This document shows, piece by piece, positions 1 through 64,000 of a stretch of 64,000 bases of DNA. The stretch's first letter is position 1. Each line of letters starts with the position of its first letter. This DNA is from Cyanobacteria bacterium FACHB-502 (lineage in GTDB: Bacteria; Cyanobacteriota; Cyanobacteriia; Elainellales; Elainellaceae): NCBI GenBank assembly GCA_014695325.1, contig JACJNZ010000039.1, forward strand, positions 1,178,001 through 1,242,000, in the 5' to 3' direction. Under the pieces are notes generated by a model, which was not told the DNA's origin, did not search any database, and saw only the letters and a program-made list of their open reading frames with translations. The translations under genes were made by a program, and so were the position numbers.

Positions 1-960
1 TTTGTGGCGTTAGCACTGGGGGCACTACTGGCAGTTCTGGTGATTGGCAGTATTGAGGCGATCGCCAGAGTAGGGTTTGCGAGTGGTCAACTCTCCGGTG
101 GTGCGGGTCTGGTTGAGGCGGGAGAAAATTCGGCAGCTTGGTCATCCTGGCAGCTCATGCCACTTACCGCAATTCCTGCTCCGTCTCCGGTCCCGGTGGT
201 GCCCGCTCCTCCCAACCGTTTGCCCAATCGTTCTTCCAGACCTGCGGCTCGTTCGGCAACTCCTGCTCCGGCGGCTCGTCCGGCAACTCCTGCGGCTCGT
301 TCGGCAACTCCTGCTCCGGCGGCTCGTCCGGCAACTCCGGCAGCTCGTCCGGCAACTCCTGCTCCTGCGGCTCCGGCGATTTCTGGATACCAACCCCGCC
401 AGCAGATTGCTCCGGCTAATCCAACCAACTATGGCGATCGGGTGAGCCACGATGTATTTGGCAGACCTGTGAACAATGCGCCCATCATTGTGCTGCATGA
501 AACCGTGGGATCAGCCGATAGCGCACTTGAGCTATTCCGCGCCGCTCACACCGATGAATCCAGGCAAGCTAGCTATCACAGCATTATTCGGCTAGATGGC
601 ACGATCGTTTATGTGGTCTCGCCTGAGAAGCGGGCATTTGGAGCCGGAAACTCAGCCTTCAAAGGTCCAAACGGACTAGAAGCCGTCAAAACCCATCGCC
701 AGTTTGCGCCCTCGGTCAATAATTTTGCCTATCACATTTCCCTCGAAACCCCCGAAGACGGAGAAGACAACCAGACCACCCACAGCGGCTATACCGACGC
801 GCAGTATCAATCTCTTGCGTGGCTCGTCGCCCGCACTCCGGTTCCGGTTGAACGCATCACCACTCACCGTGACGTCGATCGATCGGAATCCCGCATGGAT
901 CCTCGCAGTTTCGATGGCAATAAGTTTTTGAGGCTGTTAGCGCAGTATGGCGATCGATGA
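1..960 (+). CDS. N-acetylmuramoyl-L-alanine amidase (amidase_2/PGRP fold), 5' end cut by the window
   Basis: The C-terminal half (about residues 150-318) reads as an amidase_2 domain that cleaves the bond between N-acetylmuramic acid and L-alanine in peptidoglycan. Likely zinc ligands are the His in IIVLHET and the His in ITTHRDV. A hydrophobic segment (ALGALLAVLVIGSIEAIA) starts at the first codons, so the protein is anchored or exported. The first possible start is GTG at 4, but the frame is open to base 1 and a membrane anchor normally follows charged residues, so the true start probably lies upstream. A low-complexity linker (residues about 65-125) repeats RSATPAPAARPATPAA and separates membrane anchor from enzyme. 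No partner gene is visible. Confidence 0.85.
   Translation, partial: FVALALGALLAVLVIGSIEAIARVGFASGQLSGGAGLVEAGENSAAWSSWQLMPLTAIPAPSPVPVVPAPPNRLPNRSSRPAARSATPAPAARPATPAARSATPAPAARPATPAARPATPAPAAPAISGYQPRQQIAPANPTNYGDRVSHDVFGRPVNNAPIIVLHETVGSADSALELFRAAHTDESRQASYHSIIRLDGTIVYVVSPEKRAFGAGNSAFKGPNGLEAVKTHRQFAPSVNNFAYHISLETPEDGEDNQTTHSGYTDAQYQSLAWLVARTPVPVERITTHRDVDRSESRMDPRSFDGNKFLRLLAQYGDR
240..378 (+). repeat. GC-rich tandem repeat encoding an Ala/Pro/Thr linker
   Basis: Imperfect repeats built on cggctcgtccggcaactcct encode the linker of the amidase. Unit length varies around 20-45 bp, with ttcggc/tccggc alternation between copies. Several other frames on both strands are also open here, a by-product of the repeat and not evidence for extra genes. 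Confidence 0.8.
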
Positions 961-1470
961 GTGAGTCGGTGAGGATGCCAATCTGAAATGAGGTCTGAAA
1001 TGAAGTCGAGCAGAATGGAGGCGGAGTAAACTCTTCCAGTCTGCTTGATTTCTAACTCAAGGGAAAATGCGGAATATCGATTGGTCGATCGATCGTCTAC
1101 TTGCTCTGATGCCTGAATTGGGCATGAAGTGTTAGTCTAATTGCCGAAATTGGTCTGTTATTTCGACTTTGTGCAGCCTAATGTACTCGATAGGGATCTT
1201 AGGCAGAAATCGGTCTAATATCTATATCAGAGAATTAGACGGAAACACTCAGTCTAATCAAGAGTTAGACCTAACCCGACACGTTCGTTAAAGTTGTTTG
1301 TTTTTAGCTGAGATTAGGCAAGCAAAGGTATTTTGCTTCGTTCAGGACTGAACGACATAGAAATCGAACTGAGAAGTCGCGCTGGGCTACTTGCTTATAG
1401 CACACAGGGAAAATTCTTGAAAAGTGTAAAGTGAAGTGTAAAATGGGATTGTGGGCATTCTTATAGATAT
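961..1470. other. Intergenic region with repeated GTCTAAT heptamers
   Basis: No convincing gene is present. The heptamer GTCTAAT occurs at 1135-1141, 1213-1219 and 1252-1258. Its complement ATTAGAC is at 1234-1240, and the variant GTTAGAC is at 1264-1270. The 1213/1234 pair forms an inverted repeat with centres 21 bp apart. All lie upstream of the three-gene cassette that starts at 1471, so they are candidate operator sites for the HTH protein it encodes (inference). Confidence 0.6.
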
Positions 1471-2262
1471 ATGAAAACAGCAGTGCAGAAAATGAGTCTT
1501 GCGCCCGTGTTCTACACACTGGCTCAGGTACAATTTAACCCAATTGCCCAGATGTCAGATTATGTTGCCAAGTTGCAGGAGCACTTGCGCCGAAGCGGAT
1601 TTCCTGATTTCCGAGCCGAAAATCAATTTGAACTCACAATTCGCCGGCTGGACGAAGCAGAACCTGATGTTAAGCCTACGCAGCATATGCGCTGGAGCTT
1701 CACGAATACTCAACGCACTGAAGGATATTTATTACTCTCGAATGCCTTGGTTTTTCACACTACTACATACGATACCTTTGCAGATTTCTTAAAAAAGGCC
1801 CTCTCTGGTTTAGAACTAGTTCACGAAATTGTTGAGTTGGCTTATGTTGAACGGATTGGACTGCGTTATCTTAATGCTGTTACCCCGATAGGTAACGATA
1901 CCCTACAACAATATTTGAACCCATCTCTGCTTGGCTTTTCTGCAAATCTAGAGGGTCGTCTAAGTCATAGCTTTACCGAAACGGTCACAGTTATTGAGGA
2001 TGGTAACTTAGTTGCTAGAGCAGTTATTACAGATGGGGCATTAGCTTTATCACCTGACTTGTTTCCATTACAGCTCGAACTGCAAGCCCGATTTGCAGAA
2101 ATTAATGGTCGGAATGCTGTGTTAGATACTGACTATTTTGTTGCTAAGCGAAACAGTTTTAATCTCATAGAAGTTGAAGAGCAACTTCAGAAAGCACATG
2201 GCATTATCACGAATGCTTTCAGGGTTGCGGTAACTGACTATGCTAGAGAAAAGTGGGCTTAA
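1471..2262 (+). CDS. TIGR04255-type protein, first gene of a three-gene cassette
   Basis: A 263-residue soluble protein with the look of the sporadically distributed TIGR04255 family: an early segment MSLAPVFYTLAQVQFNP, a middle YVERIGLRYLNAV motif and a C-terminal FRVAVTDYAREKW. The family has no established biochemical function that I know of. The start may be ATG 1471 or ATG 1492; the family signature begins just after the second and neither has a clear ribosome site. The next gene starts immediately downstream on the same strand. Base composition is more AT-rich than the core genes nearby, which fits an acquired cassette. Confidence 0.7.
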   Translation: MKTAVQKMSLAPVFYTLAQVQFNPIAQMSDYVAKLQEHLRRSGFPDFRAENQFELTIRRLDEAEPDVKPTQHMRWSFTNTQRTEGYLLLSNALVFHTTTYDTFADFLKKALSGLELVHEIVELAYVERIGLRYLNAVTPIGNDTLQQYLNPSLLGFSANLEGRLSHSFTETVTVIEDGNLVARAVITDGALALSPDLFPLQLELQARFAEINGRNAVLDTDYFVAKRNSFNLIEVEEQLQKAHGIITNAFRVAVTDYAREKWA

Positions 2263-2266
2263 GAAT

Positions 2267-2893
2267 ATGAATACAATGACAAAACCATATCCCAAAGCTC
2301 CTCTTTATCCTATAAAAACTAATAGCCCTCATCGAGCTATCGTAATTGCCGTCCCTATATTGATTTGGACAGCAGGTACTGGTGGTGTTATGACGCCACA
2401 TGGTACAACTGAGGTACTAAATCGATTTTACGATCCACGTATACATATCGAACCTTCTAGGGCAAAGCAGATTGATACGAGATCGCCTGCTGAGCATGTT
2501 GCTAATATCCGTGATGTATTTGCTATAAGTATGTCTGATTTAGCCTCTGTTTTAGGGGTCACTCGTCCTACGGTCTATGCTTGGTTGTCAGGACAAGAGC
2601 CAAAGGGAGAAGCAGTAATACGTATTCAGCAATTGTCCCGCGCTGCTGATAAATTTCATCAAGCAAACATCATCCGTCTAGATAAGTTAGTAAATCGTCC
2701 AATTTTAAACGGACGTTCCTTGCTCGATATACTTAGAACAGATGAAGACCCTGTAGAGGCTTTAGCTACCATCAAGGCAATAGCCGATAAGGAAGCTCAG
2801 ACCCGTCGTGAACCTAAGGGTGTTGGCAAACACTTGAGATCGCTCGACGATGTGTTAGGTGAATCTTCTGTGGCTATCCATGAGAGGAGTTAG
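2267..2893 (+). CDS. HTH (XRE-like) DNA-binding protein of the TIGR04255 cassette
   Basis: About 208 residues. The middle contains a helix-turn-helix: IRDVFAISMSDLASVLGV followed by TRPTVYAWLSGQEPKG. This resembles XRE/Cro-type domains, with TRPTVYAWLSG as recognition helix and wing. The rest is unassigned. ATG 2267 is chosen because it lies 4 bp after the stop of the preceding gene; an in-frame ATG at 2240 would overlap that gene. Its stop overlaps the GTG start of the next gene (TAGTG), so the three genes are probably one transcript. It is the natural candidate to bind the GTCTAAT repeats upstream. Confidence 0.65.
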   Translation: MNTMTKPYPKAPLYPIKTNSPHRAIVIAVPILIWTAGTGGVMTPHGTTEVLNRFYDPRIHIEPSRAKQIDTRSPAEHVANIRDVFAISMSDLASVLGVTRPTVYAWLSGQEPKGEAVIRIQQLSRAADKFHQANIIRLDKLVNRPILNGRSLLDILRTDEDPVEALATIKAIADKEAQTRREPKGVGKHLRSLDDVLGESSVAIHERS

Positions 2894-3699
2894 TGTTAGA
2901 AATGCCTTGGTCCCGAAACACCAGATGGCGACAGGGTAGCGTCCTGACTGGGAAAGACTTTCAGGCAGTAGGCTTGACCGATATGCCTGATACTGCTCTA
3001 GCTATAGCAATATCTCACGATTGTGATATCGCCAATGACAATCTGGATGCTGAACCTGCTGTAGAATTCATCTTTGCTCGTATCTTGGAGCAAAGCAATG
3101 GGAATTACACACATGGGAAAAATCCGCGCGTTTTACACTTAGATTACACAGACGGTGAAAAACCTGTTTCCCTCGAACTGCTCTCTTCAAAAAGATTGAT
3201 AGTACAGAAAGATAAGCTTGAGGCAGTTCAGCCTGATGATACTTATAAACTCACTCATTCTCGGCAAATTCTTCAAAGTTGGTTGGCTGCTAGATATCGT
3301 CGCCATGCTCTACCGAACAGCCTCGTTGATAGGCTTCGTGAAGTTTTCGCATACATTGAGAAGAAAGGTAAGAAAAATTCTTCTGGAATATTGTCTTTCC
3401 GTCTTTCTTATGATCCCGAAGATGAACTTCCCCCCGAAGAACCGTATGAACTCTGGCTCAACATTGTTTATATCACTGATAAGGATGATTACCGCCCAAT
3501 GTCTGAAGATGTTGCACAAAGCTTGAAAACAGAATTTCCAAGGCTTTTAGAAAAGACAAAGGATTGCGGCAATGTGATTTTACGCAAGTGCGAAGCGATC
3601 TCTGAAATGGAATTCACACTCCGCGATATGCGCGAAACGGTTGAATACCATCTCGAACACTTAAGTTATCGCACTGAGCCTTCGGGACCAGTAATTTAG
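2893..3699 (+). CDS. Unknown protein, third gene of the TIGR04255 cassette
   Basis: 268 residues that I do not recognise as an enzyme family. Visible features are an N-terminal RWRQGSVLTG stretch and an AIAISHDCDIAND motif followed by acidic and hydrophobic segments. The SHDCD cluster (His, Cys, Asp) could bind metal or be catalytic, but this is inference. No signal peptide or membrane segment is present. GTG 2893 overlaps the previous stop and has AGGAG at 2885-2889; an ATG at 2902 is the alternative. The tight coupling to an HTH gene suggests a regulated unit, possibly defence or toxin-antitoxin-like. Confidence 0.6.
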   Translation: MLEMPWSRNTRWRQGSVLTGKDFQAVGLTDMPDTALAIAISHDCDIANDNLDAEPAVEFIFARILEQSNGNYTHGKNPRVLHLDYTDGEKPVSLELLSSKRLIVQKDKLEAVQPDDTYKLTHSRQILQSWLAARYRRHALPNSLVDRLREVFAYIEKKGKKNSSGILSFRLSYDPEDELPPEEPYELWLNIVYITDKDDYRPMSEDVAQSLKTEFPRLLEKTKDCGNVILRKCEAISEMEFTLRDMRETVEYHLEHLSYRTEPSGPVI

Positions 3700-3908
3700 A
3701 TAACTGTGTAGGAATAGGATCGCAAGTTGACAAAAATGCAAAAGCAATCGAGGTATAACAACACCCATGCACACCGACCGCCGAGAGTTGATCGGTAAGT
3801 TGCAAAGGTTATCTGCGGCGGGTGATGGGCAACGTTAGCGAAAAACGATCGATGGGTGAAAACTTACAGAACAAAAGCATCGCTTCACCCACCGACTCAC
3901 CTATCCAC

Positions 3909-5171
3909 CTACACCAACTTCTCCATTGCCCGCGCCACAGCCCCGATCGCTTGCTCTACTTCATCCTCTGATACCACCAGCGGCGGCACAAAGCGCACCA
4001 CTTTTGGACCTGCCGGAACGAGCAGTAAGCCTTCCGCGATCGCAGCATTCACAATTTGAGGAGCAGTTAGTTCGGCATCAGAATTGATCACCATCCCGTT
4101 AATTAAGCCCCAGCCGCGTACTTCGCTGATGATAGTGGAATATTGAGCGGCGATCGATCGCAGTCCGGCTCTTAGCTGCTCTCCGCGTGCCTGGACTTGA
4201 GCCAGCAAATTTTCCTGTTCTAGCGTCTGGCAGACCGCAAGGGCAACGCCGCAGGCAAACGGATTGCCGCCAAAGGTGCTGGCATGATCTCCGGGCTGGA
4301 AGACATCGCAGAAGGATTTGCACAGCATTGCGCCGATCGGGATGCCGCCACCGAGTCCTTTCGCAGAAGTGAAAATGTCTGGTTCGATGCCCAGATGCTC
4401 ATAGCCCCAGTATTTACCCGTGCGCCCCATACCGACCTGCACTTCGTCAAGGATCAGCAGAATGCCCTTCTCGTTGCAGATTTCGCGAATGCGCTGGAAA
4501 TAGGCAGCTTCACCGGGACGCACACCGCCTTCGCCTTGCAGTGCCTCCAGCATAATGGCGGCGACCTGCGCTTCGGACTGATCGAGGAGGGCGATCGCCT
4601 CTTCCAGGGCAGTAATGTCGTTGTACGGGACGTAGTAGAATCCCGGCATCAGCGGGTCAAAGTTTTTTTGATATTTCGGCTGCCCGGTGGCGGTGATGGT
4701 GGCGAGGGTGCGACCGTGGAAGCTGGCGTGGGCAGTGAGAATGACAGGGTTCTGAATGCCGCGCACGGTATGGGCGTATTTGCGGGCGAGCTTGATTGCG
4801 CCTTCGTTGGCTTCTGCGCCGGAGTTGCAGAAAAACACGCGATCGGCACAGGAATGATTGACCAGCCAGTTTGCCAGCTCGCCTTGTTCGGGAATGTAGT
4901 ACAGATTAGAAACATGGTGCAGCTTCTGAATTTGCTGCGTCACGGCATTCACCATTGCGGGGTGAGCGTGTCCTAAGGTACAGGTAGCAATTCCGGCGAC
5001 AAAATCCAGATACTCGCGCCCTTCGGTGTCCCACACGTGGCAGCCTGCCCCACGCTCCAGGGTCAGCGGAAAGCGGGCATAGGTAGCCATCACATAGCGA
5101 TCGAAGGTTGCCGGGTCAGCAGCCGTAGAATTTGCTGTCGGATTGGGCATCAGGGCGAGATCTGAACTCAC
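3909..5171 (-). CDS. argD: Acetylornithine aminotransferase
   Basis: A PLP-dependent class III aminotransferase of arginine biosynthesis, converting N-acetylglutamate semialdehyde to N-acetylornithine. Visible features include the glycine-rich FCNSGAEANEGAIKLARK phosphate-binding segment, LILDEVQVGMGRTG, and the PLP lysine in FTSAKGLGGGIPIGAM. The frame is open to 5264, but GTG 5171 is the best start. It has AAGGAG six bases upstream and gives about 420 residues, the usual length in cyanobacteria. It is divergent from the class I aminotransferase at 5522. Acts in the cytoplasm. Confidence 0.93.
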   Translation of the reverse strand: MSSDLALMPNPTANSTAADPATFDRYVMATYARFPLTLERGAGCHVWDTEGREYLDFVAGIATCTLGHAHPAMVNAVTQQIQKLHHVSNLYYIPEQGELANWLVNHSCADRVFFCNSGAEANEGAIKLARKYAHTVRGIQNPVILTAHASFHGRTLATITATGQPKYQKNFDPLMPGFYYVPYNDITALEEAIALLDQSEAQVAAIMLEALQGEGGVRPGEAAYFQRIREICNEKGILLILDEVQVGMGRTGKYWGYEHLGIEPDIFTSAKGLGGGIPIGAMLCKSFCDVFQPGDHASTFGGNPFACGVALAVCQTLEQENLLAQVQARGEQLRAGLRSIAAQYSTIISEVRGWGLINGMVINSDAELTAPQIVNAAIAEGLLLVPAGPKVVRFVPPLVVSEDEVEQAIGAVARAMEKLV

Positions 5172-5521
5172 GAATTGCTCCTTGCAGGTAGAAGTTGGGT
5201 GGGCAGTTGGGAAGCTCATCCGCTGCACAGATTCAGTGACTTGTTCAGTGACTTGCGAGCGCAACCAATGAATTTCCCTGTCTCAAGTCTTTGATCTTAA
5301 GCCACAGTTCCTAGTATTACCAGGAACGATCGATTGTTTTTAGCCGATCGTTGACATTCTGGACTGCGACTTGGATCTGCGCTCCTAGCTCCTTCAGTAG
5401 GGCTACGGTGTAACCAGAACCTTTGCGACCTTTTACACAACCCCCGACACCATCAGCAGTTGCGCTACAGTCAAAAAGAGATTTGACGCACGACCGCTCC
5501 TTGTTTTAATCCGCGCAAAAT
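5172..5521. promoter_or_regulatory. Divergent intergenic region with two inverted repeats
   Basis: This region separates argD (minus) from the aminotransferase at 5522 (plus). It holds GTTCCT (5307-5312) with AGGAAC (5322-5327). It also holds a perfect 8-bp inverted repeat AACGATCG (5325-5332) with CGATCGTT (5345-5352) and a 12-base loop. CGATCG words are common in cyanobacterial DNA, so the second repeat is only weak evidence for a site. No NtcA-type GTA-N8-TAC box stood out. Confidence 0.35.
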
Positions 5522-6688
5522 ATGAATACAGAATCCTTGCGAATGCAGGCAGTCCAGTCTCCGGTGATTCCAATCGTTGGAGATTTAATTCGCAGCAATC
5601 CCGGTACGATTCCGCTGGGGCAAGGGATTGTGTTTTATCCGCCGCCACCGCAAGCGATCGAGGGCATCAGCGAGTTTCTTGCGAATCCCAACAATCATCG
5701 CTATCAGTCAATCGAGGGCATTCCGCCGCTGCTGGAGACGATCGCCCGCAAGCTGAAAACTGATAACGGCATCGAAACTTCAGACGCGAATCGAATTGTG
5801 GTGACGGTTGGCAGCAATATGGGTTTCGTGAATGCGCTGCTGGCGATCGCAGATGCGGGCGATGAAGTAATTCTGCAAACGCCTTTTTATTTCAATCACG
5901 AGATGGCGATTCAGATGGCGAACTGTGCGGTCGTGACGGTTCCCACTGACGCAAATTATCAGATTGATCTCGCTCGGCTCGAGGCAGCAATTACGCCAAA
6001 AACAAAGGCGATCGTCACGATTTCCCCCAACAACCCGACCGGAGTCGTTTATCCCGAAGCAACTTTGCGGCAGGTGAATGCCCTGTGTCGCGATCGCGGC
6101 ATTTATCACATCACCGATGAGGCTTATGAATATTTCACCTACGATGATGCCGTTCACTTTTCTCCCGGATCGATTCCCGATAGCGAATCCTACACGATTT
6201 CTCTGTTTAGCCTCTCGAAGTCCTACGGCTTCGCAAGCTGGCGGATTGGCTATATGGTGATTCCCGCGCACCTGTTTACGGCAGTCAAAAAAATCCAGGA
6301 CACGATCGCGATCTGTGCCCCGGTGATTTCGCAATATGCAGCATGGGGTGCGATGCAAACTGGCGCAGAATACTGTCGGCAGCAGCGTCAGGCGATCGCC
6401 CAGGTGAGGCAGCTCTGCCTCAAAGAACTGTCCACCGTTTCTGATCTTTGCACCGTGCCCCTGGCAAAGGGAGCCTTTTACTTTTTGCTCAAACTCCACA
6501 CCGATCTAGATTCCATGACTGCCGTTGAGCGGCTGATTCGTGGCTATCAAGTGGCAGGGTTGCCAGGAATTGCCTTTGGTTTAACCGACGGCTGTTATTT
6601 ACGCATTGGCTATGGCGCACTGCAACCGGAAACGACGATCGAGGGAATGCAGCGATTGGTGCGGGGAGTGAGGGAGTTGGTGGGGTAG
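5522..6688 (+). CDS. Class I/II pyridoxal phosphate-dependent aminotransferase
   Basis: 388 residues with the fold-type I aminotransferase pattern: SNMGFVNALLAIADAGDEVI, the NNPTG substrate-loop motif (ISPNNPTGVVYP), the ITDEAYEYF aspartate, and the PLP lysine in SLSKSYGFASWRIGYM. It transfers an amino group between an amino acid and a 2-oxo acid. The exact substrate cannot be read from sequence; aspartate or aromatic aminotransferase-like activity is plausible. Start ATG 5522. It is a single gene divergent from argD and followed by a minus-strand gene. Confidence 0.88.
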   Translation: MNTESLRMQAVQSPVIPIVGDLIRSNPGTIPLGQGIVFYPPPPQAIEGISEFLANPNNHRYQSIEGIPPLLETIARKLKTDNGIETSDANRIVVTVGSNMGFVNALLAIADAGDEVILQTPFYFNHEMAIQMANCAVVTVPTDANYQIDLARLEAAITPKTKAIVTISPNNPTGVVYPEATLRQVNALCRDRGIYHITDEAYEYFTYDDAVHFSPGSIPDSESYTISLFSLSKSYGFASWRIGYMVIPAHLFTAVKKIQDTIAICAPVISQYAAWGAMQTGAEYCRQQRQAIAQVRQLCLKELSTVSDLCTVPLAKGAFYFLLKLHTDLDSMTAVERLIRGYQVAGLPGIAFGLTDGCYLRIGYGALQPETTIEGMQRLVRGVRELVG

Positions 6689-6771
6689 AGGGGTGAATGG
6701 GTGGATGAGGCGATGAGAAATAAGGGATGAGGAGTTGGGGAGTAGTTTCTGATGTCTTCTGATCAGTGTTT

Positions 6772-7929
6772 TTAGAGGTTAAGGTTGAGGATGCCGTCGG
6801 TGTTAGGGGCTTCGGCGATCGCTTTATTCTCGACAGTGGGTGCGACCCCGGTAAAGGGTGATTCGCTTTGCTGGGAAAAGAGCTGGTCTTCGCCGGAGTT
6901 TGCCGGAGTCATCTGGGCGATCTGCTGCTGATTCGCGAGAATGGCTCGATCGATCGCCTGCATCCGTCGTGCCTGATCTTGAGTGATGCGTGTCTCGTTG
7001 TTGCCTAAACCGGGTGCATCCCACCGCTGGGTTTGAGGGTTAATAAACGATCGGACTCGTGCAGATAGCACTGCATCTGCTTCTGGTTGCCCTTCTGATT
7101 TGGCGACTGCTAGCCAATCCACATAGCCCTGCTGTCCCAGTGCGGCAAGCGGAGCCTGATTTGCCAGGTCAATGCCGTTGAGTTTCTCGCTGAGGGTGAG
7201 AGCGAGTCCTTTGTCGCTGGCTTTTTGCAGAATTTGGTCTGCCTGTTTGCGAAGACGGGCAAGCTGTTTGGCATCTGCATCTTCGGGAGAGGTGGCAGCG
7301 TGCTGGTAGGAGAAAGAACCTAAGTTCCAAACTCCGTTACCCGGATCAGTGTGACCATAGTAAGCCGGGTTACGTGAGCCGTCAGGGGTGCGGGTTCCTT
7401 CAGCCGAGCCAACTGCTTTGGCAACCAGAGAATTTTCGTTTCCGGCAAAGAGTGCATTGAGAGCAGGCGCAGCCGTTAGAGTTGCGGCAGGGGTAGCAGG
7501 AGAAACAGGCGCAGTCGGGGTGGGTGCAGCCGCAGTCGGCGCAGGTTTGAAGGGGGAGTCAAAGGTATCAAAGGCAATTCCTCCTCCGTTATCTTTGTGA
7601 GCTGGTTTTTCTTGCAAGGGGCGATCGGCAGGAGTGCTTCCATCTGTAAAAGTCGCCTCAGTTGGAATTGCCTCAGCTGGAATTGCCTCACTCAGAATTA
7701 CCGCCGGTGGAGGAGACGGTAGATTTTGGCTTGGCGAATCTTGTGCGCCGATCGGAGCATCCCCACCGTTTGTAGGCAGGATGGTTGCAGGAGTCGCAGC
7801 TACGGGAGTTTCAGTTGCAGAAGTTGCGATTGCTGGCGTTGCAGTCAGAAAATTAGCTTCGGTGGCATGAGCCGCATGACCAAAGGTAAGAACAGAGAGC
7901 CAGAGCAGTAGATAGGTCAGGTGTTTCAT
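6772..7929 (-). CDS. Secreted Ala/Pro/Thr-rich protein, function unknown
   Basis: 385 residues. It begins with a clear signal peptide (MKHLTYLLLWLSVLTFG followed by HAAHA), so it is exported. Residues about 25-165 are low-complexity (Ala, Pro, Thr, Glu). The C-terminal half contains AVGSAEGTRTPDGSRNPAYY and GHTDPGNGVWNLGSFSYQH, then a helical region. The AVGSAEGTRT stretch resembles the start of small lysozyme-like secreted domains, but I cannot name a catalytic residue. It is one of three same-strand hypotheticals (6772-9910). Confidence 0.7.
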   Translation of the reverse strand: MKHLTYLLLWLSVLTFGHAAHATEANFLTATPAIATSATETPVAATPATILPTNGGDAPIGAQDSPSQNLPSPPPAVILSEAIPAEAIPTEATFTDGSTPADRPLQEKPAHKDNGGGIAFDTFDSPFKPAPTAAAPTPTAPVSPATPAATLTAAPALNALFAGNENSLVAKAVGSAEGTRTPDGSRNPAYYGHTDPGNGVWNLGSFSYQHAATSPEDADAKQLARLRKQADQILQKASDKGLALTLSEKLNGIDLANQAPLAALGQQGYVDWLAVAKSEGQPEADAVLSARVRSFINPQTQRWDAPGLGNNETRITQDQARRMQAIDRAILANQQQIAQMTPANSGEDQLFSQQSESPFTGVAPTVENKAIAEAPNTDGILNLNL

Positions 7930-8016
7930 AGCAAAGAGAGCATCAGCAAAGATCGATTATCAATGCGAGGAAAGAGAGGAAACAGAGAAAAGGAATGAGA
8001 CGAGAATGAAAAAAAT

Positions 8017-8430
8017 TTAGTGCGGAAACCGGAACTGATATCCGGCGTATTCGTCACCCTCATATAGGACAACCAGCCAGGTTTGAGGATCGAACGCAAG
8101 GGGATAGACGGCACGTTCTGCGGCAGCTCCGGCACGGATTTCAAGACCAGGTAATTGGCAGTAGGGAGCCTGCAAAACCTGCTCAACTCTTGCTTTAGTA
8201 TCCCGTTCAGAAATTGCCAGAAACTGAGCTAACTGTTCTCTCGAAATCACCACGCTCTCATTGACTTCTCCCTGACAATTCTCAGGACGCTGGGCGAGGC
8301 GATCGAACGGAACCACGCGCTGCACATCCACTAATAACGCAGCCAGCCCGATTACCATGCCAGCAATTACAATTCCCTGCATGGAGATCACAGAAGAACT
8401 TGTTCTCGTGCGACTAGATGATTTCATCAT
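8017..8430 (-). CDS. Small membrane-anchored protein, unknown
   Basis: 137 residues with one N-terminal transmembrane segment (GIVIAGMVIGLAALLVDVQ) after a Ser/Arg-rich start. A soluble domain follows, with SREQLAQFLAISERDTKARVEQ and a C-terminal WLVVLYEGDEYAGYQFRF. The topology suggests a cytoplasmic N terminus and a periplasmic or lumenal domain. I do not recognise the family. It lies between two other hypotheticals on the same strand, with about 90-135 bp gaps. Confidence 0.65.
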   Translation of the reverse strand: MMKSSSRTRTSSSVISMQGIVIAGMVIGLAALLVDVQRVVPFDRLAQRPENCQGEVNESVVISREQLAQFLAISERDTKARVEQVLQAPYCQLPGLEIRAGAAAERAVYPLAFDPQTWLVVLYEGDEYAGYQFRFPH

Positions 8431-8524
8431 TGCCGTTCTCCCGTGCCATCAAGACGAAACAAGACAAAACAAACACGAGCCATCCGGCTCCCATTAAGAC
8501 AAGACTCATAGCACCTCTAGAGAA

Positions 8525-8563
8525 ATGATTTGCATTAACTGATTTGCATTAACTGATTTGCAT
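8525..8563. repeat. Short tandem repeat, 14-bp unit
   Basis: The unit tgatttgcattaac occurs twice in a row and is followed by a partial third copy (tgatttgcat), just beyond the 3' end of the gene at 8567-9910. Confidence 0.8.
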
Positions 8564-8566
8564 GAG

Positions 8567-9910
8567 CTACAGCCTGCCGCCAATCAGCAAACCGAGCAAA
8601 ATGATGCAGAGCCGATAGCCCCAGGTAATGCCCAATTGCGGAGCGGTTGTGGTTCGATGAACGGCGATCGCTGCCGGAATCACAAGCAAAATCATTACCG
8701 GAACAACCAGCAGCGGCATGGCTTCTAGCAGCAGGTTCAGCAGCAGACGAGTCAGGGCCGCACCCAACAACAGGGTCAGCGTTTCGTGCAGCATGAAAGG
8801 AACAGCTTCGTTGATTTCAGAGTGCGATCGATTCGCAAAGAGCCAGCGTCGGAGCCGTTTTAATAAAGGTAAGCGTCTGCGAGACCTGCGGCGTGGAGGA
8901 AATTCCTGATACTGCGTTTCCTGATATTGCGTTTCCTGATACTGCGTTTCGCGACGTTCTTGACGCTGGCGCAGCATTTGTGCAGTTTCATCGGCCGTAT
9001 CGCTTGCCTCAATCGGGACATGAATTTGCAGTGTCATTGGCTCAGCCGATTGAAGGGACAATTCACGCATCGCTAGCTTCACCTGTCCCTGCGGATTTTC
9101 AACATAAGGGAGCGAAATGGGCTGCTCTAACGGCAGAGATAGCCTTGGGGTTGGGCGACTGGCTTCAGAGGAACCCGGGTTTGCATTGCTCTGACTTTTG
9201 CGCCGTTCCCGATCGATTTGGGCAGCGATCGATTGGAGCCTGCGAAGGGCGGTTTCCTGGGTCTGGGAAAGCTGATTGATCTGTTCTGCCTGTGCTTTTA
9301 GCTCTTGAAGCGCGGGACGAATCAGCGGCTGAGCATCTTTGATGGGGGCAGATAATATGGGGGCAGATAAACGGGTTTGGGCAGGCTGCTGCAAACGGTT
9401 TGCATTCACAGAATCGTTTTGAGCGGAATCGCTTTGGGCAGAATGGCTTTGCCCTGCCACCGATTGAACGCCAGCCTGAACGCTGGATTGAACGCTAGAT
9501 TGAATTTTGGGTAATTGCGTTTGATGCACCGAAGTTTCATATAAACCCGTCTGCTGCAAACGAGTTTGAGGGACACGAGTTTGAGAAACAGGAGGCTGAA
9601 CGGGAGAACGATCGGGAGGAGCAAATTGAGAACGTAACGAAGAATGAGGCAGCGATACTCCGGGTGATGGTGGTTTGAACTCAGGTTTAAACTCAGCTTG
9701 AGCTGCGGGTTTAAACCCAGAGATAGCCGCTGGGGGGCGTTTGGGTTGGTTTGAATTGGCAAAAGGTTCGGTAGTGGCAGGTTCAAGCGGAGCCTCGATA
9801 TCAGGCAACTCAACAAGAGCGACTAACCGTGACTGGGGCTTGTTCACATCCGCGCAAATCGATTCCAATTCAGTTTGAATCGCTTTAATCTTGGCTTGCA
9901 ATTCGTTCAT
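8567..9910 (-). CDS. Low-complexity protein with C-terminal membrane segments, unknown
   Basis: About 447 residues from ATG 9910 (MNELQAKIKAIQTELESIC); the frame is open to 9958, but this Met begins the helical domain. The N terminus is a short coiled coil. A long Gln/Ser/Pro-rich linker follows, with repeated QTRLQQTGLYETSVHQTQ-type patterns. A second coiled coil (about residues 205-240) precedes a region with three copies of ETQYQ. The C terminus is an Arg-rich stretch followed by two or three hydrophobic segments. I infer a membrane protein with a long cytoplasmic tail; no enzymatic motif is visible. Confidence 0.6.
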   Translation of the reverse strand: MNELQAKIKAIQTELESICADVNKPQSRLVALVELPDIEAPLEPATTEPFANSNQPKRPPAAISGFKPAAQAEFKPEFKPPSPGVSLPHSSLRSQFAPPDRSPVQPPVSQTRVPQTRLQQTGLYETSVHQTQLPKIQSSVQSSVQAGVQSVAGQSHSAQSDSAQNDSVNANRLQQPAQTRLSAPILSAPIKDAQPLIRPALQELKAQAEQINQLSQTQETALRRLQSIAAQIDRERRKSQSNANPGSSEASRPTPRLSLPLEQPISLPYVENPQGQVKLAMRELSLQSAEPMTLQIHVPIEASDTADETAQMLRQRQERRETQYQETQYQETQYQEFPPRRRSRRRLPLLKRLRRWLFANRSHSEINEAVPFMLHETLTLLLGAALTRLLLNLLLEAMPLLVVPVMILLVIPAAIAVHRTTTAPQLGITWGYRLCIILLGLLIGGRL

Positions 9911-10601
9911 AAGCTTTATCCAGGAGTTTTGGGAGAGGGAAACGTTGGAGCAGGGCAATAGGCAGCGTCAAAAGGCGATCGAGAAAAATAGGGAATTAAA
10001 CCAGTCATCAAAAGGCGTTAAATCGAAATCGCTGAAAAAATAAAACAAAAGAGACAGGACAAGAGAAACAGGACAAAACCACGAAATAAAACTGCGAAGG
10101 TTCTATAGCTGTTTTGCAGCAGTGCAAATTACGCTGTAAGATCCAGTCCTAGGGGTGGTAGTACATCAGTACATTATTGATAGTACCTTTGTACTGCATG
10201 CAACGGAAAAAGTAAATAGGTAAAACCATCAGCGCACAAGTTTTTATTGTTTCTTAGGCGTAGCTGAATCAGCTGCATCAGAGTATGAACCGTTGAGTTT
10301 GACATCGCTGGGCAGCCCCCTCAAGGAATTAATGCGGGGGGGCTTTGAGCGTTGAAAGGTTTTGCACCCGTGAAGGATTGAGGAGTTGAAGGGTTGGGAG
10401 TTGAAGGGTCGAGGGGAGAATTCATCGCAGGATTGAGCAGCGCCTGATCAATTTCCTCTCAATGTCTTATAGACTCTTACGGAAAAGGAAGTTGCTTTGC
10501 TGTAGAAGCCAGGATGCAAAGAGCTAGGATTTTCACAGGTACGGTTTAGTCTGGGTCGATCGATTGGTACAGTAGAGCGGAAGTCAGGTCACAGAGAAGC
10601 G
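9911..10601. other. Long intergenic region upstream of the kinase
   Basis: No gene is seen. At about 10158-10195 the word GTAC occurs four times at short intervals (tagtacatcagtac and tagtacctttgtac), forming overlapping inverted repeats. A G-rich stretch at 10328-10430 repeats gttgaagggttggga-like words. These could be regulatory for the divergent genes at 9910 and 10602; nothing shows this directly. Confidence 0.4.
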
Positions 10602-12182
10602 ATGCACACACTGCTTGGCAAACGGCTGCAAGGCGGCAAATACACGCTCGATCAGGTGGTCGGGCACGGCGGATTTGGCATTACCTTTCGAGCAACCCAT
10701 CATCTGCTTGGACAAACAGTAGTGATTAAAACCCTGAATGGGCTGGCGGAACCCGACCCGCAGAAGTTTGATGCCCTACGGCGCAGATTCCAGGATGAAG
10801 CTCGGCGGCTGGCACTTTGCCTGCATACCAATATCGTGCGGGTCAACGATTTCTTTCTCGAAGATGGCCTGCCCTATCTGGTAATGGATTATGTGCCGGG
10901 GCAAACGCTGCAAGAAGTGGTCTTTCCCGATCGCCCGCTGCCTGAACCGATCGCCATTCACTACATCCGACAAATCGGCGACGCGCTGCGGCTCGTTCAT
11001 GCCAACGGACTGCTGCACCGGGATGTCAAACCCGACAACATTATCCTGAAAGAAGGAACGCAGCAGGTCATCTTGATCGACTTTGGCATTGCCCGCGAGT
11101 TTAACGCTGATCGCACCCAGACCCACACCAGCTTCCTGTCCTCAGGCTATGCCCCGATCGAGCAATATTTTTCGCAGGAGAAACGCACCCCTGCCACTGA
11201 TGTCTATGGTTTAGCAGCGACGCTCTATGCCCTGCTGACGGCTCAGGTTCCCGTTGCCTCGGTGTTGCGCGATCGGCAGCCGATGCCTGCGCCCCAGGAA
11301 CTGCGCCCGGAACTGAGTACGACTGTCAATCAAGCCGTGATGCGCGGCATGGCAGTAGAAGTGAAATATCGCCCGGAGACGATCGATCAGTGGCTCGCCC
11401 TGCTGCCTGCTGCCGTACCTGAGCTGCTTCCTCCGGGTCAGGCAGAATCTCATCCAGCCATGCAAGCCCTTCCCAGACGAATTGCGGCTCCTCCCGTTCA
11501 GCCTCCTTCTCCGACGGCAGCAGCGACGGTTGCAGTGGCTCCAAAACGTCCAGCGACGGTGGCTGCAACTCCGGTTCCCAGAGCAAATGCTTCGCGTCGA
11601 TCTCTTTCCAGCGGCATGATTTGGGCAATTGTGGGATTGGCAGCCCTCTTGGGCACAATGGTGGCAGCCCTGGCAATGGTGTTGCGGACTCCGCCTGCAT
11701 CACAAACTGAGACGATCGAAACCGCGCCCATCCCCGCACAAGAGCAACCCGCTGAGCAAATCCCTGAGCGTGAAGTCTCTCCGCTGCCCACAGAAGCGCC
11801 TGAGCCTGAGGCAAGCCCTACCCCAAGCCCCAGCCCCACGCCTGAGGCAAGCCCCACCCCAGTCGAATCTCCGATCGAGTCCCAAACCGAATCCCTCGAT
11901 CCAGAACCTCCGGCTGCCTCTCCTGCCCCGCCAGATCCTCCAGAACCGCCTGCACCTGACGAGCCAGAAGCTCCTGCACCTGCTCCCGAAGCGTCTCCTG
12001 CCCCGCCTTCCCCTGCACCAGAGTCCAATTCCAACCAGCCGATCGATGAACCGCCCCCGATCGAAAAGCCCGTTCGCCCCAGTGAGCCAACCAGTGAACC
12101 GATCGCCGAACCGCCCCCACCCCAAGGTCGCTCCCCTGAAGGAATCTCTGCCCCACCTCCAAAACTCCCCCAGATGCAGTAG
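10602..12182 (+). CDS. Membrane-bound Hanks-type Ser/Thr protein kinase
   Basis: 526 residues. The kinase domain spans about residues 12-275. It has the glycine-rich loop GHGGFG (21-26), the ATP lysine in VVIKTL (43), the catalytic HRDVKPDN (139-146) and the DFG motif (160-162). A transmembrane helix at about 338-361 ([20 protein letters not shown]) is followed by a Pro/Glu/Ser-rich tail of about 160 residues outside the membrane. It phosphorylates proteins on Ser/Thr, and all key residues are present. The tail has no recognisable sensor domain, which is common in cyanobacterial kinases of this type. It is apparently monocistronic. Confidence 0.92.
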
Positions 12183-12578
12183 CCTAACTGGCCTCAATTT
12201 TCTCGATTTCCTCAATCCCCTCGACTCCCTCCATTTCCCCAATTTCCCCGACCCCAGCCAACCAATCCCATCCCAGCTGAATGAACCAAAAGCAGGCGGA
12301 AATCCGTATTGCTCCCGTATCCCTCAAAGGATTGCAATCAAGTTAAACCATAGATAGACGGTTTCCTTACAATTCGCAGATTAAATTGATTTAGATTTAG
12401 CGAAATAGTTATCGTCTAAGTTGGTGTTATTAGGGGTCAATCATTTTTATTTAATTCACTGTCATTTGATTCGGTAATTAAGAGCCGTAAGGGAACTTTA
12501 GAAAAGCTCTGAGTTTCCTGCAAATGATGTTTTCTCTCGGTTGACCCAACCCCTCAAACTGCCCTCATCAATTGACTT
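12183..12578. other. Intergenic region after the kinase
   Basis: The first 70 bases are pyrimidine-rich, with repeated cctc/ccccaattt words. The rest is AT-rich and probably carries the promoter of the gene at 12579. No gene or strong hairpin was seen. Confidence 0.4.
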
Positions 12579-13178
12579 ATGACTTCCTGGCGCGATCGAC
12601 TTAACCGAATGAGCGGTAAAACGCAAATCACCGTCTGTCGGATTTTTATCCATTTAGCGGGACGCGAAGTTGCGCCGCTGTTAGGCGTGTTAAATCAGGC
12701 TGCACAGGAGGCAATGGATTCAGAAGGCGAAATGGAGGTTTTGGGAGAAGGATTGGTGCAGATTTGCGAATCCCTCCTGCAATATGACACCTACTGGCAG
12801 TCGGCAGCGAACGAAGGCGATGTGTTTTGGGATGAAGGTGACGCAGACGACTATGTGACAGAGCTGTTTACGGATTCGGCACAGCGATATGGCACGGCAA
12901 GGGATAGCGAAACAGATACCGAAGAGGATGATTTGCTGATTCCTGTCACCGAAAATCTGGTGGTGATGCTGACTGTCGCTTATGAAGGATCCGCAGATGC
13001 TCTGGAGACGGATCTGGGCAACATGACTGCACTCCGAGCCGGATTGAAGACGCTGATTAACTTGCACTATGCTGGACGATTGAGGGCAATTCAGGTTCAC
13101 TTCTCGCCTGCGCGTCTGGGCGATGAATTGACTGACGATCAACTGCTGCTTAACTTTCCAGAACTGGTGCCGCTATGA
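12579..13178 (+). CDS. DUF1517-like protein
   Basis: 199 residues, acidic, without signal peptide. The C-terminal part (ENLVVMLTVAYEG, LRAGLKTLINLHYAGRLRAI, QVHFSPARLGDELTDDQLLLNFPEL) matches the closing pattern of cyanobacterial DUF1517 proteins, which usually sit behind a membrane segment. Here that N-terminal membrane part is missing and is replaced by a helical region. Function is unknown. Its end overlaps the start of the lipoprotein at 13175 (ATGA), so the two are translationally coupled. Confidence 0.6.
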   Translation: MTSWRDRLNRMSGKTQITVCRIFIHLAGREVAPLLGVLNQAAQEAMDSEGEMEVLGEGLVQICESLLQYDTYWQSAANEGDVFWDEGDADDYVTELFTDSAQRYGTARDSETDTEEDDLLIPVTENLVVMLTVAYEGSADALETDLGNMTALRAGLKTLINLHYAGRLRAIQVHFSPARLGDELTDDQLLLNFPELVPL

Positions 13179-14140
13179 GTATTACCCTGCATTCATTTTT
13201 GAGGCGTATGCTTCGCAAATTTTTGATCGTTTCGATGACTTTCAGCCTTGCTTGGACTACGGCAGCCTGCACTGCTCCCTTTGATGCAACGGCAGATGCT
13301 CCGCAGCAAACCCAGACTTCTCCGCAAGCTTCTCCGCAAGCTTCTCCCCAGACCAATCTGTCTGACGGAGAGTACCCGGTGCAGCAAGCAACTTATGACG
13401 ACAGTATTGGCGAATATTCCGTCATGCTGCTTAACACGCGTCCCGGTGAATCCTCGATTTACCGAAGCACCAATTTGCCCCTGGCACGACTAACCGATGA
13501 GCAAACTAAAGCAGGACAAAAAAGCTTTCTCAAGGTCGAGAATGGCAACCCTGCCCTGTATCTGAGCGAAGATTTTCGCATCGAGTACGTTCACAACGTG
13601 ACAGAAACCCAGCCTAACCCGGAAACTGGGCAGTCCGAAGTGGTCGTGGTTCGTCAGGAATCTAGCTTCTGGACTCCTTTTGCAGGTGCATTAGCTGGAC
13701 AGGCTCTCGGTAGTTTGCTGTTCCGTCCCACCTATTATTTCCCGCCCGTTTATCAGCCTGGAATTCCGTTAAGGGGCTATGGCGGCTACGGCAACAGTTA
13801 CGGGGCGGCAATCAATCAGTATCAACGCCGCTATCAGGCTCCGCCGATCGAAGTTCGCAATCGTCAGGCACTTCGCACTACCGGACAGCTCAGAACCCCT
13901 TCGGTGACAGCTCCTGTTCGCGGGACTAGCCGCGCTAACGGATCGACAGGCGGCGGTTTTGGCTCTAGCAATCTGAGACGGGCAAATCGATCGACAGGTT
14001 CAGGCTATGGCTCTAGCAACCTCAGACGATCGAACCGAACCACAACGCCAACCTTCCAGCGACCCACCAACAGAAATCGAGGCTTTGGCACTAGCGGTCG
14101 CCGCTCCCGTGGATTTAGCGGTGGCGGTAGAAGACGCTAA
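13175..14140 (+). CDS. Lipoprotein-like protein with Gly/Arg/Ser-rich C terminus
   Basis: 321 residues. The N terminus has basic residues, a hydrophobic core (FLIVSMTFSLAWTTAACTA) and a possible lipobox TAAC at about residue 31, followed by a Gln/Ser/Thr/Pro spacer with SPQA repeats. The middle contains a hydrophobic stretch (FAGALAGQALGSLLF) and Tyr/Gly/Pro-rich sequence. The last 80 residues repeat SSNLRRANRSTGSGYG-type units. I infer an outer-envelope protein. It overlaps the DUF1517-like gene by 4 bp and is followed by a terminator-like hairpin. Confidence 0.65.
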   Translation: MSITLHSFLRRMLRKFLIVSMTFSLAWTTAACTAPFDATADAPQQTQTSPQASPQASPQTNLSDGEYPVQQATYDDSIGEYSVMLLNTRPGESSIYRSTNLPLARLTDEQTKAGQKSFLKVENGNPALYLSEDFRIEYVHNVTETQPNPETGQSEVVVVRQESSFWTPFAGALAGQALGSLLFRPTYYFPPVYQPGIPLRGYGGYGNSYGAAINQYQRRYQAPPIEVRNRQALRTTGQLRTPSVTAPVRGTSRANGSTGGGFGSSNLRRANRSTGSGYGSSNLRRSNRTTTPTFQRPTNRNRGFGTSGRRSRGFSGGGRRR

Positions 14141-14175
14141 AGAAACCGCTTGATTGACTGAATTCTGCTTAACCG

Positions 14176-14236
14176 AAAAGCCTGGGAAAGAAATAGATTT
14201 GCCTTTGTGCAGTCTAACTCTCCTGGGCTTTTTTAT
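14176..14236 (+). terminator. Rho-independent terminator-like hairpin
   Basis: AAAAGCCTGGGA (14176-14187) pairs with TCCTGGGCTTTT (14221-14232) over 12 positions with two G-T wobbles. Further T residues follow. The loop is long (33 bases). It sits 35 bp after the lipoprotein gene. Confidence 0.55.
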
Positions 14237-14310
14237 GAGTTCGTGAGTGAATGCAGCAGAAAAACTGAGACAGGCAGTACGATCGAAACGTTAGCGCAGT
14301 TAGCTCGCCC

Positions 14311-15132
14311 ATGCCAGAAGGACCAGAAATCAAACGTGCGGCGGATCAGATTGCGAAGGCGATCGTCCCTTATCCCGTGACTGAGGTATTTTTTGCGTTT
14401 GAGCATCTCAAGCCCTACGAAGCAGTTTTGCGCGATCGACGCATTCTCTCGGTGTTGCCCAAGGGCAAGGCATTGCTGACCCGATTTGATAACGATCTAA
14501 CGCTCTACAGCCACAATCAGCTTTATGGCATCTGGGTGATTCGCAGTGCTCATCAGTATCCCGAAACCAATCGGCAGTTGCGTTTAGCCATTCACAACGC
14601 GAAAAAATCCGCCCTGCTCTACAGCGCATCTGATATCGAAGTGCTCACGCCGGAAGGAGTCATGTACCACCCGTTTTTGACGCGCCTTGGTGTGGATGTT
14701 CTTGATCCCCATACCACCGTGGAACAGGTGATCGATCGCTTTAAAGACAAGCAATTCTCTCGCCGCAATCTGCCCGGACTGCTGCTGAACCAGGGTTTTC
14801 TCTGTGGTCTAGGTAACTACCTGCGAAGCGAAATTCTGTTTGTCGCCCGTGTGCCGCCCTCCTATCGCCCGATCGATTGCTCCCCAGCTCAACTTGCTGC
14901 CCTTGCTCAAGCCGCAATCGATCTGCCGCATCAATCCTACATTACCAAAGGCATCACGAACGATTTAGCGATTGTCCATCAGCTCAAAGCCGCAGGCAAA
15001 AAACGCTCTGAATATCGCCACTGGGTCTTTAACCGCGAAGGCAAACCCTGTTTTCGATGCGGGACGGCGATCGTGAAAGAAATGCTAGCGGGAAGAAGAC
15101 TGTATTACTGCCCCAATTGTCAACAGCAGTGA
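14311..15132 (+). CDS. nei: Endonuclease VIII-like DNA glycosylase (Fpg/Nei family)
   Basis: 273 residues. It starts MPEGPEIKRAADQIAKAI, carrying the catalytic Pro-2 and Glu-3 that form the Schiff base and perform AP lyase chemistry. The helix-two-turn-helix LPGLLLNQGFLCGLGNYLRSE and a C-terminal zinc finger with CFRC and CPNC pairs are both complete. The MPEGPEIKRAAD opening and the GKALLTRFD loop favour Nei (oxidised pyrimidine repair) over MutM. It acts in base excision repair in the cytoplasm as a stand-alone gene. Confidence 0.9.
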   Translation: MPEGPEIKRAADQIAKAIVPYPVTEVFFAFEHLKPYEAVLRDRRILSVLPKGKALLTRFDNDLTLYSHNQLYGIWVIRSAHQYPETNRQLRLAIHNAKKSALLYSASDIEVLTPEGVMYHPFLTRLGVDVLDPHTTVEQVIDRFKDKQFSRRNLPGLLLNQGFLCGLGNYLRSEILFVARVPPSYRPIDCSPAQLAALAQAAIDLPHQSYITKGITNDLAIVHQLKAAGKKRSEYRHWVFNREGKPCFRCGTAIVKEMLAGRRLYYCPNCQQQ

Positions 15133-15260
15133 CGGAAAGCATCCCCAGTCAATTGGTTTTTCCGCTTGTGGTTGAGGACACCTAAGGACGCGCAAAAGAC
15201 TGGTAAGGTACAAGATATCTAAATTCACTTTGTTAAAAGCAGAAAAGGAGCACACAAAAC

Positions 15261-15836
15261 ATGAATAAAGGGAGGTTAGAAGCATTCAGCGATGGTGTTA
15301 TTGCCATCATTATTACCATCATGGTGCTGGAGTTAAAAATTCCACATGAGGCAAATCTGGCTGCGCTGCGTCCTTTAGTTCCGGTGTTCCTGAGCTATGT
15401 CCTGAGTTTTATCTATCTCGCAATCTACTGGAACAACCACCATCATTTACTACAGGCAGTTCGGCACATCAATGGCAAGACCTTGTGGGCAAATCTGCAT
15501 CTGCTGTTCTGGTTGTCGCTCTTTCCTTTTGTCACAGGTTGGGCGGGCGAAAATCACTTTGCTGCCGTGCCGTCTGCTTTCTACGGCGGAGTACTTCTGC
15601 TTGCTGCGATCGCTTACTTCATCCTAACCCGCATTCTCATTGCTTCCCACGGCAAAGATTCTCCACTAGGAACTGCGATTGGAGAAGACTTCAAGGGCAA
15701 GGTATCGATCGTGACCTATGCTCTGGCGATTCCGCTTTCCTTCTTAAACTCATGGCTTGCCTGTCTGCTGTATGTTTTAGTTGCAGGGATGTGGCTTATT
15801 CCCGATCGCCGCATTGAGCGAGTTTTGACTCCCTGA
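15261..15836 (+). CDS. TMEM175/DUF1211-family membrane protein
   Basis: 191 residues. The N-terminal motif RLEAFSDGVIAIIITIMVLE matches the FSDG signature of the TMEM175 family, whose characterised members are potassium-selective channels. Five or six hydrophobic segments are visible. A second conserved region is YWNNHHHLL with WANLHLLFWLSLFPF. The position of an AAGGAG sequence at 15244-15249 supports ATG 15261. It is likely an inner-membrane cation channel (family inference). Confidence 0.82.
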   Translation: MNKGRLEAFSDGVIAIIITIMVLELKIPHEANLAALRPLVPVFLSYVLSFIYLAIYWNNHHHLLQAVRHINGKTLWANLHLLFWLSLFPFVTGWAGENHFAAVPSAFYGGVLLLAAIAYFILTRILIASHGKDSPLGTAIGEDFKGKVSIVTYALAIPLSFLNSWLACLLYVLVAGMWLIPDRRIERVLTP

Positions 15837-15877
15837 GAGAAGTGCTTAATATTCAAACCTGAGATCTTGCTCGTCGG

Positions 15878-15954
15878 GCGATCGGTCGTTGCCGGGTTTC
15901 AGTATTGGGGGCAATTGTCATTAATCAAAGCGAGTCACGTTCTAAATAAAAGTT
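15878..15954 (+). repeat. Dispersed imperfect repeat, copy 1 (77 bp)
   Basis: Starts gcgatcggtcgttg and ends ttctaaataaaagtt. It aligns with 17206-17273 over its full length, with one 9-bp difference (cgagtcacg present only here) and about ten substitutions. The two copies flank the cold-shock/DUF1294 gene in direct orientation. Confidence 0.85.
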
Positions 15955-16120
15955 CGGCTGCTCAGCTACTATTCACTGGCAAAACTGAGAAAAAACGCAA
16001 GTCGGGGTAGCACCAGGAGGATACACCAGCAAAATGGCAATAATTTCCTAGACTGACAAAAATCGCTTGCTGTACTAGCTTGATTGTTCTATCAATTTGT
16101 AGGAATTTGGGGAAGGAATT

Positions 16121-16186
16121 ATGTCAGATGTTAGTCGCCGTATTCCTGTCCCAATTGCCAGCGGCAGTGAGGATCAACTTTCTTGA
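16121..16186 (+). CDS. Possible 21-residue peptide upstream of the cold-shock/DUF1294 gene
   Basis: ATG 16121 follows GGAAGGA at 16110-16116, a good ribosome site with a 4-base spacer. The frame reads MSDVSRRIPVPIASG and ends SEDQLS. It could be a leader peptide of the downstream gene or a remnant. Only the start signal supports it. Confidence 0.25.
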   Translation: MSDVSRRIPVPIASGSEDQLS

Positions 16187-16237
16187 TAGGTCATTAGAAC
16201 AATTGGGTAAATTGTAAGACAGTCGTAAGGACTCCCG

Positions 16238-16918
16238 ATGAAATCTGGCTTACAAAGCGGTCAATTGACAAAATGGAAGGACGATCGAGGATTTGGCTTT
16301 ATTCAACCTGTTGATGGGAGCCAAGAAGTTTTTGTGCATATTTCTGCGCTAAAAGACTCAACTCGTCGTCCAAAAGTAGGTGACACAATCTACTATCACG
16401 TTGTTACTGAAGATGGAAAAATTCGTGCCTGTAATGCTTTCATCGCAGGAGCAAGGCGCACGTCTCATTCCCGCTCCGCATCTTCAATTGGAAGGGCGAC
16501 ATCCAATGCTGGGAACAAATATCCTTTCCCTGTTTATCCTTTCCCTGTTTTAGAGACATTGCTGCTATCAAGTCTACCCGTCATTGGCTCACTCCATTTT
16601 GCGTGGTCAACCGCTATCCCCATCCCGCTTGCTCTTTATCCTGTCATGAGCCTAGTGACCTATGCCCTCTACGCCGATGATAAGTCGCGTGCGAAATGCG
16701 GAGACCGCAGAATTCCAGAGCGGACACTGCACCTGTGCGAACTGATGGGCGGCTGGTTGGGTGGCTTTATTGCCCAGCGTAGACTGCACCATAAGAATAT
16801 TAAGCGTTCGTATCAGATCGTCTTTTGGGCGATCGTCGCACTCCATTTTGCGTTTTGGGTAGATTGGCTGTTTCTGAATAGAACACTAATCACAGCAATT
16901 TTTAACAGTTATTTTTAG
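16238..16918 (+). CDS. Cold-shock domain fused to DUF1294 membrane domain
   Basis: 226 residues. Residues about 7-70 are a cold-shock (OB-fold) domain with the RNP1-like KWKDDRGFGFIQP and RNP2-like VFVHISAL motifs, which bind single-stranded RNA or DNA. Residues about 100-226 form a DUF1294 domain with three or four membrane segments and the family signature YALYADDKSRAKCGDRRIPE and LHLCELMGGWLGGFIAQR. The fusion is a known architecture of unknown role. AAGGA at about 16226 supports the start. Two copies of a dispersed repeat lie on either side. Confidence 0.88.
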   Translation: MKSGLQSGQLTKWKDDRGFGFIQPVDGSQEVFVHISALKDSTRRPKVGDTIYYHVVTEDGKIRACNAFIAGARRTSHSRSASSIGRATSNAGNKYPFPVYPFPVLETLLLSSLPVIGSLHFAWSTAIPIPLALYPVMSLVTYALYADDKSRAKCGDRRIPERTLHLCELMGGWLGGFIAQRRLHHKNIKRSYQIVFWAIVALHFAFWVDWLFLNRTLITAIFNSYF

Positions 16919-16983
16919 CAGTTAATAGTTCATCTATCGATGTTCAAGAGGGGTTCATCGGAAGGCTTACCAGCAACAAATGC

Positions 16984-17015
16984 AGGGTATCTACCCTTTT
17001 CGGCGAAGCTATAAT
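16984..17015 (+). promoter_or_regulatory. Palindromic operator and -10 box upstream of antitoxin remnant
   Basis: AGGGTA (16984-16989) and TACCCT (16992-16997) form a perfect 6-bp inverted repeat about where a -35 box would lie. A consensus TATAAT is at 17010-17015. The arrangement fits an autoregulated antitoxin promoter. Confidence 0.45.
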
Positions 17016-17046
17016 TCTCTCACGGGTTAGAGAGGTACAACTGGCT

Positions 17047-17271
17047 ATGTCAAACCTTGAGCAAATTGAAGCAGCAATTCTTTCATTGCCATCCGCTGAG
17101 TTTGAGAAATTAAGGCTGTGGTTCCTTGATTTAGATTAAGACCGCTGGGATGAGCAAATAGAGCAAGACATTGAAGACGGCAAATTAGAGGCGTTTGCTC
17201 AGGAGGCGATCGGTCGTTGTCAGGTTTCAGTGCCTGGGGCGATTGTTACAGATCAAAGTTCTAAATAAAAG
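17047..17271 (+). pseudogene. Broken antitoxin-like gene
   Basis: The frame from ATG 17047 reads MSNLEQIEAAILSLPSAEFE and KLRLWFLDLD, hits TAA at 17137-17139, then continues in the same frame as DRWDEQIEQDIEDGKLEAFA before ending at TAA 17269-17271. Small cyanobacterial antitoxins commonly read ELDYERWDEQIE at this point, so the stop replaces one sense codon. The C-terminal tail lies inside repeat copy 2 (from 17206) and does not look like an antitoxin tail. No toxin gene follows. I read this as an inactivated addiction-module gene whose 3' end was replaced by the repeat. Confidence 0.6.
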
Positions 17272-17273
17272 TT
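17206..17273 (+). repeat. Dispersed imperfect repeat, copy 2 (68 bp)
   Basis: Starts gcgatcggtcgttg and ends ttctaaataaaagtt. It is the partner of 15878-15954, with a 9-bp deletion relative to it. It overlaps the 3' end of the antitoxin remnant. Confidence 0.85.
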
Positions 17274-17551
17274 AGCAATCTATGCGCTGAGGCACCTTCA
17301 GGGTGAAAGAAACTGTCAACGAATCGGCGACAAGTGAGCCTTTTAACACTGGATTAGATTTAGTTTCTTAGGAACTTGCTCCATTGATCGCACTAACTAT
17401 TCAGCCCTATAGGGCTTCACAAGAAGCTGCTATCAGTTAGATGACATCTAGCGCTATGTAATGCTACATAAAGCCTGTAAAATTTTCCTAGACCTATTAG
17501 GTTAGTTGAGTCCACCTTGACAATTTGCAGACCAATGGATGAAGTAGACCA

Positions 17552-18076
17552 ATGGATGAAGTTGTCATCACTGAGTATGACCCAAACTGGGTGCTACTTT
17601 TTGAACAGGAATCTGCACGTATTCGGACGGTTGTAGATAGAGATCTCATCACTCGCATTGAGCATTTTGGCAGCACGGCAGTACCCGGGTTAGCTGCAAA
17701 ACCCATTATTGATTTATTGGTAGGGGTACGCTCCCTTGCAGAAGCAAAGCAAGTTGCTGTCTCTCAGCTAGAACACTTGAGCTATGCTTACTGGTTCGAT
17801 AATCCCGACCCTCAACGGATGTTTTTTGTGAAGGGTCTACCACCTAACAGTCCACGCACTCATCATATCCATATGGTTGAGCCAGACAGTGTACTGTGGG
17901 AGCGTTTGATATTTCGAGACTATCTTTGCAAGCATTCAGACGAAGCGGCACGGTATGCACAATTGAAGCGTCATCTTGCCCAACGCTTTTCGAGCGATCG
18001 AGAAGCATACACAGTGGGCAAAGCAGAGTACATAGAGTCTGTTATGCAAAAAGCTCGACAACAGCTAGCCAGCTAA
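17552..18076 (+). CDS. GrpB-family (UPF0157) nucleotidyltransferase-fold protein
   Basis: 174 residues. Family signature: VVITEYDPNWVLLFEQESAR near the N terminus, then IEHFGSTAVPGLAAKPIIDLL, where the GST-VPG-KPIID motif resembles the active site of the nucleotidyltransferase fold. HHIHMVEP and FRDYLCKHSDEAARYAQLK complete the pattern. The biochemical role of the family is unsettled. The start ATG lies inside the second unit of a 17-bp tandem duplication. It is flanked by accessory sequences and is probably a recent arrival or rearranged locus. Confidence 0.85.
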   Translation: MDEVVITEYDPNWVLLFEQESARIRTVVDRDLITRIEHFGSTAVPGLAAKPIIDLLVGVRSLAEAKQVAVSQLEHLSYAYWFDNPDPQRMFFVKGLPPNSPRTHHIHMVEPDSVLWERLIFRDYLCKHSDEAARYAQLKRHLAQRFSSDREAYTVGKAEYIESVMQKARQQLAS

Positions 18077-18363
18077 CGACCAAAATAAGCGGTGGCAAGT
18101 AACTTTAGCAACCCAATCAAGATCTCTCGCCTGTCCGCTTCATCACCTTGTTGGACGGCTTTACATATTCGGTCAAGGCATTGGCTTGAATATATCCTGT
18201 TAAGTTCAAAGCAAAGTTCTTTTGAAATTACTGAGAGCAAGCAGTTCTGCGGTACCAAAATAGAGGCAAAACATGACGTATGTGGAGAAGAGAAAGAACA
18301 AACCAAAATCAAAAGAGTGAGATTGTGCTGAATGCTGACTGCTATAGGACAGATAAGCCGTTT

Positions 18364-19044
18364 ATGACTGATCCAGTCAGCACGCCTTCACGTTGGCATC
18401 AACTGATTGGCTTAGACGAATTACCGTTAGATCCTAATACAAGAGTGCAACTTGAAGTATGGTTAAACACGCTCAAAACTGTTTGTGGCAAGAAGAATCT
18501 ATTAAGGTTTCCTACTCCTGAATCTTATGAAGCCTTTGACCGAGAAGGCATTGAACTGTGGAAGAAGGTACGTCAAGAATTAGCCTCTAACTATGACGTG
18601 TTCTACTACAGCACAAGATTAGCAGGATTGTTCAAACATCCTGATGCTCCTATGGTGAAAAGGATCAGGCTAGGAGCTGAGTATAGCTGTTGGGCAACTT
18701 GGTATGTTGATGATGTCGGATGTTTTGATCCGGTTAAGCTTCCTATTAGCCAAGAAACTCTTGAGCGATTAAACAAATGGCAAGATGTTTTTGATGACAC
18801 GCTTGATCATGACTATCCACCTGATTCTCGCTTCCCTAGCGAAGAAGTAGCCAAAATATGGAGTCGAGAGGGTATTAGGCTTTGGGTGCAGTTGCAAAGA
18901 GAGCTAAGCGCAGAGTATGAGGTACTTAAGCGTATTTACCATCAGGAAAAAACACAACTTATGAAACTGGATGATTGGATCAATGCCTACAGAGAGCAGT
19001 ACCAGCAAGATGATATCGATAATTCATCACAACGATTGCTGTGA
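18364..19044 (+). CDS. Unknown protein with internal duplication
   Basis: 226 residues from ATG 18364 (MTDPVSTPSRWHQLIGLDEL); the frame is open upstream to 18280, but those residues look non-coding. Two halves share a pattern: FPTPESYEAFDREGIELWKK with VRQELASNYDVFY, and FPSEEVAKIWSREGIRLWVQ with LQRELSAEYEVLK. This indicates an ancient internal duplication. The protein is soluble, with no membrane segments. I do not recognise the family. Confidence 0.6.
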   Translation: MTDPVSTPSRWHQLIGLDELPLDPNTRVQLEVWLNTLKTVCGKKNLLRFPTPESYEAFDREGIELWKKVRQELASNYDVFYYSTRLAGLFKHPDAPMVKRIRLGAEYSCWATWYVDDVGCFDPVKLPISQETLERLNKWQDVFDDTLDHDYPPDSRFPSEEVAKIWSREGIRLWVQLQRELSAEYEVLKRIYHQEKTQLMKLDDWINAYREQYQQDDIDNSSQRLL

Positions 19045-19190
19045 GTCAATTTTTATCAAAATCTTGCCCCACAGCAGCCAACACTTCACGGCAGCGGACG
19101 GTTGAAAGCGGCTGGTATTGAGTTCAATGTTATCTGCCGCCGCTGCGTTTTGCCGTTAGGCAGCAAATATGCTACGTTCACTTCACCTCA

Positions 19191-19886
19191 TCATGAACTA
19201 GAAGAACTTCGCTGGCGCAGAATGAATTCGGCGATCGTCAAATCAACCGGAGTTGTCACCTTCAAATTCGTTTCTTCGCCTTCGACAATTTGTACCGGAA
19301 GCCCGCACTGTTCAAACAATGCCGCATCGTCGGTAACTTCCCAGCCTCGGCGGATGCCTTCTTCGTGACAGCGCAGCAGATCTTCAACGACAAAGCCTTG
19401 TGGCGTTTGAGCTGCCCAGAGGTTGGCGCGATCGGGCGTTGATTCGATAATTTTGCTGGCAGAATTGACGACCTTGATCGTGTCTTTGACCGCGACAGCA
19501 GCAATCAAACCCTGACAGTCTTGCAGGGCATCTGCACAGCGATCGAATAATTCTGGGGTGGCAAGGCAGCGTGCACCATCGTGGATCAAGACGCGATCGG
19601 CAACGACAGGTAGTGCCTGTAAGCCACGATAAACTGACTCCTGGCGCGTTGAGCCGCCCTGGATGAAATGCACCACCTTCGACATTTCCAGGTCAGACAC
19701 AATTTCTTTGAAGTCGTGCCAGTCGTCGGGTTGGCAGACGATGCCAATCCAGTGAATGTGGCTTGATTGTTTGGCGGCGATCAGGGTCCAGGCGATCAGG
19801 GGTTGACCCAGGAGCGGAAGCAAAAGCTTGTTTCGGCTGCTGCCCATGCGCCGACCCGATCCGGCTGCGGGAATGAGAAGATACAC
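19191..19886 (-). CDS. ispD: 2-C-methyl-D-erythritol 4-phosphate cytidylyltransferase
   Basis: 231 residues. It transfers CMP from CTP to methylerythritol 4-phosphate, the third step of the MEP isoprenoid pathway. The N terminus [20 protein letters not shown] is the CTP-binding loop. [20 protein letters not shown] carries the metal and substrate region. AVKDTIKVV and AAQTPQGF are family signatures. The GTG start at 19886 precedes [10 protein letters not shown] directly. Length is normal. Confidence 0.93.
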
Positions 19887-19966
19887 GGAAGTTGAGCGAG
19901 TAAGGAACTTGCTGTTACTTTACCGTGAATTGGTTCGTGATTTTGCACCTCTGGGGGTGGCGATCG

Positions 19967-20233
19967 TCAACCCTTGACCGAAAAAGGCTCTGGGTAGCGG
20001 CGATGAACTTTGTAGGTTAAACGGGTGATTTGATTTTCCCAGACGAGCTGGCTGATGATTACATCGGCGTGGGCAAGCCAGTTTTGATCGACGAGCGGAA
20101 TGGGTACGTCGATCGGCAGAATGCGATAGCCCTGTTTGGTGGCGTGACGAAAACTGTCCGACTTCAGTGAACTGAGATCGAGTTCGTCGAGCTTGAGCTT
20201 GAGAATACTATTCACTTCACAGGGCATTCCCAT
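19967..20233 (-). CDS. DUF2584-like small protein
   Basis: 88 residues reading MGMPCEVNSILKLKLDELDL and ending RLTYKVHRRYPEPFSVKG. It resembles the cyanobacterial DUF2584 family of unknown function. It is soluble and lies 80 bp upstream of ispD on the same strand. The MGMPCEVNS start is distinctive and supports ATG 20233. Confidence 0.6.
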   Translation of the reverse strand: MGMPCEVNSILKLKLDELDLSSLKSDSFRHATKQGYRILPIDVPIPLVDQNWLAHADVIISQLVWENQITRLTYKVHRRYPEPFSVKG

Positions 20234-20324
20234 TACGTCACCTCACTTTTGAAACACTTCTGTTTGAACACTGTCGAATGAATCAATGAATTAAGGATCA
20301 ACCCCACTGGGCATGAATGATCAT

Positions 20325-20699
20325 TTAGCGATCGGCTCCCACCGGAATTGATTTGGTGAGTCGAGCCTGCAATGAGGCCATCAAATCATTGTCATTGCGA
20401 TGGGCTTCCCAGGAGCCAGAGTAGCGTCTGCCGATATTCCATTTGCCGCTCATCGTGTTGCCATCTTCGGAAAGCGTGCCCTGGTATTGAATCGGCTGCG
20501 GTGAGCTGGTGAGGTATTGTTTAGTGAACTGAATTCTGCGCCCCACCAAATCGCCCGTCACCTGCGCTTCTCCCAGCATTCCGTCGTCCAGAATGCGTCC
20601 CGAAAGAGTATTGCCGCCCTGCACAAAAGTTGCCTCAAAGCGAGTCGGGTTGCCATCTTGCCAATAGGTTCCCAGCCACGTTCCGGTGATGTCATTCAT
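20325..20699 (-). CDS. Small beta-rich protein coupled to the MBL-fold gene
   Basis: About 124 residues from ATG 20699 (MNDITGTWLGTYWQDGNPTR). The pattern GTWLGTYWQDG...FEATFVQGGNTLSGRILDD...YQGTLSEDGNTMSGKW suggests a small beta-barrel, lipocalin-like. The start overlaps the stop of the upstream metallo-hydrolase gene by ATGA, so the two are translated together. Function unknown. Confidence 0.65.
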   Translation of the reverse strand: MNDITGTWLGTYWQDGNPTRFEATFVQGGNTLSGRILDDGMLGEAQVTGDLVGRRIQFTKQYLTSSPQPIQYQGTLSEDGNTMSGKWNIGRRYSGSWEAHRNDNDLMASLQARLTKSIPVGADR

Positions 20700-21568
20700 T
20701 GGGTTGCCATCCACTCAAGACATTGCTGCATCTGATGTTGCATTGTTTGTCGATCGGCATGGTAGCGACGACCATGACCAGGAAGCACCCATTCAAAGGA
20801 GTATTTTGCTAAATTTTGCATCGATTGCCTCAACTCTGTCCAGGAATACCAGCAGGCACGGCGAAAGGCGTACAAATGACCCAGTTCGCTCGACCAGGCA
20901 AGGTGGTCCCCGGTGAACAAAAAGCGATCGTCATACAGCAAAACGGTGTGTCCGCGCGTATGTCCGGGAACGGGGATAATCAGCAAATCGTCGGCTAACG
21001 CAAAAGGTTCGCTGCCGGAAAGCTGAATTTCAACGTCTTGCGTACCGCGGCTGATTTCTGCTTGATGCAAGATTCGATCGCAGCCAAAATGATCGTGAAA
21101 CTTTTGATGATCGGCAACATCATCGCGATGAGTGAGATACAGATAACGAACCCCGCCCATTTTTTCAATCTGTTTCACTAACGGCGGCGCAAACCGGGGT
21201 GAATCCACCAGGATATTCCCCTCTGAACGTTGAATCAAATAGCTTGCTGCACCAAAAGAATTCTCGGCGTGATAGCCGCAGTGATAAACATTGTCAGCGA
21301 TATGAATCGGAAAACTTGCCTGAATTTTCAGAACATCGGTTGGTTTTTCGACTGTGCCGATCGACGCTGTGGGACAGGACAATAACGCCTGCATTGCCTT
21401 CAAATGCTCTGCTTCACTAATAGGCTGATGATAGACGGCTGACTGGTCGCCGATATCGGCAAAGACTTCGGGAGCCATCCAGCGACAGGTATCGCAGTCA
21501 ATACAGGTGCGATCGACGTAGAAGTTACCGCTGACATTTTCCGATCGTCGTTCAGTAAGATGTGCCAT
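20696..21568 (-). CDS. Ferredoxin-like domain fused to metallo-beta-lactamase-fold hydrolase
   Basis: 290 residues. The first about 75 form a ferredoxin-like domain with CIDCDTC and a later CP (LLSCPTASIG), four cysteines suited to one Fe-S cluster. The rest is a metallo-beta-lactamase fold. It has THRDDVADH in place of the usual HxHxDH, then the PVPGHTRGH histidine, the TGDHLAW aspartate and the LPGHGRRY histidine. The hydrolase substrate is unknown; the ferredoxin part implies redox control or electron delivery (inference). It is translationally coupled to the small gene downstream. Confidence 0.82.
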   Translation of the reverse strand: MAHLTERRSENVSGNFYVDRTCIDCDTCRWMAPEVFADIGDQSAVYHQPISEAEHLKAMQALLSCPTASIGTVEKPTDVLKIQASFPIHIADNVYHCGYHAENSFGAASYLIQRSEGNILVDSPRFAPPLVKQIEKMGGVRYLYLTHRDDVADHQKFHDHFGCDRILHQAEISRGTQDVEIQLSGSEPFALADDLLIIPVPGHTRGHTVLLYDDRFLFTGDHLAWSSELGHLYAFRRACWYSWTELRQSMQNLAKYSFEWVLPGHGRRYHADRQTMQHQMQQCLEWMATQ

Positions 21569-21627
21569 GATTTTAAGGAATCAAAGGAATTCCCGGTAAA
21601 AAGTCTGCACTGATCACCTGTTGCAGT

Positions 21628-21756
21628 GTGTAGCGCTTCAATTTCCGCGATCAGGTGAACGGCATCAAGCCGGTGACACTGCTGCGTTTTAAGCAGATTG
21701 ACCTGCTCCTGCGTCCAGGCATAGAAATCGGCTTCGTAAAGCGATGTGGAGTCCAT
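21628..21756 (-). pseudogene. 5' remnant of a DUF29-family gene
   Basis: The first 43 codons read MDSTSLYEADFYAWTQEQVN and LLKTQQCHRLDAVHLIAEIE, matching the N terminus of DUF29 proteins, which are normally about 140-150 residues. After EIEAL the family pattern stops; the frame runs on as unrelated sequence and overlaps the MBL gene. It is a truncated copy, not a working gene. Confidence 0.6.
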
Positions 21757-21918
21757 GGGTCACGGCTCGATCGCGGTTATAGCATGGGGCGTTACGGAAT
21801 CAGGAGTAGAGGGCCAATTCTGCCACACCATGATTGCCTCCATGATAACGATCGCCGCTGAAACGATCGCACCCCGATCGCGCCTAGAGCAGCAACAGCA
21901 CGCAACGACAACAGCCAA

Positions 21919-23250
21919 CTACAGCGTATAGGTAAACCCTTCCACCAGCGCACCCGGAACCCACGTTCCGCCCACGTCGCGTCCGCCATAGGTTCCCACT
22001 TCCGGGATAAACTCCTGGGTGTCGGTGAGTGCCAGCAGGTTTTCGCCCCAGAAGCGATACAGGGTTTCGTCGAAGCGCAAATTTTCGATCGGCGCAATGA
22101 TTTCACCGTTCTCGACCCAGAAGCAGGCGTAGCGAGTCATGCCCGTAATTCTGCCGCTCGGTCGATCGCTCCAGTTGAGGTAGTGCAGGTTGGACAAATA
22201 GAGCCCGGTGTTGAGGGCTTTGAGAATGTCAGACGATGCCAGGGTTCCAGGCGCGACCGAGGGCGATCTCAGTCCTTCGCCGCCGCTTGCGCCGTTTGCG
22301 GGTTTGCCAAATTCCTTGGCGGAACGAGAGCTAATCAGCGTATTCACCAGCTTGCCCGCCTGGATTAAGGGGAGATCGATCGGCGCAACTTCACCCCATT
22401 CGTTAAAGCGCGGTACCAGTCCCCGGCTGAAGTCTTCGCTGAGGTAAAACTGTTCAGAGAGCTGTTTTTCGCCCCTTTGCAGCACTCCCAGTGCACTGCC
22501 GCCTCGCTGAATTGCCGATTCGCTGACGCCGCCCCAGGACAACATACTCACCAGATCTGCCATTGCCGCCGGAGCCAGATAAGTGCGGTACTGTCCGCGA
22601 GCGATCGGTTTTGGAGGCTGAGAAAGACGATCGAGCTGCTGTTTGGACTCGACCAGCTTGGCAGTATAAGCCGCCTGATCCCACTGATTTCCGGCAAAGG
22701 TGCCTTTGACTGCCTGACCGTCTGCCGTGAACAGGGAATAGTCCAGCGCAAAGGAATCGGTGGCAAACCAGTGCTTTTGTCCGGCAGAGTCTGCATAGCC
22801 GCGAAAAATCGACCCACCGCTGTAAAGGCCTGTAAAGTCTAGCCCTGCCACATCCGGCAAAATCGCATCCACGATCGCCCCGGGTGGAAGCAGCTTCCCG
22901 GTCTGGACATCACAGCTAGTCGCGTCCCCTGTTGGAATCACCAGATAGGGGTCTTCAGGAAGCTGAGAGATCTCCTGCCGCAGGTCTTCCAGAGCATCTT
23001 TTACTCCATGCCAATCGGTTTCCCAATTTCCGGTAAAAGGAAACAATCGCGAAGTGGTGCGCTGGTCTTGCATTAGCGTTAGGGAAATCGAGCCATCTCG
23101 CACGTTGCCCGTTTGCCGAACTTTAGCGCGATTAAACCGGATGAACTGGCTCTGTTCGCCCATCAGCCTGAGCTTAAAGGATTCTTCGGATGACAGGAGC
23201 GATCGAAGCTGGGTAACGAGGCGATCGAAGGTAGATTCAAGGGGAGTCAT
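21919..23250 (-). CDS. TldD/PmbA-family protein, PmbA-like partner
   Basis: 443 residues from ATG 23250 (MTPLESTFDRLVTQLRSLLS); the frame is open to 23406, but that part overlaps the upstream gene. Family features: KLRLMGEQSQFIRFNRAKVRQ, DGSISLTLM, then the C-terminal EFIPEVGTYGGRDVGGTWVPG. In E. coli, TldD and TldE (PmbA) form a heterodimeric metalloprotease; PmbA-type subunits lack the zinc motif, as here. It sits 60 bp downstream of the TldD-type gene, so this is a two-gene operon. Confidence 0.85.
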   Translation of the reverse strand: MTPLESTFDRLVTQLRSLLSSEESFKLRLMGEQSQFIRFNRAKVRQTGNVRDGSISLTLMQDQRTTSRLFPFTGNWETDWHGVKDALEDLRQEISQLPEDPYLVIPTGDATSCDVQTGKLLPPGAIVDAILPDVAGLDFTGLYSGGSIFRGYADSAGQKHWFATDSFALDYSLFTADGQAVKGTFAGNQWDQAAYTAKLVESKQQLDRLSQPPKPIARGQYRTYLAPAAMADLVSMLSWGGVSESAIQRGGSALGVLQRGEKQLSEQFYLSEDFSRGLVPRFNEWGEVAPIDLPLIQAGKLVNTLISSRSAKEFGKPANGASGGEGLRSPSVAPGTLASSDILKALNTGLYLSNLHYLNWSDRPSGRITGMTRYACFWVENGEIIAPIENLRFDETLYRFWGENLLALTDTQEFIPEVGTYGGRDVGGTWVPGALVEGFTYTL

Positions 23251-23309
23251 AGAATTAGAAGCGGGGTGATGAATGGCGAGCAAAATGACGGATGACCAAC
23301 CGAACGACG

Positions 23310-24749
23310 TTATGCCCCACCCCCAAAGACCTCCACATCTTGAAAGACACAAATCGGAGAGCCGTGACCCACCCGAATCGCCTGGTTGGGTTCGCCTTTG
23401 CCGCACATCGGTGTGCCATACATTTGCCAGGTAGACTCGTCGCCAATTTTGACCAGGCTATGCCAGAATTCCGGCGTGGTGGCGCGGTAGTTCGGGTTTC
23501 GCAGCGTTTTGGTGAGCTGTCCGTTTTCGATCAGGCGGGCATATTCGCAGCCAAACTGAAACTTGTATCGCTGATCGTCGATCGACCAGGAACGGTTTGA
23601 TTCCATATAAACGCCCGATTCAATGTCCTGAATCAAATCAGGGAAATTGTCGATTCCTGCTTCCAGATTGAGGTTTGCCATGCGATCGATCGGCGGACGA
23701 TTCCAGGAAGAAGCCCGCGCACAGGCGACCCCATCCACGCCCAGCCGCGCCTGACTTTCCAGACTGCCCAAGCCGCGCTGCAAGATGCCGTCTTGAATCA
23801 AAAATTCTTTGCTGGCAGGTGCGCCCGTATCGTCAAACTCGTAGCTTGCAAACTCACCCGGCACCGTAGGGTTAAAGGTGATATTCATTAGCTTCGAGCC
23901 GTAGGACAATTTGCCGAAATCCGACGGTTTGACAAAGCTGCCGCCTGCATAGTTGCGCTCATCGCCCAAAATGCGATCGAGTTCCAGCGGATGCCCGACG
24001 CTTTCGTGAATTTGCAGCATCATCTGATCGGGAGCCAGCACCAGCATCGTCTTTGTCGTCGGACATTCCTCAGCCGTCAAAAGCTCGATCGCCTGCGACC
24101 CAATTTGATCTGCCCTTGCCCACAGATCATCGATCGGAAACAGCTCCCAGCCGCCCTGATAGCAGTGTGCCAGATAGCCATTATTGCTGCGCTGCTGCAC
24201 GACACCGCCCGACTGAGCCGTTACCCCAAAGTGCGTTTCGAGCAGCATAAATTTTTGATAGACCTCCGAGCCGCTGCTGCTGACAAACCAGGATTCGGTT
24301 TCGTTGGTGATCGCCGTCGCGCTGGTCTGAACGATCGCATCCGAGACTTTCAGCGTTTGACAAAGCCGCGCCAAAAGCTGATTAATTTCTCCCGGCGTCA
24401 TCGCATCAAACGGTTTCACAAAAGGCGAGCTATACTCTCCGACCACTTTAGGACGCACCGTTGCCGCCATCGGATAAATCGCCCACCGACTCGCTGCCTG
24501 TGCCTGCGCTGCTGCCGCCTGTGCTGCCGCCTGCAAATCTTCGAGCTGAAGCGAATTCGTCGCGCCGTAGCCAATCTGACCATTGACCAGCACTTCCACC
24601 ATCACGCCCTGACTCGATGATTTGGAATTACTTTGAGGAATGGCATCCCGCATCGATCGAGAGCTAACGTTCTCTTTCACCATGCGAAGTCCAACCCAAT
24701 CGGCCTGGATATCAAGGCGATCGAGGATTTGTTGCAGTTCAGAAATCAT
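23310..24749 (-). CDS. tldD: TldD-type metalloprotease subunit
   Basis: 479 residues. The zinc motif HESVGHPLE (HExxxH, in MMLQIHESVGHPLELDR) defines the catalytic subunit. A GSFVKPSDFGKLSYGSKLMN region and FEFDDTGAPA-like sequence (EFDDTGAPASKEFLI) follow. It would degrade unfolded peptides inside the cavity formed with its PmbA-like partner, encoded immediately downstream. The start is ATG 24749. All key residues are present. Confidence 0.88.
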   Translation of the reverse strand: MISELQQILDRLDIQADWVGLRMVKENVSSRSMRDAIPQSNSKSSSQGVMVEVLVNGQIGYGATNSLQLEDLQAAAQAAAAQAQAASRWAIYPMAATVRPKVVGEYSSPFVKPFDAMTPGEINQLLARLCQTLKVSDAIVQTSATAITNETESWFVSSSGSEVYQKFMLLETHFGVTAQSGGVVQQRSNNGYLAHCYQGGWELFPIDDLWARADQIGSQAIELLTAEECPTTKTMLVLAPDQMMLQIHESVGHPLELDRILGDERNYAGGSFVKPSDFGKLSYGSKLMNITFNPTVPGEFASYEFDDTGAPASKEFLIQDGILQRGLGSLESQARLGVDGVACARASSWNRPPIDRMANLNLEAGIDNFPDLIQDIESGVYMESNRSWSIDDQRYKFQFGCEYARLIENGQLTKTLRNPNYRATTPEFWHSLVKIGDESTWQMYGTPMCGKGEPNQAIRVGHGSPICVFQDVEVFGGGA

Positions 24750-24883
24750 GACGTATTTCCTCAGGAATGGCTGGGTAGAGGCTGGACGGGCTTAGCGCGC
24801 TTTGCTCAGGCTTTCAATTCTAGCCATTTTTACTGAGTTTCAGGGTTATTCCGTATCTAACAACAGTTAGCAATCGAGGAGCC

Positions 24884-25579
24884 TCACGCATTTGCCAGTG
24901 CCCAATCGATCGCCGCTTCTGCATGAATTCGCGTGGTTGGAAAAAGCGTCATCTCACAGTCTTCCGGCTGAATCAGCAGCTCAATTTCAGTACAGCCTAA
25001 AATAATCCCTTCTGCCCCTGCGCTGATTAACCGATCGATAATGGCAAGATAGCGCGATCGAGAATCAGGCTGAATGATGCCCAGACACAGTTCGCTGTAG
25101 ATCACGTCATGCACGATCGCTCGGTCTGCTGCATCGGGAACTAAAACTTTGATGCCGTGCTGTTCCAGCCGTCCCCGATAAAAATCCTGCTCCATCGTAT
25201 ATCGCGTTCCCAGTAAGCCGATCGTGTCAATTCTGGCAGCCTGGATGCGCTGTGCGGTTGCGTCTGCAATGTGCAAAAACGGAATTTGAAGATTTGCCTG
25301 AATCTCATCTGCTAGCTTGTGCATCGTATTCGTACACAGCACCACAAAATCCGCTCCGGCTCGCTCGATTGCCTGGGCTGCGTCAATTAGGATCAAGCTT
25401 GCTTCTTGCCAGCGTTCCTGATGTTGCAGCGTCTCGATTTCGGCAAAATCCACCGAATACATCACACATTTTGCTGAATGCAGTCCGCCCAGTCTGGCTT
25501 TTGCCAGTTCGTTAATCAGCCGATAATACTCGATCGACGATTCCCAGCTCATGCCGCCAATTAAACCGATCGTTTTCAT
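24884..25579 (-). CDS. Aspartate/glutamate racemase-family protein
   Basis: About 231 residues from ATG 25579 (MKTIGLIGGMSWESSIEYYR), which follows AAGGAA. It is a cofactor-independent amino acid racemase of the Asp/Glu/hydantoin family. The two catalytic cysteines are visible in DFVVLCTNTMHKL and GIILGCTEIELLI. The GLIGGMSWESS opening resembles broad-specificity racemases such as YgeA. The exact substrate is not readable. The upstream gene ends 11 bp before its start. Confidence 0.87.
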   Translation of the reverse strand: MKTIGLIGGMSWESSIEYYRLINELAKARLGGLHSAKCVMYSVDFAEIETLQHQERWQEASLILIDAAQAIERAGADFVVLCTNTMHKLADEIQANLQIPFLHIADATAQRIQAARIDTIGLLGTRYTMEQDFYRGRLEQHGIKVLVPDAADRAIVHDVIYSELCLGIIQPDSRSRYLAIIDRLISAGAEGIILGCTEIELLIQPEDCEMTLFPTTRIHAEAAIDWALANA

Positions 25580-25590
25580 CCAGAAATTCC

Positions 25591-26481
25591 TTAAGGATTG
25601 CAATAGGGACACTGCCCCGGATCAGCGGTTTCAACCCCATTTGGAAACAGCACTTCTTCCCGATGCTGGCACTTCTGACATCGATAAACGATCGAGCGCG
25701 TCAAATCGGTTGGCGTTCCACACAAGCCGCAGGGTAAGCCGGGAAGGCGATCGGCTACTGAGAATCCGGGAGTATTGCAGTTCGGACAGGTTTTCTGAAG
25801 TTTGGCAATCAAATCTTCGGTGGCTTGCGCGATGATTTTCATGCGCGTGGGATTATGCATTGCCCGCATATCGGTTTCGATGTGGACGCGATCGGCTTGT
25901 TTCAGTGCCCACTGCACGGCATCGATTAACTGTGCTTCTGAAGTGATCCCTTTGATGATCAGATCTTTGTCTTTGGTAATTCCGTTTGCATCTGCATTTG
26001 CAATCACGACTAATCCATGCTGAGGGAATTTTGCTTTTCGAGCAAATGTCTTTGCTTCTTCTAAATTAGTGACTTGTTTGTGGCTAAAGTTTGTCTCTGT
26101 TGAAATTGCTTCACCGATCACTTCTAAATCATTTCCGCGATCGATCAGCAATACAATTTCACGATTAGACGGTAAAAACGGCATTGCCGGATGCGGCCCA
26201 AAACTGCCTTCACTGGCAATTCCAATCGCGTGTCCTGTTAATTCCATGCCGACGATCGCCTTTTGTCGTGCCGCTTCGAGCTGAGTGCCATATCGCTTCA
26301 CTTCGCGGGTAAATGTACCCAATCGATCGCTGTCAAATCCGTGCGGCACAGTGACTTGCAGTCCCAAGTTTTCCTTCAGTAACGGCGCAATTGCTATTTC
26401 TTTCTGGTGCATCGTTGCCAGCGTCGCCAATCGATCGCGAAACCATTCTAAAGGCAATCGTCCAGACCCACTTTGAACCAC
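25591..26481 (-). CDS. DUF6671-like protein with zinc ribbons
   Basis: 296 residues from GTG 26481. The N-terminal RDRLATLATMHQKEIAIAPLL pattern and the internal GSFGPHPAMPFLPSNREIVLLID resemble a family of unknown function that I recall as DUF6671. The C terminus has three CxxC pairs (CPNC, CGLCG, CQKC) plus a final CPYC, typical of zinc ribbons. The SEGSFGPHP and VVIANADANG motifs suggest a nucleotide- or phosphate-binding core, but this is inference. It forms an operon with the racemase gene. Confidence 0.6.
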   Translation of the reverse strand: MVQSGSGRLPLEWFRDRLATLATMHQKEIAIAPLLKENLGLQVTVPHGFDSDRLGTFTREVKRYGTQLEAARQKAIVGMELTGHAIGIASEGSFGPHPAMPFLPSNREIVLLIDRGNDLEVIGEAISTETNFSHKQVTNLEEAKTFARKAKFPQHGLVVIANADANGITKDKDLIIKGITSEAQLIDAVQWALKQADRVHIETDMRAMHNPTRMKIIAQATEDLIAKLQKTCPNCNTPGFSVADRLPGLPCGLCGTPTDLTRSIVYRCQKCQHREEVLFPNGVETADPGQCPYCNP

Positions 26482-26687
26482 AGCGACCCTATCTCCTAAA
26501 AAACTATTTCCTAAAAAAACTATCCCCTAAAAAACTATCCCCTAAAAATTAGTATGCCAAATTCAATCTCCCGCGCAGGTTTGAACCATGCTCCCCAAAC
26601 TTCTACACACCGACAGACCACCTCAAAACCCGGCAATCGCTACAGTAATTTTATCTTTAGCTCCATTGCCCTATCTCCCCACCCACC

Positions 26688-27359
26688 ATGTCCGCCCTCA
26701 CCTCGTTCTTTTCCCTTCGGCGCTTTGCCACAATTCTGTCTGTCGTTACCCTTACCCTGACATTGCTTGGGGTTGCAAGCGGCATTTTGATCGCGTTTTA
26801 TTACGATCCGTCTGCGGCGGGCGCGTACGAATCGGTGCAAAATATCGCCGATACTCTACCGGGCGGCTCGATCATTTACTCGATCCACCAGATCGTGGGC
26901 AACGGCATGATTATCGTTGCGCTGCTGCAACTGTTTGTGCTGTTTTTCAGTCGGCGGTTTCGGATTAGCTGGTTTTCTGCCTGGGTCAGCGATTTTGTGC
27001 TGCTGGGATTGGCGATCGGGCTTGCCTGGACTTCGATGATTCTGAAGTGGGATCAGTTGGGCTACTGGCGGCTCAAGATCGAGCTGCAAACGATCGAGCA
27101 GTTGCCTTTTGTCGGTCAATTTGCAAAGGATGTGCTGACCGGAGGATTGATCGATACCACCACCGTCGAACACTTCTATACGCTGCACAGCTATGTTTTG
27201 TCTGCGATCGCCGTTGGAATTGCGGTCTTTCATCTCGGTTCGCTGCTATTGCAGGAATGGGAGCAGCGTCGCACCCTGCGGATGATGTACGAAACGGCTC
27301 ATCTTCCCGAAGCTACGCCTGCGGTTCCCGGTCCAGCAAAGACGACTTCCCCACGCTAG
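26688..27359 (+). CDS. Cytochrome b6-like membrane protein with an altered haem ligand
   Basis: 223 residues with four or more hydrophobic helices in the layout of the cytochrome b N-terminal domain. His-67 (YSIHQIV), His-167 (YTLHSYV) and His-182 (AVFHLG) match three of the four canonical haem histidines; His-167 and His-182 are 15 apart as in cytochrome b6. The fourth, expected 14 after His-67, is Gln-81. The protein probably keeps one of two haems. It is distinct from the PetB of the b6f complex, and its redox partner is unknown. Its 3' end overlaps the convergent kinase gene by 47 bp. Confidence 0.75.
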
Positions 27360-30300
27360 ACGCGGGTTTGGATCTCTCTAGAGCTTGCGCCAGGGCTTCT
27401 AGCCGCATCGGTTTGCTGATGTAATCATCCATGCCCGCATTGAGGCAAGTTTCGCGATCGCCCTCCATTGCATTTGCCGTCATTGCAATCAGGCGCGGAC
27501 GGTTTGACTGCCACTGCTGACAAATACGCCGGGCTGCTTCGAGTCCGTCCATTTCGGGCATTTGGACATCCAGCAGCACGACATCGTAAGACTGACGGTG
27601 GATTGCTTCCAGAACCTCTAATCCGTTACCTGCCACATCTGCTCGATAGCCCAAACGCTGAAGCATAAGCAAAGCTAGCTTTTGATTGACCAGATGGTCT
27701 TCCGCCAGCAAAATTCGCAGCGACGATTTGTGTTCCGAGTCCGAATTGGGTTCTGGCTCGGCAGGGCGAACAGCCTGAATCTGGCGCGGCTGCCCACTCA
27801 TGACCTGGGTCAAGATGCGGTAGAGCGGAGCTGATTTGATGGGTTTAGTCAGCAATGCGGCAAAGTACGATCGCTGGGTTGTGGTAAGGTCTTTATGACC
27901 GATCGAAGTTAGCATCACGAGCGGCAACGCCTGACCCGCTGGGAGGTTTCGCACTGCCTCTGCTAGCGTTAGCCCATCCATTTGGGGCATTTGCATATCG
28001 AGAATTGCTAGGTCAAACGCCTCTCCCTGTTGCAGCAGGCGAAGCGCATCCGCACCGGAAGCTACTGCTGTAGGGGCCATTTGCCAGGACTGGGTGCGAT
28101 AGGTCAAAAGCTGGCGATTCGTGGCGTTGTCATCGACAATCAGCACTTTTCTCGCTGCCAGGGAGGGCAACCCTTGAGGCGCGATCGGGTCAAGGCAAGC
28201 GGGGGCAACAATCGTAAAGTAAAACGTAGAGCCAACTCCCGGCTGACTCTCGACCCACATCCTGCCGTCCATCATTTCGCTCAAGCGATTGCTAATCACC
28301 AAGCCCAAGCCTGTGCCTCCATACTGGCGCGTCGTTGAAGCATCGACCTGGCTAAACGCTTTAAACAGTCGCCCCAGCTTATCTTTTGGAATGCCGATGC
28401 CCGTATCTCTCACTGCAAATTGAAGCTCATAAACAGGCGCGTTGGGTTCTGCTGCGGCGTTTAGTGCAGTTTCGGCAGCTGCGATTTGACGCGAACTCAC
28501 TGAAACTGTCACTTCTCCTGTTTCGGTAAATTTGATCGCATTATTGAGCAGATTAACCAGAATTTGCCGCAGTCGGGTTACGTCGCCCAGGATCATCTCC
28601 GGAACTTTTGATTTGTTGAGATACGTCAGTTCAAGTTCTTTTTCGGCGGCTTTGGGTGCCAGCAACTCAAGTGCGTCTTCAATACAGGTTGAAAGATTAA
28701 AGGGATGCTGTTCAAGTTCGAGCTTGCCCGATTCAATCTTTGAGAAGTCCAGGATGTCGTTAATAATCGTCAGCAGCGAGTCGCCGCTCGTGCGAATGAT
28801 TTCAACATATTCCCGCTGTTGGGGAGTAAGCTGCATATCGAGCAGCAGTCCGGTCATGCCAATCACCGCGTTCATCGGCGTACGAATCTCGTGGCTCATC
28901 ATGGCTAAAAAGTTGCTCTTGGCTTGATTTGCCTGATCTGCCGCCTGCTTAGCCTGTTCTAGTGCGGCGTTTTGTGCGGTCAGCATTTTGCGCTGCTGCG
29001 TTTCCTGATCGAGCAACTGCGCCTGTGCCAGAGCAATGGCAACCTGATCTGCCAATTCACTGAGCAGTGTGACTTCGTCGGGTCGCCACTGGCGCGGGTG
29101 GGCGCATTGGTGAGCAATCAACAGTCCCCAAAGGGTCGGCTCGTTGGGCGTTCCTGTGGATTGAATAATAGGAACGACCAGATTGGCTTTAATTTGAAAC
29201 CGGGTTAACAAATCGCGGTGACAGGGCTCAAGGGTCACTCGATCGATATCAGCGATCGCGGAACTTCCGCCCTGGTAATAGGGCAACCATCCCCCTGCTT
29301 TAAAACAGGTATCTTCAATCCTTTCGCCCAGTGCCGATCGCCAGCCCGGTGCAACCGACTCCACGACGACATCTCCATTCCAATCAGCATCAAAGCGGTA
29401 GATCATCACCCGATCTGCTTCCAAAAATTGCCGCACTTCGGCAACCGTGGTGCTGAGGATGTCTTCCAGATGAAGCGAATAGCGAATCCGCTGGCTCACT
29501 GCATTCAGCAAAGAAGCCCGATGGTTCTGGTTGTGCAGCTTGATTTCAATCTGTTTTCGATCGCTGATATCGGTGATGCTTCCTTCAAGGGCGATCGGCT
29601 CTCCGGTCGCATCATACAAAAGACGGGTACTCTCTGAGATCCAAATGACTTGTCCGTCCTTTCGGTAAACCTGAGATTCAAATCCACAAACCTCGCCTCG
29701 CGATCGAATTTCTTGCATAAACACTTGTCGGCGAAGCGGATCAACATAAAGCTGCTGATCAACATTTTGGATGGTAGCAGTCAGTTCGGCAGAAGAGTCA
29801 TAGCCATAAATCTGAGCCAGCGAAGCGTTGGCCTGCAAATATCTGCCCGACAGCGTTGTTTTATAAAGTCCCAGGGCAGCATTCTCAAAGAAATTTTGGT
29901 AGCTCGCTTCGGTTTGCTGCCGCTCGGTAATGGCATTTTGCAAAACGATCAGGTTTCGCCGCAGTTCTAGCTGGGTCACCACCTGACGCGCAAGGGTGGC
30001 TAAAGCGTCCTGCTGCTGAGGGTTCAGGTCGCGTGGCTTATAATCTATCACACAGAGCGTTCCCAGCACGTAGCCTTGGGGATTAATCAGCGGTGCGCCT
30101 GCATAAAACCGAATGCAAGGACTTCCAGTCACTAAGGGATTGTTCGCAAAGCGGGGGTCTAGGGTTGCATTGGGCACAATCAGCAGATCAGACTGCAAGA
30201 TGGCATGCGAACAAAAGGCAATGTCTCGATTGGTTTCTGATACAGGCAGCCCTATGTTTGACTTAAACCACTGACGACCGCAATCGATTAAACTCACTAG

Positions 30301-30441
30301 CGCGATCGGCGTTCCACAAATAAAACTTGCCAGACGGGTCAGATCGTCAAAAGCGGGTTCGGCGGCGGTATCAAGAATCTGATAATTCAGAAGTGCCTGA
30401 AGCCGCTCAGACTCATTCTTGGGGATAGGAGCTTGCGTCAT
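27313..30441 (-). CDS. Hybrid sensor histidine kinase (GAF-PAS-GAF-HisKA-HATPase-REC-REC)
   Basis: 1042 residues. An N-terminal GAF domain (about 20-165) precedes a PAS/PAC (about 180-300) and a second GAF (about 310-470). The HisKA phosphoacceptor is in [15 protein letters not shown]. The HATPase contains [13 protein letters not shown] and [13 protein letters not shown]. Two receiver domains follow, with phospho-Asp in [13 protein letters not shown] and [13 protein letters not shown]. No membrane segment, so it is a soluble phosphorelay protein. The GAF domains may bind a chromophore or small ligand; I saw no clear bilin Cys. The output partner is not adjacent. Confidence 0.92.
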
Positions 30442-30881
30442 TGGGAGGGTTAACGAGAGCCAGTGCTATACGATCTCGCGCTCTGGAAAGTGAACTGCCT
30501 TAACGTTCCTTATTTGCAGCGCGGCCCGTTCAATTTCGGCTGAAATTTTTGGGATACTTATTTTGTAACATTCCTAAATATTCTTTTTCTGAAGACCAAC
30601 CGTACCCATGATTCAAGATCGTAAAGAGAGGTCGAGCCGATCGTGCCCTACCTCCCCTTGATAAAAGTTATAGAAGGTGAAATTGATAGCAGTCTGTTTG
30701 AGAAGTAATGCTTGTGCTTTAACTGCCTGGTGGGTAAATTCTGGAAGGAACTTAGCTTGCCTTAGAATCGCTTGCCTTAGAATCTCAAAGTCCCCCAGAG
30801 TTGACCGCTGGATCAGGCAATGTAGAACCTCTCACACGGCTCAAGTCAACTTTTAAGCTAGTTAAGCCAGTCGAAGGAATG
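30442..30881. other. Intergenic region, nothing recognised
   Basis: Between the kinase gene start and the end of the holin-like gene. It has AT-rich stretches (about 30530-30600) that may carry the kinase promoter. A short direct repeat cttgccttagaatc occurs at about 30757-30783. No gene is seen. Confidence 0.4.
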
Positions 30882-31280
30882 CTATTTGCTGCTCACTTCC
30901 ATTGTTGGGCTGGCAGCAGCGACAGCATTGCCCAAACGCTTGTTCGCAAAGTAGCTGTTGAGGAACGTGGTTCCCAGCGACAGCACTACCGGACCCAGAA
31001 CGAACGCCAGCAGCCCTGACACCGTGAAGCCAGGAATCAGCAGAGACGCTAACCAGAAGCAGAAGCCGTTAACAATGAGCGAGAAAGCTCCAAGCGTCAG
31101 GAAGTTAACCGGGAGTGAGAGCAGCGACAGCACAGGCTTGACGGCTCCATTCACAATTCCGATCGCCACCCCTGCCAGCATTGCAGCGGGAAAGTTTGCC
31201 AAATTGACACCCGGAATCACAATGTCAACAATGAGCAGGCTTAAGGCAGTAATCAGCGTATTCAATAAATATCCAATCAT
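30882..31280 (-). CDS. Phage-holin-like (DUF360-type) small membrane protein
   Basis: 132 residues with four hydrophobic helices and the family pattern LLNTLITALSLLIVDIVIPG, IGIVNGAVKPVLSLLSLPVN and LNSYFANKR. Despite the family name, such genes are chromosomal and linked to stress in cyanobacteria. AAGGAG upstream of ATG 31280 is a strong ribosome site. It is the last gene of a four-gene same-strand group of small stress-type membrane proteins. Confidence 0.82.
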   Translation of the reverse strand: MIGYLLNTLITALSLLIVDIVIPGVNLANFPAAMLAGVAIGIVNGAVKPVLSLLSLPVNFLTLGAFSLIVNGFCFWLASLLIPGFTVSGLLAFVLGPVVLSLGTTFLNSYFANKRLGNAVAAASPTMEVSSK

Positions 31281-31294
31281 GTAAATTCTCCTTT

Positions 31295-31355
31295 TTTAGA
31301 GACAGTGTTTAGAGACAGATTGTTTAGAGATAGATGAAAGATTGTTTAGAGATAG
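31295..31355. repeat. Four copies of TTTAGAGAYAG upstream of the holin-like gene
   Basis: TTTAGAGACAG at 31295-31305 and 31308-31318; TTTAGAGATAG at 31323-31333 and 31345-31355. The last two lie in a 22-bp tandem duplication. They occupy the 5' region of the holin-like gene. Confidence 0.7.
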
Positions 31356-31410
31356 ATGAAGAAGTCAAACGAATGATGCAAACCAATTATTCAAACAACA
31401 ATCGAACAAA

Positions 31411-31599
31411 CTAAGCAATTCCTCGATTGCTAGCTTTCTCGTCAGACTTGGCGATCGCCCAAACGGCATGAATGCTTCCAGGAACCCACCCCAACAGCGT
31501 CAGGAGAAGATTGACGAGCAGCGTGGTGCTGAAGCCATAGGTCAGAAAAACGCCGATCGGAGGAACCAGGAGTCCTAATGCGTAGCGAAGAAGTTTCAT
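31411..31599 (-). CDS. YqaE/Pmp3-family membrane protein
   Basis: 62 residues, two transmembrane helices. The pattern LGLLVPPIGVFLTYG and LGWVPGSIHAVWAI is that of the Pmp3/YqaE family, small proteins that protect the membrane under salt or cold stress. Ribosome site GAGGTGA precedes ATG 31599. It belongs to the stress-type cluster. Confidence 0.88.
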   Translation of the reverse strand: MKLLRYALGLLVPPIGVFLTYGFSTTLLVNLLLTLLGWVPGSIHAVWAIAKSDEKASNRGIA

Positions 31600-31647
31600 C
31601 GTGTCACCTCAAGGTGAGAAATTTCAGCGAATCGTTCAGCAAACAGT

Positions 31648-32214
31648 TCAGCGAGTCGAGTTGATCGTTTTCAGAATGGTTTTAATCTGCTGTTTGATCT
31701 GCTGCTCTTTCTGAGCGACGACAACTCCAGCGGCTTCTGCCCGTGCTGTGAGTTCACTTTGCTTTTGCTCCAGCAGGGCTGGTTCAGCAGGCGATGCTTT
31801 TGCCTTTTCCAAAGTTGTGCTGTACCAGACTGCACTTTGCTCAAGCTGTCGCTTTGCTGCCTGGTAGCGATCGCCATACCGTTCATCGAGTTGTGTATCC
31901 AATGTGTCTAAACGCTCACGCAGTCCTTTAATCAAGCTCAGGATTAGCGTTTTGAAGCGGATTATTTGCTGAGCGGTTGAGTCTGTCTCAGGGTGAGCGG
32001 CAGGATTCTCAGCAGGAGTATTCGAGTTTGCTGCAACGGTTGAAAAGCTGTTTTTTGCGATCGATCCCAGCTCTTTGGAGCCTGCTTTGACTTCGGCGAT
32101 CGCTTCAACGGCTGCCGCTTTAGCGATTGCTCGGAGGCGATTTGCCCGCATTCCACTTTCAGTCTTTGCCTTTTCCAGGTCAGTCGCAAGCTGGTCTTTC
32201 ATAGAATCTGTCAT
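31648..32214 (-). CDS. Helical, coiled-coil protein of the stress cluster
   Basis: 188 residues, nearly all helical, Ala/Lys/Glu/Gln-rich, without membrane segments. The N terminus MTDSMKDQLATDLEKAKTES and the repeated heptad-like stretches resemble late-embryogenesis-abundant or histone-H1-like proteins in composition only. Function unknown. GGAAGGTG precedes ATG 32214. A 17-bp element identical to the one upstream of the next gene lies 44 bp before the start. Confidence 0.65.
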   Translation of the reverse strand: MTDSMKDQLATDLEKAKTESGMRANRLRAIAKAAAVEAIAEVKAGSKELGSIAKNSFSTVAANSNTPAENPAAHPETDSTAQQIIRFKTLILSLIKGLRERLDTLDTQLDERYGDRYQAAKRQLEQSAVWYSTTLEKAKASPAEPALLEQKQSELTARAEAAGVVVAQKEQQIKQQIKTILKTINSTR

Positions 32215-32257
32215 TGGGCACCTTCCAATCTAGGAATATGGGGAGTGAGGAGCGTTT

Positions 32258-32274
32258 CCCTCAAAACTTCTGGT
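32258..32274 (-). promoter_or_regulatory. Shared 17-bp upstream element, copy 1
   Basis: Reads ACCAGAAGTTTTGAGGG on the minus strand, 44 bp upstream of ATG 32214. An identical copy stands 43 bp upstream of the neighbouring gene. Likely a common activator or sigma-factor site. Confidence 0.6.
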
Positions 32275-32283
32275 CGCTAAAGC

Positions 32284-32547
32284 CTAACTCAAGGCTTTTT
32301 GAACTTCTGCCTGGTTCTTCGCCTTGCGGTTTTTAAGCTGCTCCAGCAAAAGTTGGGAAGCTTCAGTCACCAGAATCGAGGCAATCAATCCATCGTCGAG
32401 CCAGCCCACAATGGGAATCATATCGGTGACAAAATCAACGGGGCTAACAATGTAAAGTAGGCTTGCGGCAATCACAACCCAGCGATATTTGGAGTTCCGG
32501 AGCAGATTGCGATACCAGTTGTAGAGCGGCTTGATGAAGAGTTTCAT
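32284..32547 (-). CDS. YkvA/DUF1232-family membrane protein
   Basis: 87 residues from ATG 32547 (MKLFIKPLYNWYRNLLRNSK). The signature SLLYIVSPVDFVTDMIPIVGWLDD is that of DUF1232. One or two membrane segments. An upstream in-frame GTG (32571) exists, but the position of the shared 17-bp element relative to the ATG matches that in the neighbouring gene, which favours 32547. It is the first gene of the stress-type cluster. Confidence 0.85.
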   Translation of the reverse strand: MKLFIKPLYNWYRNLLRNSKYRWVVIAASLLYIVSPVDFVTDMIPIVGWLDDGLIASILVTEASQLLLEQLKNRKAKNQAEVQKALS

Positions 32548-32589
32548 TTGCGGGGCATCCTCTGATGACACAATGATCCTCGCAAATTC

Positions 32590-32606
32590 CCCTCAAAACT
32601 TCTGGT
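32590..32606 (-). promoter_or_regulatory. Shared 17-bp upstream element, copy 2
   Basis: ACCAGAAGTTTTGAGGG on the minus strand, 43 bp upstream of ATG 32547. Identical to 32258-32274. Confidence 0.6.
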
Positions 32607-32890
32607 GTGGAGAACCGATAGATCGGTGTTGTCTGTCCCACTTTGGCTCAAAAACGGGAGTGCGGAATCCCCAACCGATCGTGAGGTAAACCGTTCAAAG
32701 TTTTTCCAGAGTTGAGAGATTTAGGAGGCTGCAAAGCCTGCAACAAAGCTCATTCAGCTCATTACACAGCAGCCAAAGATAGGAGACGAGTTCGATCGCA
32801 GTTATCAGTTCTTCAACATGCCCTGAATCTAAACTCAGGTTGATCTACGAAACAGGCTAATCTACGAAACAGGAGTTATTCAATCGCCTC
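32607..32890. other. Divergent intergenic region
   Basis: Between the DUF1232 gene and the plus-strand gene at 32891. It contains an 18-bp near-tandem repeat of atctacgaaacagg (about 32841-32872) just upstream of 32891. No gene is seen. Confidence 0.5.
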
Positions 32891-33343
32891 ATGTCCCTCT
32901 TTTCATTTGATCAAAATAACCAAACCGCGGAACGTCTGGAGTCGCTCAAAGCGGGTACTGTCGGTAAACTAATTGCGGCTACTGCATTTGTGCCGATCGC
33001 TTTTCTAAATCACTACTTGCAATCTGAAAATGCAAACTGGCGAGAAACATTGCTGCACAAGGAAGCTTTGATTTCGTTTGCGATCGCAATCTTCTCAGGG
33101 TTTCTGTTTGGGGTAACGTATCGATACGTAGTGCGGCAGGACAACAATCCGCAGCTTCAGTCGGGGGCAGTTGGGGCGTTTGGGCTGGTGCGGGGGTTTG
33201 CGCAGATTGAGGCAAGTTTAGACAAAAAAATGCCCCTGTGGACTGGGGGCATCTGGGTTGCAGAGAGTCTGCTGCTGTTTGGCGCAGTTGCGCTGAGTCT
33301 TAACTGGATACTCGATCGCGGCTGGATTCAGCGCATGAAGTGA
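32891..33343 (+). CDS. Membrane protein of unknown function
   Basis: 150 residues with three or four hydrophobic segments: IAATAFVPIAFLNHYL, ISFAIAIFSGFLFGVTYRYV, an Ala/Gly-rich AVGAFGLVRGFAQIEA, and VAESLLLFGAVALSLNWIL. The pattern recurs in cyanobacteria as an unnamed membrane protein. It converges on glgP with an 18-bp gap. Confidence 0.75.
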   Translation: MSLFSFDQNNQTAERLESLKAGTVGKLIAATAFVPIAFLNHYLQSENANWRETLLHKEALISFAIAIFSGFLFGVTYRYVVRQDNNPQLQSGAVGAFGLVRGFAQIEASLDKKMPLWTGGIWVAESLLLFGAVALSLNWILDRGWIQRMK

Positions 33344-33361
33344 TTGACATCAAATCATTGC

Positions 33362-35929
33362 CTACGCCATTTCGGTGGCTCGCTGAATGCGAAGTCCAGC
33401 TTTGTCCTGCGAATAGGCTTCTAGATCAATCGGAACTGGCTCAACGTTCCAGATATCGCGGCAGTATTCTGTAATGGTGCGATCGGAGGAAAACTTACCC
33501 ATCCGAGCAACGTTGAGAATCGACATTTTTGTCCACTGTTCCGTATCGCGGAATGCCTCGCTGACACGCTCCTGACACTCAATGTAGGACTGATAATCTG
33601 CCAGCAGCATATATTCGTCGTGGTTGAGCAGCGATTCGACGATCGACATAAACAGACTGGGTTCCTTAGGCGAGAAGAAGCCCGACGACATTTGATCGAT
33701 CACCTGCTTGAGCTCGGCATTTTTGTTGTAGTAGTCGAGCGGCTTGTAGCCTTTTGCCTTCAGATCCATCACTTCCTGCGCGGTCAGACCAAACAGGAAG
33801 AAGTTGTCAGCCCCGACTTCCTCACGAATTTCGACGTTTGCGCCGTCCAGTGTGCCGATCGTCAATGCGCCGTTCAGCGCAAATTTCATATTGCCCGTAC
33901 CAGAGGCTTCTTTGCCTGCGGTCGAAATTTGCTCAGACAAATCTGCTGCCGGATAGGCAAACTGCCCCAGCGAGACGGAGTAATTTGCCAGAAACACGAC
34001 CTTCAGCCGTCCTGCCACGTCGGGATCATTGTTGACCACCTCGCCGATCGAGTTAATCAGCTTGATCGCCATCTTCGCCATAAAGTAACCCGGAGCCGCT
34101 TTGCCGCCAAAGATAAACGTGCGTGGCACAATCTCCAGGCTAGGATTTGCCTTGATCCGGTTGTACAGCGTGATGATGTACATCGCACAAAGGATCTGCC
34201 GCTTGTACTCATGGATGCGCTTGATCTGCACGTCGAACAGTGAATTGGGATCAATTTCCAGACCATTCGATCGCAGAATGTAATCTGCCAGATGGTTTTT
34301 ATTGGACTGTTTGATCGATCGCCACTGTGCCCTGAATTGGGGATCGTCTACAAAGGCTTCCAGGCGGCGCAGTTCATCGAGGTTGGTAATCCAGGGATGT
34401 GCAGTCGTTTCCGCTTCGGAGCGATCGACAATCTTTTCGCTGATCAGGCGGCACAGTTCCGGGTTGCTCAGCATCAGCCAGCGACGGGGGGTAATGCCGT
34501 TGGTTTTGTTCTGGAACTTTTCGGGATACAGCTCATAAAAGTCCCGCATGAGTTCCTGCTTGATCAGCTCGGTATGCAGGGCCGCAACCCCGTTCACCGT
34601 ATGGCTACCCACACAGGCAAGATGCGCCATTCGCACCTGCTTTTCGCCGCCTTCCTCGATCAGCGACATCCGCGCCAGTTTTTCCGGCTGGTTGGGATAC
34701 TTCGCTCGGACTTCATTGAGGAAGTGGAAGTTGATTTCGTAGATGATTTCCAGGTGGCGGGGTAGCAGCTTGCCAAACAAATTCACTGACCACCGTTCCA
34801 AAGCTTCTGACAGCAGCGTGTGGTTGGTGTAGGCAAAGGTACGGCGGGTGATGTCCCAGGCTTTATCCCAGTCCAGGCCATACTCGTCGATAAACAGGCG
34901 CATTAGCTCAGCAACCCCGATCGCTGGATGGGTATCGTTGAGCTGAATCGCGACCTTTTCCGGGAAATCATCAAACGTGCTGCGGTTTCGCAGGTAGAGG
35001 CGAATAATGTCTTGCAGCGAACAGGCAACGAAGAAATACTGCTGCTGAAGCCGCAATTCCTTACCCTGAGGCGTGTTGTCGTTGGGATACAGAACCTTCG
35101 AGATGTTTTCCGAGAAAGTTTTGGCGGCGACTGCCTGGGTGTAATCTCCAGCGTTGAAAACGTGCAGGTCAAAGTCTTCGCCTGCCCTTGCTGACCAGAG
35201 CCGCAGCGTATTGACCGTGTTTTTGCCGTAGCCAGAAACGGGCGTGTCGTAAGGTGTGCCAAAAATCGTGATGCGAGGAACCCAGCGCGTCCGCACCCGT
35301 CCCTGCGCATCCGCTGCCGCTTCGGTATAGCCGCCAAACTTGACTTCGACCATGTAATCCGGGCGAGGAATTTCCCACGGGTTGCCAGAGCGCAGCCAGT
35401 TGTCGGGATGCTCGACCTGCCAGCCATCGGCAATGTACTGGTCAAAAATGCCGAACTCGTAGCGGATGCCGTAGCCGACTGCCGGAATTTCCAGCGTTGC
35501 CATCGAATCTAGAAAGCAAGCTGCCAGTCTGCCCAAGCCGCCGTTGCCGAGTCCGGGTTCTTCTTCACGCTCTAGCAAATCGTCCAGATTGAGCCCGACT
35601 TCTTTGAGAACTTGCTGCATCTGGTCATACAGACCGAGATTGAGCAAATTGTTGAGCAGCAGACGACCGATCAAAAATTCGGCAGAGAGATAGTAAACAA
35701 CTTTGGTATCTTTTTGGAAGTAAGCCTGGGCAGTTTTAATGCGGCGATGGACGAGCCGATCGCGCACAGTGTACGCCAGTGCCATGTAGTAGTCGTAGAG
35801 GTTAGCAAAGGTTTCGTCTTTGCCCTGGATGTAGTAGAGGTTGTCTGCTAAAGCACGTTTGAGGGTCGAAACCGTCATGCCGGTGCGGTCATCCTCAACG
35901 TGAATATGCATATCGGGCTGGCTATTCAT
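33362..35929 (-). CDS. glgP: Glycogen phosphorylase
   Basis: 855 residues from ATG 35929 (MNSQPDMHIHVEDDRTGMTV); an upstream TTG in frame is less likely. It releases glucose 1-phosphate from glycogen with PLP as cofactor. GLGNGGLGRLAACFLDSMATL, IKRIHEYKRQ and the PLP lysine in EASGTGNMKFALNGALTIGT are intact. Length and motifs are normal for the family. It is a stand-alone gene, upstream of the GGDEF gene on the same strand. Confidence 0.96.
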   Translation of the reverse strand: MNSQPDMHIHVEDDRTGMTVSTLKRALADNLYYIQGKDETFANLYDYYMALAYTVRDRLVHRRIKTAQAYFQKDTKVVYYLSAEFLIGRLLLNNLLNLGLYDQMQQVLKEVGLNLDDLLEREEEPGLGNGGLGRLAACFLDSMATLEIPAVGYGIRYEFGIFDQYIADGWQVEHPDNWLRSGNPWEIPRPDYMVEVKFGGYTEAAADAQGRVRTRWVPRITIFGTPYDTPVSGYGKNTVNTLRLWSARAGEDFDLHVFNAGDYTQAVAAKTFSENISKVLYPNDNTPQGKELRLQQQYFFVACSLQDIIRLYLRNRSTFDDFPEKVAIQLNDTHPAIGVAELMRLFIDEYGLDWDKAWDITRRTFAYTNHTLLSEALERWSVNLFGKLLPRHLEIIYEINFHFLNEVRAKYPNQPEKLARMSLIEEGGEKQVRMAHLACVGSHTVNGVAALHTELIKQELMRDFYELYPEKFQNKTNGITPRRWLMLSNPELCRLISEKIVDRSEAETTAHPWITNLDELRRLEAFVDDPQFRAQWRSIKQSNKNHLADYILRSNGLEIDPNSLFDVQIKRIHEYKRQILCAMYIITLYNRIKANPSLEIVPRTFIFGGKAAPGYFMAKMAIKLINSIGEVVNNDPDVAGRLKVVFLANYSVSLGQFAYPAADLSEQISTAGKEASGTGNMKFALNGALTIGTLDGANVEIREEVGADNFFLFGLTAQEVMDLKAKGYKPLDYYNKNAELKQVIDQMSSGFFSPKEPSLFMSIVESLLNHDEYMLLADYQSYIECQERVSEAFRDTEQWTKMSILNVARMGKFSSDRTITEYCRDIWNVEPVPIDLEAYSQDKAGLRIQRATEMA

Positions 35930-36061
35930 AGAACTCACAGTTGGTTGCCCATTAAATCCCACAATCAATCCAACTTATGCACATTACACCCGCAAGAAGC
36001 AAGAGAATCGTATGAATCGATACAGCAATCTCTACCCTTTAATCTTTGTTTCTAAAAGTTA

Positions 36062-37006
36062 TTAGATCTTCAGGAAAACTCGGTTTCTGCCTGCTTTTTT
36101 AGCGCAGTACAACGCCTGGTCTGCATTCTGAATCAGCTCTGCAGGCGCTTTCTCTGCATTCGGCAGAATTGAACTCACGCCCACACTAAGTGTTACAAAG
36201 GCGGCAGCCGAGGAGGAAAAATGGGGAAGTACTTGCTGGCGCAGGGCTTGACAGATCGCCTCAGCCAGAAGAACCGCTCCTTCCGCAGGGGTATTCGGTA
36301 GAATGACTGCAAATTCCTCGCCGCCATAGCGCGCTACGAGATCACCCGGGCGTTTAACCACGCTTTGAATTACCTGGGCAACTTGCTGTAAGCAGCGATC
36401 GCCTGCCGGATGTCCGTAAGTGTCATTGTAAAACTTAAAACAGTCCACATCACAAAGTAGCAGCGAAAGGGGCTGCCGTTCCCGTGAGATTCGCTGCCAC
36501 TCCTGATGCAGGTATTCGTCAAAGCGACGACGGTTTGCAATCTGAGTCAGTTCATCAACGGAAACTAGCCGTTTCAGTTCTCGATTTGCAGACTCAAGCT
36601 GTTGCTGAAGCTTTGCCTGCTGAATCAAACGGCGGACTCGCTGCCGCAGCACTGCCCATTGCACAGGCTTGGTGACATAATCGGCGGCTCCCACCTCAAA
36701 CAGGCGATCGATCGAGGGGCGGTCTTCTAGCTCGGTAATCATCAAAATCGGCGTGTTGCCATAGACCGGGAGTCGCTGAAGCTGGAGGCAGCAGGTAAAC
36801 CCATCCACCTCTGGCATCAGGGCATCCAGCAGCACAATATCGGGCAAGACTTCCTGAAACGCCAGCAGCCCGATTTCGCCATCCACCGCTTCCTCAACCC
36901 GATAACCCTCCCGCTCCAGAAACAGGCGCATCTGCATCCGTGATAGGCGATCGTCGTCGATCACCAGCACGAGCGGAGCGGTGATTGGCTCAGAAAGCTG
37001 AATCAT
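36062..37006 (-). CDS. Response regulator-type diguanylate cyclase (REC-GGDEF)
   Basis: 314 residues. An N-terminal receiver domain (about 12-130) has phospho-Asp in IVLLDALMPEVDG and Lys in YVTKPVQW. A coiled linker leads to a GGDEF domain with intact GGEEF (ARYGGEEFAVILP). RPGD lies five residues before GGEEF and forms the inhibitory RxxD site. It would make c-di-GMP under two-component control with product inhibition. No adjacent kinase. Confidence 0.93.
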   Translation of the reverse strand: MIQLSEPITAPLVLVIDDDRLSRMQMRLFLEREGYRVEEAVDGEIGLLAFQEVLPDIVLLDALMPEVDGFTCCLQLQRLPVYGNTPILMITELEDRPSIDRLFEVGAADYVTKPVQWAVLRQRVRRLIQQAKLQQQLESANRELKRLVSVDELTQIANRRRFDEYLHQEWQRISRERQPLSLLLCDVDCFKFYNDTYGHPAGDRCLQQVAQVIQSVVKRPGDLVARYGGEEFAVILPNTPAEGAVLLAEAICQALRQQVLPHFSSSAAAFVTLSVGVSSILPNAEKAPAELIQNADQALYCAKKAGRNRVFLKI

Positions 37007-37119
37007 GGCTGAAGGCGGCGTAGATTGTGATTCAGGACTGATTGAGAAATCTCCTGCACTTTGTAGTTGCCTGCCCTTTCAAAGCTGGAAGCTCGGACGC
37101 TGGTTGTGACACTGGCTGT

Positions 37120-37320
37120 TCAGGATTCCGGCTGGTCGTAACCCGATTCGGACTGCTCAAATCTCTGCTTAGACCAGTGCCCTAGCTCCTCATCATAGGC
37201 TGGATCACGACCTGAGGCGATCGGCGATTCTGCGGAATTCTGCACGCTTTTGCGTGAATTCTCTATAAATCTTGAGATCTTGAACTTCCTGTGTCTGCCT
37301 GGCTTATCCTTAGCTCCCAA
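37120..37320 (-). CDS. Possible 66-residue small protein
   Basis: The TTG start at 37320 is preceded by TTGGAGGATC with a 7-base spacer, an excellent ribosome site. The peptide is basic in the first half (GAKDKPGRHRKFKISRF) and acidic after it, ending SESGYDQPES. I do not recognise it. The start signal is the main support; a chance open frame cannot be excluded. Confidence 0.35.
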   Translation of the reverse strand: MGAKDKPGRHRKFKISRFIENSRKSVQNSAESPIASGRDPAYDEELGHWSKQRFEQSESGYDQPES

Positions 37321-37353
37321 TCTTGATCCTCCAACGGGGCAATGATCCCAGAC

Positions 37354-37875
37354 CTACTTGGCCTGATTTGCCAGGCGATCGGGTAAATCTGCCGGATTCA
37401 TCTGCTCATACTCCTCAAACGGCTGATGAATCCAGGGATCATCTTCGAGATGGTCCACGTAATAGTTTGGTGCAATGCAGGAACAGGATTTGTACCACAA
37501 CACTGCCGTCTTGACTTCCTCGACATAAAAGCCATATTTGCGATCGAGCCAGATTAGCGACTTTCTAAGGCTCGTTCCCGAATCCACCAAATCATCCACT
37601 AGCAGTACATGGCTTCCCAGATTCGCAGTCGTCATGGTCAAGTCCTGCGAGAAGGTAATCGATCCACGCACCTGATTATTCATGCCACCGTAAGACGAGG
37701 TTGCCAAGATCGCCAGGGGCTGGTCAAAAATCCGTGCCAGGATGTCCCCTACCCGCAGCCCTCCTTTAGCGAGGCAAATAATCTGATTAAACTTCCAGCC
37801 GGACTGATGAATATTTAAGGCAAGCTGTTCAATTTTGTGGTGATAGTCTGACCAGGAAACGTAGAGGTCTGCCAT
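37354..37875 (-). CDS. Phosphoribosyltransferase
   Basis: 173 residues with the type I PRTase PRPP loop VLLVDDLVDSGTSLRKS and an early IICLAKGGLRVGDILAR. It catalyses transfer of a phosphoribosyl group to a base; the base cannot be read, but the xanthine/guanine/hypoxanthine class is plausible. Start ATG 37875. A G-rich tract lies about 40 bp upstream. Confidence 0.87.
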   Translation of the reverse strand: MADLYVSWSDYHHKIEQLALNIHQSGWKFNQIICLAKGGLRVGDILARIFDQPLAILATSSYGGMNNQVRGSITFSQDLTMTTANLGSHVLLVDDLVDSGTSLRKSLIWLDRKYGFYVEEVKTAVLWYKSCSCIAPNYYVDHLEDDPWIHQPFEEYEQMNPADLPDRLANQAK

Positions 37876-38312
37876 GAGGTGATGTAATTGGGAGGATGAG
37901 AAGCATCATATCAAGGGTAGGGGAAGGGGTGGATGAGGGGATAAGGAGGCGGGGAGATAAGGGGGATGGGGCGGGTGAGGAATTGAGTTGGAAGGGGAGC
38001 GGGAAGGGAGTTGTTGGGGGTAAGGTTGCCTGGCAGTTCTTTCCCTTGACGATCGCATCAATTACCCTCGCCAATACCAAGTCGAATTCGTCAATTGCTT
38101 ATGTCTATCCCCCCTGATATCTACCCCCGCTCATGTCTACCCCTTCACCCTACCCCTTGCGCTAGATATAGAAATAATTAATACAAAAGAACCTACCCGA
38201 ATCCTACATCTAGTGTCATTATAAAAGCGTCATGCCCGACAGACTGCACCCATAGAACCGTATCGCTCGATCGTTTCTGTGGGTGCTACTTTTCCCCGGA
38301 GGGTTTCGTTCC
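37876..38312. other. Intergenic region with G-rich and C-rich tracts
   Basis: Plus-strand G runs at 37915-37917, 37920-37923, 37926-37929 and 37937-37940 meet the usual spacing rule for a G-quadruplex. They continue into a 100-bp purine-rich tract. About 38100-38165 has repeated tctacccc words. No gene is seen; the promoter of the nuclease gene should lie at about 38170-38290. Confidence 0.5.
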
Positions 38313-39107
38313 ATGTCCTATCTGCTCTCTGCCGCCAAGCTGCAAACCTACCACCGCTGCCCTCGTGCCTACTACTTTCGCTATGAGCGACGCTTAGAGG
38401 GAACTAGTTTTTTTGGGTCTACCGTGTTAGGAACCTCGCTGCATCAGGCACTTGCCCAGATTTACCAGGACTGGCACTATCAAGACCCGATTCCGGGAGT
38501 AGACTGGATCGACTATTGCTGGAATCAGCAGATTACTGATCTGAGTCCCAGCCAGATTGTGGAAGGGCGATCGATTCTGCGGCGGTACTATCATGGGTTT
38601 ATCGCGAACCAGTCTTCAATGCGAAAGCCGCTTGCCGTAGAAGGCAGAATTCAGGGATCGCTGCAAGTTGAGAATTTAGAGTTTGTGCTGTCGGGACGGT
38701 ACGATCGCATCGATTATCTGGAAGACGGGCTGGAACTGATTGATTATAAGTCAGCTAAGGAAATTGACTACGCCGAATCTGACGAAATGGGTTTGCAAAT
38801 CGGGCTATATTATCTGGCTCTGGAGCAACGCTATCGGCGAAATCTGCGGCGAATGAGCTTGCTCTATTTACGGACAGGTGAAAAGATTTCTTTTGAGGCA
38901 ACGCCAGGGCATCGTCAGCGTGTCAAGTCACTGATTGGCGATATGGCGATCGAACTCCGGCGCGATCAGCGATGGCTCCCGACTCCGGGCGACCAGTGCG
39001 ATCGATGTGCCTATGCCAAATATTGCCCGGCAATGCGAACGCAGCCAGAGCCGCTGCCCGAAGATGCGCGACCTGCACGAGGCTTACAGCTTGTTCTAAG
39101 TATCTAG
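38313..39107 (+). CDS. PD-(D/E)XK nuclease-family protein (RecB/Cas4-like)
   Basis: 264 residues from ATG 38313 (MSYLLSAAKLQTYHRCPRAY). The nuclease core is GRYDRIDYLEDGLELIDYKSAK, giving the D...(D/E)xK signature. One Cys near the start (YHRCPRAY) and three at the end (CDRCAYAKYC) are the four ligands of the Fe-S cluster seen in AddB and Cas4 nucleases. It is likely a DNA-processing exonuclease. No cas genes or CRISPR repeats are near, so a repair role is more likely. Confidence 0.83.
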   Translation: MSYLLSAAKLQTYHRCPRAYYFRYERRLEGTSFFGSTVLGTSLHQALAQIYQDWHYQDPIPGVDWIDYCWNQQITDLSPSQIVEGRSILRRYYHGFIANQSSMRKPLAVEGRIQGSLQVENLEFVLSGRYDRIDYLEDGLELIDYKSAKEIDYAESDEMGLQIGLYYLALEQRYRRNLRRMSLLYLRTGEKISFEATPGHRQRVKSLIGDMAIELRRDQRWLPTPGDQCDRCAYAKYCPAMRTQPEPLPEDARPARGLQLVLSI

Positions 39108-39741
39108 CCGAAAGCTCTAGCCGCTCGGTTGGAGTTTGGCACCTGCCCGCGCTTAGTCTCCAAGTTGGCTGGTGGGATTCATCCGTTAAAATCATGAACT
39201 GCTGCACAAGGCTGGGAACACTGCGGTCAATCGATCGTCAGAATAGTTCAGCCTTTTTTACTTTTTTAGGAGGTGTAAGTTTAGAGAAACCGAAAAGGGT
39301 GATTCAATACTTCAACTTCATTGCGTTTCATTTTGAATCAATCAAAGAATGAAGTTTGAGCGCAAATTTAGATAGACACAAATAAACACAGAAACAATAC
39401 AGCGAAAAAAGCAAAGTGAATAAAAGCCCGACAGTTTCCTGCCGGGTTGACAAACTGCTTAGGTATATCAGTACTTATAGTGTAGCGATTTTACAAACGT
39501 TGCTCATCACCTGAACGGGTGATCTATTCGTATGACTTGTTGTATTATCCGCAAACCGTTTCTCAACACAGCAACCTGATAAATATCTTTCCAGAAAACT
39601 TTGAAGCTCACTCCAGAAAAAACAATCATTTCCTCTTGCATCTCGATTTTGATTTGACTTCGATCGCAAGTGACTGAAGCACAAAAAGCGAAATTGACTG
39701 TAGCTCAATCCTGTGGATCTGGGGACGTGTCAGGGCTGTAT
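39108..39741. other. Intergenic region after the nuclease gene
   Basis: No convincing gene. A hairpin CCCGACAG-TTTC-CTGCCGGG at about 39428-39447 could be a weak terminator. The stretch after 39475 contains only short frames without ribosome sites. Confidence 0.4.
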
Positions 39742-40194
39742 TCAGGAAATCGCCTGCTTCGCACTTCTCCTGGAGGGGAGCCGCACTGAGTTCAAGCTGG
39801 AACTGCGGAACAGAGAGAAACCAGACCGAGTTGTCTGGGGAAGCACTGGCAGCACTTTGCTAAACGGTTGAGTAATGGAACCGCCATCGGCATCGAAAAG
39901 CATTGTATGAATCATGTTGGCTCCGGTCAGTATCAGCCGAATTCGTTGAGGAAGCGATCCGCTATCAAACCGAATTCCCTAGGCAGAATGCTGATTTTGA
40001 ATGATTTCAAACTGGCTTAGATCGTCAACACTAATCTCAGCATCAACCTGAACCAGGGCAGAAGCTAAATCAGCTTGAGCAGCGATCGCTCCTTCGGAAA
40101 AGTGGAAATCAACCGAATGCCCTGCCGAATGAACTGCCGGATGAACTGAGGAAAACACGCGAATGAGGGGCATAATCTTAATCGTCTGGGGCAC
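39742..40194 (-). pseudogene. Reading frame of 150 codons interrupted by one TAG
   Basis: From ATG 40194 the frame reads MPQTIKIMPLIRVFSSVHPA to EIIQNQHSA, meets TAG at 39979-39981, then continues in frame as GIRFDSGSLPQRIRLILTGA and ends at TGA 39742-39744. Both halves have protein-like composition. I do not recognise the family; it may be a decayed small gene or two chance frames in register. Confidence 0.4.
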
Positions 40195-40390
40195 TAAAGC
40201 AACGCTACACAGCCGGTTTGACTGTTCCCGTAGAAAAAAATTAGAGATTGATGTAGGTCAGGCCCTCTGAATTGGCACTCAACGGCAAATACGCTATCTT
40301 TCTGAAGCGGGGAAGCTGCTGTCAGTTTTGCAAAAGTTCACAACGTTCATCACCTGGATTCGCTCTTCACACTACACGCTGCTACACACC

Positions 40391-41911
40391 ATGAAAACAG
40401 GCAAAAAAAGACGGTTTGGACTACTCGCACTCCTGTTGATGGCAGCCCCGCTCTGGGGCACTCCTGCCTCGGCAGTGCAATTTGAGCAAGCAGAAATTAA
40501 TAATCCAGAGAACTTTGTTATTGTTGCAGCTCCGGCAGGTCGCATTGGCTACGGGCTGCTGATCATCGAACAAGTAAAAAACGATCGCCCCTGCTGGGAT
40601 GAAGTAGAGACGGGTCCAGGTCCAACGATCGTCGATCCGCTGCTTACCCGGTTTGATTTCACAGGAATTTGTGGACGCGGCAACGACAGCAATGCTTACT
40701 CAGTGCGAACGGGCGGCGAAGACCTGGGATTGCAGTACAGTTTGCGCGTGTTGCGGCAGGGCAATGATCTAGTGCTGGTGGCTGCCTCAAATCGTCAGCG
40801 CAATCTCAACATTCCGATCGGTAGAACTTACGGACTTCCCCAACCCGGAGAGTTTGTCCGAATTCGGCTCGATCCGGGCTGGCGATTGTCTCGTCGCATC
40901 TTCAACGGGCGGTCAACCGGACACGTTTATCTCACCAACGATCAGCCGATTTCAGTGCTGATTGCGGCTGCAACTTCCCCGACTGCCACAGCTGGACCCA
41001 TCCTGCCGCCCTCGCTTCCCAATCCCCAATCTCCCTCTCGTCCGCCGCTTTTGCCCCCAACTGGCAGCACTTCGCCGCTCACCGAGCCTTCTCCCAGGGG
41101 AACTCCTCAACCCGGAACCACCCTGCCCGGAACCTCTACCGCTCCGGTGCAAATTCCAGTGCCGCCGCCAGAGTCACCCCGTGCGAATTCGGGTAATCCT
41201 TCGGGAGCGGGGTCTGGCAATGCGCCAAGTGCAAATTCGGGCACAAATTCAGGCACAAATTTAGGTACAAATCCAGGCACAAATCCGCCGCCCGTCACCA
41301 CTCCCAGAGCTACCCTGCCGCCCTTGCCGAGTCGTCCTGCTGCGGGAACTCCTGCTGTGCCGCCCGTCACCACTCCCAGAGCCACTCTGCCGCCTCTGCC
41401 AAATCGCCCTGCTGCGGGAACTCCTGCTGTGCCGCCCCCGCCTGCTCCCCCTGCCAGTACCACTGCCGGTACCCCTGCCAGCCGTCCGTTGCCGCTGCCA
41501 AATCCGCCTGCCACGACTGCTACTCGTCCGTTACCATTGCCAAATTCGCCTAGCAGCGGAGGCACTGCCCCGACTCCCTCAGTTCCCTCGACTCCCACAA
41601 CCCCGATCACCCCAGGCACAACTCCCCCACCCCTGTCCACGGCTCCTACCCCTTCACAATCTGCTTCCCTTCCTCAGCCACCACAGCAACAGGCGACCGG
41701 AATTGTCTATGGCTATCGTGTAATCGTGGCAGCAGATTCGGCTGAATTGCAGGATCGGGTTCGATCGCTCGCGCCTCAAACGCAGATTGTGACCGTTAAC
41801 GGTCAGCCTGCGGTTCAGGCAGGGCTATTTCGTGATTTAAACAGTGCCGAGCAGCTTCGGCGGCGGCTGGCTGGAGAAAATTTGTCTGTGACGATCGTGC
41901 CAATTCGGTGA
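40391..41911 (+). CDS. Exported DUF3747-domain protein with SPOR-like C terminus
   Basis: About 506 residues from ATG 40391 (MKTGKKRRFGLLALLLMAAP), a clear signal peptide ending near ASA; the frame opens earlier at 40328. Residues about 25-190 are a DUF3747 domain (FVIVAAPAGRIGYGLLIIEQ, RPCWDEVETGPG). A 240-residue Pro/Thr/Gly linker follows, with two 24-residue repeats. The end (YGYRVIVAADSAELQDRVRS, AGLFRDLNSAEQLRRRLAGE) resembles a SPOR domain that binds denuded peptidoglycan. It is probably a cell-wall protein. Confidence 0.78.
   Translation: MKTGKKRRFGLLALLLMAAPLWGTPASAVQFEQAEINNPENFVIVAAPAGRIGYGLLIIEQVKNDRPCWDEVETGPGPTIVDPLLTRFDFTGICGRGNDSNAYSVRTGGEDLGLQYSLRVLRQGNDLVLVAASNRQRNLNIPIGRTYGLPQPGEFVRIRLDPGWRLSRRIFNGRSTGHVYLTNDQPISVLIAAATSPTATAGPILPPSLPNPQSPSRPPLLPPTGSTSPLTEPSPRGTPQPGTTLPGTSTAPVQIPVPPPESPRANSGNPSGAGSGNAPSANSGTNSGTNLGTNPGTNPPPVTTPRATLPPLPSRPAAGTPAVPPVTTPRATLPPLPNRPAAGTPAVPPPPAPPASTTAGTPASRPLPLPNPPATTATRPLPLPNSPSSGGTAPTPSVPSTPTTPITPGTTPPPLSTAPTPSQSASLPQPPQQQATGIVYGYRVIVAADSAELQDRVRSLAPQTQIVTVNGQPAVQAGLFRDLNSAEQLRRRLAGENLSVTIVPIR
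41291..41434 (+). repeat. Two tandem 72-bp coding repeats
   Basis: Copies at 41291-41362 and 41363-41434 encode PVTTPRATLPPLPSRPAAGT plus AVP, with few substitutions. They lie in the linker of the DUF3747 protein. Confidence 0.85.
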
Positions 41912-42131
41912 TCTGACTTCGCTGATTCAACTCTAGTGATTCAATCCTGGCTGAGCTGCGCTAGACTGATCTGCCAAAAGACTGTATCTCGATCGGAGAA
42001 TATTGCCTATAGTGTCTCCAGGCTGACGATATTGCCTTGTCGCTGAGGTTTGTCGTCCCGATTTGGAAGCAGTTTTCCCTGACGGGCAATCGCCTGCCTG
42101 TGCAGGGTCACTCATCAGGAGAACGATTGCC

Positions 42132-43160
42132 ATGACTGCCCGCCCCCCTTCAGACCCCCGCTCTTCTCGTAGAAGCCCACTGGATTTCGATGAGTTTATC
42201 GCTGTACTGGTGGCCTTTGCCAGCCTGGGAACAGTGCTTGCCTGGGGACTCACACGCGGAAACGAAAGCTTTCTGGCAAATCAGCCCGGACTATTTCCAA
42301 TTCCGGGTTTGACCGGGGAACAGTCACCCAGTTCAACTCCTGAGAACGATTCTGGCAATTTGCTAATCGTGCCGCCCACGGCAGAAGGAGAGAGCATCAG
42401 CCCACCCGTGCTACAACCTGCACCATCGGCAAGTCCTTTACCGGAAACGATCGACCCCCAAACTCCCGGTGCAATCATCCCTGTCCCACTTCCCCAGGAT
42501 GAAGCCGATCGCAGTCCTGAAACCGTCGATCGATCGGCGCAGACTGCTCCCCCTGTCAGCCCGGTTGCAGCTTCGTTCCCGGATGTGCCCTCTGGCTATT
42601 GGGCAGCTCCCTTTATTACCGCATTGGCGCAGCGCGGGGACATCAGCGGCTTTGAGGATGGCACGTTTCGTCCCGATCAGCCCGTGACCCGCGCCGAATT
42701 TGCCACACTGATTCAAAACACCTTCGACCAGCAGGCTAATCAGCAAGCCTCGCTCGCCTTCAAAGACATTCCGGTAGGCTTCTGGGCAGCCAACGCGATC
42801 GATTCATCGGTGAAGACGGGCTTTCTGAAAGGCTTTCCCGAAGGCACATTCCAGCCCGCTCTGCCAATTCCCCGGATCCAGGCACTTGCAGCGCTCACCA
42901 GTGGACTGAAACTGACAGCTCCGGCAAATCCTGACTCGACCCTTCAGCTTTTCCGCGATCGCGATCAAGTTCCGAGTTGGGGCGTTGAGGCGGCGGCGGC
43001 AGCGACTCAGTCAGGTTTGGTCGTGAACCATCCCAGCCCTGATATACTGAATCCGAATCAGCCTGCCACCCGTGCCGAGGTCGCTGCCTTTTTATATCAG
43101 GCACTCGTTTCCGCCGGACAGGTTGCGCCGATTTCGTCTAACTATACTGTTCAACCTTGA
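42132..43160 (+). CDS. SLH-domain membrane-anchored protein
   Basis: 342 residues from ATG 42132 (MTARPPSDPRSSRRSPLDFD). One transmembrane helix (FIAVLVAFASLGTVLAWGL) is followed by a Pro/Ser linker. Three SLH-type units follow: FPDVPSGYWAAPFITALAQR with FEDGTFRPDQPVTRAEFA, then FKDIPVGFWAANAI with FPEGTFQPALPIPRIQALA, then FRDRDQVPSWGVEAAAAATQ with NPNQPATRAEVAAFLYQAL. SLH repeats bind cell-wall polymers. It is likely a structural wall protein. Confidence 0.85.
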   Translation: MTARPPSDPRSSRRSPLDFDEFIAVLVAFASLGTVLAWGLTRGNESFLANQPGLFPIPGLTGEQSPSSTPENDSGNLLIVPPTAEGESISPPVLQPAPSASPLPETIDPQTPGAIIPVPLPQDEADRSPETVDRSAQTAPPVSPVAASFPDVPSGYWAAPFITALAQRGDISGFEDGTFRPDQPVTRAEFATLIQNTFDQQANQQASLAFKDIPVGFWAANAIDSSVKTGFLKGFPEGTFQPALPIPRIQALAALTSGLKLTAPANPDSTLQLFRDRDQVPSWGVEAAAAATQSGLVVNHPSPDILNPNQPATRAEVAAFLYQALVSAGQVAPISSNYTVQP

Positions 43161-43208
43161 ACTATTCGACCTTGAACTGTTCGACCTTAATTTTATTCTG
43201 CGATCGTA

Positions 43209-43598
43209 ATGCTGGACTTTGAGCAAGCTTCTTCTCTAACCGAATCGGCGGTGCTAGTCACCATCATTACCGAAGCTGTCCTTCAGGAAAGCATTGTTTC
43301 ACTGCTTAAAAGTCTGAAGGTGATTGGCTACAGCATTACTCAGGTAGAGGGCGGCGGACGCTATACCCGGCTGCACCACACCGCCATTACTCCGCCCGAA
43401 AACTCTGAGGCAGGTGGCTCTTCCTTATCGGACGGCACCGAGGCGCAGGTCGAAACCCAGATCAAACCCAATATCGAGATTCGGGCGATCGTGAACGATG
43501 AGCTTTCTAATGTAATTCTCTATGCCTTGAAAGAACAGCAGCGGAATTTTGCGATCGTGGCGTATCGGCAGGCGATCGAAGTGTTGGCTGAGAATTAG
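43209..43598 (+). CDS. PII-like protein
   Basis: 129 residues. LVTIITEAVLQESIVSLLKS, IGYSITQVEGGGRYTRLHHT and IEIRAIVNDELSNVILYALK follow the beta-alpha-beta layout and GG-rich loop of PII-like proteins such as SbtB, with an extended Ser/Gly/Glu-rich T-loop. Such proteins bind nucleotides and regulate transporters or enzymes. I see no adjacent transporter. The AIEVLAEN end lacks the C-terminal CGPEGC loop of classic SbtB. Confidence 0.6.
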   Translation: MLDFEQASSLTESAVLVTIITEAVLQESIVSLLKSLKVIGYSITQVEGGGRYTRLHHTAITPPENSEAGGSSLSDGTEAQVETQIKPNIEIRAIVNDELSNVILYALKEQQRNFAIVAYRQAIEVLAEN

Positions 43599-43644
43599 GA
43601 AGTTGAGGAGGTTCGGGGAGCCGAGGGTAAGAGTTGAGGTTTTT

Positions 43645-46140
43645 TTAGGAGCCTCCGGTGAGAATGATATAGGCTCCGGCGAGAGCGGCGATCGTTCCCA
43701 AAATAGCTGACCAGACGGGATGATCACTGCGGGCGATCGTGCCCCGTGGCGACTGGATGGTTTCTACATCGATCCAGGGAACAACACCGCGCCGAAACCA
43801 GCCGACTACGGTGACAGTTTTAGGGGATGGGGCAAGCCAGATCTCAGGACGAACTACCTGAAACAGCAGATCGCCCAGCCAACCAATCTGGCTCGTATAA
43901 TGCAGCCGAATCATACCGCGATGCGAAGCAGTTTCCGCTGGGGGGAAATCGATTTGCAAAAACAAATCTTGATGCAGCCGATTTAGAATGCCGCGTCGTC
44001 CGTAGAGCTGCCCCTGAAGCCGCACCGGATGCGGATCGATCGGAAGTGCAGCCGGGTCGCTGAGCCAGTCTGCGAGTGGAACTTCTCCCTTCAGGGCAGA
44101 GCGTTTGATATCTGGAAAAAAGGCATTGATTCGCAAAAATGTGCCAAGGCTGAATCCCAGCAGTCCCAAGCCTGTTACCACCGACCAGTCTGCCCACATC
44201 CAGTCGATTTCCAGCCAGCGCATTTGCTTTGCTAGAAAGCCGATCGCCCACAGTATCCCAGCCACGAGCCACCCAGCCAAAACGCCGAGGTAGGGTGCAA
44301 AACAGAGCCATGCGAATCGAGGATGTGCCGCCGAGCCAGGTTTCTCCGGCTTCCAGGAGATTTGCGGTTCGAGCCGCCAGTGCCGCGCATAATCAGCGAG
44401 TCGGTTCAGTCGCTCGCCCAGTAAAGGATGACCGTTCAGCGCATTCAACCAGGCGCGATAGGGCTGACGGCAATCCCACTCCAGCAGATCTGGCTTAGGT
44501 GGCTGATGCAAACTGCCCAGCGTTAGCGATTGACGATAGCCTACAGGCATTAGCAGATCTAAGCTTTCCACCAGGGGCGGCGTTGATCCATGCTGCGCCA
44601 AGGTTTCCGCCATGCCAATCGTAAGCTTGAGCAGTGCCCGCGATAACCCGTTGGGGTTGCCTGTTAGCTCTGCCGCTGTTCGATCGCTAAAATACAGCCG
44701 AATTCGAGATAGCAACAGTGCCGGAATCCTAAGCAGCCAGTAGATTCCATAGCCCAGGCTCGACACCCCGATCGCCAAACTCTGTAAGATTCCAAGCGAC
44801 TGACGATTGCCCCAACTCGCGACTGACCAGTAAACCTGATAAGGCAACTGAGCAGCGATCGCCACTAGCGACAGAATGCCCACTTCGCGCTGTGTGATGT
44901 GTGCCCACTCTGCTGCATAAAGAGCTGCAATCTCATCGGGTTCTAGCCGCTCTAGCAATCCCTGACTAACCACAATTCGGGCGTTGCGGGGCAAGTAGCC
45001 GTAGGAAAAACAAAGTGGAACGGCGATCGGCAACCGTTTCAGCGTCGGAAAGGGCAGGCTGTGCGATTGGGTAAGCTGCCTCAGCAGCCGCAGAGCTTCA
45101 GGGCTAAAGGACTCCAATTCCGCTCGCCGCCAGTCTTCCATGCTATAGCAATACTTCAGCACCAGATCTAGCAGCCAGGGCGACGCGAAAAACAGCACCG
45201 TCAACCCAATGACCACACCCCAAAACGGATCGAAGTAAACCGTCCAGACGCTCAGATTAAAGAAATCAAAGCGAACGCTCAAAAGAAACTCATTCAGCCG
45301 ATCGCGTCCGAAATGAATCAGCGCACAAAGCCACCCAATTAAAAGGGCGATCGTTCCTACCTGAAGTGCCCAAAATCCCGAGCGATCAACCGTTCCCAAG
45401 CTCGCCCCTTTTTGCAGGCGCTGTGAAGCCGTTTTCCTGCTGGAATGATCGGTTGCCGCTTCTCTTGCTGCTTCTTGGGGGGACAAGGGAGCCGATCGCG
45501 CTGAAGCTGTGCCGTCTGCTGGCTCTGGAGAAGGAGAAATCGCAGCCTGGACAGCCGGAGTATCGCTGCTTGTCTCTGAAACACTCGCCCTGCGGAAATC
45601 AGCTTGCTGAGGCGACACAGTTTCCGGAGCAGCGGCAGCGAACGGGCTAAATCCGCTATGGGGGGTATCCGCCTCAAGCGGCACAAATCCCGTTTCGTCT
45701 GTCCAGTCGGCTGCGGTTGGTTCTTCAGCGAGGGGGACATTGGATGGAGCGGTAACCGATGGAGCAGCGATTCCGTAGCGATGTTGAAGGTCGCTCAGCA
45801 TTTGATTTGCCCAACCCTGCACTTGGGAATTGGGGCTGCCACACAAGGTTCGGCAGAGGTCGATCGCTTTCTGGAGCTGTTGGGTACGGGCGTATGCCTT
45901 GACCAGTCCCATTTCTGCCTTGAGCCGATTGCTGCGCAGTTCTCCAGCAGAACGATCGCTGCGCCTGATCGGGATCTGGCACACCGCTTCAAGCAGCTCG
46001 ATCGCCCGGCGATACTCTTTTTGTTTCAGCGCCAGCAAGCCAGATTGCAGCAGATTCCCGGATGGCTTCGGTGATGATATGCCTGACTCAAAAGCGTCAG
46101 AATGATTACCCCCTGAGGGGAACTGCTTCGCATCGCTCAT
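43645..46140 (-). CDS. TPR plus M48-like protein with lost zinc ligands (probable pseudoenzyme)
   Basis: 831 residues. Residues about 25-125 are TPR-like (LLQSGLLALKQKEYRRAIEL). A linker and two membrane helices lead to an M48-type domain. The zinc motif HExxH reads AEWAH (near residue 406, LYAAEWAHITQRE), so the first His is Ala. The distal Glu normally found in ExxAD reads LYFSD (near residue 483). Both changes remove zinc ligands. Two more membrane helices follow, then a C-terminal beta domain. It is likely a non-catalytic scaffold derived from a membrane metalloprotease. Confidence 0.7.
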   Translation of the reverse strand: MSDAKQFPSGGNHSDAFESGISSPKPSGNLLQSGLLALKQKEYRRAIELLEAVCQIPIRRSDRSAGELRSNRLKAEMGLVKAYARTQQLQKAIDLCRTLCGSPNSQVQGWANQMLSDLQHRYGIAAPSVTAPSNVPLAEEPTAADWTDETGFVPLEADTPHSGFSPFAAAAPETVSPQQADFRRASVSETSSDTPAVQAAISPSPEPADGTASARSAPLSPQEAAREAATDHSSRKTASQRLQKGASLGTVDRSGFWALQVGTIALLIGWLCALIHFGRDRLNEFLLSVRFDFFNLSVWTVYFDPFWGVVIGLTVLFFASPWLLDLVLKYCYSMEDWRRAELESFSPEALRLLRQLTQSHSLPFPTLKRLPIAVPLCFSYGYLPRNARIVVSQGLLERLEPDEIAALYAAEWAHITQREVGILSLVAIAAQLPYQVYWSVASWGNRQSLGILQSLAIGVSSLGYGIYWLLRIPALLLSRIRLYFSDRTAAELTGNPNGLSRALLKLTIGMAETLAQHGSTPPLVESLDLLMPVGYRQSLTLGSLHQPPKPDLLEWDCRQPYRAWLNALNGHPLLGERLNRLADYARHWRLEPQISWKPEKPGSAAHPRFAWLCFAPYLGVLAGWLVAGILWAIGFLAKQMRWLEIDWMWADWSVVTGLGLLGFSLGTFLRINAFFPDIKRSALKGEVPLADWLSDPAALPIDPHPVRLQGQLYGRRGILNRLHQDLFLQIDFPPAETASHRGMIRLHYTSQIGWLGDLLFQVVRPEIWLAPSPKTVTVVGWFRRGVVPWIDVETIQSPRGTIARSDHPVWSAILGTIAALAGAYIILTGGS

Positions 46141-46362
46141 CGCAATACACCTCTATCAGATTGGTTTGAGCTGTCAGCCTTTACTTGTAGCAGACTTGAC
46201 GATCGCTTATTGCAGCCCCAAATCCAGCAAACAGCAAACTGCGATCGAGTATGCCCCTCTTGTCTGGGATTCTGTCGCTTACGGGGAAAGTCGCTAGGCT
46301 GTAGAAAGGCAAACAAATTTTTCACGTATCAGTAACACGCATCAATCATTTATTAGGGGTAG

Positions 46363-47574
46363 ATGATGACTCGTCAATCGCCGAGCTGGGATCTCAACCG
46401 CTTTGTGAAAACGCTGTCCTACTTTGGGGTTGTGCCCATTTTGAGCCAGATAAACTGGTTTCAGCAGTGGTTTGGCAGTCGTCCTGACCCCACCGTGAAT
46501 AGCCGATCGCTCACCCTTTCTCCAACCCCAACTTCGCTGCCAACTGCTCCTGCTCTGTCTATGATGCCTCAAACGATTCTGGCGATCGGAACCCGTGATG
46601 TGTTGACTGCTGTGGTTGATCACTTGCAGCAGCAGGGCAAGCCCATTCGAGCCGGGTCGATCGATTCAGCGAATCCGCATCTGCCCATTGGAGAAAACGT
46701 GGAGTGGGTGACGCTCGACCTTCAGCAGCCTCCCGCGCCCGAACTGCTAACAGACATTCGAGGAATCATTTGCGCCCCTAACTCTGAGGTGGTCGAACCT
46801 ACGGTGCGTTTCCTGCTTCAGGCAGTTCAGCGATCGACTGTGCGTTTGCCAATTTTTGATTTCAGCCAGCAGTCTGCCAGTGGGTCTGAGGCGAATCGGT
46901 CTGAGGCTGAGCTGTCGGAAATTTGGGGCGCACTCGATGATGTCGTAATGGGTGGCGTGAGTCAGAGCGGTATCCGCTTGAATGGCGACACAGCAGAATT
47001 TTCAGGACAGGTTTCAACCGCAAACTCTGGCGGCTTTGCTTCGGTCAGAACGCGCAACCTGGAACCGCCGATCGACCTCTCCAGCTACGACGGCATCGAA
47101 CTGCAACTGAAAGGCGACGGCAACCGCTATAAGTTTATGCTGCGCGGCGAAACGCAATGGGACGGCGTGGCACACTGCGCTTCTTTCGACACGATTCCCC
47201 AGACCTGGATCACCGTTCGCATTCCCTTCGCGACCCTGATTCCCGTCTTTCGTGCCCGCACGCTCCCAAATGCTCCACTGAAGCTCAATTGCATCCGCGC
47301 CCTTCAGCTCATGCTCAGCAAATTTGAATACGACGGCGCGCTCAATCCCCACTTCCAGCCCGGTTTCTTTCAGCTTCAGGTGCAGTCGATTTCTGCCTAT
47401 CAACAGGGGAATCGATCGCCCTTTGTGCTTGTCTGTCCCCCAAGTCCTGAAACCGAAATTCTGCTGCGCCAGAGCGGTCTTCCGGTGATGATTCTTCGTC
47501 CTGCCGAAGGCGATGATGCGGCGAAGATTGCAGCAGATGGGGTGAGGGCGATCGATCGGCTGGAACATAACTGA
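46363..47574 (+). CDS. CIA30-family protein
   Basis: 403 residues. The N-terminal third resembles a degenerate Rossmann fold (ILAIGTRDVLTAVVDHLQQQ). The rest is a CIA30 domain: IWGALDDVVMGGVSQSGIRL, SGGFASVRTRNLEPPIDLSS, FMLRGETQWDGVAHCASFDT and the ending SISAY. CIA30 proteins help assemble complex I in eukaryotes; cyanobacterial versions are thought to act on NDH-1 or in photosystem assembly (inference). The start is ATG 46363, or ATG 46366 in the same frame. Confidence 0.82.
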   Translation: MMTRQSPSWDLNRFVKTLSYFGVVPILSQINWFQQWFGSRPDPTVNSRSLTLSPTPTSLPTAPALSMMPQTILAIGTRDVLTAVVDHLQQQGKPIRAGSIDSANPHLPIGENVEWVTLDLQQPPAPELLTDIRGIICAPNSEVVEPTVRFLLQAVQRSTVRLPIFDFSQQSASGSEANRSEAELSEIWGALDDVVMGGVSQSGIRLNGDTAEFSGQVSTANSGGFASVRTRNLEPPIDLSSYDGIELQLKGDGNRYKFMLRGETQWDGVAHCASFDTIPQTWITVRIPFATLIPVFRARTLPNAPLKLNCIRALQLMLSKFEYDGALNPHFQPGFFQLQVQSISAYQQGNRSPFVLVCPPSPETEILLRQSGLPVMILRPAEGDDAAKIAADGVRAIDRLEHN

Positions 47575-48016
47575 CTGAATTAAGTTGTTGCGATCGAGTT
47601 AATCAATGAGTCAATGAATTCTGATGTTGCCTGCCGGAGTTGCTAAATCCTGAAGCAAGCTTTTGATTGATGATCTGGGGTACGGATCAAGAAGAAATTT
47701 GATGAAACCAGGGTTGACAGTAACTGGAATCATTGAATTCCGGTTGATTTGGAAAACGCTCCTAAGCAGGTGACCGGAGAAAGGGATGTTTGAGTATTGC
47801 AGTGTTGCTTATGGCTGGATAGGAAGAAGATAGACTCAGGAAATTTCCTGGCTTCGGAGCAAAGGGCAGGAAATGACCGAATAGAACAAAGCGACGGGCC
47901 AGTTTACCCGACTTGCTGAGGTTATTTCGTTTCGCTTGTTCACACTACGACTTGTGAGATATACTGTAAAACTGTATTGATAAGCTCCCCTTCGGAACTT
48001 TTACGATACCAAAATT
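47575..48016. other. Intergenic region before tRNA-Thr
   Basis: No gene is seen. The last 80 bases carry the promoter of tRNA-Thr. Confidence 0.5.
47936..47965 (+). promoter_or_regulatory. Promoter of tRNA-Thr
   Basis: A -35-like TTGTTC (47936-47941) and a -10 TATACT (47960-47965) with an 18-bp spacer lie about 50 bp upstream of the tRNA. Confidence 0.5.
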
Positions 48017-48089
48017 GCTGGTGTAGCTCAGTTGGTAGAGCAGCTGATTTGTAATCAGCCGGTCGCAGGTTCGAGTCCCGTCACCAGCT
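48017..48089 (+). tRNA. trnT-TGU: tRNA-Thr (anticodon TGT)
   Basis: 73 bases. The acceptor arm GCTGGTG pairs with CACCAGC. The D arm has AGCTCAGTTGGTAGAGC, the anticodon stem GCTGA/TCAGC encloses loop TTTGTAA, and the T arm has GGTTCGAGTCC. It lacks an encoded CCA. It stands directly before a recombinase gene and is the probable integration site of the island. Confidence 0.96.
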
Positions 48090-48286
48090 TTTATTTAAAA
48101 CAAGCATTCTCCTTGATATATCAAGGTTTCAGGCATCCTCTGCTGAGCGATGCCATTTTTATGTTGGGTATTTTTAGGGGTGATTAGAGCTGTTTAGAGC
48201 CAAGATTGAGATAAGGATTGAGATAAAAATTGGGGTATGGTGGGTACGCTAGTACTAGAAATCTTGCCCAACTCATCTCCAACGCC

Positions 48287-49483
48287 ATGTATTCTCCCAA
48301 GTCCCATAAAAAAGCAAGGACAGGTAGTGTTCAGATCAGGAGTAGCAACAATCGGCTCCAGCTAGTTTTTAGCTTTTGCGGCAAACGGCATTTCGTATCC
48401 ACTGGCTTGGGAGATAGTCCCTTTAACCGTAAGCAGGCGCAAGACAAGGCGTTAGAGGTTGAGCGGGATATTGCGTATGGTGAGTTTGACCCCAATAATC
48501 TTGACAAGTATAAAGCTCTGGCAGCTCTAACCACTGTTGATCCGACTCCTACCAATTCCAACGAAGGCTTGGAATTACCTGAAATCTGGAATCGTTATAG
48601 GGAGGTGCGATCGCCCAAAAAGTCAGCATCCACGATCAGGATGTATGGATGGGTCGCAAATCACATAAGCAGGTGTCCTTATAAATTATTGACTGAAGCA
48701 CAAGCTATCTTTGATTGGCTGCATGCTAATGTACCTGCGGATTCCACCAAACGAGTTTTGACGCAGCTATCAGCAAGCTGTAAATGGGCAAAGAAGTCTG
48801 GTTTGATTGGTGGCAACCCGTTTCAAGGGATGGCATCAGAAATTAAGCTAGAAAAACCTGATGGCGAAGAGGAGGAAGAAATCAATCCTTTTACCAGGGA
48901 GGCGCGCGATCGTATCATTGCCGCCTTCAAAGCTGATCGCTACTACAAAAGGTATGCTCCACTCGTAGAATTTCTGTTTTTCACAGGATGCAGACCCTCC
49001 GAAGCTATTGCCCTTCAGTGGAAGCACATTGGTAGGCAAGAAATAACTTTCCGTAGAGTATTTATTTATAATGGTAAGAAATTTGTGATTCAGGAGGGGC
49101 TTAAAACTCAGAAGCTAAGGAAGTTTACGATTAATGCTCAACTTGCTGAGATCATCACATCAATTAAGCCGGAGAATTTTGACCCAGAAGCCTTAGTATT
49201 TCCTAGTCCTGAAGGAAAACATATTGATTGGCACAATTTCACTGCCCGTGCTTGGAAGAAGGTTTTAATGTCACTTTCCCAAGACATCATACTATCAGGT
49301 GGAGAGGTGCAGCCCGGTATTGAGTACCGTAATCCCTATCAAATGCGGCACACCTTCTGTAGTCTTTGCCGAGAGCAAGATATTCCGAGTATTCAGCTTG
49401 CTAAATGGGTTGGCAATTCGGCTGAAATGATCGATCGAGTTTATGCTAAGCCTGTGAGCAGAATTCCAGTCCCTATTCTGTAG
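48287..49483 (+). CDS. Tyrosine-type site-specific recombinase (integrase)
   Basis: 398 residues from ATG 48287 (MYSPKSHKKARTGSVQIRSS); an in-frame TTG at 48230 would add 19 residues. An N-terminal arm-binding domain (SVQIRSSNNRLQLVFSFCGK) precedes a SAM-like core-binding part. The catalytic domain shows the first Arg in FTGCRPSEAIALQW, the HxxR-box as MRHTFCSL, and a final VGNSAEMIDRVYA with the Tyr nucleophile. The gene lies immediately downstream of tRNA-Thr, as expected for an integrase at its own attachment site. It probably mobilised the Dnd island. Confidence 0.92.
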   Translation: MYSPKSHKKARTGSVQIRSSNNRLQLVFSFCGKRHFVSTGLGDSPFNRKQAQDKALEVERDIAYGEFDPNNLDKYKALAALTTVDPTPTNSNEGLELPEIWNRYREVRSPKKSASTIRMYGWVANHISRCPYKLLTEAQAIFDWLHANVPADSTKRVLTQLSASCKWAKKSGLIGGNPFQGMASEIKLEKPDGEEEEEINPFTREARDRIIAAFKADRYYKRYAPLVEFLFFTGCRPSEAIALQWKHIGRQEITFRRVFIYNGKKFVIQEGLKTQKLRKFTINAQLAEIITSIKPENFDPEALVFPSPEGKHIDWHNFTARAWKKVLMSLSQDIILSGGEVQPGIEYRNPYQMRHTFCSLCREQDIPSIQLAKWVGNSAEMIDRVYAKPVSRIPVPIL

Positions 49484-49633
49484 GTTGCCTAGCAGCTTAG
49501 TTTAGTTTCGTAGAGGAGAAAAAATCTGCATCATCACCTCTAGATAATTGAGATTCAGTGAATCGACGAGTAGGCTAAAGAAGTTAGCTTCAACTGATAT
49601 TTTCAGTCATATTGATTGAGTTGATGTAGGTGG

Positions 49634-49960
49634 ATGAAGAAGGTTTATAACAAGCTAGTGCGCGATCGCATCCCCGAAATCATTCAGGCAGCGGGGCGAG
49701 AGTATGCCATAGAAACAATGGAGGAGGAAGAATTCCATCAGGCTCTGCGGGCAAAGTTGGTGGAAGAAGCGCAAGAGGCAGCAGCGGCTACTGACACGGA
49801 TTTGGTAACAGAACTGGCTGATTTGTACGAGGTCATAGATACTCTCATGGCGGCTTCTGGAATTGACCGAAAAACCATTTTAACGGAGCAAAAACGCAGA
49901 CGACTTGAGCGGGGTGGGTTCAGCCGTCGTATTCGGTTGCTCTGGAGTGGGGCAGACTAG
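49634..49960 (+). CDS. MazG-like nucleoside triphosphate pyrophosphohydrolase
   Basis: 108 residues. The motif KLVEEAQEAAAATDTDLVTE with LADLYEVID gives EExxE and ExxD metal sites of the all-alpha NTP-PPase family. It would hydrolyse NTPs to NMP and pyrophosphate. The N-terminal YNKLVRDRIPEII is typical of phosphoribosyl-ATP-pyrophosphatase-like members. It is the first gene of the restriction arm, 26 bp before the helicase gene. Nucleotide depletion or house-cleaning roles in defence are possible (inference). Confidence 0.85.
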   Translation: MKKVYNKLVRDRIPEIIQAAGREYAIETMEEEEFHQALRAKLVEEAQEAAAATDTDLVTELADLYEVIDTLMAASGIDRKTILTEQKRRRLERGGFSRRIRLLWSGAD

Positions 49961-49986
49961 AGACAGGATTACCAGGAGTCGTCTCT

Positions 49987-52101
49987 TTGAGTCTGAAGGA
50001 TCTCGAATTACGCAACCAGTACCGTAGTGATCGCCATAATCTGCTGGAGGGCTTCTACATCCCCTGCTTGGAGCGATCGCTCACCTATGATCGAGCGGTT
50101 GGCTTCTTCTCCAGTACCTCACTAGCAGCGGCAGCGAAAGGTGTTTCGGCACTGATTCGAGTGGGTGGTAGGATGCGGTTAATTGCCTCGCCCCATCTAT
50201 CTCAGGACGATGCGGACGCTATTGCTCAAGGACTCAAGCAGCGAGAGGAAGTCGTCGAAGCAGCTCTAGTACGGGAACTAGAGCAGTTAGAGCAACTCGT
50301 AAATGACAGGCTGGGCTACCTGGCGTGGCTTTTGAGCAGGGAACTGCTGGAGATTAAGCTAGCAATACATCAGAACCCTTACCAGCCGGGCATTTACCAT
50401 GAGAAGTTGGGCATTTTTAGGGATTCCGATGACCAGATAGTTGTCTTTACAGGATCAGCCAATGAGAGTGCCAGTGGGTTGATCGCCAACTTTGAATGTA
50501 TTGACGTGTTTCGCTCATGGAGATTGGGTGATGACGAGCGCATTGTCGAGAAGATTGATGACTTCCAACGACTTTGGCAAAATCAAACTCCAACCCTGGA
50601 AATTCTGGATTTTCCAGAGGCAGCGCGTCGATCACTGCTGCGTCTGTGCCCAGCGCAATTTCCGATGATGGAGGGGGCAGAGTTTAGAAACCGCGAATCT
50701 CAGGGGGATTATTCTATTTCTGCTGCACAATCTTATGTTCCATCACTTTATCCGGTCACTCCATCCTGGCTGAATTTGCGTCCCTATCAGCAGCAGGCGA
50801 TCTCTAACTGGTTTGTGAATCAGGGGCGCGGCACCCTAAAGATGGCGACGGGTAGCGGTAAGACGATTACGGCACTGGCGATCACAGCGGAACTCTACCA
50901 GAAAATCCAGCTTCAGGCTTTGCTAGTGGTGTGCCCCTACCGACATCTGGTAAAGCAGTGGGCAAGGGAGTGCCAGAAGTTTGGATTAGCGCCTGTACTG
51001 GCGTTTGAGAATGTTCGAGCCTGGCAGGGGTTGCTATCGACCCAACTATATAATGTGCGGTCGGGGCACCAACCCTTTCTATGTGTCATTACAACCAACG
51101 CGACTTTGATGGGGCAGGGACTGCAATCACAGCTCCCCTTCTTTCCCAAAAAGACGCTGATTGTCGGAGATGAAGCGCACAATCTGGGCGCACAAAGGTT
51201 AGAAGCCAGCCTGCCGCGCAACATCGGACTGCGGTTGGCGCTATCCGCAACGCCAGAGCGGTATTTCGATGATCGCGGCACTCAAGCACTATTCAACTAT
51301 TTCGGTCAGGTGCTGGAGCCGGAGTTCACTCTGAAGGATGCGATTCAGCAGGGTGCTCTAGTCCACTATCTCTACTATCCCGTCCTCGTAGAGCTGACTG
51401 AACCAGAGATTGAGGTCTATGCCGAACTGACTAGCAAGATCGGACGGGCGATCGCCATTGGCGGCGACGAAGATAACGACAATCTCACGGCACTCCTGAT
51501 ACAGCGGGCGCGACTGGTTGGAGCAGCCGCAAACAAGCTGGAGGCTCTCAGAGAGATTATGCGATCGCGGCTGGATACCAGCCATACCCTGTTCTACTGC
51601 GGTGATGGTTCAGTTGAGGATGACCTGAGTGAGGAGAGCCAGCGCCAACTGGAGGCTGTAGCTCGGATTTTGGCTACAGAAATGGGGTATGGAGTTGCAA
51701 CTTACACAGCCCAAACACCGTTGGAGGAGAGGGAAGACCTGCGGCGTGAATTTGAACTGGGGGAACTGCCGGGACTGGTGGCAATTCGCTGTCTAGATGA
51801 GGGGGTTGATATTCCAGCAATTCAAACAGCGGTGATTTTGGCGAGCAGCGGCAATCCCCGACAGTTTGTGCAGCGACGGGGACGAATTCTCCGTCCTCAC
51901 CCGAATAAGCAACGAGCAACCCTGTTTGACATGATTGTGTTACCGCCTGACTTGGAGCGGGAAACCTTAGAAATAGAGCGCAATCTTCTCCGTAAGGAGT
52001 TGCAGCGTTTTGCCGAGTTTGCTGACCTGGCAGACAATGCGGGTGAAGCAAGGGTGAAGCTATTGGCGTTGCAGGATCGCTATGGCTTACTAGATCTATA
52101 G
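49987..52101 (+). CDS. PLD/DEAD-box helicase, Dnd-type restriction enzyme
   Basis: 704 residues from TTG 49987, preceded by AGGAG about nine bases upstream. Residues about 15-200 form a phospholipase D-like nuclease domain with HEKLGIFRD and GSANES. The helicase follows: Walker A MATGSGKTITAL, DEAH box VGDEAHNLG, LSATPERY, and motif VI QRRGRILRP. Family members clustered with dnd genes are annotated as DNA phosphorothioation system restriction enzymes, which act on DNA lacking the sulfur mark. It is followed by the small protein and the DndD-like ATPase. Confidence 0.85.
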   Translation: MSLKDLELRNQYRSDRHNLLEGFYIPCLERSLTYDRAVGFFSSTSLAAAAKGVSALIRVGGRMRLIASPHLSQDDADAIAQGLKQREEVVEAALVRELEQLEQLVNDRLGYLAWLLSRELLEIKLAIHQNPYQPGIYHEKLGIFRDSDDQIVVFTGSANESASGLIANFECIDVFRSWRLGDDERIVEKIDDFQRLWQNQTPTLEILDFPEAARRSLLRLCPAQFPMMEGAEFRNRESQGDYSISAAQSYVPSLYPVTPSWLNLRPYQQQAISNWFVNQGRGTLKMATGSGKTITALAITAELYQKIQLQALLVVCPYRHLVKQWARECQKFGLAPVLAFENVRAWQGLLSTQLYNVRSGHQPFLCVITTNATLMGQGLQSQLPFFPKKTLIVGDEAHNLGAQRLEASLPRNIGLRLALSATPERYFDDRGTQALFNYFGQVLEPEFTLKDAIQQGALVHYLYYPVLVELTEPEIEVYAELTSKIGRAIAIGGDEDNDNLTALLIQRARLVGAAANKLEALREIMRSRLDTSHTLFYCGDGSVEDDLSEESQRQLEAVARILATEMGYGVATYTAQTPLEEREDLRREFELGELPGLVAIRCLDEGVDIPAIQTAVILASSGNPRQFVQRRGRILRPHPNKQRATLFDMIVLPPDLERETLEIERNLLRKELQRFAEFADLADNAGEARVKLLALQDRYGLLDL

Positions 52102-52120
52102 GGATTCAGTGTTAGCAGCC

Positions 52121-52294
52121 ATGACCAAAGAGTTGAATATGAGCGAGGTGCAGGAGCCAATTACAACTGCTCCTCCGGAAGTACGGAGGATCATCGAGCG
52201 GGTGTTGAAGACAGAGCGGGACAAGCTTTACATGAAAAACCCTCGTCATATCAATGACGACATCCTGACCATCATCAAAGAAGAGGTGCCATGA
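52121..52294 (+). CDS. Small protein associated with DNA modification system
   Basis: 57 residues from ATG 52121; ATG 52139 (MSEVQEPITTAPPEVRRIIE) is the alternative. The sequence ends KNPRHINDDILTIIKEEVP. Its stop overlaps the ATG of the DndD-like ATPase (ATGA), so the two are coupled and probably act together. It resembles small proteins annotated next to DNA modification systems. No enzymatic motif. Confidence 0.65.
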   Translation: MTKELNMSEVQEPITTAPPEVRRIIERVLKTERDKLYMKNPRHINDDILTIIKEEVP

Positions 52295-54363
52295 AGCTGC
52301 TGTCGCTGCGACTCCGCAACTTTCGGCAGTTTTATGGGCAGACCCCGGAAATTGTACTGGCAGGGGGAGACCGTCGCAAAATTACGGTCATTCATGGGAA
52401 TAACGGAGCCGGAAAGACAGGACTACTGAATGCCTTCACCTGGGTGCTGTACGAGAAGTTTACGGCTGCCTTTGCTGCTGAGGATCAGCTCGTCAACAAG
52501 CGGGCGATCGCTGAGGCAGAGATCGGAGGCATGGTCGAGTGCTGGGCTGAGGTGGTGTTTGAGCATGGCGGAACTCAGTACCAGGCAAAGCGGGTTTGCC
52601 GTGCCTACAAGCAGAAAGATGGGGTAGAGCAGGGCAAGAGTGAGTTACGCCTACTCGTAAAAAATGAGACGGGGCGGTGGCTCCCGACCAGCTATCAGCC
52701 GGAAGATGTGATTGGTCGGATTCTGCCAGAGAGCTTGCACCGCTACTTCTTCTTTGACGGAGAGCGGATCGAACAGATTGTCCGCTCCAATAAGAAGGCG
52801 GAGATTGCTGAGGCGACCAAGATTTTGTTGGGTGTAGAGGTCTTGAACCGATCGGTCAAACACCTGGGGGAAGCCCGAAAATCGCTGGAGAAGGAATTGG
52901 GGCAGATCGGCGACCCGGAAACCCAGAAGCTCCTGAAGCAAAAGGAGAAGTTGGAGCAGGAGTGCGATCGCCTTCGAGGGCGGCAGGAGGAGATTGAGAA
53001 GGAATTAGGCTTTCAAGATGAGATCAAACAGACGACCAGTCAGCGCCTGCGGGAACTAGCGGGGATGGAGCAGTTGCAGCAGCGCCGCGATGATTTGGAA
53101 GCGCAGGCAAAGCTGACCCGTGAAAAACTGAAGCAGAGCCGGGCTAACCTGCAGCAGGCGGTTTCTTCAAGGGGCTACATGGTTTTGCTAGCAGATGCAA
53201 CTGCCCAGTTTCGGTCATTGGTGGATGGGCTTCGGCAGCGGGGAGAATTACCCGCCGATATCAAGCAGCAGTTTGTTCAAGACTTGCTGACACGGAACCG
53301 CTGTATTTGTGGCACTCCCTTAAAAGCCGGATCAGAACCCCATCAACACGTCAAAGCTTATTTAGATAAGGCAGGTTTGGCGGATGTTGAGGAAACCGTA
53401 ATTCGGATGGGGGCACAGGTGGATGCGATCGACCGTCAAGTGCCAGAGTTTTGGCAGGAGGTCGATCAGGAGCAAGCCAACATCAATCAATTTAAGATGT
53501 CGCTTTCTCACTTAGAGGAAGCACTCGACATCATTCGGGAGAAGCTGAGACAAAGCCCTAGTGAGGACATCCGCAAGCTCCAGAGCCGTATGGATGAGGT
53601 GGAGCAAAAGATTCGGGAACTGACGCTGGAGCAGGGAGCGAACCAGCAGCGAATCAAGGGTTGTGAGACCGAGATGGAGGGGTTAGCACGGCAGATTGAG
53701 AAGCACCGCATGAGTGAGAACCGCCAGGAGCAGGTGCAGCGAAGAATCACGGCAACTGAGGATGCGATCGCCCGCCTTAAGAAAGTCCAGGAAGGCTTGG
53801 GACAACTCTTTCGCCTACAGCTCGAAAAACGAATCCAGGAGATCTTCAGCCAGATCTCGTTTACGCCCTACGTACCCAAGCTAAACGAGAACTATGAATT
53901 AATGCTGGAAGATACAATGGCGGGACAGACCACTTCGGTTCCATCCTCGACGGGCGAGAACCAGATTTTGAGTCTGTCGTTCATTGGCGCAATTATTGAT
54001 CGTATCCGGGAGTGGAGCAAGGGCAAATCTGGTGTACTGATGCCTGAGAGCAGCACGTTTCCGATCGTGATGGACTCTCCCTTTGGCAGTCTGGATGAGA
54101 TCTACCGGCGACAGGTTGCAAGGGCAATTCCAGTGTTGGCGAATCAATTGGTAGTCCTGGTGACTAAAACTCAGTGGCGAGGAGAGGTTGCCGAGGAGAT
54201 GGAGGACTTTGTGGGACACCAGTACGTCCTGACCTACAATTCCCCCAAATCCGATTGTCAAGTAGATGAAATCAAACTTAACGGGATCGTACACCCACTG
54301 GTTCAACAAAGCCCTAATGAGTATGAATACACAGAGATTCTTGAGGTGAACCACACCATATAA
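52291..54363 (+). CDS. DndD-like SMC/Rad50-type ATPase of the restriction arm
   Basis: 690 residues. Walker A is HGNNGAGKTGLLNAF (residues about 35-49). Long coiled coils (about 195-300 and 385-505) flank a CICG zinc-hook-like motif near 338. The C-terminal half has the ABC signature region SSTGENQILSLSF and Walker B FPIVMDSPFGSLDE. It is a distinct paralogue of the dndD at 61227, with the same overall design. It is coupled to the preceding small gene and likely links ATP hydrolysis to DNA tethering or scanning. Confidence 0.83.
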   Translation: MKLLSLRLRNFRQFYGQTPEIVLAGGDRRKITVIHGNNGAGKTGLLNAFTWVLYEKFTAAFAAEDQLVNKRAIAEAEIGGMVECWAEVVFEHGGTQYQAKRVCRAYKQKDGVEQGKSELRLLVKNETGRWLPTSYQPEDVIGRILPESLHRYFFFDGERIEQIVRSNKKAEIAEATKILLGVEVLNRSVKHLGEARKSLEKELGQIGDPETQKLLKQKEKLEQECDRLRGRQEEIEKELGFQDEIKQTTSQRLRELAGMEQLQQRRDDLEAQAKLTREKLKQSRANLQQAVSSRGYMVLLADATAQFRSLVDGLRQRGELPADIKQQFVQDLLTRNRCICGTPLKAGSEPHQHVKAYLDKAGLADVEETVIRMGAQVDAIDRQVPEFWQEVDQEQANINQFKMSLSHLEEALDIIREKLRQSPSEDIRKLQSRMDEVEQKIRELTLEQGANQQRIKGCETEMEGLARQIEKHRMSENRQEQVQRRITATEDAIARLKKVQEGLGQLFRLQLEKRIQEIFSQISFTPYVPKLNENYELMLEDTMAGQTTSVPSSTGENQILSLSFIGAIIDRIREWSKGKSGVLMPESSTFPIVMDSPFGSLDEIYRRQVARAIPVLANQLVVLVTKTQWRGEVAEEMEDFVGHQYVLTYNSPKSDCQVDEIKLNGIVHPLVQQSPNEYEYTEILEVNHTI

Positions 54364-54405
54364 CTTCCAAAGTTAAGTATTAAAACAACCTCAAAGGCTT
54401 ACAGA

Positions 54406-54882
54406 ATGGCTGAAAACACCAGGATTAAAGTTGCGAAGGAGAAGGCTTACCTTGTCCAGTCTCTAACGGCTTCTGAGACGACAACCGGACCTTTTGAGAC
54501 CTATGCCGATGTCTTGGCGTTCGCCGCCACTCTAGGAGTGAAGCACAGGAGGCGAGTGCCTCTGGTAGGTGAAATCTCAAGAAGAGATCCCTCCCCGATT
54601 CATCGTGAAACCTTCAGTGCCAAGGGGTACGACATGGTGATGAATCTGATCGCGATTTCTGACAGTGGAGAGCCTAAAACCCTAGCTTCTAATGAAGTCT
54701 CCTCAGCAGAGCGATTGCAGGCTTTTGAGGAGTACGCTAACGGGGGACTAGAAATCCTTGAAGAGCGGCTGAAAGGTACTGTGAATCACCTTGAGCAAAT
54801 TTTACTTCTGCTGGAGGTAGAGGGTAGAAGCTCTCATCAAGGTGGAGATGAGTTTGATCTAAGCGCCTTCTTGCCAGTTTAA
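54406..54882 (+). CDS. Dnd system-associated protein 4-like
   Basis: 158 residues. The pattern PFETYADVLAFAATLGVKHR, GYDMVMNLIAISDSGEPKTL and LQAFEEYANGGLEILEERLK resembles the family annotated as Dnd system-associated protein 4. It is soluble, with no catalytic motif. It lies 42 bp after the DndD-like ATPase and 12 bp before the GIY-YIG gene. Confidence 0.7.
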   Translation: MAENTRIKVAKEKAYLVQSLTASETTTGPFETYADVLAFAATLGVKHRRRVPLVGEISRRDPSPIHRETFSAKGYDMVMNLIAISDSGEPKTLASNEVSSAERLQAFEEYANGGLEILEERLKGTVNHLEQILLLLEVEGRSSHQGGDEFDLSAFLPV

Positions 54883-54894
54883 TGAGAACCGAGA

Positions 54895-55716
54895 GTGCCA
54901 TATAGAATCAACGCTAACAGAGAAAATTCACCCCCGCTATTGGTTGAACTTGTGCCTGAACCCACTCGCCCCTTTGAAGATGTTGAACGTTACTATCAAG
55001 TTTTCTCCTTGGAAACGGTATCTCAAGCTCCGAGAGCAACAGGGCTTTACGCCTGGTATGCAGGGTTAGATGCCGGCTTAAAGGATTGGGAGTTGGAGGT
55101 GATTGATGGGGTTGACGTTGGTACAGAGCGATTGAGGTCTCTTTTGAAACGTCATACTGACCGATATTGTGTCCAGGAGCTAGAAACTACTGCTCTAGGA
55201 GCTTTTTCTCAAACATGGGTGGGACAGCTCCAGGATCAAACCGCCAATACTCTGCGAAGTGTGTTGGCTGAACCAAACGGTATACAAGAACAGGAGAGTT
55301 ATGACCAGAAGCGCGCACCAAAGCTTCAATCAACGCTTGAGTCGCCTGATGCACGCCGACTGATGGTAAAGGCACTGGAAATTGCTATGCCGGTACTGAG
55401 TTCGCCCATATACGTGGGCGTCGCTGATTGCCTTCAAACTCGTCTAGCGCAGCATGTCCGTGAAATTAACAAACTGGCAAGTACTGTCAACAATGATCCA
55501 AGCACTCGCCAACGATTACGAGAAGTCAAGAAGACCAATTTTGCAGTTCGAGCAATTGCGGCTGGCTTTTCTCCTGGTAATCTTCAGGTTTGGACTTGTA
55601 ATCTTGATCTACTGGTGGAAGATCTAGGCAGTAAGAGCCAGGATGCTCGTACAGTGGCTGAGGCAGTTGAGTGGGTTTTGAATCGTTGGCATCGTCCATA
55701 TCTGGGGAGGCGTTGA
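54895..55716 (+). CDS. GIY-YIG nuclease-fold protein with a large insertion
   Basis: 273 residues from GTG 54895. The first GIY motif is GLY (50-52, ATGLYAWYAG). The YIG motif is YVG (173-175, PIYVGVADCL). Arg-183 and His-187 (QTRLAQHV) and a Glu in AEAVEWVLNRWHRPYLG (about 256-259) complete the catalytic pattern. About 115 residues separate GIY from YIG, where most family members have 10-15. It is probably a DNA-cutting or DNA-binding partner of the Dnd restriction arm. It stands 6 bp before the DGQHR gene. Confidence 0.7.
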   Translation: MPYRINANRENSPPLLVELVPEPTRPFEDVERYYQVFSLETVSQAPRATGLYAWYAGLDAGLKDWELEVIDGVDVGTERLRSLLKRHTDRYCVQELETTALGAFSQTWVGQLQDQTANTLRSVLAEPNGIQEQESYDQKRAPKLQSTLESPDARRLMVKALEIAMPVLSSPIYVGVADCLQTRLAQHVREINKLASTVNNDPSTRQRLREVKKTNFAVRAIAAGFSPGNLQVWTCNLDLLVEDLGSKSQDARTVAEAVEWVLNRWHRPYLGRR

Positions 55717-55721
55717 GAGCT

Positions 55722-57971
55722 ATGTTTGGCAGTGGCTCAAGAATTGGATACCAACATACCGTTGAGGGCACGTGGGGGCAGTTCATTACCCCTGCTGGCG
55801 AGGTTCACTTTCTATTGACTAAAGCCCGGCTAGGTCAAGGTGGAATCGATAATGAACGACGGCTAACCTCACAACTTCGCCCTGTCCGTGAGGTTCTGGA
55901 TTCAGAGAAATTGAACTTCAACCAATTGCTGCAACGAGATTTGGACGATCACCGGGTTGCAACACAGTTGATTCCTTACCTGCTGGAGCCAGAGAAAACT
56001 GGTCCCTCGTTTTTCCCACCAATTATGACGGTGCTGCTTCCTTTCTCTTCTGAACGTCCGGTCGACTTTTTTCCAGCAGTTGATTTCTCCGACATCAATG
56101 AAGATGAGCAATTGAGAGGCGTGTTTTGGAAGGAGGAACGAGCAGCGAGTGCATATCGAATTCGCCGTATGGCTTATCAGCAGGGAAACCTGCATGAAAT
56201 CAAGCTTGGACAAGTTTCCTGGAATGATGAAGAGGCGAAACTGGTAGTTTTGGACGGTCAACATCGCGCAATGGCATTGATTGCGATCGACAGAACTCTG
56301 AATGGAACCTGGGATCAAAATAGTGGCACGAGGTTCCGCCATTTCTACGAACATCGTATTCAAAGCATTTTGGACAACGCTAAACAGCGTGATCAACAGA
56401 TTGACCTCAGTCAAATTGAAATTCCTGTCACTGTTTGTTGGTTTCCTGGGGGTAGTGAAGCAGCCCGCAATCCGCATGGAGCAGCAAGAAAGCTGTTTGT
56501 GGATGTCAATAAAGAGGCGCGTCAACCTAGCGAGGCACGCCTGATTCTGCTATCAGATGCTGAATTAATCAACATCTTTACAAGAGCGATGCTGAATCGA
56601 TTGCGTGAAGATAATCCTCCGTTGCCGCTTTACGCAATCGAGTATGACAATCCGGATGATGACATCACTCAACCTGTGCGGTGGAGCGCAATGGCAAATT
56701 TGAGCTTGATCAAACGAGCCATTCAGTTTACGGCTTTCTGCCCGCCGAAGTATCGGGAGAACATGGATCAGCGCTTTGGGGGTCGCCTATCCGAGGATGA
56801 GATGGATGCTCGAATGCGGAAGGAATTAGCACTGAATTCTGTTTTCCCCTCAATTATTGAAGAAGAAAATATAGATCGAGATTCTATAGGTAATCGCAAG
56901 TTTCCAGAGTCGGGACTTGATGCGCTACGAGACCAGTTCATGAAGGGGTGGGGAACGGCAATCCTTTATCTTCTCGGAAATTTACTACCTTACAAGGCTC
57001 ACGCATTGGCGTTGCAGAAGCTCAAGGAGACTTGGCTCACAGATGACGCTATCTCTTCACTTGCTTGTGATGCTATTTTTGTGGGTGTAGGGATGTACTG
57101 GACGTTGCGAGAGTCCAATGACTACTGGCGCAAGGAAGTGGAACAGTCACGGAGAGAGCGCCGTACTGCCCCTCCTAAACCTGATATCGTCAAAGCTTGG
57201 GACAGCATTGAGAGCAAAAGCAGAGAATTTCAAGCTTATCGTGCAAATGCTTATCTAGGTAAAGCAACAGATGAAGCTATCAAGCAGGCTAATACTGTGT
57301 TTGACATGATGAACACTCATGCGTGCCAGCTTGGAGTTTGTTTAATGCTGACTGCTTTGGCAGATGCTTCAAGCGTCAAGATGGAAGCATTAGTAGATTT
57401 AGCGGTCAAGGTGACTGAGGCATTGAATGCAGCGTTAAGCAGCAGCATTACTCAGAATCGCAATCGGTTGCTAATTTTTGATCGCAAACAGTCAAATGAC
57501 AGCAAACAGTCATACCCCCTCAATCGCATTCCCCGACTTGAACCATCACTATCCATATATTTCCGATATTTCTGGTTAGAGCTGCTATGTACAAATGAAG
57601 CAAGAGCACATTTGGATGATCGCTTAATTTCAATTGCTGAATCATTTCGTGATGTTGCAAGGAGGGCTTATTTCGATTTCTTAGTAGAAGAACAAATGAA
57701 GGCACTCAAGCGATCGAATCCAACGTGGGAGAAAGAGAAGCTCCTGAAGGAAGCTCAAGACATTGAATCAAAAGCATTGCGAAAAGCTATGAAGCATTGG
57801 GCTTTGGTAGATTTGGAGGAATTTGACCGTTGGTTGGAGACAAAACCTGTAAAAAAGGTGAACCAAAGCGCTGAGCTTGAAGATGAAGGGGTTGTGGAAT
57901 TAGAAGTGAATGATGATGCCTTAATTCACTCTGTTGATGATTTAATCGATTCCCTACAGGATGATGACTAA
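55722..57971 (+). CDS. Large DGQHR-domain protein (DndB-related)
   Basis: 749 residues from ATG 55722 (MFGSGSRIGYQHTVEGTWGQ); the frame is open to 55671 but overlaps the GIY-YIG gene. The DGQHR motif is at about residue 179 (VVLDGQHRAMALIAIDRT). The C-terminal 350 residues are helical and unlike ordinary DndB, ending in an acidic tail. DndB proteins (about 360-380 residues) regulate phosphorothioation. This is a second, enlarged DGQHR protein, likely a sensor or regulator in the restriction arm. Confidence 0.78.
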   Translation: MFGSGSRIGYQHTVEGTWGQFITPAGEVHFLLTKARLGQGGIDNERRLTSQLRPVREVLDSEKLNFNQLLQRDLDDHRVATQLIPYLLEPEKTGPSFFPPIMTVLLPFSSERPVDFFPAVDFSDINEDEQLRGVFWKEERAASAYRIRRMAYQQGNLHEIKLGQVSWNDEEAKLVVLDGQHRAMALIAIDRTLNGTWDQNSGTRFRHFYEHRIQSILDNAKQRDQQIDLSQIEIPVTVCWFPGGSEAARNPHGAARKLFVDVNKEARQPSEARLILLSDAELINIFTRAMLNRLREDNPPLPLYAIEYDNPDDDITQPVRWSAMANLSLIKRAIQFTAFCPPKYRENMDQRFGGRLSEDEMDARMRKELALNSVFPSIIEEENIDRDSIGNRKFPESGLDALRDQFMKGWGTAILYLLGNLLPYKAHALALQKLKETWLTDDAISSLACDAIFVGVGMYWTLRESNDYWRKEVEQSRRERRTAPPKPDIVKAWDSIESKSREFQAYRANAYLGKATDEAIKQANTVFDMMNTHACQLGVCLMLTALADASSVKMEALVDLAVKVTEALNAALSSSITQNRNRLLIFDRKQSNDSKQSYPLNRIPRLEPSLSIYFRYFWLELLCTNEARAHLDDRLISIAESFRDVARRAYFDFLVEEQMKALKRSNPTWEKEKLLKEAQDIESKALRKAMKHWALVDLEEFDRWLETKPVKKVNQSAELEDEGVVELEVNDDALIHSVDDLIDSLQDDD

Positions 57972-58090
57972 TAGGGCTGCTTCAGAGAAGTCGAACCACC
58001 AACACGGTTAAGCAGCACCAGTTCCCGAAGGACACTCTCGTGCAATTGCTTGAGTCATCTGATGTAGGAAATGAAAACAGTAAAACGTTA

Positions 58091-58116
58091 ACTGTATGTA
58101 ATTTTTAGCATACAGT
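58091..58116 (+). promoter_or_regulatory. Palindromic operator candidate upstream of dndB
   Basis: ACTGTATG (58091-58098), ten bases, then CATACAGT (58109-58116), a perfect inverted repeat. TACGT direct copies follow at 58116-58120 and 58137-58141. It lies 48 bp before dndB in the only sizeable gap between the two arms. Confidence 0.55.
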
Positions 58117-58163
58117 ACGTCAATTTAGTGATAGATTACGTGGGAAGGTCTTGGACGGGTTCT

Positions 58164-59240
58164 ATGGCTCTCCCATTCGAGTACGTTTTTCCAGCTATCA
58201 GAGGGATTCAGGCAGGGCGCGAGTATTACGTCTCGATGTGCCCAGTGCGGCTGATCCCCAAGATCTTCTCGTTTGATGATGAAGAGATTCCCCCTGAAAT
58301 GCGAGCGCAACGGGTCTTGAATCGGAGTCGAGTACCTGAGATGGCTCGCTACATTGTGGGTAATCCAACAGACTACGTTTTTTCAGCAATCACTGTCTCC
58401 ATCAATGCTGATATTGCTTTTGAACCCATTGGTTCAGAAGACATTGGTAAGTTAACCGTCCCAATGGATGCTCGGTTTGTAATAAATGACGGACAGCACC
58501 GCCGTGCTGCCTTTGAGCAAGCGTTGAAGGAAAATCCAGACCTGGGGGATGAGACGATCGCTGTCGTCTTCTTTCTAGATATTGGATTGAAGCGATCGCA
58601 GCAGATGTTCACAGACCTGAACCGTTATGCGGTTCATCCCGATCCCTCACTGAACATTCTGTACGACCAGCGCGATCGCAAATCTATTCTGTCCAAATCG
58701 GTAGTCAAAGAGGTCAAAATTTTTGACAGACTCACCGATATGGAGCGCAGCAACTTGCCAGTCCGCTCCAGTAAGCTCTTCACGCTTAGCAGCATTTACG
58801 GTGCCACTCAAGCACTTCTGACTAATCACAAGAACGAGGAGATAGAGAAGCAGATTGAAATTAGTGTCCGTTTCTGGAGAGCGGTCAGCAGCAATATTCC
58901 AGACTGGCAGCAAGTATTTGATAAGAAAGTTAGTCCTGGGGAGATCCGTCGAGAATACATTCACAGCCATGCGGTCACACTAGCGGGGATTGGTGGTGCG
59001 GGTGCAGTCTTGCTGGCTACTTACCCGGACAAGTGGGAGACCCAGTTAAAAGCCTTACGCAAAATAGATTGGTCACGCTCCAATCCTGACTGGGAGGGGC
59101 GCGTCATGTTTGGGGGGAAGCTATCCAAATCGAGAACTTGTGTAGCATTCATGACCGCTTATTTGAAAAAGGCAATGAAACTGCCGATGACTACGGAAGA
59201 AGAACGGCTAGAGAGAGCCTATGCTCTAGCGGGGAGGTAG
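58164..59240 (+). CDS. dndB: DNA sulfur modification protein DndB
   Basis: 358 residues from ATG 58164 (MALPFEYVFPAIRGIQAGRE); the frame starts earlier at 58128. The DGQHR motif is at about residue 109 (VINDGQHRRAAFEQAL). FLDIGLKRSQQMFTDLNRYA and NWxRSNPDWEGRVM-type sequence (IDWSRSNPDWEGRVMFGGKL) are family hallmarks. In characterised systems DndB limits modification and can repress the dnd operon. It leads the dnd operon behind a palindromic site. Confidence 0.9.
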   Translation: MALPFEYVFPAIRGIQAGREYYVSMCPVRLIPKIFSFDDEEIPPEMRAQRVLNRSRVPEMARYIVGNPTDYVFSAITVSINADIAFEPIGSEDIGKLTVPMDARFVINDGQHRRAAFEQALKENPDLGDETIAVVFFLDIGLKRSQQMFTDLNRYAVHPDPSLNILYDQRDRKSILSKSVVKEVKIFDRLTDMERSNLPVRSSKLFTLSSIYGATQALLTNHKNEEIEKQIEISVRFWRAVSSNIPDWQQVFDKKVSPGEIRREYIHSHAVTLAGIGGAGAVLLATYPDKWETQLKALRKIDWSRSNPDWEGRVMFGGKLSKSRTCVAFMTAYLKKAMKLPMTTEEERLERAYALAGR

Positions 59241-59242
59241 CC

Positions 59243-59620
59243 ATGCCAACGTTTGAGTTTCAAATTGTTTCTGACACCGCAAAGGAAGCCCAGCAGTTCA
59301 TGACAGCAGTCCAGGCTAACGAGGTGAATATTGAGGAATGGGAGTATGACGTGAGCACTCCAACCGAGAAGCAGGAGTGCTATGGATTTGGAGTCACTTA
59401 TTGTTCGCTTAAACAACTGCAACGGTTTGCCGATGAGATGGGTGTTGTTCTTGCCTACGCTAAGAACCAGGAAGTCGTTGAGCAAGAAACTGATCAGCTA
59501 GTACAGCAAGTTATGCGGGCACGAGAGATTGTCGAAGCCATGAATCTAACCTCAGAAAGGGAGATGCTGCACCAGATGTTAGAAACCTATAAACGTTTGG
59601 AGCATGGGGAAACTGAGTAG
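59243..59620 (+). CDS. Unknown 125-residue protein between dndB and dndC
   Basis: Starts MPTFEFQIVSDTAKEAQQFM after GGGGAGG. It is acidic, with an N-terminal alpha/beta part and a C-terminal helix (LVQQVMRAREIVEAMNLTSE). Two bp separate it from dndB and 47 bp from dndC. It does not match DndE, which is encoded downstream of dndD. I know no name for it, but its place inside the dnd operon suggests a role in the system. Confidence 0.65.
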   Translation: MPTFEFQIVSDTAKEAQQFMTAVQANEVNIEEWEYDVSTPTEKQECYGFGVTYCSLKQLQRFADEMGVVLAYAKNQEVVEQETDQLVQQVMRAREIVEAMNLTSEREMLHQMLETYKRLEHGETE

Positions 59621-59667
59621 TCTGAATATTTTGAGGCATTAGCTGGGTTTTATTGAGGGTGAGTGTA

Positions 59668-61230
59668 ATGACTGAAACGGTTGAATTAAAAAACTTCCAA
59701 CGATCGGTTCCTGAATTTGTCGAGGCTTTGAAAGCTCTTACGACTGAAATTCAAGAACTATACTGCCAGGATCAATTGCCCTGGATTGTTGGCTACTCCG
59801 GTGGCAAGGATTCGACAGCAGTGCTTCAGTTAGTGTGGAATGCGATCGCCGCTCTCCCAGTCGAAAAACGTACCAAAACCATTCATGTCATCACCACAGA
59901 CACAATGGTTGAAAATCCAGTTGTGTCTGCATGGGTCAGCAAATCTTTAGAGCAGGTGGGCAAGTCTGCTCAAGAAAAAGGCATCCCCATTGAACCGATT
60001 CTGCTAAAACCTGCTGTAAAAGACACCTTCTGGGTCAATTTAATTGGGAAGGGCTATCCAGCCCCAAGGCAAGGCTTTCGCTGGTGTACCGAGCGTCTCA
60101 AGATCAAACCATCCGATAACTACATCCGGGAGAAAATTCGGGAAAGCGGGGAAGTCATTTTAGTTCTAGGAACCCGAAAAGCTGAAAGCGCATCGCGGGC
60201 TGCCTTAATGGAAAAACACCGCAACTGGCGTGTCTTCTCGCACCTCAACTACAATCCCAGTCGCCCAAACTCCTTGATTTACACACCAATTGAAGACTGG
60301 CGCACAGATGAGGTTTGGCTCTACTTGATGCAATGGCAAAACCCTTGGGGCAATAACAACAAAGACTTGTTTGCTATGTACCGGGGCGCAACAGCAGATA
60401 ATGAATGCCCACTGGTTGTGGATACGTCTACGCCTAGCTGCGGTAGTTCACGATTTGGCTGCTGGGTCTGCACGTTAGTTAGTGCAGATAAATCAATGGA
60501 GGCAATGATCCAGAACGATGAGGAGAAGGAGTGGATGCAACCGCTTCTGGATCTACGGAACGAGTTGGATGTGGAGGATGATCTCGATCGCCGTGACTTC
60601 CGGCGGCGACAGGGGCAGATCCAGCTTTATGAGCGTGATGTGGACGGGCTAGATGCCAAAGAAATTGTCAATATTCCGGGTCCCTATACCAAACAATGGC
60701 GAGAAGAATGGTTGCGACGAGTGCTTCAAGCGCAAACAATTGCTCGTCAAAATGCACCTACTGAAATGCAGGGTATCGAACTGATTGCGATCGAAGAACT
60801 GAGTGAAATTCGCCGCATTTGGCTAGAGGAGTTTCATGAGTTTGATGATGCTTTGCCCAGAATTTACTCTGAAGTCACAGAACAAGACTTTATCGATCCC
60901 CGCCCTAATGCTGGCAGTACCCACCTTGGTTTGGACGAGTGGAGCATTTTAGAGGAAATTTGCGATGACCCAATGCACTTTGAACTGATGACTCGGCTCC
61001 TCAGCACCGAGCGTAGGTTTCAAACAATGTCGCGGCGAGTCGGCATTATTGACGCACTTGAAAAGCACTTTGAGACTAGCTCTCGTCCCAAGGAAGAGGC
61101 GATCGATAACGCCCACCTGAATTGGAATATCAAAAAAGCCGCTAAAGCTGGAGATGTAGAAACCGTTAAACAGCTAACTGATAAGCCAGCACCTTCTTGG
61201 GCAGACCTGAAATTTAAGGGACGGGGATGA
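59668..61230 (+). CDS. dndC: DNA sulfur modification protein DndC
   Basis: 520 residues from ATG 59668. PAPS-reductase-like. The PP-loop is SGGKDS (residues 44-49, VGYSGGKDSTAVLQLV). Cysteines in RWCTERLK and the cluster TPSCGSSRFGCWVCT fit the 4Fe-4S centre of DndC. It has ATP pyrophosphatase activity and helps insert sulfur into the DNA backbone. The C-terminal part is longer and helical. Its stop overlaps the dndD start by 4 bp (ATGA). Confidence 0.95.
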   Translation: MTETVELKNFQRSVPEFVEALKALTTEIQELYCQDQLPWIVGYSGGKDSTAVLQLVWNAIAALPVEKRTKTIHVITTDTMVENPVVSAWVSKSLEQVGKSAQEKGIPIEPILLKPAVKDTFWVNLIGKGYPAPRQGFRWCTERLKIKPSDNYIREKIRESGEVILVLGTRKAESASRAALMEKHRNWRVFSHLNYNPSRPNSLIYTPIEDWRTDEVWLYLMQWQNPWGNNNKDLFAMYRGATADNECPLVVDTSTPSCGSSRFGCWVCTLVSADKSMEAMIQNDEEKEWMQPLLDLRNELDVEDDLDRRDFRRRQGQIQLYERDVDGLDAKEIVNIPGPYTKQWREEWLRRVLQAQTIARQNAPTEMQGIELIAIEELSEIRRIWLEEFHEFDDALPRIYSEVTEQDFIDPRPNAGSTHLGLDEWSILEEICDDPMHFELMTRLLSTERRFQTMSRRVGIIDALEKHFETSSRPKEEAIDNAHLNWNIKKAAKAGDVETVKQLTDKPAPSWADLKFKGRG

Positions 61231-63188
61231 TTTTTCGAGAACTAGTATTAGAAAACTTCGGTCCTTATAAAGGACGACAGGTATTTAATCTTTGCCCTGG
61301 TCAAGACCAGCAAACCATCGTTCTATTCGGTGGTATGAACGGCGGCGGGAAAACGACGTTGATGGATGCCATTCGTCTGGCGCTCTATGGGCATCGTGCC
61401 CCCTGTTCAACTCGCGGTAGCCTCAGCTATCCTGAATTCCTCAAACAGTGTATTAATCGGCAGGCACAGGACTCTACGATAGAACTGAGTTTCGAACAAA
61501 CCCTGAATAATGAGGCACAGCCTACTGAGTTTAGGATCTACCGTACCTGGACTGAGCAGATTAGCGGTCGAGACATCCTGAGAGTTACGGTTAATGGTGA
61601 AATTGCGCCCGATCTGGCACAGAAATGGGATGAGCGCATTGAAGATTTACTGCCCTTGGGAATTTCCCGCTTGTTTCTGTTTGACGGTGAGCAGGTTGGT
61701 GAACTGGCTGATCGGGATACCTTGCCCCAATCTGTTACTGTTGCGATTCGATCGCTACTAGGACTTGAATTGCCCGATCGTCTCTCTGCCGACCTCGATG
61801 TGCTGACTACCCGTAAGCGTAAAGCCCTAGCAACCGCTCAGGAACAAGCACAGCTATTGGATCTTGAGCAACGCCTAGAATCCCAGGAGCAAGAACGCCG
61901 TTCTATCAAAAAGAAAATTGCTGCAATTCAACCAAAGCTGGACAAGGCAGAAGAGAAATTGCGGCAGGCGGAGGAACGGTTTCTGGCTGAGGGTGGCAAA
62001 ATTGCAGCAGAGCAATCCCAACAGGAGCAGCAATTACAACAGGCGAGGAACAAAGCTGATGACCATCGCGCCGCCTTGCGAGAGGTTGCAGCGGGAGTCT
62101 TGCCTCTGGCATTGATTCAGCCTTTGCTTGAAGAAGCTCAAGTTCAAGCCCAGCAGGAGATCTGGCAGCAACAGTTAGAGTCCGCTGGTGAGTTGTTAAA
62201 GGAACGGAACCAGGACTTGCTTCAGTTTGTTAAATCACTAGACTTAGAAACGAAACAACTTAAGCAAATTCGTTCGTTTCTTGCAAAACAAGAAAAGGAA
62301 GTCTCACAGGATATAGGGGAGACTTGGTTAGGTGCGGACGTAGACACCCTTCATCAACTAACGAACACATTGCAATATGCTCTGCCTCACCAGCGCCAAG
62401 TAGCGGCAGAGCATCTAAAGCAGCTTCAAACCTACCAGGATGAGATTGAGACTATTGAACGCTACCTTGCAACTGCCGCTTCTCCGGAGATGTACGACAA
62501 GTTAGTGCAGCAGGTGCGTCAGGAACAGGCAGAAGTCGTGAGCCTCAAAGCCGATCGCGAACACAGTCAACGGCTTCTTGAGCAAGCAGAACAAACCCTT
62601 GCTCGCACCAGGCAAGAACTAATGGATTATGGCAAGCTGGCGATCGACCGCAAAAATGATGAACATACCCTGGCGGCGATCGCTAAAGTCCAAGATACCC
62701 TCAAAGTGTTCAAGCAAAAGCTGAAACTCCGCAAACTCAATCAGCTTGAGACTCTAGTGACTGAGTGCTTCCTCTACTTACTGCACAAATCGAATTTGGT
62801 GCATCGGGTTCAAATCGACACCGAAACCTTCAGCCTCTCCCTGTTTGACTACGAAGGGCAACCTGTGCCCAAACATCGGCTATCTGCGGGTGAGAAGCAA
62901 CTATTGGCAATTTCCCTGTTGTGGGGATTAGCCCGTGCCTCTGGTCGGCAGTTACCTGTGGCGATTGATACTCCACTGGGTCGGCTTGATTCCTCTCACC
63001 GCAACAATCTAGTCGATCGGTACTTCCCACAAGCCAGCCATCAAGTGCTGCTCCTCTCGACGGATACCGAGATTGGTAAGACAGAGGTGAAGCGGTTGCG
63101 GGAGAATGGAGCGATCTCGCGTGAATACTTGCTTAAGTACGATCGCACTAAGCACCAAACACAAGTGAAACCTGGTTATTTCTGGTAA
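61227..63188 (+). CDS. dndD: DNA sulfur modification protein DndD
   Basis: 653 residues. SMC/Rad50-type ATPase with Walker A LFGGMNGGGKTTLMDAIRLAL (residues about 34-54), extensive coiled coils (about 205-270 and 395-480), and a C-terminal ABC signature HRLSAGEKQLLAISLLWGLA followed by Walker B PVAIDTPLGRLDS. It provides ATPase function for the modification complex. It is translationally coupled to dndC and followed by dndE after 5 bp. Confidence 0.95.
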   Translation: MIFRELVLENFGPYKGRQVFNLCPGQDQQTIVLFGGMNGGGKTTLMDAIRLALYGHRAPCSTRGSLSYPEFLKQCINRQAQDSTIELSFEQTLNNEAQPTEFRIYRTWTEQISGRDILRVTVNGEIAPDLAQKWDERIEDLLPLGISRLFLFDGEQVGELADRDTLPQSVTVAIRSLLGLELPDRLSADLDVLTTRKRKALATAQEQAQLLDLEQRLESQEQERRSIKKKIAAIQPKLDKAEEKLRQAEERFLAEGGKIAAEQSQQEQQLQQARNKADDHRAALREVAAGVLPLALIQPLLEEAQVQAQQEIWQQQLESAGELLKERNQDLLQFVKSLDLETKQLKQIRSFLAKQEKEVSQDIGETWLGADVDTLHQLTNTLQYALPHQRQVAAEHLKQLQTYQDEIETIERYLATAASPEMYDKLVQQVRQEQAEVVSLKADREHSQRLLEQAEQTLARTRQELMDYGKLAIDRKNDEHTLAAIAKVQDTLKVFKQKLKLRKLNQLETLVTECFLYLLHKSNLVHRVQIDTETFSLSLFDYEGQPVPKHRLSAGEKQLLAISLLWGLARASGRQLPVAIDTPLGRLDSSHRNNLVDRYFPQASHQVLLLSTDTEIGKTEVKRLRENGAISREYLLKYDRTKHQTQVKPGYFW

Positions 63189-63193
63189 AAACT

Positions 63194-63574
63194 ATGGAAC
63201 CCCCTGTCGATCGAGTCCGTGTTTCTCAGGCTGCTAAGGATCAGTTGGTTAAACTAAAGCGCAGAACTAAGATTGAGCAATGGAACGTTCTTTGCAGGTG
63301 GGCGTTTTGCTGTTCTCTTGTGGAATCCACTTCCCCTTCTCCTATTTCAATACCTAATGACAGTAACCTCGAAATGAGTTGGCAAGTCTTTGGAGGCGAA
63401 CTAGGAAATATACTAATACTAGCTTTAAGACAACGTTGCTATGATGATGGCTTACAAATAAATAAGCTGACTCTGGCAAGTCAGTTTCGGCTGCACCTTC
63501 ATAGAGGAATCGGGTACCTTGCTGCCGATTCCAAAGATAAAGCACTCGAAGATTTTCTCACAATACTGAGATAA
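63194..63574 (+). CDS. dndE: DNA sulfur modification protein DndE
   Basis: 126 residues. VRVSQAAKDQLVKLKRRTKI and EQWNVLCRWAFCCSLVEST match the DndE pattern (lysine-rich face, NxLCRxxFxxSL). DndE binds nicked DNA through basic residues. Five bp separate it from dndD. Length is normal. Confidence 0.88.
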   Translation: MEPPVDRVRVSQAAKDQLVKLKRRTKIEQWNVLCRWAFCCSLVESTSPSPISIPNDSNLEMSWQVFGGELGNILILALRQRCYDDGLQINKLTLASQFRLHLHRGIGYLAADSKDKALEDFLTILR

Positions 63575-63599
63575 ATCTTTAGATTGAAATAATGACAAG

Positions 63600-64000
63600 A
63601 TGAACACGAAGAATAAAAATAACAAACCCCTATACGATCAATTACTTAGAGTTCCAAGTGGGAAGTTGAAGTGGATAGACGTTATCTTGAGCTGGGTGCT
63701 GAATAATGTTATTTTGTCCAGCCTGCCGATAGTTATTGGTTTTGTTCTTTCATATACAGTTCCATCTTGGAAGCAACCAGCAAATGAAGTAGTGTTGTCC
63801 TTATGTGTCACAGCCATTTCTGTAGCTGCTATCAACTCTAACTTTCCAGATGAGATTAGAGATACAAAGAGAATGGTACAGAGATGGTTATCGATACTCA
63901 CCTATTTGTTAACAATAATATTCACGATACTAATAATTGTTTTTAACCTAAGAAATCAGGTTACTGGTGTAAACACAAATACTATATTTTCCATTTCGAT
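63600..64000 (+). CDS. Membrane protein downstream of dndE, 3' end cut by the window
   Basis: ATG 63600 opens a frame that runs to the window end (133 codons so far). The N terminus is basic (MNTKNKNNKPLYDQLLRVPS). Three hydrophobic segments follow: ILSWVLNNVILSSLPIVIGF, EVVLSLCVTAISVAAI and WLSILTYLLTIIFTILIIVF. The base composition is more AT-rich than the dnd genes. It lies 25 bp after dndE. It may be a membrane effector of the system or a separate cargo gene. Confidence 0.6.
   Translation, partial: MNTKNKNNKPLYDQLLRVPSGKLKWIDVILSWVLNNVILSSLPIVIGFVLSYTVPSWKQPANEVVLSLCVTAISVAAINSNFPDEIRDTKRMVQRWLSILTYLLTIIFTILIIVFNLRNQVTGVNTNTIFSIS

Follow-up and report, generated by a model that had tools for sequence, protein, structure and literature searches.

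A putative GIY-YIG nuclease with a large insert, paired with a DndB-like DGQHR protein beside Dnd and Ssp phosphorothioation genes

The window analysed here, a stretch of 64,000 nucleotides from Cyanobacteria bacterium FACHB-502, carries on its forward strand a cluster of genes linked to DNA phosphorothioation (PT), in the order pbeA, candidate pbeB, pbeC, candidate pbeD, the gene pair that is the subject of this report, dndB, an ORF, dndC, dndD and dndE. PbeA (49987–52101), which combines a PLD nuclease-like part with an SF2 helicase, matches TIGR04095 and the PADLOC PbeA model, and PbeC (52291–54363), a DndD/CxC-type ABC ATPase, matches PADLOC PbeC with an E value of 0. A 61-residue ORF (52109–52294), which overlaps the start of pbeC and for which no family match was found, is a candidate PbeB by position and size only. 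A TIGR04062 protein (DNA phosphorothioation-associated protein 4; 54406–54882), which has no PADLOC match, is a candidate PbeD by order and size; in H. jeotgali PbeB has 66 residues and PbeD 152. Beyond the pair lie canonical DndB (58128–59240; TIGR03233), DndC (59653–61230; TIGR03183), DndD (61227–63188; TIGR03185) and DndE (63194–63574; PF08870 and TIGR03184). The ORF in the dndB-dndC interval (59138–59620) matches no Pfam, NCBIfam or PADLOC model and has no phmmer relative among 85 other sequences.

A short way upstream of the Pbe/Dnd cluster a tRNA-Thr gene (48017–48089) is immediately followed by a tyrosine-recombinase-like gene (48230–49483), which hits XerC/XerD models at E values of about 1e-5, below the cut-off. 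Together they are possibly where an integrated island starts on the left. A search of the window and of the 7.6 kb from there to the contig end did not recover the tRNA-Thr 3' end a second time. A small PRA-PH (phosphoribosyl-ATP pyrophosphohydrolase-like) gene (49634–49960) adjoins pbeA.

The first gene of the pair (54895–55716, forward strand) encodes a GIY-YIG endonuclease-like protein of 273 residues with a GTG start. That start is uncertain, since the first 30 residues of the predicted model have low confidence (block means of 51, 58 and 64), and the true one may lie downstream of 54895. A first-pass annotation, made from the letters of the sequence, had described the product as a GIY-YIG protein with some 115 residues inserted between its two motifs, naming GLY at residues 50–52, YVG at residues 173–175 and the Arg, His and late Glu positions of the family. 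All of these were found where it had placed them: the GLY (GIY) motif is encoded at 55042–55050, the YVG (YIG) motif at 55411–55419, Arg183 to His187 of the helix after YIG at 55441–55455, and Glu259 of the last helix at 55669–55671. The insert lies between core strands 1 and 2, at about residues 57–172 (55063–55410), and consists by predicted secondary structure of helices and a beta hairpin at residues 96–112. Tyr52 and Tyr173 are separated by 120 residues.

No relative of this protein was found when the single window protein was compared with genome contigs in a first scan, a search of 98 related genomes recovered the window alone, and tblastn against phages gave no match. Two relatives were obtained by tblastn on plasmids, in Nonomuraea (31.5% identity, E 4e-28) and Asticcacaulis (25.3%, E 1e-4). 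A profile built from the first relatives was then run on 78 loci that had been retrieved with an alignment of the adjoining DGQHR protein as query, from the best 80 of 106 confirmed stretches. The nuclease gene was present in 52 of these 78 loci, in the window and in five of six plasmid loci. Fifty-nine loci with a nuclease match were available and 56 were counted, L001 being omitted as the window's own copy and L005 and L051 as interrupted genes. The Trichormus copy (L005:9276–9971) is interrupted by an in-frame stop, and in Mycobacterium parascrofulaceum (L051:7529–8355) the nuclease frames and the DGQHR gene are both broken.

The loci span several phyla, including Actinomycetota, Pseudomonadota, Cyanobacteriota, Poribacteria and Planctomycetes. 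Residues G50, Y52, W54, Y55, P171, Y173, G175, R183, H187, E259, P268 and G271 are the same in all 56 intact homologues, a count of sequences and not of independent events, and the spacing between the two tyrosine columns in these homologues ranges from 87 to 124 residues. The large insert that had been claimed for the window protein is thus real, and its explanation as an artefact of a frameshift or a mis-start was dropped, given that 56 homologues carry it. A distant group of four proteins from the window's phylum (L093–L096; 193–233 residues) has a similar insert, with 84–86 residues between the tyrosines.

By itself the window protein scores weakly: GIY-YIG was third in the Pfam list (E 0.2, below the cut-off), and NCBIfam, PADLOC, PHROGs and PDB sequences yielded nothing useful. 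It is therefore comparison at the level of the family that settles the GIY-YIG identity. In Pfam, PF01541 was matched by 36 of the 52 members at E values up to 1 (best 1.2e-4), and no family outside GIY-YIG matched more than five of the 52; DUF445 and HycH (E 0.03–0.07) were each found in a single member of the 52 and were rejected as chance. For profile comparison, 23 ordinary GIY-YIG domains were taken as a yardstick from genomes of the same class; L121 and L125 were dropped (frame not recovered; partial), which left 21. Compared with this set in hhalign, the nuclease family gave a local probability of 94.3% in full and 96.3% after removal of the insert columns, upon which the local alignment reaches back through the GIY motif. 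In global mode the figures were 65.8% for the full and 94.8% for the spliced profile. Controls gave 0.8% for the insert alone, 0.56% for the reversed profile and no more than 0.83% for 20 column shuffles. Because the local profile alignment ends before the glutamate helix, the assignment of Glu259 comes from conservation and from the model. The family profile had ten matches among PDB sequences at E values up to 1, none of them below 0.02; seven are GIY-YIG proteins (five UvrC entries, endonuclease II and I-TevI) and three are unrelated. UvrC ranks first (E 0.023), the corresponding motif blocks being its residues 8–19 and 27–46; the GIY and YIG parts of this match are in order and the GIY part scores 0.8 bits.

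The AlphaFold2 model of the window protein (mean pLDDT 87.3, pTM 0.81) places a strand at residues 50–56, then the insert, a strand at 173–177, helices (of which that after YIG spans 180–200), a strand at 230–236 and a helix at 249–266. Foldseek found no significant match in the PDB for this model or for that of the DGQHR protein, and the structural evidence therefore comes from VIA-align together with the sequence profiles. In VIA-align the top rows are five UvrC GIY-YIG entries (Z 8.7–9.0, 86–87 residues, 2.4–2.7 Å), followed by three Eco29kI entries (Z 6.7–7.1, 92–94 residues, 2.0–2.1 Å). A plant Grx N-domain, which we take to have the GIY-YIG fold, is also among the matches with a Z of 6.9, and the chain that follows has a Z of 2.5. 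The matched ranges on the model run from residue 34/37 to residue 272/273 and span the insert, so that the GIY and YIG motifs meet in one site in the model. The first-pass annotation had proposed structure prediction and a profile search as the means of telling whether the motifs assemble or a different fold applies. In the predicted structure they do assemble, with a UvrC alignment over residues 37–273 at Z 9.0, and the profile search favours GIY-YIG; together with the Pfam family matches and the hhalign controls, these results bear out the identity.

Both the fold and the Tyr, Tyr, Arg, His and Glu residues are common to the window protein, the UvrC N-domain (1yd5; Z 9.0, 86 residues, 2.7 Å) and the Type II enzyme R.Eco29kI (3mx4; Z 7.1, 94 residues, 2.0 Å). 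The topology had been called unusual, which was an overstatement, since the core order strand-strand-helices-strand-helix is kept and Eco29kI provides a precedent with smaller inserts. In the consulted part of its description the Eco29kI inserts are given as residues 56–71 and 82–99, between Tyr49 and Arg104 (PMC1952068). By that numbering the window insert is much larger, with 131 residues from Tyr52 to Arg183 compared with 55 from Tyr49 to Arg104 in Eco29kI.

The window family differs from UvrC and Eco29kI in the near-obligate presence of a DGQHR neighbour and in the replacement of the Asn of the P-x-x-N motif by Gly. The latter residue, Gly271, stands three positions after the invariant Pro268 in 56 of 56 sequences. 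The UvrC alignment ends at model residue 272/273 against UvrC residue 89/90, so that UvrC Asn88 would, if the alignment is ungapped, correspond to Gly271. P-x-F-N (PRFN or PKFN) is kept in three of the four distant members (L094–L096). Catalysis may be altered by the change from Asn to Gly271, and the change also speaks for a regulatory complex in which the GIY-YIG domain is catalytically dead and does no more than bind DNA. We regard such a complex as very improbable, because the other catalytic positions are invariant in 56 sequences from several phyla, which would not be expected of a dead enzyme. The Asn was treated here as typical of the GIY-YIG superfamily and not as defining it; Hpy188I is reportedly kept in the superfamily despite an unusual active site. 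The GIY-YIG protein is plausibly the nuclease of the locus.

The second gene of the pair (55722–57971, forward strand) begins 5 nt downstream of the first and encodes a DndB-like DGQHR protein of 749 residues, in which an N-terminal DGQHR (ParB-like) domain is followed by a helical C-terminal part of about 430 residues. The partner alignment consists of the window protein and 60 of the 75 eligible sequences (61 in all). PF14072 (DndB) was matched by all 61 at E values up to 0.1, GmrSD_N was also matched, weakly, by ten of the 61 (best E 0.0049), and PADLOC gave weak DndB matches in 22 of 61 and two single matches. The window partner lies below the TIGR03233 and PF14072 cut-offs, with its match confined to the N-domain; it does not match GmrSD_N and no HNH domain was found in it. 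Residues Q71-R72, D178GQHR182 and F259xxxN263 are invariant in 61 of 61 partners, and a QR pair, DGQHR and FxxxN are named, in the part of the source consulted, as common to DGQHR domains and GmrS (PMC4619093). In profile comparison the N-domain matched canonical DndB with a probability of 94.8% (15 shuffles gave at most 0.45%), whereas the C-terminal 430 residues gave 0.12%, that is, no match. The partner and DndB (TIGR03233/PF14072) thus have a homologous N-domain with the QR, DGQHR and FxxxN motifs in common. They differ in that the partner is twice the length, has Ssp as well as Dnd neighbours and is linked to a nuclease.

For the partner model (mean pLDDT 88.7) the top three VIA-align matches are SspE chains (Z 5.3, 5.1 and 5.0; 151–154 residues, 3.8–3.9 Å), with residues of about 20–267 aligned on SspE residues of about 2–328; the first unrelated chain has a Z of 4.4, and BrxU is at rank 8 with a Z of 3.9. 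The model therefore suggests a modest structural likeness of the partner N-domain to the phosphorothioate-sensing NTPase domain of SspE. At the sequence level a profile comparison of the partner with three SspE-like sequences gave no significant match (2.3%), and the DGQHR-protein profile found nothing among PDB sequences at E values up to 1. According to the parts of the SspE studies consulted, a hydrophobic patch (Tyr30, Gln31) reads the PT, GTP is hydrolysed at D96GQQR100 and the HNH nickase is thereby licensed (PMC9646914, PMC13251355). When the sequences are aligned by motif, all 61 partners have Leu, Met or Ile at the position of the PT-reading Tyr of SspE (Y30/Y63), before the QR pair. 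The tyrosine is apparently not kept, and any reading of PT by the partner would hence differ. The window pair resembles SspE in coupling a DGQ[HQ]R domain with a nuclease within PT loci. SspE itself is a DUF262 DGQQR GTPase fused to an HNH nickase and a partner of SspABCD, whereas the pair consists of two polypeptides, its nuclease is of the GIY-YIG type, and the partner has a DndB-type and not a DUF262-type domain, a long helical C-terminus and apparently no PT-reading Tyr.

The coupling of the two genes is tight. In 52 of the 78 loci (best 80 of 106 stretches) the DGQHR gene is immediately preceded by a GIY-YIG gene, which is intact in 51 of the 52 and broken in one. In 57 measured pairs the DGQHR gene is downstream on the same strand at an intergenic gap of −31 to 22 nt (median 2 nt; 5 nt in the window), the start codons used being the candidates nearest the upstream stop, a choice that favours short gaps. 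Pairwise distances of nuclease and partner, taken as raw distances, correlate with r = 0.94 over 56 loci. In 29 loci with SspD the nuclease-partner value is 0.97 against 0.47 for nuclease and SspD, and in 17 loci with DndC it is 0.985 against 0.82. The nuclease and partner genes are inherited together to a greater extent than either is with the modification genes.

Since it was the DGQHR partner that led to the 78 loci, a figure of 52 of 78 cannot show whether the nuclease occurs alone, and a search with the nuclease profile in one phylum was used to look for lone nucleases. In this partner-independent test, which covered 386 genomes of the window's phylum, the GIY-YIG profile matched 12 at E values up to 1e-3; 11 of the matches were kept, seven close and four distant. 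The twelfth match, a frame of 57 residues with one internal stop (E 5.5e-4), was set aside. A DGQHR gene is next door in 11 of the 11 carriers, in diverged form in the four distant cases. The DGQHR profile, run on the same genomes at E values up to 1e-10, a threshold too strict for the diverged partners of G182, G377 and G381, gave 12 matches, ten of them close, and the nuclease accompanies seven of the ten. With a DGQHR gene beside every one of the 11 nucleases and a nuclease beside seven of ten DGQHR genes, the nuclease needs its partner more than the reverse.

The DGQHR protein occurs without a GIY-YIG gene in 26 of the 78 loci (best 80 of 106 stretches), of which at least one (L034) is cut by a contig end, and thus has other roles or partners. 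The genes upstream of it in the 78 loci of that sample are GIY-YIG in 52, a GHKL-type ATPase in 17 and HNH in one. The GHKL-type genes belong to 17 of the 26 nuclease-free loci, all of them actinobacterial (L010, L011, L013, L014, L018–L020, L022, L026, L027, L029, L031, L035, L037, L043, L045 and L047), and were called by similarity to a Trichormus protein; L010 and that Trichormus protein were confirmed to carry HATPase_c_3. That this ATPase is a strict substitute for the nuclease is not claimed, since eight loci hold both. The HNH endonuclease gene (L076:3103–4449) comes from a MAG of Myxococcota and immediately precedes the DGQHR gene; this one example of an HNH gene in the nuclease's place fits a sensor with exchangeable effectors.

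The neighbourhoods of the pair are those of sulfur modification. Of the 52 GIY-YIG loci (best 80 of 106 stretches), 27 carry Ssp genes, 19 carry Dnd genes and six carry neither, so that 46 of 52 hold Dnd or Ssp genes in the analysed stretch; neighbours were called by single-sequence phmmer, which makes absences of genes at the loci soft. Four of the six loci without PT genes nearby have dndC in the genome, and L009 and L085 gave no dndC match. The earlier description of a Dnd locus holds for the window, in which the pair lies beside Dnd genes, but not for the family, which is not Dnd-specific. In the partner-independent sample, dndC above the cut-off or DUF4007 (SspB) is present in 11 of 11 carrier genomes against 109 of 386 overall (hypergeometric P 6e-7, uncorrected for relatedness). 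Nine of the 11 carriers have a PT gene no more than about 10 kb from the pair (DUF4007 in six and dndC in three); G182 and G381 have none near the pair and carry it at another place in the genome. The pair is not claimed as a simple replacement of SspE in Ssp loci, an SspE-like ORF being in reach in three of 32; a DUF262 gene is annotated at the edge of L003/L004.

Association with modification genes could also mean that the pair assists modification itself, the GIY-YIG protein nicking the backbone for sulfur insertion or the pair tuning PT placement in the manner of canonical DndB. The DndB-like N-domain of the partner (94.8% probability) is in keeping with such a role, as is L127, in which a distant pair lies between a TIGR04062-type gene and dndC, the place expected of dndB. 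However, most genomes of the phylum with dndC or DUF4007 do without the pair (11 carriers among the 109, of 386), and the window has its own canonical dndB besides; we consider a helper of modification quite improbable.

A different role has been put forward for related genes. Rakesh, Aravind and Krishnan 2024 describe URI (GIY-YIG) nucleases at the edges of Dnd loci, which they propose to be suicide effectors, as given in the part of their text consulted (PMC10853773). For the present pair this would mean a suicide or back-up effector, in which the GIY-YIG DNase cuts indiscriminately, self DNA included, when PbeABCD or Dnd fails, and the DGQHR protein is an antitoxin-like restraint and not a PT sensor. 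The tight coupling of the genes would suit a toxin and its restraint, and the window already holds pbeA, pbeC and candidates for pbeB and pbeD. We nevertheless hold a suicide effector to be unlikely: 26 of 78 loci (best 80 of 106 stretches) contain the partner, a large protein of NTPase type, but no nuclease, and PT genes accompany the pair much more often than the background would predict. In addition, none of the three Pbe proteins searched was found in 39 of the 52 GIY-YIG loci (best 80 of 106 stretches), which argues against a mere back-up of Pbe. Neither protein of the pair matches the Pbe or DndFGH models of PADLOC, a weak test in the case of PbeB and PbeD, as the TIGR04062 protein of the window has no PADLOC match either. 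The weak PADLOC matches of the nuclease, to PDC-S14, UzuA, GajB and SAVED-HNH, occur in one to four of the 52 members each.

A nuclease that is nearly always beside a DGQHR gene in sulfur-marking systems points to the pair as probably an unstudied two-part defence against viruses. We lean, by a little more than an even chance, towards a two-gene PT-linked restriction effector with SspE-like action, the GIY-YIG nuclease being gated by the DGQHR NTPase. With the same slight preference, we see the pair as resembling SspE in its working and not as a member of the SspE family. In such an effector the first gene would supply a GIY-YIG endonuclease with an inserted accessory domain of about 110 residues. 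The DGQHR protein would bind DNA and NTP and respond to PT status, and by contacting the insert or the nuclease core it would keep the enzyme off or license it. Unmodified invading DNA would be nicked or cut and sulfur-marked host DNA spared. The first-pass annotation had offered the GIY-YIG protein as the possible reader of modification, a role that is better assigned to the adjoining DGQHR partner, which it had not mentioned.

Known PT-linked systems offer two modes for such a switch, since PT could turn the pair on, as with SspE, or off, as with DndI and SspFGH. DndI is described, in the text consulted, as cutting by default, with ATP hydrolysis freeing it from PT DNA (PMC11662687). A DndB-like protein has been reported to bind both ATP and GTP (PMC12704722). 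Since canonical DndB acts as a regulator, its DGQHR relative could have a regulatory role as well. PbeABCD, DndFGH, SspFGH and DndI are all like the pair in being encoded beside PT modification genes. A wider proposal is advanced more tentatively, at somewhat short of an even chance: the pair would be a mobile PT-sensing effector able to join either kind of phosphorothioation, double-stranded (Dnd) or single-stranded (Ssp). In this proposal the DGQHR protein would be a sensor shared by varied partners, and the pair would be one of the restriction partners that 'orphan' sspBCD and dnd clusters lack.

PT-linked restriction effectors and Dnd-linked GIY-YIG genes were known before; apparently new here are the insert family, its DGQHR pairing and its Ssp link. 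In the part of the text of Rakesh et al. 2024 consulted, neither the insert nor the DGQHR partner nor an association with Ssp is described, and their supplementary dataset may include some of the genes. No description of the insert family, the DGQHR pairing or the Ssp link was found in the open-access literature, supplements and preprints aside. A total of 2,211 of 2,678 sspBCD modules are reported, in the section of the survey consulted, to have no accompanying SspE or SspFGH (PMC8092258), and the nuclease and DGQHR pair is a concrete candidate restriction partner for some orphan Ssp clusters. If this is true, DndB-type domains would act as nuclease switches as well as repressors. About 1.8 kb past the end of the window, on the minus strand of the same contig (G000 contig C34:1243781–1244764), lies a second, distant match to the DndC model of 138 bits, below the cut-off.
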